Of a DNA stretch of 25,938 nucleotides, positions 1 through 25,938 are shown in pieces (position 1 is the stretch's first letter; every line of letters starts with the position of its first letter). The notes under the pieces were generated by a model. The model was given only the letters and a program-made list of their open reading frames with translations. It was not told where the DNA came from and made no database searches. The translations under genes and the position numbers were made by a program. Origin of the DNA: a virus; IMG/VR virus record IMGVR_UViG_3300034272_001011, positions 1-25,938 of that record; one strand, 5' to 3'.

Positions 1-1
1 T

Positions 2-1201
2 GCAATTGGTTCTTTTAATTCTTGGCTTTTTAATCAGTTCCAACGTGGGGCAATGGCAGAAACTTGGTTGCTTGAGTTCCAACGCTATCGGAGTGCATAT
101 CCAGAGCTTTCAGAAACAGATGTTGCTCGTAAAGTTTCCAAGGATCTTAATACCCGATTCGGAAACCTTGGAAGGCAGGGCATATTAAAGAGCAAAACTA
201 TGCAGGATACTGCTAGGTTCCTTTTCCTTGCACCCCAATGGAACGAGGGTCTTATTAGAACTGAACTTGGTGCTATGGGGCAAACAGGAAAAGCATTAGT
301 AGATGCGGCTACTGGCAAGCGGTTCTTTGCTGGCATTCTTGCACGTTCTGTTGGAGGGATGGTGGTAGCTCAATTCATTGCCAATCAATTAATCAATTAC
401 GGGACAAGAGGAATTCCTACTTGGGAAAATCCAGAAGAAGGATTTGGTGAAAAAATAAGTGCTTGGATTCCTGATTTTTGGGGAGGGCCGGGATTTTTCT
501 TAAATCCTATGTCTCTTGCTATGGAGACAACCAATTTATTAATGAAAGGATATGAAAGAACTGGTGATGCGGTGGATACTGCAATGAATTATTTCCGTAG
601 TCGTTCCTCTGTTCCAATGCGTCCTGTTTGGGATGCCGTCACTAATAAAGATGTATTAGGAACCTATTATGCCCCCGGTGAGAAATGGAAGGGTATGCTC
701 AAAGATTCCATTCCAATGCCCATTGCTGGAGGAGCAATATATTCAGCGGCAAAAGAAGGAATTACTGGAGAAGCCAATCAACAATTTGCTGGTCAATATC
801 AGAAGCAGTTGTTCTCTACCTTTGGTGTTAAGCTAGAACAAGCCCCAAGTGATGAATCTCGTTTGTTTACTCTGGCCCATCATTACAAACTTGAAAATGA
901 TATTCCAGATCGTACTGCTGGATATAGCTATCCCTACAAAGAACTTAATCACGCTTTGATGATTGGCAATGTTACCAATGCAAGAAAGGCGATGACGGAA
1001 CTTTTGAAAACAAAGCCTGTTAACGAAATTAAAGAGTATTATAAAAAATACCCAACTATGAAGTTGCTTCAAAGCAATGCTCAAATGAAAGAGTTTATGG
1101 ATACGCTTACTGACGAACAAAGAGAAACATATGATAGGGCTAAAGATAAAAGGAAAGAAACATCTCAAGCCGCATTGGAAATCCTAGCAGACGTTCAATA
1201 A
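2..1201 (+). CDS. C-terminal part of a large phage protein, LPD38-like (5' end off the window)
   Basis: The frame is open from base 2, so the gene begins upstream of the window; the ATG at 53 is internal. About 400 residues remain. The first part (FNSWLF, FQRGA, then FG followed by FLFLAPQW) resembles the LPD38 domain found near the C-terminus of the very large polyvalent or internal virion proteins of some phages; this is recalled from family features, not searched. A Gly/Ala-rich hydrophobic stretch (ILARSVGGMVVAQFIANQL) could insert in or touch a membrane. The last 100 residues are charged and helical. Such proteins are packaged in the head and delivered with the DNA. It is the first of a plus-strand run of four genes. 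Certain as a gene, moderate as LPD38. Confidence 0.75.
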   Translation, partial: AIGSFNSWLFNQFQRGAMAETWLLEFQRYRSAYPELSETDVARKVSKDLNTRFGNLGRQGILKSKTMQDTARFLFLAPQWNEGLIRTELGAMGQTGKALVDAATGKRFFAGILARSVGGMVVAQFIANQLINYGTRGIPTWENPEEGFGEKISAWIPDFWGGPGFFLNPMSLAMETTNLLMKGYERTGDAVDTAMNYFRSRSSVPMRPVWDAVTNKDVLGTYYAPGEKWKGMLKDSIPMPIAGGAIYSAAKEGITGEANQQFAGQYQKQLFSTFGVKLEQAPSDESRLFTLAHHYKLENDIPDRTAGYSYPYKELNHALMIGNVTNARKAMTELLKTKPVNEIKEYYKKYPTMKLLQSNAQMKEFMDTLTDEQRETYDRAKDKRKETSQAALEILADVQ

Positions 1202-1223
1202 TTCGCTTGCCTTCTATCCCAAA

Positions 1224-1610
1224 ATGGGATTGATTAAAGGCTTAATCAACCACGCTATGTCTAAATACAAACTACCTACTGCGTTTGCCGTCCACTTTGA
1301 GGATGACCCTGTTCTCAAGCAACTCAAGGAAGATGGAGAAGAAAACAACCGCCCAATGGTGAGTCTGTTTCAAGCCGCAACCGCTTACTTGCTTGATTCA
1401 CGCCGCTATCTATTCATTGAACTTGGAAGGTACATTCAAAAATATGGTCAACTTCCCCCACTAGAAGAATATGCAAATGAGCCAGCAACCACAGAAGCAG
1501 AAGAGGAAGTACCAAAGAAAGAAGGATTTGAACTTAAAGTCCTCCCCCCTGCCACAGAGCAACCAAGAGTTAAATTCACCAAGACCTATGGAGACGAATC
1601 CCAAAGTTGA
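1224..1610 (+). CDS. Hypothetical protein, 128 aa
   Basis: Starts 22 bases after the preceding stop; no clear SD is visible. The first 85 residues look globular and helical (FAVHFEDDPVLKQL, then ATAYLLDSRRYLFIELGRYI). The remainder is a Glu/Pro/Lys-rich, probably disordered tail. Its 3' end overlaps the next gene by 23 bases, typical of one phage transcript. I do not recognise the family. Position after the large virion protein suggests a structural or virion-associated role, by context only. Confidence 0.7.
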   Translation: MGLIKGLINHAMSKYKLPTAFAVHFEDDPVLKQLKEDGEENNRPMVSLFQAATAYLLDSRRYLFIELGRYIQKYGQLPPLEEYANEPATTEAEEEVPKKEGFELKVLPPATEQPRVKFTKTYGDESQS

Positions 1611-1782
1611 GGCATGGTGTGCCATCCTTAATGGGTTTGCGGCAAGCGGTGAACTTTCTCCAGAAACTTTAGGGGAAAAAGGTGGCGACATTCGTGTTCG
1701 CACCCTAGCAGTTCACGCCGCAAATCTTGTTAAACATTTCCATTCCGAATTTGTGAAGGCGAATGGCGAAAACATTCCTTAA
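1588..1782 (+). CDS. Hypothetical small protein, 64 aa
   Basis: I chose the ATG at 1588 because it gives a modest 23-base overlap with the upstream gene. The frame is open further up to 1471, but that extension reads the upstream gene out of frame as Lys/Gln-rich low complexity. The chosen product has METNPKVEAW followed by two helices (AILNGFAASGEL; LAVHAANLVKHFHSEF). Its end overlaps the glycosyltransferase start by 20 bases, so the two are probably translationally coupled. No recognised family. Confidence 0.65.
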   Translation: METNPKVEAWCAILNGFAASGELSPETLGEKGGDIRVRTLAVHAANLVKHFHSEFVKANGENIP

Positions 1783-3292
1783 TCTCGGTAGGTATGGTGA
1801 TGTAATTGCTCTCCTGCCTGTTCTCAAAAAAGAGAACGATGAGAGTGGCGAGAAGCCAAGGCTAATTATATCCAAGGATTACTGCGACATTCTAGATGGG
1901 GTGTCCTATGTTGATCCTGTGGTTTATGATGGGCCGTTTGATGATATATCTGGTGCGCTAAAGTTTGCTAAAGGCATTGATGAAAGCGTAATCGCAAGTC
2001 AAGTTGTCGGGATTCCAGATGTTGTGGTAAGTCAAGTTTACGGAAAGAACCATTCCCCCAAGATTATTTGTGATAGCTTCCAACAGGATTTGTGGAGGCT
2101 TGCTGACAGGTTGGATCTCTGGCCCAAGCAACCCCCATTGGTGTTTGATAAAAGGAGCAAAAAGCGAGAAGCAAAACTTATCAAGTATATCCCTACCTAT
2201 AAACCTTGGGTGGTAATAAGTGCAGGAGGGTTTTCCTCTCCGTTCCCATATCGGGAACTTCTATTGGAGATAGTAACTCATTGCTTGAGGGATTTTCACA
2301 TCGTTGATCTAGCCAAGGTCAAAGCAGAAAAGTTCTTTGATCTACTCGGAATCATGGATCATCCGAATACTGCGGCAATGATCCTGACTGATAGTGGCCC
2401 ATTACACCTCTCATATGCCACAAAAAAACCCGTTCATGCGGTTGTGACAGATTCCCCCTCCCTCTGGCATGGGGCGGCATGGCGACCATTCTATGCGTCT
2501 TATACACGCTATCAGAACTTCCCAAGGGACATAACTAGGATACTAGATTTAATACGAAACCCCCCTGTAAAGCCTAAATTATCAAACATTATCCATGTTT
2601 ATCAGCGCACACCTTGGGCAACAGGAGAAGAAAAGCGCAGGAATCAAGTAGCCGCAAAGTCATGGGAGGGAATTGGGTGCGTGGATCTAGGACTGGATGA
2701 TAATTGTTTCGTTAGATCATCGGCTGAAATGGTTCCTGATGAAACCAAGCGCATTCCTCTGATCAAGGATATGCTTCGGTTGGCTTGTGTAGGCAGGGAT
2801 GATTCGGATGTATTGTTGCTGACCAATACGGATACTTGTATTGCATCAAATGTGTTGGAAAAGATTGTAGGGGTTCTTCCTGCTTATGCTTATCGCAAGG
2901 ATTTTAAGAGGCTAGATGCTCCGATTAAAGACAAGGATATATCCGAAGGTGACAATTATGCAGGGTGTGATTTCTTTGCAATAAGGGTAGGGTGGTGGAG
3001 AAAGAACCATGCATTGTTTCCCGATATGATCCTTGGAAGGCATTCATGGGATAGGATCATGCGTGAACTGATTAAATCGGCTGGAGGTAGGGAGATAACT
3101 GATGTCATCTATCACGAAAGGCATCCCTCTGGATGGGAAAGCCCACAGAATATCAATCGTGACCCCTCCAATTTAAGGAACTGCAAGCTGGCAAGGGAAT
3201 GGTTACAGGAACGGAAGATGCCCTTGCTTGAAATAGAAGCCTTGAACTACGAGGGCAAGTTTAAGAAACCCTTGTTTAAGGCTTCCTCGTAA
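1763..3292 (+). CDS. Two-domain glycosyltransferase (GT9-like plus GT-A-like)
   Basis: 509 residues. The N-terminal half (about 1-265) looks like a family 9 (heptosyltransferase-like, GT-B) enzyme: it opens with a Rossmann-type strand and GRYGDVIALLP, and has the family signature TDSGPLHLSYA at 209-219 followed by a short strand and Pro. The C-terminal part (about 275-450) looks like a separate GT-A-type domain: IIHVYQRT at its start, then LLLTNTDTCI (351-360), where NTDT could be the DxD-like metal and sugar-nucleotide site. Acceptor and donor sugar cannot be read from sequence. The stop overlaps the convergent FkbM methyltransferase gene by 17 bases, so together they may build and cap a glycan on the virion or host surface. 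Glycosyltransferase: fairly sure; two catalytic domains: inference. Confidence 0.75.
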   Translation: MAKTFLNLGRYGDVIALLPVLKKENDESGEKPRLIISKDYCDILDGVSYVDPVVYDGPFDDISGALKFAKGIDESVIASQVVGIPDVVVSQVYGKNHSPKIICDSFQQDLWRLADRLDLWPKQPPLVFDKRSKKREAKLIKYIPTYKPWVVISAGGFSSPFPYRELLLEIVTHCLRDFHIVDLAKVKAEKFFDLLGIMDHPNTAAMILTDSGPLHLSYATKKPVHAVVTDSPSLWHGAAWRPFYASYTRYQNFPRDITRILDLIRNPPVKPKLSNIIHVYQRTPWATGEEKRRNQVAAKSWEGIGCVDLGLDDNCFVRSSAEMVPDETKRIPLIKDMLRLACVGRDDSDVLLLTNTDTCIASNVLEKIVGVLPAYAYRKDFKRLDAPIKDKDISEGDNYAGCDFFAIRVGWWRKNHALFPDMILGRHSWDRIMRELIKSAGGREITDVIYHERHPSGWESPQNINRDPSNLRNCKLAREWLQERKMPLLEIEALNYEGKFKKPLFKASS

Positions 3293-3947
3293 ATACGCAA
3301 TCCCAATTCTGGTCGTAGTAACGGAAGATTTCCCTGTAATCCCAATCGGCAAGGTATTTCAGAATGTCGTCGCAAGTATATCCAAAGCTGGCTAGGGCAT
3401 TAGGGTTAAACTCACAAACGATATGCTTGAGTGCAGGGTTGGATAGCAGTTCTTTCGCACCTTCTAGTATTGCTGGCTCAAATCCTTCAGCATCTAGCTT
3501 TAAGAAAATACACTCATTATCTTTAATGAAGTTTTTATAATGCTGATCTAGCTTGGCAGATATTCTATCTCCCCCCTCAAGGACTGGTCTTCCCCCCATG
3601 TTGCCCCCTTCTGAATGATATATTTGAACACTCCTTCCATCTCCTACTGGCGAGTGAATGGTTGTTGCTTCTGGACAATTGTGCCTTAAACATTGAACGG
3701 CATCTCCTTGAGGTTCCCAAGCAAGAACTGAAAACCCTTTGTCTAGGAATATCCTAGATGTATCTCCAATGAATGCCCCGACATCAATGCATAGCGTTTT
3801 TTTCGGCATAGCATTTAGTTCGGGCAAATCAATAAAGTCTTTATCGTATCCCAGCTTGCCAAACTTTTTAACTTGCATGGATATAGACTGATCGTTTTTA
3901 AGCAACCAATAGCCTTTATATTCTTCTACAAAATCAGGAATACTCAT
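3276..3947 (-). CDS. FkbM family SAM-dependent methyltransferase
   Basis: 223 residues. The SAM-binding motif I is IDVGAFIGDTS (54-64), followed by the acidic strand WEPQ (77-80). The FkbM signature FLKLDAEGFEPAILEG is at 148-163. These enzymes O-methylate sugars or other hydroxyls. Phages often carry them beside glycosyltransferases, and here it converges on one, with a 17-base overlap of 3' ends. It is the last gene of the long minus-strand operon. The start is not preceded by a clear SD; the ATG follows an AT-rich leader just after the neighbouring gene. Confidence 0.88.
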   Translation of the reverse strand: MSIPDFVEEYKGYWLLKNDQSISMQVKKFGKLGYDKDFIDLPELNAMPKKTLCIDVGAFIGDTSRIFLDKGFSVLAWEPQGDAVQCLRHNCPEATTIHSPVGDGRSVQIYHSEGGNMGGRPVLEGGDRISAKLDQHYKNFIKDNECIFLKLDAEGFEPAILEGAKELLSNPALKHIVCEFNPNALASFGYTCDDILKYLADWDYREIFRYYDQNWDCVFTRKP

Positions 3948-3950
3948 AAA

Positions 3951-4169
3951 TTAAACATTAGTTGCATGATTAGCGCACCACAATCCATTTGTTCCACATC
4001 CGTTTTTGCGTGAGCATTGCCAGTTAAGATTAGGGGTTCTCTGTTCGTAAACTATCCAACCGCATTGGTTTGGATCATACGCTTGCCCTTTAGGGTTTTT
4101 GTAAGTCGTGCCATATCTATGCTTTAGCAATGCGGCTTTTGTCTTTGGTTGCTTACTCGTCGCTATCAT
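3951..4169 (-). CDS. Small cysteine-containing protein, possible zinc binder
   Basis: 72 residues. The N-terminus is basic. The C-terminal half carries NQCGW, CSRKNGC and WCANH, a spacing that could form one zinc site. The start overlaps the upstream gene's end by 17 bases, so coupled translation is likely. Family not recognised; an HNH-like or zinc-knuckle role cannot be shown because no His-Asn-His pattern is present. Confidence 0.65.
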   Translation of the reverse strand: MIATSKQPKTKAALLKHRYGTTYKNPKGQAYDPNQCGWIVYEQRTPNLNWQCSRKNGCGTNGLWCANHATNV

Positions 4170-4353
4170 TCTTTTCGATTATAACGTATGGTGTTACGGG
4201 TTGTTCCTGTTGCGGATAGATTGTGTAATAGCTACCAGCATCTTGACCATCTGTTGCTGATAGGTTGGCAACATAATAGGTTTGCATGGGTATTGGCTGA
4301 ACTGGGGCAGTATGGAGACTTGCCGCAAATAATATGGATTGTAATTGGTTCAT
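4153..4353 (-). CDS. Hypothetical protein, 66 aa
   Basis: I prefer the ATG at 4353, 13 bases after the upstream stop. A longer reading from 4434 would overlap the upstream coiled-coil gene by 68 bases. The product starts MNQLQSILFAASLHTAPVQP, which could be a weak signal-like hydrophobic segment. It then has Tyr/Gln-rich sequence (PMQTYYVANL, SYYTIYPQQEQP) and ends acidic. No known domain. It overlaps the next gene by 17 bases. Confidence 0.55.
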   Translation of the reverse strand: MNQLQSILFAASLHTAPVQPIPMQTYYVANLSATDGQDAGSYYTIYPQQEQPVTPYVIIEKNDSDE

Positions 4354-4366
4354 TTGATTGTTAGTT

Positions 4367-4666
4367 TTAGTTGGTATATTGTGCTTTGAGTTGGATTGCT
4401 TCGGCTTCTGCTTTCTCTGCTCGTTTGCAAGCAATTCTAAATTCGGTGTCTAGGAATGAATTGATGTCCTGCGATTGTAGCAAGTCGGATTCTGTTTTTA
4501 GGAGCTGGTGGTTTAACTTTGCGACCTCTGCCTGTGAGGCGGCGAGTTCTCGCTCTAGTTCTCTGGATAAAGCATAAGCGTCCTGATGCTTTTTCAGCAG
4601 TTCCTTTGGTTGTGGGGGGCAATGCCGAAACTCAATGGCATCCGTTCTCGGTGTGTCGGGGTTCAT
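4367..4666 (-). CDS. Coiled-coil phage protein with TPRTDA N-terminus
   Basis: 99 residues. The N-terminus (MNPDTPRTDAIEF) is a type I recall from many small phage proteins of unknown role. Residues 25-95 are a continuous charged coiled coil with a heptad-like pattern (SRELERELAASQAEVAKLN; KRAEKAEAEAIQL). Four bases separate its start from the upstream stop. Probably oligomeric; function unknown. Confidence 0.7.
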   Translation of the reverse strand: MNPDTPRTDAIEFRHCPPQPKELLKKHQDAYALSRELERELAASQAEVAKLNHQLLKTESDLLQSQDINSFLDTEFRIACKRAEKAEAEAIQLKAQYTN

Positions 4667-4670
4667 TTGT

Positions 4671-4979
4671 TTATTTGTTTTTTTTGTTGTTGCTACTGCT
4701 CATGTGCCAAGCGGAACACTCATCGCAGAAATATGATCGCAGGAAGCTAGTCCCTCCGAATCCCTGCTTGAGTCTTTTTTTAATAGCGGCATCGCATCTT
4801 GATTCACTTGAGAAACATGACTTTCCACATATGCCTTTAATGGGTTTCTCATTTCCTTGAATCATGCCTAATTCCAAAGCAGTTCGTTTGTCAATTGGTT
4901 CAATGTCGGGAGTCTCAAGCCCGATCTCATTTAGAATATGATCAATACAGGATTTCATTTCTTTTGCCATTTTTCCCAT
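4671..4979 (-). CDS. Small zinc-ribbon-like protein
   Basis: 102 residues. The C-terminal half holds ICGKSCF, then a basic helix (CDAAIKKRLKQ), then SYFCDECSAWHMS. The pattern Y-x-C-x2-C-x2-WH is typical of tiny phage zinc-ribbon proteins. The first 45 residues are helical. The start overlaps the preceding 58-aa gene by 25 bases; a second ATG at 4970 is also possible. Function unknown, perhaps nucleic-acid or protein binding. Confidence 0.65.
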   Translation of the reverse strand: MGKMAKEMKSCIDHILNEIGLETPDIEPIDKRTALELGMIQGNEKPIKGICGKSCFSSESRCDAAIKKRLKQGFGGTSFLRSYFCDECSAWHMSSSNNKKNK

Positions 4980-5131
4980 TGTTCGGTTTCAATGAAGTAA
5001 TCGCATCTATCCTCGCCTTCTTCTGGTTCAAATGAGGAATACGATTGATAGAATGAAGCAGGGGCTAGATACCTCCAGCATTGTTTATGCGAGGGGCAAT
5101 CCGTATTATTGCATTTCGATATATCGGTCAT
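4955..5131 (-). CDS. 58-aa four-cysteine protein
   Basis: An ATG-to-TGA frame with cysteines at 7, 12, 18 and 43. It includes DCPSHKQCWRY (11-21), then QSYSSFEPEEG, then RCDYF (42-46). The arrangement C-x4-C-x5-C plus a distal C before an aromatic pair recalls a widespread small phage and bacterial protein family of unknown role with one metal site. It overlaps the genes on both sides (25 and 26 bases), so it fills what would otherwise be the only gap in this operon section. Confidence 0.7.
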   Translation of the reverse strand: MTDISKCNNTDCPSHKQCWRYLAPASFYQSYSSFEPEEGEDRCDYFIETEQWEKWQKK

Positions 5132-5339
5132 TGTCTTGGATTTCTTTTTTTAGATCACTCAAGTCCTTGCAGGATTTACGAGCATCAGATGGTTTGTCCC
5201 ATTGCATGATTCCATCGGCAATTGCTACTGCACGATCTCGCTGGTCATTGGAACGATTTAGTTTCTCCTGCATCGTCATCTCTGGTTTGGATTGCTCCAC
5301 AAGAAATGCTTCTACAAGTTGTTGGATGTTTTCGATCAT
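5106..5339 (-). CDS. Hypothetical helical protein, 77 aa
   Basis: A highly charged, mostly helical product (IENIQQLVEAFLVEQ; LSDLKKEIQDNDRYIE). The start ATG overlaps the upstream stop as ATGA (5336-5339), a classic coupling junction. No family recognised. Confidence 0.65.
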   Translation of the reverse strand: MIENIQQLVEAFLVEQSKPEMTMQEKLNRSNDQRDRAVAIADGIMQWDKPSDARKSCKDLSDLKKEIQDNDRYIEMQ

Positions 5340-5554
5340 TTTAAAATAAAGTCGTGATCTTGTATTAATTGATAAAGGTGATCACGAGTTGCTTGAAGTG
5401 CTTCATCTGCTGTTTGGAATGTGTTTCCATGCTTTAACCAATTGCGTAGTTGGTGGTCTAGGTTCTGAATACAGTTTTTAAATGCCGATCCATTGATGGC
5501 ATCGTAATGATCCTGTTCATCTATTGGTAATTGAAACTCCAGTATCGCTTTCAT
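5336..5554 (-). CDS. Conserved phage hypothetical protein, 72 aa
   Basis: The N-terminus MKAILEFQLPIDEQDHYDA and the end (EALQATRDHLYQLIQDH) match a pattern I recall from small conserved phage proteins of unknown function: a beta strand, then FKNCIQNLDHQLRNWLKHG. ATGA-type 4-base overlaps occur at both ends (5336-5339 and 5551-5554). Role unknown; its place in the replication operon is the only clue. Confidence 0.68.
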   Translation of the reverse strand: MKAILEFQLPIDEQDHYDAINGSAFKNCIQNLDHQLRNWLKHGNTFQTADEALQATRDHLYQLIQDHDFILK

Positions 5555-5751
5555 TTTTCAATTGCGGCGTTGATTGCTTCGTTGATCTTTAGGGTTTTTC
5601 CTAAAGTGTTAAGCATTTCGATTTCGCTCAAGATTCCCTCAAGGTAGGAGATTTTTTTGTTGAGGCGTTGATTTTCCTGCATGATTTGATTCAAGAGGTT
5701 TTGAATCTCTGGATATTCGGGGAATCTGTCGGTGTTTATTTCTATGCTCAT
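5551..5751 (-). CDS. Short coiled-coil protein, 66 aa
   Basis: Residues 15-60 form an amphipathic coiled coil (IQNLLNQIMQENQRLNKK, then LEGILSEIEML). The start is preceded by the leader TAACCACGCAC, whose TAA is the stop codon of the upstream gene; there is no SD. This is one of the clearest cases of the AACCAC leader discussed in the findings. Confidence 0.65.
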   Translation of the reverse strand: MSIEINTDRFPEYPEIQNLLNQIMQENQRLNKKISYLEGILSEIEMLNTLGKTLKINEAINAAIEK

Positions 5752-5759
5752 GTGCGTGG

Positions 5760-6254
5760 TTACTTTATGCTGTTAAGGTATTCTTGCTGGATGGATTTGG
5801 GCCAAGTGTTGAAGGGGAATGTATTCCAAGTTGGGTGAACCAACATGGATTCTGGATATACATAGCACCGCCAAACAAACGCTTCCTGCTCATTCACTCC
5901 AAGGCGTGAGGTGATGGTTGGTTTCTTGGCTTTTAAAGCCTCGTAATCCATGCCTTCATCCTCATATCTACCCTGATTCAACCATGTGCTAGGGTTGGGA
6001 ATGAACTTGCCTCCATCCTTCTGCCAATCGGGAGAAGCAATGGATCTCTTTAGTGCAGGAAGAACACGCTCAATGGACAACTTCTTCCTCATCCATATTT
6101 CCTTGCAGTAAGGCTTTGCTGTCTTCTTCGGGTATGCTGACCAGAACGCCTCAAAGTCTTTGCTGGAGGCTTTCTTGGGGCTTATAGGGGCATCCTGTAT
6201 ATCGTAGGGACGATTGCAACAGGGGCAAATATCTGCTTCTTGTATTGTATTCAT
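5760..6254 (-). CDS. Replication-initiator/replisome-organiser-like protein
   Basis: 164 residues from the ATG at 6254, chosen because a good SD (GAGGAG, 8 bases upstream) precedes it; the frame is open upstream to 6305 without such a site. An N-terminal CPCCNRPYD (10-18) is a zinc-knuckle-like motif. It is followed by DFEAFWSAYPKKTAKPYCKE (33-52), a helical stretch and FIPNPSTWLNQGRYEDE (84-100). That FW-AYPKK ... P-P-TWLN-x-x-R-x-ED signature is common in the C-terminal part of phage replication proteins (O/DnaD-type organisers). The usual N-terminal winged-helix part is missing here, but a separate wHTH-like protein is encoded two genes upstream. Role in origin opening or helicase loading is inferred. 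Confidence 0.65.
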   Translation of the reverse strand: MNTIQEADICPCCNRPYDIQDAPISPKKASSKDFEAFWSAYPKKTAKPYCKEIWMRKKLSIERVLPALKRSIASPDWQKDGGKFIPNPSTWLNQGRYEDEGMDYEALKAKKPTITSRLGVNEQEAFVWRCYVYPESMLVHPTWNTFPFNTWPKSIQQEYLNSIK

Positions 6255-6255
6255 T

Positions 6256-6597
6256 TTAAAACTCCTCGTATGACCATTGTTTCTTTTTGTATTGGACGGC
6301 AACAAACCTAAACCAAGGATGGTTTTCAGCGGCTACCTTGATCTTCACCCTGCCAGTTCCTTGCCAAAAACCTTTGACTTCATGGTATTCAATCGTGCCA
6401 TCGGCATTGATAACAAAGAAGTCGGGTGTATAGGTTGTCAGCTTGGCAAGTTTTAATGCCATAGCCTCAAACTGGTAGTGGTGAATCTCTCCTGCTTGTT
6501 TGCGTTGTTCTAGGAGGGCGGCATAGGCTTGCTCCGTTTTATTCATCTGTCCAGCAACACGCCTTGAGGTGTTGCCTTTGGCTCGGAATGTTCTCAT
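6256..6597 (-). CDS. DUF1064-type PD-(D/E)XK endonuclease-like protein
   Basis: 113 residues. The core matches the DUF1064 family: E22 in NKTEQAYA, then YTPDFFVI (D59), then EYHEVKGFW with E73-x-K75, giving the D...ExK active site. A basic patch follows (RVKIKVAAE). Such proteins are predicted phage nucleases, related to Holliday-junction or endonuclease I folds. The start overlaps the upstream stop as ATGA (6594-6597). It sits between the initiator-like protein and a winged-helix-like gene, which fits a replication or recombination role. Confidence 0.78.
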   Translation of the reverse strand: MRTFRAKGNTSRRVAGQMNKTEQAYAALLEQRKQAGEIHHYQFEAMALKLAKLTTYTPDFFVINADGTIEYHEVKGFWQGTGRVKIKVAAENHPWFRFVAVQYKKKQWSYEEF

Positions 6598-6983
6598 ATA
6601 GAAATTATCATTTCTTCAACTGCCAACTTCCCTTTTTCTGTGATGCGTGAAATCAGATTGCTTTTACCAAAATCGGAAAGCCTTGTTTCTCCTGTTTCCT
6701 CAATTAGTCCAAGAAATCTTAATTCACCGCAACGCTTCCGATAACAAGCCATTTTCTGGTATAGACCAGTTATTTTTCCAGCTTCCTCATCGGTAAGTTC
6801 TCCATTCTTTTTATATGCCAAGAGAAGTTCAGCCTTCTGGCTTCCCCACCTAATCTTGTCATCTTTAGTTACGGCTAACTTCGATGTAACGGGATCGCTA
6901 TTTCTGGCATAACCCGTCCACTCTGGAGTTGGATTTCCCTCTTGGTTATTATAAGAAAAATCAAAGTCGAATTGGTCACTCAT
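6594..6983 (-). CDS. Winged-helix-like phage protein
   Basis: About 129 residues. YARNSDPVTSKLAV is followed by GSQKAELLLAYKKNGELTDEEAG, KMACYRKRCGELRFLGLIEE and TGETRLSDFGKSN. This NSDP-TS-A, DEEA, RR-ELR-LGL, TGETR pattern is shared by small phage proteins with a winged-helix DNA-binding fold. The ATG at 6983 gives an 8-base overlap with the upstream gene; a longer reading from 7019 is possible (141 aa). Probably binds DNA near the replication start. Confidence 0.72.
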   Translation of the reverse strand: MSDQFDFDFSYNNQEGNPTPEWTGYARNSDPVTSKLAVTKDDKIRWGSQKAELLLAYKKNGELTDEEAGKITGLYQKMACYRKRCGELRFLGLIEETGETRLSDFGKSNLISRITEKGKLAVEEMIISI

Positions 6984-7182
6984 TCCAGTTGGGGAAGTTG
7001 ATTTTTCCTTTGTCATCAATGCCTACGCAATAAAGGTTGGAGAAAGAACGCTTTACTGATCTTGCTCCTGCATCGAATGCTTCCTTTACCCTGTCATCTA
7101 GCGATGGAATGCTATTATCAGGGTTGAGATAACGGATATGCTCTCCGCTCAAATAATCTTCAGCTTCCTTTGAGTGTTTCAT
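6976..7182 (-). CDS. Hypothetical protein, 68 aa
   Basis: Start taken at the ATG at 7182, which overlaps the upstream stop as ATGA. A TTG two codons earlier is less likely. The product is MKHSKEAEDYLSGEHI, then DDRVKEAFDAGARSVKRSF and a short strand. It has the look of small phage proteins carrying an A-x-x-AGARSV helix, function unknown. Confidence 0.62.
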   Translation of the reverse strand: MKHSKEAEDYLSGEHIRYLNPDNSIPSLDDRVKEAFDAGARSVKRSFSNLYCVGIDDKGKINFPNWNE

Positions 7183-7403
7183 TTGCAAAGGAAATAAGCC
7201 CCGAATCCAATTGATACGATCAGAAGGGCAAACAGCACTCGCATGACTGCCTTTAGATCATTGATGTTCTCCTCAAGTTCAAGGAGTTCGGAATGATGCT
7301 TCCTGACCATCTCTAGGATATGCTCTGATTCCCGAAAGTGGAAATCAATCCTTGAGGCGATCTCGTTGATTTTGTCGGATGTGGTTGGTTTTCTCAATTT
7401 CAT
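7179..7403 (-). CDS. Small tail-anchored membrane protein
   Basis: 74 residues: a soluble charged helix (about 10-50, coiled-coil-like) and one strong C-terminal transmembrane helix (VMRVLFALLIVSIGFGAYFL), ending CK. The leader GCAACCACGCACC lies directly before the ATG and there is no SD. It is sandwiched between the SSB-like gene and small replication genes. A role in membrane tethering or as an antiholin-like factor is possible but unsupported. Confidence 0.66.
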   Translation of the reverse strand: MKLRKPTTSDKINEIASRIDFHFRESEHILEMVRKHHSELLELEENINDLKAVMRVLFALLIVSIGFGAYFLCK

Positions 7404-7436
7404 GGTGCGTGGTTGCTGGTGTTGGGTTTGGGTTAA

Positions 7437-7754
7437 TTAAAACGGAATGTCATCGTAGTCATCTGCTGGTGCTGGCTTTGGTGCAGGAGACTTAAATGCG
7501 GTCTTCAGCTTTGGGACAAAGCCAGAAGGCTTCTTCACTTTGTAGTTTCCAAGGATGGGTTGCTTCTTCCCTGCATCCCTAGATGCCTTTGAAAGAGATT
7601 GCTTGATCACTCCGTCATTGCCGTACTGGTCGGGAACTTCTGCTCCTGTCTCGTCCGTATTCGCATACATAACGATGTCGAGGTAGGTTCCCTTCTCGCC
7701 TTCGTAAAGCTCGGTCTTGTCGATCTTCTTAACGTCTATCTTTGCGGTTATCAT
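7437..7754 (-). CDS. Single-stranded DNA-binding-like protein with acidic tail
   Basis: 105 residues. The N-terminal half has beta strands (MITAKIDVKKIDKTEL; YLDIVMYANTDE). The second half is Lys/Pro/Ala-rich and flexible, and it ends DDYDDIPF. An acidic tip with terminal D-x-PF is the hallmark of bacterial and phage SSB proteins, used to recruit repair enzymes. The protein is shorter than typical SSB, so the OB fold may be divergent. It is next to a DUF2800-type nuclease and in the same operon as RecT, so it probably serves in recombination or replication. Confidence 0.7.
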   Translation of the reverse strand: MITAKIDVKKIDKTELYEGEKGTYLDIVMYANTDETGAEVPDQYGNDGVIKQSLSKASRDAGKKQPILGNYKVKKPSGFVPKLKTAFKSPAPKPAPADDYDDIPF

Positions 7755-7930
7755 GGTTGTGCTGTTTGGTTGTTGGGTTCTTGGTTTTCTATGAATCCCT
7801 CGGATTTGAGGTAATAGAAAAGTTTATCTAATTGTTTAGGTGTTACTCTGCGGTTGTCCCCTGCAAATGCGGTGTAATGATTTCCGTTCCACATAATGAC
7901 CCACTCCCTGCCTTGGAACATGATCCACAT
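7751..7930 (-). CDS. Hypothetical small protein, 59 aa
   Basis: The frame is open up to 8215, but that part is antisense-like shadow of the nuclease gene. The likely start is the ATG at 7930; a GTG at 7969 overlapping the nuclease stop by 11 bases is the alternative. The protein has MWIMFQGREWVIMWNG, a Trp-rich beta-like segment, and KQLDKLFYYLKSEGFIE, a helix. It ends in ATGA overlap with the SSB-like gene. Family unknown. Confidence 0.55.
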   Translation of the reverse strand: MWIMFQGREWVIMWNGNHYTAFAGDNRRVTPKQLDKLFYYLKSEGFIENQEPNNQTAQP

Positions 7931-7958
7931 TGCCCTTGCATCGTCGGGATTTGCATCG

Positions 7959-9029
7959 TTATTTGTCACGGGAGATGGATGGTTCGCCTTCTTTTGTTTC
8001 GATGAGCCAACCAAGTTCGGAGTCAAGAACGGATTTGGCATCCTTCGCCTTAATGCCCTTTGCCTTTGCAACTGCCTTTTCGAGTGCCGTGATGCTAACC
8101 CTTGTGCAAGCCAGAAAGTCATCTGGTTTAAGAATACTAGAAAGCGCAGAACAAGCGGCGGTTGCATCGGGGACACTTCTGGATGTTCTTCCTTTTGTGA
8201 GCGAAAGTCCAGCAATTTGCGCTCCCGAAAGCAACCTTGCCTTCAATTCTTTGCGGATTCCAGCAATGAAATCCTCAACGATTTCAGCCTTGGCATCAAG
8301 GGAGGCGAGTTCCTCATTGGACAGGGTTGAAATGGCTACACTAGATGCAACTTGAAGGTGTGTCTGTGCGGTTTGAGCCTGATTGTAGGCATCGGGGCAA
8401 ATGTTCTTTGCCCTGCACCATTTGCAAGTATTCGGGCTAGGATTGCGTGGAGCATTCGGGTCTTCAGATGCGGCTACAATCCCAAGGATCTCCGTTGTTG
8501 CGGCCTCCAGTTCCTCCTCATTGTACTCGGCAATGGTTGTGCCTCCTGCAAGCGGTTGGATGATTGAAACGTAGATGGTCTTGAGCGCAGGGTAGTGGTG
8601 TTTGACTAGCACCGCATAAGCCTTTAGTTGCTGGTTTTCGCTAGCCTTCCCTTGTGCTGTTCTCCCTGTCTTGTAGTCGGTGACAACGGCAATGTCCCCA
8701 AAGATGTCGATACGATCAATGGCTCCAGAGAATGCATCATTATACCAGAATCTTTGCTCTAGGATTTCTTGTGTGCGTTGTCCAAGATCAAGTTGAGCAA
8801 TGAGGTGGGTAAAACCAGATAGGCACAAAGTTGCGATTTCTTGCCCCTCTTCAGTTAGCTCCTCATACTCCTTTGTTCCAGCTAGGACGGCATGAACATC
8901 CGTTCCTAGTTGCATATAGGGATTGGGTTCTTGTTCTGGAAGTGTCTTTTCCAGATTCCAAGATCCTGCACAATCAGAAAGTCGGCTCATGCCGCTTGCT
9001 GAAGGTTTTCCGTTTCGCTCGTCAGTCAT
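7959..9029 (-). CDS. DUF2800/Cas4-like PD-(D/E)XK nuclease
   Basis: 356 residues from the ATG at 9029, one base after the upstream stop. Motifs: SRLSDCAGSW (C20), GTDVHAVL (42-49, motif with H46), SGAIDRIDIFG (D105), VVTDYKTGR (115-123, the D-x-K site), QLKAYAVLV (133-141) and a C-terminal CKWCRAKNICP (C202, C205, C211). One distal and three clustered cysteines are the iron-sulfur arrangement of Cas4/AddB-type nucleases. The family is the phage DUF2800 type. It likely works as the 5'-3' exonuclease partner for RecT, which is encoded three genes upstream in the same operon. Confidence 0.85.
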   Translation of the reverse strand: MTDERNGKPSASGMSRLSDCAGSWNLEKTLPEQEPNPYMQLGTDVHAVLAGTKEYEELTEEGQEIATLCLSGFTHLIAQLDLGQRTQEILEQRFWYNDAFSGAIDRIDIFGDIAVVTDYKTGRTAQGKASENQQLKAYAVLVKHHYPALKTIYVSIIQPLAGGTTIAEYNEEELEAATTEILGIVAASEDPNAPRNPSPNTCKWCRAKNICPDAYNQAQTAQTHLQVASSVAISTLSNEELASLDAKAEIVEDFIAGIRKELKARLLSGAQIAGLSLTKGRTSRSVPDATAACSALSSILKPDDFLACTRVSITALEKAVAKAKGIKAKDAKSVLDSELGWLIETKEGEPSISRDK

Positions 9030-9030
9030 A

Positions 9031-9351
9031 TTATTTAATAATGATATTGCAAGAATCCGTAATGATATTGATTCCATTCTTTTCAACGTCGCTTTGCGTT
9101 AGTTGACGAATGTATTTTAAGTTTGTTTGGTATAAGAATGAGGATATTTCTTTCTTGCTTAATGCTTTATCCTCTTTCTTTCTGCTTATTCCAAGCTGAT
9201 AAGCCTCGGCAACGGCATTTTCAAAGATCCAATGCCTAGCAAAAAGTGGATGTTCATTTTTGTATTCAGAAAATGCACGACGAACAATGTCGAGGCACTC
9301 CTCATTCATGCCAACATCTGGTTTTCTTGTCATTTGCTTTGTGGTTGTCAT
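9031..9351 (-). CDS. Hypothetical protein, 106 aa
   Basis: Begins MTTTKQMTRKPDVGMNEECL; the second methionine (M7) is an equally possible start, since the first codons contain the AACCAC motif. The rest is helical and charged (CLDIVRRAFSEYKNEHP; AVAEAYQLGISRKKED). It ends one base before the nuclease start. No family recognised. Confidence 0.6.
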   Translation of the reverse strand: MTTTKQMTRKPDVGMNEECLDIVRRAFSEYKNEHPLFARHWIFENAVAEAYQLGISRKKEDKALSKKEISSFLYQTNLKYIRQLTQSDVEKNGINIITDSCNIIIK

Positions 9352-9356
9352 ATTAA

Positions 9357-9545
9357 TTACCTGCTAGAATTATCATTTTTAATTATTTGATTCATTCTTT
9401 GACCATATATAAGAATTTGAGAAATAATATGTCCAATTCCCAATGCTAGTTGTTCTTCTTTACAAGATGAATCATTTCCATGCCTTTTTAGGTGAAAATT
9501 AACTCCATCTTCCTCTTCTGTAATTATAATCTCTATAGTTTGCAT
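9357..9545 (-). CDS. Hypothetical acidic protein, 62 aa
   Basis: MQTIEIIITEEEDGVNFHL looks like a beta strand and turn; it is followed by a helix (LALGIGHIISQILIYGQR). The start overlaps the RecT stop as TAATG, so the two are coupled. Five bases separate its end from the next gene. It may be an accessory to RecT; no family recognised. Confidence 0.62.
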   Translation of the reverse strand: MQTIEIIITEEEDGVNFHLKRHGNDSSCKEEQLALGIGHIISQILIYGQRMNQIIKNDNSSR

Positions 9546-10369
9546 TACAGGATTGGCTTAAAGGATTTTACATCATCCCATTTCTCAATGAGTCGGGCGA
9601 TGATGGCATCGGGGATCAGGGGATTGCCATCCTTGTCGGCGAGTTTGCTATCCTTGGTAATGCCCTTAACCTTCTTCGCCACTAGGAAGTGGATAATGTG
9701 GGCATCGGCAATCTCATCACTCCACATCAGGCTCTGAAGGAAGCTGATGGGATTGGTTGGAAGTTCCTTGGGTGCTTCTGGCGTATCTTCAACAATCTCG
9801 GCAACGATTGTCTCTGGCTCTTCTTCCTGCTTGATTACAGGCTTTTCAATGCGAATCTCCTTGGGTGCATTAAACTCGGCAACCTCTTCTGGCACATACA
9901 TACCGCTGGTTGCCATCGGACAAGTGGTTCTGATGCCTTCGCTCACTACCCTGCTACGGAGCATTTGTCTTGGGAACTTGCGGAACATATCCCTGCCAGC
10001 AAGTCCTGCTGTCTTTGCTCGTTCCATGTCCCAAGTGATGCGAACCTTGCCTCCTTGTGGGTGCGAGAAGGTGGCATCGGCAATGTCATTGGTCAGGTTG
10101 TGCCATTCAACCGATCCTCCTGACTGAAGGAAGTCTCGGAGCATTGCCTCGCTCTTCTTTGAAGGTCGGCCTTGGATAATATCATAATCCCTAGCGGCTA
10201 GGGCAGGGTGACGACCCTCTGCAATGGAGATGAGCATCAGGGACATTGCGGCTTCGGGAGTCTTAATCCCGAATAGCCCCGATTTCGCAACGGCTAATGC
10301 CATTTGCTGAATCTCTGCCATTGGTATCATCGGGAGTTGACTTGTGGTTGCTAACGTGGTTGTATTCAT
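9545..10369 (-). CDS. recT: RecT-family single-strand annealing recombinase
   Basis: 274 residues. Core features: IQQMALAVAKSGLFGIKTPE, AMSLMLISIAEGRHPALAARDY (48-69), GRPSKKSEAMLRDFLQSGG, a beta region (VEWHNLTNDIADATFSH) and FRKFPRQMLRSRVVSEGIR, which fit the RecT annealase. The C-terminal third is Glu/Pro-rich linker and a helical tail. It anneals complementary single strands during phage recombination and repair. The operon also supplies a DUF2800 nuclease and SSB-like protein. The leader carries two AACCAC copies and more appear in the first codons; a later start at one of the methionines near residues 14-17 is possible. Confidence 0.83.
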   Translation of the reverse strand: MNTTTLATTSQLPMIPMAEIQQMALAVAKSGLFGIKTPEAAMSLMLISIAEGRHPALAARDYDIIQGRPSKKSEAMLRDFLQSGGSVEWHNLTNDIADATFSHPQGGKVRITWDMERAKTAGLAGRDMFRKFPRQMLRSRVVSEGIRTTCPMATSGMYVPEEVAEFNAPKEIRIEKPVIKQEEEPETIVAEIVEDTPEAPKELPTNPISFLQSLMWSDEIADAHIIHFLVAKKVKGITKDSKLADKDGNPLIPDAIIARLIEKWDDVKSFKPIL

Positions 10370-10400
10370 TCGTGGTTCGTGCGTGGTTGCTTGATCCCAA

Positions 10401-10433
10401 ACTCCCTAGCCTTTATTCATGGGGCTAGGGAGT
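10401..10433. terminator. Perfect 11-bp hairpin between recT and its upstream gene
   Basis: Inverted repeat ACTCCCTAGCC (10401-10411) and GGCTAGGGAGT (10423-10433) with an 11-base loop. A run of seven T follows on the plus strand, so it resembles an intrinsic terminator in the plus direction although all genes here are minus. On the minus strand the stem is followed only by TTTGGG. It may be an attenuator or processing site ahead of recT, or a block to antisense transcription. Confidence 0.55.
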
Positions 10434-10445
10434 CCTTTTTTGGGG

Positions 10446-10622
10446 TTACTTGGTTTTGTTTTTGGAACGTGGTTTACGCCCCTTAACTTCTGGAGTGGTT
10501 GCTTCGGCTTTGATCTTCGCCTTCTTCCCTGCTGACATTTTGCGAGTGTCGATCAGGGTTTTGTTTTTTGCTGGCGTGGTCTGCATCTTGTTGCGGATTG
10601 CGTCCATTACGGCTTTAAGCAT
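10446..10622 (-). CDS. Small highly basic protein, 58 aa
   Basis: Start taken at the ATG at 10622, which overlaps the preceding 42-aa gene by 8 bases; a longer reading from 10658 also exists. The product is MLKAVMDAIRNKMQ, then Lys/Ala/Thr-rich to a C-terminus GRKPRSKNKTK. This resembles small DNA- or RNA-binding basic proteins; the GRKPR part is AT-hook-like. Unknown function. Confidence 0.6.
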   Translation of the reverse strand: MLKAVMDAIRNKMQTTPAKNKTLIDTRKMSAGKKAKIKAEATTPEVKGRKPRSKNKTK

Positions 10623-10743
10623 CGGTCTTGTCGGCTGGGGTTGCGTGAACAAGGGCATGGATTTCGAGGAGAAGCTCCTGCGAAATGTGTCCTAGTTTAT
10701 TTGCGATCTCTTGAGCGAGATTATTCAGTTCTGCTAGTGTCAT
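10615..10743 (-). CDS. 42-aa helical protein
   Basis: An ATG-to-TAA frame with MTLAELNNLAQEIANKL, then ELLLEIHALVHATP, an amphipathic helical pair. Its end overlaps the next ATG by 8 bases. The leader between the upstream stop and this ATG is purely A/C-rich (ACCAAACC, ACACCAAAACACA), again without SD. No family recognised. Confidence 0.6.
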   Translation of the reverse strand: MTLAELNNLAQEIANKLGHISQELLLEIHALVHATPADKTDA

Positions 10744-10766
10744 TGTGTTTTGGTGTTTTGGTTTGG

Positions 10767-11027
10767 TTACTTGCATTTCCAAGCTCGGAGAGACTTGTTG
10801 ATGCGAGAGTCTGGATCTCGTGCGGTCTTTGCGCTGGTGAGTTTAGCCTTCATCCCTTTCATCCTAGCGCAAAAACTAGCCTTGCGTCCTGCATCGGCTT
10901 TAGTCTTTGGGTTAGGTGCAGGGGGCTTTAGGTTGCCTCCAGTCGCCTTGTTATAGGATGCCCTTCCCTTGGCATTCAAGCCCCCCTTGGGGTTCTTGCC
11001 TTCCTTCCTTGTCCATGCTTCGCTCAT
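10767..11027 (-). CDS. DUF6321-like basic phage protein
   Basis: 86 residues from the ATG at 11027, which overlaps the upstream micro-gene's stop. The sequence MSEAWTRKEGKNPKGGLNAK, then GRASYNKATGGNLKPP, RKASFCARMKGMKAKL and a final LRAWKC is characteristic of the DUF6321 family of small basic phage proteins. The role is unknown; it is rich in Lys/Gly and may bind nucleic acid. The upstream extension to 11132 is rejected because it reads through two other genes. Confidence 0.72.
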   Translation of the reverse strand: MSEAWTRKEGKNPKGGLNAKGRASYNKATGGNLKPPAPNPKTKADAGRKASFCARMKGMKAKLTSAKTARDPDSRINKSLRAWKCK

Positions 11028-11095
11028 CGGAAGATTAAGGCTAGTGCGACAAGCACCGTGGAGAGAATGAATGTAGCAATAAATCGTGCGCTCAT
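11024..11095 (-). CDS. 23-aa predicted membrane micro-protein
   Basis: The frame has ATGA overlaps at both ends: its ATG overlaps the upstream RHH gene stop (11092-11095) and its TGA overlaps the DUF6321-like start (11024-11027). The product is MSARFIATFILSTVLVALAL ending IFR: one transmembrane helix with basic residues at both ends. Double ATGA coupling and the exact fit in the 60-base gap make translation likely, though such a short frame can arise by chance. Confidence 0.58.
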   Translation of the reverse strand: MSARFIATFILSTVLVALALIFR

Positions 11096-11292
11096 GCGGT
11101 GGCAAAGTGCTTTTCAAATACCATAACGGCATACTGACTCATGCTTCTGCGCTCGGCTTTGGATGCCTCGGCAACCTTTGCCTTTAGGGTCTTTGGAAAG
11201 TAAAGGCCAAGGAAGCAATTATCTGCTTTCGAGGTGGGCTTTGAGGTGGTTTCAGTTGGTTCGGTTATTTCGGGTGTATCGGTGGTTGTCAT
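11092..11292 (-). CDS. Ribbon-helix-helix-like DNA-binding protein
   Basis: 66 residues. After a Thr/Glu-rich N-terminal tail, residues 26-64 fit a ribbon-helix-helix (Arc/MetJ type) fold: a short strand (FLGLYFP), helix A (KTLKAKVAEASKAER) and helix B starting MSQYAVMVFEKHFA. This suggests a small transcription regulator. Its target is not visible; the palindromes at 16840 and 16974 are one candidate, by speculation only. Confidence 0.6.
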   Translation of the reverse strand: MTTTDTPEITEPTETTSKPTSKADNCFLGLYFPKTLKAKVAEASKAERRSMSQYAVMVFEKHFATA

Positions 11293-11348
11293 GGATCAAT
11301 GGTTAAAGTGAAGTGTCATCCTTGCATCCCTTAAAAGGTCGTGCAAGT

Positions 11349-11465
11349 TTATTTTTTTATATTTTTTCTGAAGTTCGGGGTTCCGATTAGTCCCTTGTCT
11401 GCCAACCTTTGAAGGAAGATCCAAACGTAGGGGATACAGGGTTTGTGGTGCAGTTTCGTGGTCAT
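11349..11465 (-). CDS. 38-aa basic micro-protein
   Basis: The ATG overlaps the upstream zinc-ribbon gene's stop as ATGA. The product is MTTKLHHKPCIPYVWIFLQR, then LADKGLIGTPNFRKN. It shows an aromatic helix and a LADKGLIG turn. No family recognised. Weak evidence apart from the coupling and the position in a continuous chain of overlapping genes. Confidence 0.48.
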   Translation of the reverse strand: MTTKLHHKPCIPYVWIFLQRLADKGLIGTPNFRKNIKK

Positions 11466-11635
11466 GCCTGTTCGTCGTATTGGTCGGGGTCTTGTAGGGT
11501 CTTTTCTATTGCTTCGTCAACGTCAATCTGTTGGTTGCATTTCGGGCAATGCTCGGCCCAAACTCCAGCAGAATCTATCCTAATCGGAAACTCATGCTGG
11601 CATTCGGAATTCTGGCAAGTGTGATCGTATATCAT
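11462..11635 (-). CDS. 57-aa zinc-ribbon protein
   Basis: Two CxnC pairs: TCQNSEC (C7, C12) and HCPKC (C30, C33), enclosing a beta-like FPIRIDSAGVWAE, then an acidic helical tail. This fits a minimal zinc ribbon. It is coupled by ATGA overlaps to genes both upstream (11632-11635) and downstream (11462-11465). Likely nucleic-acid or protein binding; family not named. Confidence 0.66.
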   Translation of the reverse strand: MIYDHTCQNSECQHEFPIRIDSAGVWAEHCPKCNQQIDVDEAIEKTLQDPDQYDEQA

Positions 11636-11775
11636 AGTGATTCTATTGCTTTCTTGTATTGTTGTTCTTGTTTCTCGGCGGCATCAAGCCTATCGCAAAG
11701 AATTTGAACCTCTAACGCAAGAATACGGATTTGTTCGGCGATTGCGTCGAGTCGCTTGTTTTGTTCTTCGGTCAT
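11632..11775 (-). CDS. 47-aa coiled-coil micro-protein
   Basis: MTEEQNKRLDAIAEQIRILA continues as LEVQILCDRLDAAEKQEQQ: a single charged coiled coil with leucine/isoleucine heptads. It ends ATGA into the zinc-ribbon gene. The leader is GCAACC directly before the ATG. Likely a small oligomerising helix; role unknown. Confidence 0.6.
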   Translation of the reverse strand: MTEEQNKRLDAIAEQIRILALEVQILCDRLDAAEKQEQQYKKAIESL

Positions 11776-11785
11776 GGTTGCGATA

Positions 11786-11947
11786 TCATTTTTTTGTGGT
11801 TTCTAGGAATGCAATGATTTCCTCTAACTTCTCGGAAATAGCATCTGTTGTGGCGATGAGGGCATTTAGCCTTTCCTCTAGGGTTTCTGTTTTCTGTTCG
11901 GTTGCTTTCATATAGGCCTTTAGGTGCTGATCGTTTAAGAATACCAT
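11786..11947 (-). CDS. 53-aa coiled-coil micro-protein
   Basis: MVFLNDQHLKAYMKATEQKT followed by LEERLNALIATTDAISEKLEEI, a charged helical coil similar in style to the next gene. Its leader after the upstream stop is TAACCACACAACTAACC, an AACCAC-type leader with no SD. Function unknown. Confidence 0.58.
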   Translation of the reverse strand: MVFLNDQHLKAYMKATEQKTETLEERLNALIATTDAISEKLEEIIAFLETTKK

Positions 11948-11971
11948 GTTTTTATGCGGTTAGTTGTGTGG

Positions 11972-12235
11972 TTACTTCAGAAAAAAATCTCCGCTGGGTG
12001 ACATAGTAACAGTTTCCCAAGCTACAGGAATCCAGTCATGTTTATCGGAGATAACTGGTTGGAGTCTGTGCGATCCTTCACGAGGGTCGGTTTCCCCATC
12101 CTTGAGGCGACCCATTAGAAGATCCCACATCCACTTATTGCTGGACATGGACGTTGAAGCATCTTGCCAATCATCTTGTCCATAATAATTGTGCTGTAAT
12201 TGAAAACATACTGCTTTATGCGTGGTTTTGTTCAT
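11972..12235 (-). CDS. Hypothetical protein, 87 aa
   Basis: Start taken at the ATG at 12235, whose leader is GCAACCACAAAAAAACAAC; an extension to 12295 would overlap the 49-aa ORF. The protein has several Trp (DDWQDAS, NKWMWDLLMGRLKDG, HDWIPVAWE) and looks globular. No family recognised. Confidence 0.62.
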   Translation of the reverse strand: MNKTTHKAVCFQLQHNYYGQDDWQDASTSMSSNKWMWDLLMGRLKDGETDPREGSHRLQPVISDKHDWIPVAWETVTMSPSGDFFLK

Positions 12236-12381
12236 GTTGTTTTTTTGTGGTTGCGATTTGCTATGGAGCCTGTATTTATGCGGTTCTGTAGCCAATCTTG
12301 TTTATACCCTACAAGGTTTTTGCAGTATGTGCAAGAACTTTTTACAGGGTTCCAGTTGGTACTGGCTTCTGCTCCCCCCAT
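12232..12381 (-). CDS. 49-aa CxxC protein starting inside a hairpin
   Basis: The ATG lies in the loop of hairpin element A (12352-12402), and the TGA overlaps the next start as ATGA. It reads MGGAEASTNWNPVK, then SSCTYCKNLVGYKQDWLQNR and a basic C-terminus (NRNHKKTT). One CxxC is visible. If translated, folding of the hairpin would block its start. Could also start elsewhere, but no other start is in frame after the upstream stop. Confidence 0.5.
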   Translation of the reverse strand: MGGAEASTNWNPVKSSCTYCKNLVGYKQDWLQNRINTGSIANRNHKKTT

Positions 12382-12402
12382 TACAGGAGAAGCAGAGTGT
12401 CA
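12352..12402 (-). repeat. Double-hairpin element A
   Basis: Short stem CCAGT/ACTGG (12352-12365, loop of 4) plus a longer imperfect stem with TCTGCT/AGCAGA and CTCC/GGGG parts (to 12402). It lies just downstream of the stop codon at 12406 in the minus direction. It is related to elements C-K but less regular, and overlaps the start of the 49-aa ORF. Confidence 0.5.
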
Positions 12403-12405
12403 ATA

Positions 12406-12924
12406 CTACTGCTTGAAAAAATACTTCCCATTCTTAAAGCGGATGCTTCGGGTGGAAGTGATTGTTTTAATCGGTTTGCCCCTAAAGTTTGTAACAGAGT
12501 TAACTGCATCCAAAATGCGATCAATTCCGATATAAGCCTCAATAGCAGATGCATACAGAATCGTAAAAACATCCTGCTTGCGATGTTCATTACAGATCAT
12601 GGCATCATGGAGATCGAAATCCCACCAAGCTAGACCAATCTCACGATTAGTAAGCGTAGAGAAATCAATACGATCATCCATATCTGGATCGTTGGCCCAA
12701 CAATCCTTGCAAATGCCACCAAGAAGCATTTTGGAGTAAGGGGAAATGACCTCCTCACAATTAGGGCATTGATGCACATTAAGAGACTGAATTGCAGACT
12801 CCAAACGCTTAATCGAACCCACCAAAATCCGCATATAATCGGCATCGGCTTGACCAATCTTTCTACTAGGGATAGAAAGATGGAAACGCTCCCCAAAAGG
12901 GGATAGGGACTTTTTATTCTTCAT
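12406..12924 (-). CDS. Hypothetical zinc-ribbon-containing protein, 172 aa
   Basis: HQCPNCEEVI (residues 52-61) and GGICKDCW form a two-CxxC zinc ribbon about 20 residues apart, flanked by helical segments (YMRILVGSIKRLESAIQSLN; GLAWWDFDLHDAMI). The SD AGGAG lies just before the ATG. The first codons overlap the 33-aa micro-ORF stop. Family not recognised; role may be in transcription or nucleic-acid handling. Confidence 0.68.
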   Translation of the reverse strand: MKNKKSLSPFGERFHLSIPSRKIGQADADYMRILVGSIKRLESAIQSLNVHQCPNCEEVISPYSKMLLGGICKDCWANDPDMDDRIDFSTLTNREIGLAWWDFDLHDAMICNEHRKQDVFTILYASAIEAYIGIDRILDAVNSVTNFRGKPIKTITSTRSIRFKNGKYFFKQ

Positions 12925-13022
12925 AACTCCTGTGTTGTTATACTGGCTGAATTGCCAGCATCGGTCTTGATGAACCGATTAGGACACTCTGGATTGCTCC
13001 AAAATGCCCTGTATCGAATCAC
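12921..13022 (-). CDS. 33-aa micro-ORF with GTG start
   Basis: Starts with GTG overlapping the upstream stop (GTGA) and ends in ATGA with the next gene, so it is coupled at both ends. Product: IRYRAFWSNPECPNRFIKTD followed by AGNSASITTQEL. The frame passes through hairpin element B. A CPNRF segment is the only motif. Either a real micro-protein or a coupling leader. Confidence 0.42.
   Translation of the reverse strand: MIRYRAFWSNPECPNRFIKTDAGNSASITTQEL
12943..12980 (-). repeat. Double-hairpin element B
   Basis: CTGGC/GCCAG stem (12943-12958, loop TGAATT on the plus strand, sharing the AATTCA loop of D and G) and ATCGGT/ACCGAT stem (12960-12979). Lies inside the 33-aa micro-ORF. Membership of the family is weaker than for C-K. 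Confidence 0.45.
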
Positions 13023-13327
13023 TTATTGAACCTTGTACGGAATCTCCGTTTTAGTTCCTTTGCCTCTTCCTTGATGCGTTTCTGTTCCTTCTTTGCCCTA
13101 GCCTTTTCCAGAACCTTTCTCTGGCATCTGGATCGGATTGCCCAATGGTAAACATCCTCAATCCTGACCACTTCCTCCCGACGAGTACCAAGGGGACGAA
13201 TCTTGAGGAGATCACCCTCTGCTGATGATTCCAGAGTGACGCACAGGGGCTTGCCTGTATCGCACCCGAAACCATAACCAAGGGTGATTCTGGTCTTGCG
13301 CTTAACTGGCTTATTTAGCGGAGTCAT
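13019..13327 (-). CDS. Hypothetical basic protein, 102 aa
   Basis: Start chosen at 13327, where an SD (AAAGGAA) lies just upstream; the frame also runs to 13411 through hairpin C. The N-terminal half is beta-rich (RKTRITLGYGFGCDTG; LCVTLESSAEGDLLKIRPLG; VVRIEDVYHW). The C-terminus is a strongly basic helix (KARAKKEQKRIKEEAKELKR). Probably binds nucleic acid; family unknown. Confidence 0.68.
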   Translation of the reverse strand: MTPLNKPVKRKTRITLGYGFGCDTGKPLCVTLESSAEGDLLKIRPLGTRREEVVRIEDVYHWAIRSRCQRKVLEKARAKKEQKRIKEEAKELKRRFRTRFNK

Positions 13328-13347
13328 TGCTGTTTCCTTTCTGTTTC

Positions 13348-13403
13348 CAATAGCGGAATTGCTACTGGCTACTCCCCTCCCAATTATGGGAAGGGAGAGT
13401 GCC
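13348..13403 (-). repeat. Double-hairpin element C
   Basis: CAATAGC (13348-13354) pairs with GCTACTG (13361-13367, one G-U). GGCTACTCCCCTCCCA pairs with TGGGAAGGGAGAGTGCC (13367-13403), leaving a bulged A next to the closing GGC/GCC. It sits between the stop at 13412 and the SD of the next gene. Confidence 0.72.
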
Positions 13404-13411
13404 AATATCAT

Positions 13412-13612
13412 TTAACCATTTAACTTGTTGTTAAGACTTTCTACAACTTCGTTAGTTACTACTTCATCAACGTCACAAGAAAATCGAATGATAGAACAGG
13501 GTCTACCATCTAAATTTCCTTCTATAACCTTCACTACATAATGAGGGTTAATAAGGGTTTTCTTGTTTGTATTTAGATCAAATACTGACACTAACCTAGT
13601 TAGACTATTCAT
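13412..13612 (-). CDS. Hypothetical protein, 66 aa
   Basis: A small beta-rich product: RLVSVFDLNTNKKTLINPHY, VVKVIEGNLDG and CSIIRFSCDVDEV, then a short helix. This looks like a compact barrel-like fold. The leader is AACAAAAAAACAGC, without SD, downstream of hairpin D. Family not recognised. Confidence 0.62.
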   Translation of the reverse strand: MNSLTRLVSVFDLNTNKKTLINPHYVVKVIEGNLDGRPCSIIRFSCDVDEVVTNEVVESLNNKLNG

Positions 13613-13628
13613 GCTGTTTTTTTGTTAT

Positions 13629-13681
13629 CCTAGACTGAATTATCTAGGCTACTCCCCCCTGTTGCCAAGGAGGAGTGTGCC
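13629..13681 (-). repeat. Double-hairpin element D
   Basis: CCTAGA/TCTAGG stem (13629-13648, loop includes TGAATT on plus) and GGCTACTCC...GGAGTGTGCC stem (13647-13681). Lies between the stop at 13685 and the start at 13612. The closing GGC/GCC matches element C although loop sequences differ. Confidence 0.72.
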
Positions 13682-13684
13682 TAA

Positions 13685-14089
13685 CTAATTATCGTAACCC
13701 ATGATCTGCGAATAGGTTTCCCCACTTTCGTCATCATAAGATTCACCAAAAATATCCGAGCGATACTTGGCTTTTTCTTCTGCTTCGCATTTTTGGCAAA
13801 CAGAAGAAACAAAGTTTCCGTTTCCATCATAAAGTGCAAATGTGGAAAGGTTGCTTCCACATGAGCAAAGGCGAAATTTTCGTGTCCATTTCGTCATTTT
13901 TTTTGAAAGGTAGGGAATCTCTCCCGAAAGAATCTTTCGCAGGTTTTCCCGTCCTTCGGGGAATTTTGGCTCTTCAATTTCCCCACTTGGTGAGCAGGGA
14001 AAACTGAACCCTCCATCAGAGTAGATTTGAAAGTCCATGCTGTAATCAGTTAGGATTTCGTATCCATCTTTTATTGTTTTTATAGTCAT
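13685..14089 (-). CDS. Hypothetical protein with zinc-ribbon cysteines, 134 aa
   Basis: Start chosen at 14089 because AAGGAG lies upstream; the longer frame to 14245 runs through hairpin E and another small gene. The N-terminus is beta-like (DGYEILTDYSMDFQIYSDGG). The C-terminal half has FRLCSCGSNLS and SSVCQKCEAEE, two cysteine pairs around FALYDGNGNF, suggesting a zinc ribbon. The tail is acidic. Unknown function. Confidence 0.66.
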   Translation of the reverse strand: MTIKTIKDGYEILTDYSMDFQIYSDGGFSFPCSPSGEIEEPKFPEGRENLRKILSGEIPYLSKKMTKWTRKFRLCSCGSNLSTFALYDGNGNFVSSVCQKCEAEEKAKYRSDIFGESYDDESGETYSQIMGYDN

Positions 14090-14111
14090 AACTAACTCCT
14101 TATTTTGATAA

Positions 14112-14190
14112 GTCAGGATGCCCCTGACAGGCTTGATACTAACATTAGTACCAACTACTGCACCAGTATCTCTACTGATGCAGGGTGTTG
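14112..14190 (-). repeat. Hairpin element E (three stems)
   Basis: Stems: GTCAGG/CCTGAC (14112-14128), GATACTAA/TTAGTACC (14135-14152) and CAAC...CCAGTA/TACTG...GTTG (14152-14190). The last has the closing CAAC/GTTG pair that replaces GGC/GCC or GAT/ATC in other copies. It lies between the stop at 14194 and the SD before 14089. Confidence 0.7.
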
Positions 14191-14193
14191 AGA

Positions 14194-14316
14194 CTACTTT
14201 CCAGCTACCCAAAAACAGATAGCTATAACTACCATTGTTGCCCACAGAATGCCGAAATAAGGCAATCCTTGGCTAATATAGTCGATTGCGTCCATATTAT
14301 TAGAAGCGTTTTGCAT
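14194..14316 (-). CDS. 40-aa predicted membrane micro-protein
   Basis: MQNASNNMDAIDYISQGLPY followed by a hydrophobic helix (FGILWATMVVIAICFWVAG) ending K: one transmembrane segment. The ATG overlaps the end of the RMF-like gene by 17 bases and has a purine-rich AAGGGGCG upstream as a possible SD. An ATG at 14295 is the alternative. Could be a holin-like or regulatory peptide; unproven. Confidence 0.55.
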   Translation of the reverse strand: MQNASNNMDAIDYISQGLPYFGILWATMVVIAICFWVAGK

Positions 14317-14470
14317 CTCTGCGCCCCTTGTTATAAGCCTTCTTTAACACGGGATTTATATAGGGGCATTTAACCTTATTTGATTTGTGGATAAATGCGT
14401 CCCTGTAACCTTGAGTATAGGCAAGGTTAGTACCTAATTCGCTTACTTTGTTTTCCATACTATCACTCAT
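14300..14470 (-). CDS. Ribosome-modulation-factor-like protein, 56 aa
   Basis: The second half has AYTQGYRDAF, then KCPYINPVLKKAYNKGRRDA. A Gly-Tyr helix, CPY-x-NP and a second helix with GxRxA is the signature of the RMF/CrpP family, whose founder binds ribosomes into inactive 100S dimers. An SD (AAGGAG) precedes the ATG, just after hairpin F. A host-ribosome or other RNA-binding function is inferred by family resemblance only. Confidence 0.65.
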   Translation of the reverse strand: MSDSMENKVSELGTNLAYTQGYRDAFIHKSNKVKCPYINPVLKKAYNKGRRDAKRF

Positions 14471-14499
14471 ATAACTATCTCCTTATTTTTGTTTTGACT

Positions 14500-14553
14500 C
14501 AATAGCCTTATTGCTACTGATTACTGACCCCCTTTTCAGAGGGTCAGCGTATC
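14500..14553 (-). repeat. Double-hairpin element F
   Basis: CAATAGC (14500-14506) with GCTACTG (14513-14519), and GATTACTGACCC...GGGTCAGCGTATC (14519-14553). The 38 bases at 14486-14523 are identical to those at 16396-16433 in element J, yet the outer stem uses different bases (CTGACCC instead of ATTGCCCC). Lies between the stop at 14558 and the next SD. Confidence 0.75.
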
Positions 14554-14557
14554 AATA

Positions 14558-14818
14558 TCAGTTTTCTACAGGAATTCCATTATTAGCCCCCATATAAGAG
14601 AACCAATCTTGCGGCTTTTGTTTAGCGTCTCCGTTTCCTACCTTTTTAAGCCACTTATTTATGTGACGAGTAGTAGTCGATGACCATGCGTATGAAGTGC
14701 GATAAAATCCCACTCCATGAACATAAGCCGCAACTGGAGTTTCATAACTAAACAGAAGAGAATTTCCATTGCTGAAAATTACTTCGTTGATGTTATCACC
14801 ATGCGTTTTTAGTTTCAT
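14558..14818 (-). CDS. DUF8033-like phage protein, 86 aa
   Basis: NEVIFSNGNSLLFSYETPVA, then AYVHGVGFYRT and SSTTTRHINKWLKK. A beta-strand pair, a SYxTPVAAY element and an STTTxHIN helix start recall a small phage family (DUF8033-like). Good SD (AAGGAG) before the ATG. Unknown role; not confirmed by search. Confidence 0.62.
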   Translation of the reverse strand: MKLKTHGDNINEVIFSNGNSLLFSYETPVAAYVHGVGFYRTSYAWSSTTTRHINKWLKKVGNGDAKQKPQDWFSYMGANNGIPVEN

Positions 14819-14849
14819 ATTACTATCTCCTTTTTTGCTGTTTGTTTAT

Positions 14850-14911
14850 CTTGCTGACTGAATTGTTAGCAAGCTACTGCACCAGAAGTTGCCTTCTGAT
14901 GCAGGGTGCTT
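14850..14911 (-). repeat. Double-hairpin element G
   Basis: CTTGCT/AGCAAG stem (14850-14873) and AAGC...CCAGAAG/CTTCTG...GCTT stem (14871-14911). The closing AAGC/GCTT pair is shared with H. Lies between the stop at 14925 and the SD of the 14818 gene. Confidence 0.72.
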
Positions 14912-14924
14912 ACTGACTAAATAA

Positions 14925-15191
14925 CTACTTCAAGAAAATAATGAAGTAATCATCAGTTCGTTTATCTACTCGGTAAACTTCGTTGATTGCAAACTCAACA
15001 AAGTTGCGAGCATAAGGCTCAACTTTATGCCCTACTGCTGACCAAGTTTCGGGCATATCGTTTTCCTTATCCTCTTCCCAATAGATAACATACTCAAAAT
15101 TAAGTTTTAGCTTTAGGCTACCATCATTTTTGATGATTTCACCTTGGGCTTTATTCTTAATGATTTTAAGCAGATTAGCTTTTTCACTCAT
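14925..15191 (-). CDS. Hypothetical protein, 88 aa
   Basis: KANLLKIIKNKAQGEIIKN, then NFEYVIYWEEDKENDMPETW and FVEFAINEVYRV: an alternating alpha/beta pattern with a mixed-charge surface. An SD-like AAGGAAGG lies upstream. The sequence around its stop is repeated at the stop of the next gene upstream (see findings). Family unknown. Confidence 0.66.
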   Translation of the reverse strand: MSEKANLLKIIKNKAQGEIIKNDGSLKLKLNFEYVIYWEEDKENDMPETWSAVGHKVEPYARNFVEFAINEVYRVDKRTDDYFIIFLK

Positions 15192-15210
15192 TCTGTCTCA
15201 CCTTCCTTTC

Positions 15211-15264
15211 CTTGCTTTGTTAGCAAGCTATTACCCTGTCCTGTCACAACAGGGCAATGTGCTT
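15211..15264 (-). repeat. Double-hairpin element H
   Basis: CTTGCT/AGCAAG stem (15211-15227) and AAGCTATTACCCTGT...ACAGGGCAATGTGCTT stem (15225-15264). Same closing pair as G, different distal stem. Between the stop at 15278 and the SD before 15191. Confidence 0.74.
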
Positions 15265-15277
15265 ACTGACTAAATAA

Positions 15278-15460
15278 CTACTTGCAATTTTCGTTATTTA
15301 ACTCTGCGATTGCGATGTTAATTCGCTTATCTCGCTTTTCTGCTTCCCCTGTTGTATCTTTGAACAACAGGGAAATCGCTCTCTGTTTAGACTGAATAGA
15401 AAGGAGTTGTTTAACTCCTAACTTTTTCAGTTCTTCAATAGCTTTTCTTTCTTCACTCAT
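15278..15460 (-). CDS. Hypothetical helical protein, 60 aa
   Basis: MSEERKAIEELKKLGVKQLL, then SIQSKQRAISLLFKD and RDKRINIAIAELN: a highly charged helical protein. SD AAGGAGGTGAG precedes the ATG closely. Function unknown. Confidence 0.65.
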   Translation of the reverse strand: MSEERKAIEELKKLGVKQLLSIQSKQRAISLLFKDTTGEAEKRDKRINIAIAELNNENCK

Positions 15461-15481
15461 TCTGTCTCACCTCCTTTTTTT

Positions 15482-15532
15482 CTGTACCCTATGCACAGAT
15501 TATTGCCCCCCCATCAGGAGGGGCAATGTATC
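15482..15532 (-). repeat. Double-hairpin element I
   Basis: CTGTAC/GCACAG stem (15482-15498, one G-U) and GATTATTGCCCCCC...GGAGGGGCAATGTATC stem (15498-15532). The 3' base reaches the TAG stop of the ArdC-like gene. Located between that stop and the SD of the next gene. Confidence 0.74.
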
Positions 15533-16383
15533 TAGGCACTAACTCCAAGAATGAAGTCACAAGCGGCATGGGCTTTTCCAGCCGCACTAACAACTAGCTT
15601 TTTGTCATCTTTCAGCCTCTTCAGCCAAGAAGCAATATATGCCGCTGAATTGTCGATTGTTCGATCAACAATACCAGCAACAGCGCAAAGATAGCTTGCG
15701 CCCATCTCTGCAACTAACTCCTCTTTGGCATAATTGCTATCTCCAAACTTGCTGACCACATTTTGAAACCTTCCTAATCTTGACTCATGACCTGTGGCAT
15801 GGGTCAATTCATGGAACAGGGTAGAATAATATTCAGCCTCTCCCTTGAAGGTTTCTTTTTTCGGCATATTAACAACGTCAGAATCCCGACGATAATAGGC
15901 AGACTGATCAACGTGAGTTATAACAGGCTTTTTCTGCATATTCGCCACAATTTTTTCAGCCTCTTCAATAGGGTTGAAAGTAATCTGTGGCTCATCTGAT
16001 ACAGGAATGTTCAGCCCATCGCATTGACTAACATTAAAGACGTTATAATAACGCAACATCGGAATCGTTTTCTTTTCCTTTGTTACCTTATCAATGGTCT
16101 CTAACATTTTCCAGTAAACAACCATTGTTGACTTTTCTCCTTTCCTGACCTGACCTCCTAACTCCGTGGCTTGCTTATAGCTGACCCAATAGGGTGAGGA
16201 AAAGCCAGCACAAGAGAGAAGCCAGACATTCAGACCCCTGTAAGCCTTCTTGCTCACATAGTTGATAGGGAACTGGTTTGAACCGCCAGCCCACGGCTTG
16301 TGCCAAGGCACAACACCCTGTTCCAAAAGGTCAATAATGCGATCAGTTACAATGCTGTAAACGTCAACTTTTTCTTTGCTCAT
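15532..16383 (-). CDS. ardC: ArdC-like antirestriction protein (ssDNA-binding plus zincin domain)
   Basis: 283 residues, close to the usual size. The N-terminus (VYSIVTDRIIDLLEQGVVPW, then HKPW) is the ArdC-type ssDNA-binding domain. The centre has YYNVFNVSQCDGL (112-124). A zincin follows: FHELTHATGHESRL (190-203) contains the HExxH site, and EELVAEMGA (221-229) probably gives the third ligand. ArdC proteins protect incoming DNA from restriction on plasmids and phages. It has a good SD (AAGGAG) and lies near the 5' end of the minus operon, fitting early expression. Confidence 0.87.
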   Translation of the reverse strand: MSKEKVDVYSIVTDRIIDLLEQGVVPWHKPWAGGSNQFPINYVSKKAYRGLNVWLLSCAGFSSPYWVSYKQATELGGQVRKGEKSTMVVYWKMLETIDKVTKEKKTIPMLRYYNVFNVSQCDGLNIPVSDEPQITFNPIEEAEKIVANMQKKPVITHVDQSAYYRRDSDVVNMPKKETFKGEAEYYSTLFHELTHATGHESRLGRFQNVVSKFGDSNYAKEELVAEMGASYLCAVAGIVDRTIDNSAAYIASWLKRLKDDKKLVVSAAGKAHAACDFILGVSA

Positions 16384-16409
16384 AATACTATCTCCTTTTT
16401 GTTTTGACT

Positions 16410-16463
16410 CAATAGCCTTATTGCTACTGATTATTGCCCCCTGTTTCCAAGGGGCAATTTATC
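16410..16463 (-). repeat. Double-hairpin element J
   Basis: CAATAGC/GCTACTG stem (16410-16429) and GATTATTGCCCC...GGGGCAATTTATC stem (16429-16463). Shares 38 identical bases with element F. Located between the stop at 16468 and the SD of the ArdC-like gene. Confidence 0.76.
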
Positions 16464-16467
16464 AATA

Positions 16468-16629
16468 TCAATTCCGATTTAAAAGACGCCTTTTAGCTTC
16501 ATTTAGATCGGCAATCTCCTCTTCAGAGTAATCAAACCTTATTGCCATGCGTAGTTCCATTTCTACTCCTTCAAGGGTCAAATCTTCTAGGATTTTAATG
16601 ACGCATTTTTCGCTATATTCTTTTTCCAT
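16468..16629 (-). CDS. 53-aa acidic micro-protein
   Basis: MEKEYSEKCVIKILEDLTLE, then MELRMAIRFDYSEEEIADLN and a basic end. Mixed-charge helices. Good SD (AAGGAG) before the ATG. It is the first gene of the minus operon downstream of the control region, a typical place for an early regulatory or anti-host peptide; function unknown. Confidence 0.66.
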   Translation of the reverse strand: MEKEYSEKCVIKILEDLTLEGVEMELRMAIRFDYSEEEIADLNEAKRRLLNRN

Positions 16630-16650
16630 ACTATCTCCTTATGTTTTGAT

Positions 16651-16735
16651 GCTTTGAAAGTCAAAGCCACCTTCAACACTTCTGTGCTGATTATTGCCCC
16701 CTGATTAGTCGAAACTAAACAAGGGGCAATTTATC
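16651..16735 (-). repeat. Hairpin element K (three stems, operon leader)
   Basis: GCTTTGA/TCAAAGC (16651-16667), CAACAC/GTGCTG (16674-16689, one G-U) and GATTATTGCCCC...GGGGCAATTTATC (16689-16735), with an extra inner TTAGT/ACTAA pair. It precedes the first gene of the operon, so the element is not only intercistronic. Confidence 0.72.
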
Positions 16736-16839
16736 AAAACAGCTTTTATGAGTTTTTTCCCTTCTTGCAACGGATTAAATTTATGACCAATGCTCAACCT
16801 AGTAGGGGATTTATTGTGCCTTACTTTCTATTGCTACAG

Positions 16840-16854
16840 GGTGAGATCGTCACC
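16840..16854. promoter_or_regulatory. Palindrome 1, GGTGA-N5-TCACC (candidate operator)
   Basis: Perfect 5-bp inverted repeat GGTGA/TCACC with 5-base spacer GATCG, preceded by AG. The same half-sites and the same AGGGTGAGA left flank recur at palindrome 2, 134 bases away. Likely operator pair for a dimeric regulator; inference. Confidence 0.5.
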
Positions 16855-16961
16855 AGCAATTGGCGAAAGGGGCAGGTCAAAATCCAGTTCGGGTTTGAAC
16901 CAGTCAACCAGCAAGCTAAAATATCAAAGATCATGAGACGGAGATGAACCCCGAATTGTGG

Positions 16962-16996
16962 AGCGGTTCAAAGGGTGAGAGCTTCACCAAACCGCT
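16962..16996. promoter_or_regulatory. Palindrome 2, nested GGTGA/TCACC inside AGCGGTT/AACCGCT
   Basis: GGTGA (16974-16978) and TCACC (16984-16988) sit inside an outer pair AGCGGTT (16962-16968) and AACCGCT (16990-16996). It lies just downstream of a minus-strand promoter-like sequence, so it could act at DNA (operator) or RNA (5' UTR hairpin) level. Confidence 0.52.
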
Positions 16997-17011
16997 ACCA
17001 ACTTCATCCAC

Positions 17012-17038
17012 CCTATAAAAGAATCTTTCAATGGTCAA
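17012..17038 (-). promoter_or_regulatory. Candidate minus-strand promoter of the early operon
   Basis: In the minus direction, TTGACC (17033-17038) and TATAGG (17012-17017) are separated by 15 bases, shorter than ideal. Transcription would start near 17005, cross palindrome 2 and element K and enter the 16629 gene. Weak to moderate. Confidence 0.35.
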
Positions 17039-17249
17039 TAGGTTTTTTTCATGGGTATGCAAAAAAGTCTCTAGACCCGCATTCTAAAGCCTTCTACAGG
17101 CAATGAGATTTTTTGCCACAAAATCATCAGGAACAAAAAAACAGCCTCTACAAGCCCATTTTATAAGCCTCTAGCCCTTCAACCGCTTAAACACTACATC
17201 CATCAACATTCTTGCAAAAACTTTTATGCCACCAGCGCGACGAATATTC

Positions 17250-17279
17250 TTGACGGATTTCAATGTAAGACACTAAAAT
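17250..17279 (+). promoter_or_regulatory. Candidate plus-strand sigma70-type promoter
   Basis: TTGACG (17250-17255), 18-base spacer, TAAAAT (17274-17279). Placed about 85 bases before the terminase-like gene. A second TTGACA at 17326-17331, 17 bases before TAAAGG, could drive a nearly leaderless transcript. Based on consensus match only. Confidence 0.5.
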
Positions 17280-17362
17280 AGAAGCCACAAAGGAAGCCCC
17301 TCAAAAGCCCCTTGTAGCTACTGGATTGACACACTCAATTAAACTAGGTAAAGGCTAGACAT

Positions 17363-17953
17363 ATGACTAACCAGCAACCTTCCAAAATACCTAACCTCAC
17401 AACCAAACAGATTGCCTATTGTACCCTTCGAGCCAAAGGCGAAAACAAGGCTCGCTCATATCTGTTAGCGGGATACAAAGCCGCTAATTCTGAACAAGCA
17501 GGATCAGCCGCTTGTAAGTTAGAAGCTGATGACAGAGTGCATTCCTACATCTCTACTCTTAAAGAGAGTAGCTTTTTGAAAGAGGCATTGACATTAGCAG
17601 AGAAAAGAGCCTTTTTGGCTAGGGCAGTTAGGTGTGATGTAAGTAATCCTGATGCTGACCTGATACAGGAAGTGAGTGAGACATCAGGAGAGCATGGAGT
17701 TAGCAGGAGAGTAAAGGTAGTGGACAGGTTGCGAGCCTTGGAACTGGATAGCAAAATCGCAGGAGACTTCTATTCTGATCGTGAGCCTCAAGCTAACAAC
17801 CCTTTCACGCTCATCATAGCAATGGGTAGAGACTCTGAACAGTTTAGGATGGGAAACGGAAACACAATCCCAGCAGGTTCCCTGATCCGATCGGATATAA
17901 CAGATTCTCTACCTGACAAACCAGTTATTGATGCTGAAATCATCCCTTCCTGA
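17363..17953 (+). CDS. Terminase small subunit-like protein
   Basis: 196 residues. LTTKQIAYCTLRAKGENKAR, then LLAGYKAANSEQAGSAACKLE and VHSYISTLKE is a small-terminase pattern (a KQ...A-G-N helix, then AGY, then A-x-K-L). A coiled helical stretch (LTLAEKRAFLARAVRCD) and a polar C-terminal tail follow. Small terminase recognises the packaging site and recruits the large subunit. The large subunit is at the other end of the window on the opposite strand, 6 kb away. AAAGG before the ATG is a possible SD. Confidence 0.68.
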   Translation: MTNQQPSKIPNLTTKQIAYCTLRAKGENKARSYLLAGYKAANSEQAGSAACKLEADDRVHSYISTLKESSFLKEALTLAEKRAFLARAVRCDVSNPDADLIQEVSETSGEHGVSRRVKVVDRLRALELDSKIAGDFYSDREPQANNPFTLIIAMGRDSEQFRMGNGNTIPAGSLIRSDITDSLPDKPVIDAEIIPS

Positions 17954-18160
17954 TGGGGTCAGCTAACAATCCTTTTTTTAAGGGGTCCCTTACCGCATGG
18001 TGCCCCTCCCACCCACCCCAACTGGCCTCGGTGAGTTAGTATACATGACCCAATGAAAAAAAATCAGTATTTGGGAAGTTCCTCTTATTTTAGATTCTTG
18101 TAGAAAGAATATCTAATAAAGTGCTTTACAGGTTGATGGTTGTGGAGATAGTTTGCTGGC
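17954..18160 (+). other. Intergenic leader with hairpin
   Basis: 207 bases. TTAGA-TTCTT (18090-18099) and AAGAA (18105-18109) plus TCTAA (18112-18116) form a 10-bp stem with a two-base bulge, about 45 bases before the DUF5856-like gene. A C-rich segment follows the upstream stop. No gene seen. Confidence 0.4.
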
Positions 18161-18523
18161 ATGAATGAAGGCGAACTATTAATTACTTTGTTGAATGCGG
18201 CTACGATTGGTCATGTGTTGCATTTGAGGAGTAGGAGCTATTCGGAGCATAAGGCATTGGATGGGTTTTATAGTGGGATGCCGGGGCTTGTGGATGGCGT
18301 AGTGGAAGCGTGGCAGGGAAGGAATGGAGAATTGGTGAAGTTCCCTAATCAGATGGTGGAGTTGAGCGAGCATACTGATGCGCTTGTGTATTTGAATTTC
18401 TTGAAGGTGATGTTGGATGAGGAGAGGTATGTGTTGGGGGATGATAGTGAGATTCAGAATATGGTGGATGAGATTGCCGCCTTGATTGATTCCACGCTTT
18501 ACAAGTTGACCTTCCTAAAATAA
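18161..18523 (+). CDS. DUF5856-like phage protein, 120 aa
   Basis: IGHVLHLRSRSYSEHKALDG, then FYSGMPGLVDGVVEAWQG and LVYLNFLKVMLDEERYVLG. The HxxHLxSxSYSEHKALDxFY pattern with a later LVD-x-V-EAWQG is found in phage DUF5856 proteins, thought to adopt a Dps/ferritin-like four-helix fold. No ferroxidase role is demonstrated. It lies just before the tail-fibre-like gene, 9 bases apart. Confidence 0.68.
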   Translation: MNEGELLITLLNAATIGHVLHLRSRSYSEHKALDGFYSGMPGLVDGVVEAWQGRNGELVKFPNQMVELSEHTDALVYLNFLKVMLDEERYVLGDDSEIQNMVDEIAALIDSTLYKLTFLK

Positions 18524-18532
18524 AAATTTGAT

Positions 18533-19843
18533 ATGTCCTGTTGTTCTGCTGTTCCTATTAGCACGATTCCTCCTGTTGGTCAGGGGGTAGGGCCGTTGGT
18601 GTATGCGAATGGGAATCAGATGGCGAGGTTGAATCCTCCTCTGAATCCTAGCTTTGTTGTTTATGATGGGAGCGTGACTAGGTGGGGGGATGGGAGTGTT
18701 AATGCTCCTGTGTTGTTGCCCAACCTTCAGCAAGTACCCAATTCTAGTGTTGGATATTTTGTTGGCATTAATGCTGGGGGGCAACTGGTTGAGACAACGC
18801 TTCCTACTGTTGCAACAAGTGGTTCTTATAATGATTTAACCAACAAGCCTAATCTTAACTCTGGAAAGGTAATTTACGTTGATGCTGTGGTTGGAACGGA
18901 TTCAAGGGGGACAAATAGCAATTATAGCTTTTCTGTTCCATTTGCTACTATTGATGCCGCTGTTGCCGCTTCAGCTATTGGTGACTTGGTTTATGTAAAG
19001 GCTGGATCTTATACGATTGTTTCACAAATTAGCCTTAATGGAAAAGGTGATCTGTTTTTTGAACAAGATGCCAATGTAACTGTGGCGGCAAATGTGATTG
19101 CGTTTAGCCTTACTGCCGATCAACCAAAGATTGTTGGAGGATACGGAACATTTACTTGTTCTGGTACTGGTGGTCTATGGACGCAAAGTGGTGGAACATT
19201 TACCGTTCAATTGGTTTCCATTGAGTTTTTAGCAATTACAAACGCTTCTGGTGCAGGAACAATCTTTGCCTCTTCTACAGGCTCTTTGGTAATTAACAGC
19301 ACAGGAATTATAAATGCTCCTTTTTCTACTATAGTGAGCGAAACTGGAACTATTGGTAATGTTTTCTACCAAGTCTTATTTACTGCTTGTGGAAGATTGC
19401 TCGACATGACCCAATCCAATTCGTTCATGCAATTCACCGCATTGTGCTGGAGTGCCCAAGTTTTTGGTACAGAAGGCGTGAGTATTGTTGGTGGGACAAC
19501 ATCATTGCGGTTTGAAAATCTAGTTGGTGGAACCCCTGCTACAAAACTTGTTGTCTTCAAGTTTGCAAATGGAGATACAACAAACAACGGCCATGTTTTT
19601 AGAGGGGGTAGGCTAATTGCAAATAGTGCCAATCCATGCATCACGTTTAACTCCACAACAGCAACCAACAAGCTTGTGCGTTTGATGGGAGATGTTCAGC
19701 TTACTACTAGCGGAGCAAACTGCATTGTTTCTGCTGACCCAAGACAAGTTGTTGTATCTAGTGCAAATGCAAATGTTGTTGCAGATGCCAATACTAGCAT
19801 TGTTGGTGGAACACTACTTGTTAGCCCATTCTTTGCTTTTTAA
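18533..19843 (+). CDS. Beta-helix tail fibre/tailspike-like protein
   Basis: 436 residues. The N-terminal 100 residues probably form the virion attachment part and include SYNDLTNKPNL, a motif seen in many phage tail fibres. From about residue 110, KVIYVDAVVGTD and FATIDAAVAASAIGDLVYVK start a right-handed parallel beta-helix, followed by repeats of short Val/Ile/Gly-rich strands (GTGGLWTQSGGTF; GTIFASSTGSLVI). It likely binds or degrades a host surface glycan. No catalytic residues can be named. There is no obvious SD. Its stop overlaps the next start as TAATG. Confidence 0.78.
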   Translation: MSCCSAVPISTIPPVGQGVGPLVYANGNQMARLNPPLNPSFVVYDGSVTRWGDGSVNAPVLLPNLQQVPNSSVGYFVGINAGGQLVETTLPTVATSGSYNDLTNKPNLNSGKVIYVDAVVGTDSRGTNSNYSFSVPFATIDAAVAASAIGDLVYVKAGSYTIVSQISLNGKGDLFFEQDANVTVAANVIAFSLTADQPKIVGGYGTFTCSGTGGLWTQSGGTFTVQLVSIEFLAITNASGAGTIFASSTGSLVINSTGIINAPFSTIVSETGTIGNVFYQVLFTACGRLLDMTQSNSFMQFTALCWSAQVFGTEGVSIVGGTTSLRFENLVGGTPATKLVVFKFANGDTTNNGHVFRGGRLIANSANPCITFNSTTATNKLVRLMGDVQLTTSGANCIVSADPRQVVVSSANANVVADANTSIVGGTLLVSPFFAF

Positions 19844-20043
19844 TGGTTCACGAATTTAAGAACCCAATGCCTGTGGTAACTCCAATGGGCGACGGGTATG
19901 CCATCTACGTTCAGATGGGTGGGATGTTTGAGAATGATTTATGGACGGTTTGCTTGAGCAAGGATGGGTCTATAAAGCACTTTGATTCTAGCCAGATTAG
20001 AATGTGGCAGAACGCTACCTTTGGCATTAAGAAGGGCGATTGA
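19843..20043 (+). CDS. Small conserved phage protein, 66 aa
   Basis: MVHEFKNPMPVVTPMGDGYA, then IYVQMGGMFENDLWTVCLSK and IKHFDSSQIRMWQNATFGI. A compact beta-rich protein I recall next to tail genes of aquatic phages. TAATG overlap with the fibre gene. May be a fibre chaperone or accessory; unproven. Confidence 0.7.
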   Translation: MVHEFKNPMPVVTPMGDGYAIYVQMGGMFENDLWTVCLSKDGSIKHFDSSQIRMWQNATFGIKKGD

Positions 20044-20220
20044 TGTTAAAAAGAGTGATGCGTTTTATTAACACACATTCTGTTTCAGATTTACTGGCTT
20101 AACTGGAAAGCCGTTGCAAAAAGTGCAACAGTTCGCCTGTTAAGTCGATAAAACGGCATATTTCGTACATATGTCGCCAAATATGTCGATCATACCCTAC
20201 AATTTAGACATATGGATTTG

Positions 20221-20292
20221 ATTATACCCGAAACGCCACATTTTCTGACATATGGCACATTTATGAGCAATTTGTTCCATATCGGGTATAAT
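20221..20292. repeat. 11-bp perfect inverted repeat with TATAAT at each outer edge
   Basis: ATTATACCCGA at 20221-20231 and TCGGGTATAAT at 20282-20292, 50 bases apart. Read outward on each strand, both copies give GGGTATAAT, so they might be paired divergent promoters or a binding site. No clear -35 is present. The palindrome GACATATGG lies between them. Confidence 0.55.
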
Positions 20293-20524
20293 GCGGTGAA
20301 CAATCGGGTTTTTATTCGATGCGCTCTAGACCATTTGAATTATAGCAATCTTACAAATATTATAAAAAACTTATAAACCACCAAAGGTCGCTATAAGTTC
20401 CCTTCATGAATAATATTGATTGTGTGCTACTTCTTGGCAATAAACGACTTATACTTATCTAGAATAGTTACTCTAGCCGTTCTCTAGCCGTTCTTACAAC
20501 CAATTTCGTGACGCTACGAAAAAG

Positions 20525-20620
20525 GTCGGGGGAGGATCAGGTCGCTAGATTTTATCAACAGCCAGATCGGCTACGCATGACGCTATAGTTGATAGAATCC
20601 CCCTCATTGCCTCCCCCGAC
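20525..20620. ncRNA. Nested-stem structured element (RNA candidate or terminator)
   Basis: Outer stem GTCGGGGGAGG (20525-20535) with CCTCCCCCGAC (20610-20620), 11 perfect bp. Inner stem ATTTTATCAAC (20549-20559) with GTTGATAGAAT (20588-20598), 11 bp including one G-U. A small hairpin AGCC/GGCT (20560-20572) sits at the tip. Fully nested over 96 bases, downstream of the minus-strand tRNAs. Strand and function unknown; no U-tract, so a simple terminator is unlikely. Confidence 0.5.
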
Positions 20621-20689
20621 TATAATGCCCCTTGGAGTCCTTGCGGCGTGTCCGTGAGGCAGGGGTTCACCGAAGATTCCCCCGAAAAT

Positions 20690-20766
20690 TGGCACAGCCC
20701 CTCCGAATCGAACGGAGCCAGCAAGATTTGGAGTCTCGCTCGCCTACCTTGGAACATTGGACTGCA
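20690..20766 (-). tRNA. Divergent tRNA-Trp-like (CCA anticodon)
   Basis: Canonical T arm (CTCCG, TTCGATT, CGGAG), an encoded CCA end, and an anticodon loop CTCCAAA with anticodon CCA on a GCGAGA/TCTTGC stem. Acceptor GCAGTCC pairs with GGGCTGT using wobbles, leaving one extra G next to the T stem. The D stem is poor (mostly G-U). Probably a phage tRNA-Trp with degenerate parts, or a tRNA remnant. Confidence 0.5.
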
Positions 20767-20808
20767 ATTGAGTTATCAAGGATTCCTTGACAACTGGCAA
20801 GGAAAAAG

Positions 20809-20880
20809 CTCCAGCAGTAGGATTCGAACCTACAACCATTCGATTAACAGTCGAATGCTCTACCATTGAGCTATGCTGGA
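20809..20880 (-). tRNA. tRNA-Asn (GTT)
   Basis: Seven-bp acceptor TCCAGCA/TGCTGGA, D arm GCTC/GAGC, anticodon stem TTCGA/TCGAA with loop CTGTTAA (anticodon GTT), T arm GTAGG/CCTAC with TTCGAAT. Discriminator G; no encoded CCA (followed by CTT). Separated by one base from the upstream tRNA, so they are processed from one transcript. Confidence 0.92.
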
Positions 20881-20881
20881 T

Positions 20882-20955
20882 TGGCTACCCCTCATGGATT
20901 TGAACCATGACTAGGGGAGTCAAAGTCCCCTGTGCTACCGTTACACCAAAGGGTA
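20882..20955 (-). tRNA. tRNA-Gln (TTG)
   Basis: Acceptor TACCCTT/AGGGGTA (one G-U), D stem GTGT/GCAC, anticodon stem GGGGA/TCCCC with loop CTTTGAC (anticodon TTG), T arm CATGG/CCATG with TTCAAAT, discriminator G and encoded CCA (20884-20882). Directly downstream of the AT-hook-like gene, which ends 6 bases before it. Confidence 0.92.
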
Positions 20956-20960
20956 TTAAA

Positions 20961-21182
20961 TTATTTGCGTGGTCTTCCTCGCCCCTTGGGAACATTTACT
21001 CGTTCCTTCCATGTTACCGCCCCATAAATTGTTTTTACAGCAATATTTTCATCCATATTTAAAACGTATGCTTTCATTCTAAATCTATTCTCTGGTTCAA
21101 GCTGACCAACAATGCTTCCGTATTCTTGACCAAGACTAGCCAACCGCTTTGCTTCAAAAAGTAAATCTTCTTGTGTTTTCAT
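20961..21182 (-). CDS. Small AT-hook-like protein, 73 aa
   Basis: Helical N-terminus (LLFEAKRLASLGQEYGSIVG), beta segment (NIAVKTIYGAVTWKERV) and a final PKGRGRPRK, with the RGRP core of AT-hook DNA-binding motifs. It is immediately upstream of three tRNAs on the same strand. Possible DNA-bending or regulatory role. Confidence 0.65.
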   Translation of the reverse strand: MKTQEDLLFEAKRLASLGQEYGSIVGQLEPENRFRMKAYVLNMDENIAVKTIYGAVTWKERVNVPKGRGRPRK

Positions 21183-21201
21183 TTACAAACTAAAAAAACT
21201 A

Positions 21202-21229
21202 TTGACAAAAATAAAAATTTCCATAGAAG
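21202..21229 (+). promoter_or_regulatory. Candidate plus-strand promoter for the DnaJ-like zinc-finger gene
   Basis: TTGACA at 21202-21207 and TAGAAG at 21224-21229, 16 bases apart, in an AT-rich gap between divergent genes. The transcript would start close to the SD AAGGTGG. Consensus match only. Confidence 0.35.
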
Positions 21230-21238
21230 GTGGGTTGT

Positions 21239-21439
21239 ATGAAAGACATACTAAACAAACTAAATCCACTTGAGAAATCTTGCGACGAGTGCGGAGGTAC
21301 TGGTCGTGATTTTTATGATGAGGGTCAAGGGGTTCCTTGTTGGAAGTGTCAAGGTAGTGGTCATATTGCTACTGATGACGGCAAGGCTATACTCCAACTG
21401 ATCGCACATCACCAGTCAAGTCTTCTTCAATTTGCTTAA
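21239..21439 (+). CDS. DnaJ-type zinc-finger mini-protein, 66 aa
   Basis: Start chosen at the ATG at 21239 with AAGGTGG upstream; a GTG nine bases before is also in frame. Two CxxCxGxG motifs, CDECGGTG and CWKCQGSG, form the cysteine-rich zinc unit seen in DnaJ, here without the J domain. It is the only plus gene in a minus block, and its 3' end overlaps the convergent zincin gene by 53 bases. Likely binds proteins or a metal; role unknown. Confidence 0.7.
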   Translation: MKDILNKLNPLEKSCDECGGTGRDFYDEGQGVPCWKCQGSGHIATDDGKAILQLIAHHQSSLLQFA

Positions 21440-21794
21440 CCGCCGCTAAAAGGTGGCGCATTAAGTAGCCGACGAAATACGCAAGTGCTTCGTCATCCCC
21501 CTTCTTTTCCCTTACGCCTTTGTCCACTAGGATGTGGTTGGCAATGTGGACGCATTCATGGGCAAGGTTGGATATTTTCTCCACGCTCATTTCCCATTCT
21601 TTTAGAAAGATTATCCTAGCATCTCCACAATAGGAAACAGCATCAGCATCTTCCAGTTCATTGAATGTTTCTGGTTCACGATTTGGGAACTTTTCCCTGT
21701 ACCATTTTTCAGCCTTTTCTTTATCTACGGGCCAAACAATCAGGCAATGATCATTCCAAAAGTCTATATCCAGATAGAACTCGTTAGGATTCAT
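21387..21794 (-). CDS. Zincin-like putative metallopeptidase, 135 aa
   Basis: Start at 21794, an 11-base overlap with the upstream gene; the frame runs on to 21830 with weaker support. ISNLAHECVHIANHIL contains HExxH (HECVH), and a later KKGDDEALAYFVGYLMRH provides a Glu that could be the third ligand. The N-terminal half is beta-rich (YLDIDFWNDHCLIVWPVD). Small phage zincins of this type are known, but substrate is unknown. Confidence 0.7.
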   Translation of the reverse strand: MNPNEFYLDIDFWNDHCLIVWPVDKEKAEKWYREKFPNREPETFNELEDADAVSYCGDARIIFLKEWEMSVEKISNLAHECVHIANHILVDKGVREKKGDDEALAYFVGYLMRHLLAAVKQIEEDLTGDVRSVGV

Positions 21795-22059
21795 TGATAA
21801 AGTAATAAGGGATGGACAACATTTTCCCATCTTTAAAAACTTTAAATTCTTTTACTTGGCATTCTCCAGCCAATACTTTTTGTCTTAATCGCAATCGTTG
21901 TTGAGAAGGGCCAAGTCCTGTAAATTGTTGTATTTGCTCACGGCTTCTCCAGCCTTCGGGAATGGCATCTTCTATCTGAAAGAACTTTTTCCATTTAAGG
22001 GCTTCATTGGCTGAAGATAGAAGGTCAGCTTCGGATGGGTTTAGTTTCTGACGGCTCAT
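21784..22059 (-). CDS. Hypothetical HTH-like protein, 91 aa
   Basis: GWRSREQIQQFTGLGPSQQR followed by LRLRQKVLAGECQ looks like a helix-turn-helix, then a beta hairpin (VKEFKVFKDGKMLSIPYYF). Start overlaps the phosphoesterase gene by 35 bases. Could bind DNA; family not recognised. Confidence 0.62.
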   Translation of the reverse strand: MSRQKLNPSEADLLSSANEALKWKKFFQIEDAIPEGWRSREQIQQFTGLGPSQQRLRLRQKVLAGECQVKEFKVFKDGKMLSIPYYFINES

Positions 22060-22831
22060 AGGTTATTAGTTTGGTTGCTGGAAGTTCACCATTCTGACAT
22101 CCACGCCAATCTAGGATGCCAATACCGGGGCGACAAATAGAATCTCCTACTACTTTGTGACCATATTTTGTGAGCAATTGCCAAGCAGGAGTTGCCATGA
22201 AAATACCTGATCCATCATTGAAAATACCGCCCGTGTGCCTATGGCCTCGTAAATATACTTTTGGAACCCTATGACCAACACGGGAGTAATTCTGTCGAGC
22301 ATTGCCCATCGTTATAGACATTGCCCCTGCTTCAAGGTATGCCCTAGAACTGGTCGGCATATGGTGGGCAATATCAATCAAGGTTCCGTTAATTTCAACG
22401 AGTCCTTTGTCTCCTAGCCAGATTGCCCCAATCTCTTTGGCAATCATCTTTTCCCAATCTCCAACGTGGCATTCTGTTCCTGCCGTCATGTAAACAACTG
22501 ATGCCATTTTAGCCAATGGCTTGAGGCATTCAACAGCCGCAAGTGCATGGTCAAAATTTAATGCCGCCACAACTTCCGTTGTTCCATGATGCCTTCCCTC
22601 AATGCAGTCGCCATTAATAAAAAGTGCAAATGGATCGTTTTTAAAGTGACCTTTGATCTTTTTGTTTTTGTCCTGCCAGCATTGCCATAGCCATTGCTGG
22701 TGAAGATTGTTTCCAAGGCTAACTTTATTGCCTGTGCTTGTGATATGATCATCAGGCCAAAGACCAACAGATGACCCACAATGGAGATCCGATACTACAA
22801 CCGCACCAACAGGGGGTTTTGATTTAATCAT
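22025..22831 (-). CDS. Calcineurin-like metallophosphoesterase
   Basis: 268 residues. Metal-site motifs in order: VVSDLHCGS (D15-x-H17), INGDCIEG (73-79, D75), GTECHVG (118-124, in place of GNHE/D), DIAHH (153-157) and RGHRHTGG (195-202, GHxH). This is the complete set for a binuclear phosphoesterase of the Mre11/SbcD or related type. It likely acts on nucleic acid or nucleotides. Overlaps neighbours on both sides; the SD is weak. Confidence 0.85.
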   Translation of the reverse strand: MIKSKPPVGAVVVSDLHCGSSVGLWPDDHITSTGNKVSLGNNLHQQWLWQCWQDKNKKIKGHFKNDPFALFINGDCIEGRHHGTTEVVAALNFDHALAAVECLKPLAKMASVVYMTAGTECHVGDWEKMIAKEIGAIWLGDKGLVEINGTLIDIAHHMPTSSRAYLEAGAMSITMGNARQNYSRVGHRVPKVYLRGHRHTGGIFNDGSGIFMATPAWQLLTKYGHKVVGDSICRPGIGILDWRGCQNGELPATKLITYEPSETKPIRS

Positions 22832-23141
22832 TGGATTGTTTTTTTATATCCTGCGGAGGCTTATCAGAAACTAGATTCTTTAGTAATCGGGATGCATCAC
22901 GCAAGGATATTTCCTCATCCTCCATCATTTGTGCAAGCATCTGCATTAACTTAATCCGTTCGGTGAGATGGTGAAGGTAACTGATGAGATCCAATTGCTC
23001 ATCCTTTAGATTTCTAGCATACCATCCTGCCCCTGCTGTCCAGAACTGCGTTTTGTGTTCTGCGCTTCCCTTAAAATACTTATCCAATCCAGCTACTGTT
23101 GCTTCTGACCAAATATCAAGAGCATCTTGTTCTGGAGTCAT
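22824..23141 (-). CDS. Hypothetical helical protein, 105 aa
   Basis: Start taken at the ATG at 23141, one base after the stop of the 35-aa gene; a longer form from 23219 overlaps that gene out of frame. The core is WSEATVAGLDKYFKGSAEHK, FWTAGAGWYARNLKDEQLDL and LISYLHHLTERIKLMQML. The EQLDLISYLHHLTERI helix has a MazG/NTP-pyrophosphohydrolase flavour but lacks the E-x-x-E-x12-E-x-x-D set I would need. Unknown role. Confidence 0.62.
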   Translation of the reverse strand: MTPEQDALDIWSEATVAGLDKYFKGSAEHKTQFWTAGAGWYARNLKDEQLDLISYLHHLTERIKLMQMLAQMMEDEEISLRDASRLLKNLVSDKPPQDIKKQSND

Positions 23142-23142
23142 G

Positions 23143-23250
23143 TCACTTTTTTTTAGGTTTTTTACCTTTGGGTTTTTGAATTGACCCATAACCAACTCTA
23201 GCAGATCGGAGAATTGCATTTGGTTTTGCGGATGTGGTGGTTGCTTTCAT
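23143..23250 (-). CDS. 35-aa basic micro-protein
   Basis: ATGA overlap with the upstream Cys-rich gene, and a stop followed after one base by the next ATG. Reads MKATTTSAKPNAILRSARVG, then YGSIQKPKGKKPKKK: strongly basic C-terminus, likely nucleic-acid binding if made. Overlaps the long form of the 105-aa gene in another frame. Confidence 0.5.
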   Translation of the reverse strand: MKATTTSAKPNAILRSARVGYGSIQKPKGKKPKKK

Positions 23251-23399
23251 ATGCTGTCTACAAATCGTTTCCAAATTTGTTTGGGACGAATACAGCTTGC
23301 CACGTTGCATACATGGCAAGAATTTTCATGGCAAGTGTTTAATTCAGAAAAGCAATATGGGCAGTAGTTGTTTACATAGTAAACCCAACCCAAAAACAT
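23247..23399 (-). CDS. 50-aa cysteine-rich protein
   Basis: Cysteines at 13, 16, 23, 28, 31 and 36 with histidines at 24 and 29: YCPYC, TCHENSCHVC, then SC. This suggests one or two zinc sites. Ends in ATGA overlap with the next ORF. Start at 23399, after AT-rich leader with no SD. Family unknown. Confidence 0.6.
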   Translation of the reverse strand: MFLGWVYYVNNYCPYCFSELNTCHENSCHVCNVASCIRPKQIWKRFVDSI

Positions 23400-23413
23400 T
23401 TTTAGAATGTATT

Positions 23414-23611
23414 TCAATTTTTTAAAACACTAATCCCGATGTAACCAGCGGCATCAGAAGAAATATTGATATTTACATTCTGAACATTTGACCAAGTTGC
23501 TTCATTTGGAAGTTCAACAACAGATGAAAGGGCAGTAAACAAAGATTGAATGTCTGAACTATTAAGATCAGATTGAGTATATTCGGATTTGGCGGTTACA
23601 ATGATGGGCAT
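23414..23611 (-). CDS. Hypothetical protein, 65 aa
   Basis: MPIIVTAKSEYTQSDLNSSD, then LFTALSSVVELPNEATW and beta-like VNINISSDAAGYIGISVLKN. Small soluble alpha/beta protein. No clear SD. Unknown role; the region upstream to the terminase has no sure gene. Confidence 0.6.
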   Translation of the reverse strand: MPIIVTAKSEYTQSDLNSSDIQSLFTALSSVVELPNEATWSNVQNVNINISSDAAGYIGISVLKN

Positions 23612-23760
23612 ATTTTTATAGGTGTGAGTTGAGAGTATTGAGATAGTTTGTGTTTAAGGTCAATGCTTTTGTAGGGATAAAGAAACAGAAAAGAGTAAAG
23701 CAAACTCCCCCCTTATCCCCCCACCCTCAAGTGAGAAAGCCTGTCAGAAAAGAAAAGAAA

Positions 23761-23874
23761 CTACTGCTCACCGATAATCTGCAAGCAGGGTGTTTCTCCT
23801 CGTTTCTTACGGGTATGGAGTTTTGGTTCTCCAAAGCCGAGTTCTTGGATCATGTGGTACGCATTCACACCCAT
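23761..23874 (-). CDS. 37-aa ORF, doubtful
   Basis: MGVNAYHMIQELGFGEPKLH, then TRKKRGETPCLQIIGEQ. Lies between the terminase and the 23611 gene with a GTGAGG just before the ATG (too close for a normal SD). A competing plus-strand frame (23650-23889) exists. Kept because composition looks protein-like and it sits on the strand of its neighbours. Confidence 0.35.
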   Translation of the reverse strand: MGVNAYHMIQELGFGEPKLHTRKKRGETPCLQIIGEQ

Positions 23875-23894
23875 CCTCACTTGCTATAACGGGC

Positions 23895-23931
23895 AAGCCC
23901 CGCCGAGTGGTGAAGCACTACAGCGGGGCTT
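23895..23931 (+). terminator. Terminator-like hairpin AAGCCCCGC/GCGGGGCTT
   Basis: Nine perfect bp plus inner AGTG/CACT; followed on the plus strand by TTCGTTTGTTT, so it resembles a plus-direction intrinsic terminator. On the minus strand no U-tract follows, so there it may only stabilise or process the terminase mRNA. Confidence 0.55.
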
Positions 23932-24019
23932 TCGTTTGTTTGAGGAAAGTCTTTTTTGAATGCTTCACCATTCAGTTTTCCCAACTTATCAAAAATGATA
24001 ATTCCGTCAACAACTTTTT

Positions 24020-25936
24020 TTAAAAACCGTCTGGATCAGGAGTGGAGCCACCATATCCCCATTCTTCTTCCATTGCCACTTCTTCCGTATCTCCCTTTGA
24101 ATGGATCAAACGATTTTCAAAATCCCGAATCTCCAGAATGTCCAAGGATTCAGCTTCTTCTTCAAAGTTGAATTCAAGTCCTGCCCTTCGGAGCATTTGA
24201 ACAGCATAGGTAAAAGAATCAGCCAAATCGGGTGATTTCTTCAACCGCTGTTTCATGTCGAGCTTTTTCTCAACAGAAACCTTTCTGCCTTTGTGGGAGT
24301 AAAGCCTAGAGCAAAGTTCGTTCACTACTTGAGAATGCCTTTCAACGTCTATGCCAACCAAAGAACGAGTTGACATTGCGGTATGGACAGCAAACCAATA
24401 TTCCGTAACCAAACGATCATATGCCTCTTTGCAAGTGCGTTGGTCAAGGTTGCTGATCTTTCGTTCTGTTGGCATTCCCATAGATGAAATCGGGAACACA
24501 AACATTGCTTCTGGATTATACTTACTCCATTCAATGATGATTGCCCTCATCATTTTGCCGCCGTCACCAGATATATCCAATCCAAAGTCCCTTGGATGGA
24601 CTCCATATTCAAGACAATCTCTAACTACTTGTATTGCAATACTTTCTTCAAACACCTCTCCTACTGAACTATTGTATTCTCTAGTTCCAAGGTAATAGCC
24701 AAGGCTTCTGCCAGTATCGTTTGGCCCAAAACGGCAAAATGTAGCCGCACATCTGTCTCCTCCTGCGGTAAATGCAGGGTCAAAGCCGCAAACAACCTTT
24801 GTTTTGCCACTCCAAACTGGCTCCCAATTGATGTCGCATCCTTGGATGAACTGTTTTGAGAAGATTGTGAGTTCTACAGAGGAATCAGGCCACCATCCAT
24901 AGACATTTCGCCAGTATTCTAGGGCATTTTTGTTGCCATAGCATCGCTTTAGGGTAGCGGCTTCGCCTTGAATGGTCAAAAACCGATCAAATGGCGGGAT
25001 TTCTGCATCAGGAACTTGGAAATTAGGGCTATCTTCACCAGATAGATGAAGAGCAACGCCTGTTCTGGTTGTCCATTTGTGTGTATAGCGGTTTACGGAC
25101 TCCCATTCCAAAGGATGATCTGGCTGGCAAAGTTCAGTATGGGGGTTATTTGCTGTTGCCGCTGGGTTTGCCATGCCTCCAAAGATAAAGTCTGGATTTG
25201 CTCCAAGGTTTACACGGGTATCTAGGGCATAGAGATCCATTTCTGCCAACTCGTCCAAAAACAAGCGCATACGAGCATTTTTGCGCCCTCTTGTGTTCTC
25301 AACAGAGCGTTTTCCCTCACCTCCTTTGGGAAAAGCCAAGGCTTTGATGGCATTTGTGTAGTCTCTTTCTGAATCTTTTGTGTCAATAGACTCAAAAACA
25401 ATCATCCTTCGATACTCTACAAGGTTGCCAATAGAAGCATCTTTTCCGTATTTAGCCTGTAGGTTACGCATGGCAATTCGGTAAAGGGTACAAACCTTAC
25501 CCCACAATCGGTCTTCGGAAGCATCCAAAGAGGTAGATGCTACATATGTTGAAGTGAAATCAGGAGCGCAAAGCCAATCAATGATGATACAAGCCGCAAC
25601 AGAAAAGGTTTTTCCGCTAGATGCACACCCTGCAATGCCCCAATCGTTCTCGTTGCAGAACAAATCTATAATGTCCAAGGCGTAATTGTTTGGGATTCCT
25701 TGAGAATGGAGCAAAACATCATTGCCATAAATCAACTGGAAGCAATTAACCATGTGTTGTGCAGGGTTAAGCAATCCGCATTCATCCAACTTAATCCCCA
25801 TCTTGATTCGCTCACGCCTTCCAAACTCTCCACGAGTCAATCTATATGCAATTAACTCCCTGACAAATTGGTGCTGGTTTTTGAAGAAGGGGATTCCGTA
25901 ATCCGTATCTTGTGGAACATCCAAACAAAGGTTTTT
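24020..25936 (-). CDS. Terminase large subunit (5' end at or beyond the window edge)
   Basis: About 634 residues to a TTG at 25924; the frame stays open to the right edge, so the true start may be outside. Walker A is GCASSGKT (99-106, counted from the TTG) and Walker B is LFLDEL (221-226). The C-terminal nuclease domain has VVCGFDPAF (D382), FGLDISGDGG (D450) and DLADSFTYAVQ near the end, the three acidic motifs. It drives ATP-dependent DNA packaging and cuts concatemers. Ends in a low-complexity acidic tail. Very secure. Confidence 0.93.
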   Translation of the reverse strand, partial: KNLCLDVPQDTDYGIPFFKNQHQFVRELIAYRLTRGEFGRRERIKMGIKLDECGLLNPAQHMVNCFQLIYGNDVLLHSQGIPNNYALDIIDLFCNENDWGIAGCASSGKTFSVAACIIIDWLCAPDFTSTYVASTSLDASEDRLWGKVCTLYRIAMRNLQAKYGKDASIGNLVEYRRMIVFESIDTKDSERDYTNAIKALAFPKGGEGKRSVENTRGRKNARMRLFLDELAEMDLYALDTRVNLGANPDFIFGGMANPAATANNPHTELCQPDHPLEWESVNRYTHKWTTRTGVALHLSGEDSPNFQVPDAEIPPFDRFLTIQGEAATLKRCYGNKNALEYWRNVYGWWPDSSVELTIFSKQFIQGCDINWEPVWSGKTKVVCGFDPAFTAGGDRCAATFCRFGPNDTGRSLGYYLGTREYNSSVGEVFEESIAIQVVRDCLEYGVHPRDFGLDISGDGGKMMRAIIIEWSKYNPEAMFVFPISSMGMPTERKISNLDQRTCKEAYDRLVTEYWFAVHTAMSTRSLVGIDVERHSQVVNELCSRLYSHKGRKVSVEKKLDMKQRLKKSPDLADSFTYAVQMLRRAGLEFNFEEEAESLDILEIRDFENRLIHSKGDTEEVAMEEEWGYGGSTPDPDGF

Positions 25937-25938
25937 AT

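What the first reader, a model, noticed from the sequence alone, without database searches (positions are those of the whole stretch)
12352..16735. Family of about eleven double-hairpin elements between genes
Seen: elements A-K (12352, 12943, 13348, 13629, 14112, 14500, 14850, 15211, 15482, 16410 and 16651 onward). C-J lie between a stop codon and the next gene start, usually just ahead of its SD; K precedes the first gene. In minus-strand order each has a larger stem closed by a short helix, then a small 5-7 bp hairpin. Closing helices change together: GGC/GCC in C and D, GAT/ATC in F, J and K, AAGC/GCTT in G and H, CAAC/GTTG in E. Distal stems change too (ATTGCCCC, CTGACCC, ACCCTGT, CTGCA-CCAG) while pairing is kept. 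The 3' side is conserved as A-G/A-TA-G/A just before the closing strand, leaving a bulge. No U-tract follows, so these are not ordinary terminators. Inference: an RNA element bound by a phage or host protein, or a processing/stability or translation switch for this operon.
Basis: partly seen in the sequence, partly recalled or inferred. Interest (0 to 1): 0.87.

Follow-up and report, generated by a model that had tools for sequence, protein, structure and literature searches.

The report
Phage gene junctions with strand-sharing RNA hairpins
At the gene boundaries of one small-gene operon, an uncultured phage repeats a small RNA device eleven times in which one strand can pair with either of two neighbours; the device is conserved in related phages while the genes around it are swapped, so it looks like a reusable RNA 'full stop' between messages whose exact job is untested.

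Summary
All eleven copies (A-K, minus strand, 12352-16739) are found by one covariance model, nothing else in the window is, and about 100 hits turn up in related virus contigs on the same coding strand. The closing helix and upper stem covary strongly. The new fact is that the 3' closing strand (b) pairs with both the 5' strand (a) and the 3' arm (a') of the small second hairpin. All three strands change together across copies, so the two hairpins are mutually exclusive over 4-6 bp. Strand a abuts the upstream stop codon (-10 to +6 nt); a short A-rich, usually SD-bearing leader follows the last hairpin. Genes reshuffle between elements in relatives, yet most keep one. No Rfam family matches. 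I read it as RNA-level punctuation between messages: a:b forms co-transcriptionally, is resolved or cut at the internal loop, then b refolds with a' to cap the next message (about 0.35). Translational gating is the main rival. The element class, its RNA level and its bistability are supported by comparative sequence; the mechanism and the host are not established. Novelty: new variant of a known kind.

The parts
16673..16739 (-). Element K: a 16733-16739, b 16685-16691, small hairpin 16673-16690; behind the structured leader, before the 53-aa gene
16409..16467 (-). Element J: a abuts the stop of the 53-aa gene; small hairpin 16409-16430; before ardC
15481..15536 (-). Element I: a overlaps the ardC stop; small hairpin 15481-15499
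15211..15267 (-). Element H: small hairpin 15211-15227
14850..14914 (-). Element G: small hairpin 14850-14873
14499..14557 (-). Element F: small hairpin 14499-14520
14133..14193 (-). Element E: small hairpin 14133-14154; a third hairpin follows before the SD
13629..13685 (-). Element D: small hairpin 13629-13648
13347..13407 (-). Element C: small hairpin 13347-13368
12940..13019 (-). Element B: hairpin b:a' 12960-12979 plus a third hairpin 12940-12959
12352..12405 (-). Element A: directly after the stop of the 172-aa gene; a:b carries one A-C mismatch; no clear gene start within about 125 nt

Best explanation
Shown by sequence comparison: each copy is a structured RNA in the transcript, and its middle strand b can pair with a (extending the large hairpin to roughly 15-20 bp around an A[A/C]N/UA internal loop) or with a' (forming the small hairpin), but not fully with both. 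Inferred: it is RNA punctuation between cistrons. As RNA polymerase passes, a:b forms first and makes a long interrupted hairpin directly behind the stop codon. This is resolved, most likely by an endoribonuclease of the RNase III type acting at the internal loop. The upstream message keeps the loop-capped upper stem as a protected 3' end; freed b refolds with a' as a 5' hairpin a short way ahead of the next ribosome-binding site. Each accessory gene thereby becomes an independent small message, which lets genes be swapped between elements without losing expression. The cleavage step and the enzyme are inference; the strand exchange rests on covariation and predicted energies.
For: Both pairings covary: a:b 98.2% paired, score 0.791 vs 0.348 shuffled; b:a' 94.1%, 0.914 vs 0.337; both at once at b2-b5 in 91% of cells vs 59% (max 68%) shuffled. 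In L045:6638 and L112:4521 a and a' are unlike each other yet, read by eye, both fit b (b:a' with a tandem G-A; the automatic hairpin scorer missed it), so this is not just a duplicated arm. Up to b, a:b is in the predicted minimum in 10 of 11 window copies; once a' is present the states differ by only -4.9 to +3.3 kcal/mol with no conserved preference (E excluded), as expected if they act one after the other. Strand a lies within -10 to +6 nt of the stop codon. In the window every unit, including the leader and the last gene, ends in an element. Neither state hides the SD. Genes swap between elements in relatives.
Against: No transcript ends are known; the host and its nucleases are unknown; the conserved internal loop is not a recognised RNase III signature. 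In L045 and L112 the last genes of the region lack an element at their 3' side. The copies behind which a predicted energy preference for b:a' exists would have to be cut before exchange.
Confidence: 0.35

Rival explanations
1. Translational gate at the junction: a ribosome terminating at the abutting stop codon covers a, so b pairs with a'; when it leaves, b can return to a. The exchange couples or insulates translation of neighbouring genes.
For: Tight stop-codon anchoring. In marine relatives a second class of junction hairpin locks the AUG inside the a' strand. Ribosome-dependent refolding at junctions is an accepted model of translational coupling (PMC12548453).
Against: K has no gene upstream and A no close gene downstream, yet both keep the architecture. 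In the window's class the SD is free in both states. In class II, covering a would favour hiding the AUG, the opposite of ordinary coupling.
Confidence: 0.27
2. Operator for an RNA-binding protein (phage or host) that recognises the internal loop and controls these genes together.
For: A[A/C]N/UA internal loop is nearly invariant while stems vary; one site per gene suits a regulon.
Against: Does not explain why b must also pair with a'. No candidate protein: the small genes have no Pfam match.
Confidence: 0.17
3. put-like antiterminator: the two-hairpin RNA binds RNA polymerase and keeps it going through the operon.
For: Similar size and two stem-loops to HK022 put RNA (PMC9378689).
Against: put occurs once per early transcript (putL, putR) and acts over at least 10 kb; here there is one per gene, and the long rest of the operon (3.3-12.3 kb) has none.
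Confidence: 0.1
4. DNA-level cassette or recombination site that shuffles accessory genes.
For: Genes are exchanged between the same elements in relatives, e.g. the 86-aa gene behind G in the window and behind K in L009; ardC behind J, K or G.
Against: Stems differ in sequence between copies while pairing is kept, and G-U pairs are frequent on one strand; recombination repeats should keep sequence. All copies lie on the coding strand next to stop codons.
Confidence: 0.05

Closest known systems
HK022 putL/putR antiterminator RNA
   Same: About 70 nt, two adjacent stem-loops in early phage RNA (PMC9378689)
   Different: put is present once per early transcript; here one per gene junction, sequence-variable, with a strand shared by both hairpins
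RNase III processing sites in phage early mRNA (T7 intercistronic sites, lambda N leader; from memory)
   Same: Irregular hairpins between early genes; similar helix length with an internal loop
   Different: No cleavage evidence here; shared b strand and conserved A[A/C]N/UA loop are not features I know from those sites
Attenuators and RNA-unfolding translational coupling (PMC12548453)
   Same: Mutually exclusive pairing next to a stop codon, open to gating by a terminating ribosome
   Different: Eleven copies in one operon; the window's class does not hide the RBS in either state
PeSL cassettes of T4-type phages (from memory)
   Same: Repeated intergenic stem-loops in a region of small shuffled genes
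   Different: PeSLs carry an early promoter; promoter-like matches here are at chance level
tRNA punctuation of mitochondrial transcripts (from memory)
   Same: Repeated RNA structures separate genes and mark message ends, in the model proposed here
   Different: Not tRNA-like; processing unproven

Membership tests
Any Rfam 15 family | Covariance-model score above the family's gathering cut-off | tested here: not met
   Only tRNAs pass in the window; weak sub-threshold hits such as GA-cis, 21 of 34.7 bits
Intrinsic terminator | G+C-rich hairpin followed by a U-tract | tested here: not met
   None of the eight terminator-like sites is one of the elements
HK022 put RNA | Two adjacent stem-loops of about 70 nt in total | tested here: met
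HK022 put RNA | One copy per early transcript, near the early promoter | tested here: not met
   Eleven copies at gene junctions against putL and putR
HK022 put RNA | Binds RNA polymerase beta' zinc-binding domain and suppresses termination | not testable with these tools
   Needs biochemistry
RNase III processing site | Interrupted duplex of about 20 bp | tested here: inconclusive
   Upper stem mostly 10-12 bp plus 5-7 bp a:b; the length rule is from memory
RNase III processing site | Cleavage by RNase III | not testable with these tools
   No transcript data held
Translational coupling by RNA unfolding | Structure that hides the downstream RBS or start codon | tested here: not met
   SD and AUG lie outside both hairpins in the window's copies; met only in class II of marine relatives
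T4-type PeSL cassette | Each unit carries an early promoter | tested here: not met
   Promoter-like matches at chance level, 12 found against 11.8 expected; the definition is from memory

The most novel reading that the evidence does not exclude
A phage operon punctuated by self-resolving three-strand RNA dividers: at each junction strand b is handed from the upstream message's hairpin to the downstream message's hairpin, so that any gene placed between two dividers becomes a separately capped mini-message. This would make the accessory region plug-and-play, and the same strand exchange would reappear in SD-less marine relatives, where it could expose or hide the start codon.
Probability: 0.3. 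Interest if true: 0.85.

Novelty: new variant of a known kind. Interest (0 to 1): 0.7.

Why it matters
Phages swap small accessory genes constantly, and how a newcomer gene comes to be correctly expressed inside an operon is poorly understood. A repeated, sequence-flexible RNA unit that stays while genes change gives a concrete, testable answer. If the strand exchange works as proposed, it is also a compact natural part for separating genes in synthetic operons.

Tried and rejected
Rfam at gathering and relaxed thresholds: only chance-level hits besides tRNAs. Known phage records: no DNA match, no TerL match, distant exonuclease and ArdC matches only. Host by prophage search of GTDB genomes: one weak hit in an Acidobacteriota MAG (27% identity), not informative. 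Intrinsic terminators and promoters: not the elements. Integron attC: considered because each unit is gene plus hairpin; no shared GTTRRRY core is visible and the stems vary freely, so set aside without a formal test. Three-way junction (a with a TCAA motif after hairpin 2): predicted for J and F and readable in K, but not in C, D, E, G or H, so not the common structure. A strict rule of one element after every gene: broken in L045 and L112. A ribosomal S8-type internal loop was compared from memory and does not fit. Paper searches for similar phage intergenic motifs found no match.

Full report
WHAT IS THERE. The window is a 25,938-base virus record with a RecT-like protein, a PD-(D/E)XK exonuclease, terminase subunits, an ArdC-type antirestriction gene (15532-16383) and three tRNAs. 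On the minus strand between 12352 and 16739 lies a run of mostly small genes without Pfam matches around ardC. At each junction with a gap sits one element; the one overlapping gene pair I saw (14194-14470) has none between its members.

ANATOMY (5' to 3' in the transcript). Strand a (7 nt); A-[A/C]-N; upper stem, mostly 10-12 bp and longer in K, often with a GNRA or UUCG-type loop; U-A; strand b; a small loop, often AAUNNN; strand a'. Then usually an A-rich stretch of roughly 13-25 nt with an SD and the start codon; K, E and B have one more hairpin before it. In the a:b state b closes the large stem; in the b:a' state b is the 5' arm of the small hairpin. b1 pairs with a7 in all 53 distinct copies (G-C 27, A-U 26), and b2-b5 fit both a and a' in most.

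STATISTICS. A strict descriptor scan found seven of the elements on the minus strand, where shuffled sequence gave about four spurious hits per strand, so the descriptor alone is weak evidence. A covariance model built from 31 copies found all eleven in the window and 110 hits in 853 kb of window plus related loci (the loci overlap and include training copies). Closing helix plus upper stem: 100% paired, covariation 0.877 vs 0.306 shuffled. a:b alone 98.2%, 0.791 vs 0.348. b:a' alone 94.1%, 0.914 vs 0.337. Both pairings at once at b2-b5: 91% against 59% (maximum 68%) in 2000 shuffles. Caveats: the register of a' was picked for best pairing; three odd rows (the two L045/L112 copies and one badly registered E copy) were left out of the alignment used, though they are; and related copies are not independent. 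Nine or so sequence families at different junctions show the pattern.

CONSERVATION AND SHUFFLING. Relatives found through ArdC, exonuclease, RecT and element patterns carry from one to about ten copies each. Element types tend to keep their order along the operon (K, J, I after ardC, E, D, C, A) while genes move: the 86-aa gene sits behind G in the window and behind K in L009; the 66-aa gene behind D or a C-like copy; ardC behind J, K or G; the MKKFVVEH gene behind D or C. More distant marine contigs (L153/L162, L155/L165, L159/L164, L161/L163) have copies of the same class with a=TCTTGAT, hexaloops such as AATGAG and a'=CCTGA. Relatives without copies exist, e.g. those of L048 and L055, though such records may be fragments.

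POSITION. In every copy for which the script found an upstream gene, the stop codon ends within -10 to +6 nt of a. K follows a structured leader instead, and A precedes no clear start within about 125 nt in the window, L009, L010 and L063 (where the program's 64-nt TTG start for the window is not convincing). Neither state hides the SD.

ENERGETICS. Up to b, the a:b form is the predicted minimum in 10 of 11 copies; once a' is present the two states differ by -4.9 to +3.3 kcal/mol (E excluded, wrong register in that script), with no conserved preference (probabilities). The order of synthesis therefore favours a:b first and exchange afterwards. This is a prediction from standard parameters that do not know any special stability of the internal loop.

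MECHANISM. The features to explain are: placement directly behind stop codons and behind the leader, strand sharing without a fixed equilibrium, a free RBS, and gene exchange without loss of elements. Punctuation by strand exchange, probably with cutting at the internal loop, explains all of these in the window; the L045 and L112 operon ends show it is not absolute. Translational gating explains the stop-codon anchor and the AUG-locking class II, but not K, A or the free RBS. put-like antitermination explains the size and two hairpins but not the copy number. A protein operator explains the conserved internal loop but not strand sharing. Recombination sites are disfavoured by strand-specific G-U covariation.

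CLASS II. Three marine contigs plus L171 carry 11 copies of another junction hairpin: CCCCGC-NNCG-GCGGGG (or close), then b=C[G/A]TAGC.., and a' ending in GCTATG, locking the AUG in a long stem (about 13-19 bp, some with one mismatch) with compensatory changes; a=[G/T]CTA[C/T] precedes most but not all. It shares the strand-competition idea, not the A[A/C]N/UA loop, so I list it as related, not as a member.

VERDICT. A real, conserved, multi-copy RNA element class of uncultured phages with mutually exclusive pairings, absent from Rfam. Existence, RNA level and strand sharing are well supported; function is open. Interest 0.7.

Noticed in passing
window 16764-17002 (-): The leader upstream of element K is itself predicted to be structured in eight relatives, with 38 predicted pairs (over the whole aligned stretch) showing changes on both sides; it includes hairpins of the GGTGA-N5-TCACC kind. 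No Rfam match.
   Followed up: partly
window 17012-17038 (-): Promoter-like site TTGACC-N15-TATAGG, roughly conserved in relatives, about 300 nt upstream of K; spacing is short and activity is untested.
   Followed up: partly
window 23750-23800 (-): Downstream of TerL a single hairpin has the same A-C-C/U-A internal loop (GGAGAAAC-ACC-CTGC...GCAG-TA-GTTTCTTT) followed by a pyrimidine-rich tail; it is conserved in relatives such as L047 and L105-L108 that lack or were not found to have the junction elements.
   Followed up: partly
L155, L161, L171, L172 (marine contigs): Class II junction hairpins, 11 copies, in which the start codon is locked in the 3' arm of a long stem with compensatory changes.
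   Followed up: partly
window 12232-12310 (-): Conserved block ACAGAACCGC[A/T]TAAATAC (ACG in place of ACA in two relatives) between element A and the next gene, also in L115 and L167; perhaps the start of the next transcription unit.
   Followed up: partly
window 12232-12381 (-): Small CxxC reading frame overlapping element A; in L063 the matching frame has no ordinary start codon after an in-frame stop (read by eye).
   Followed up: no
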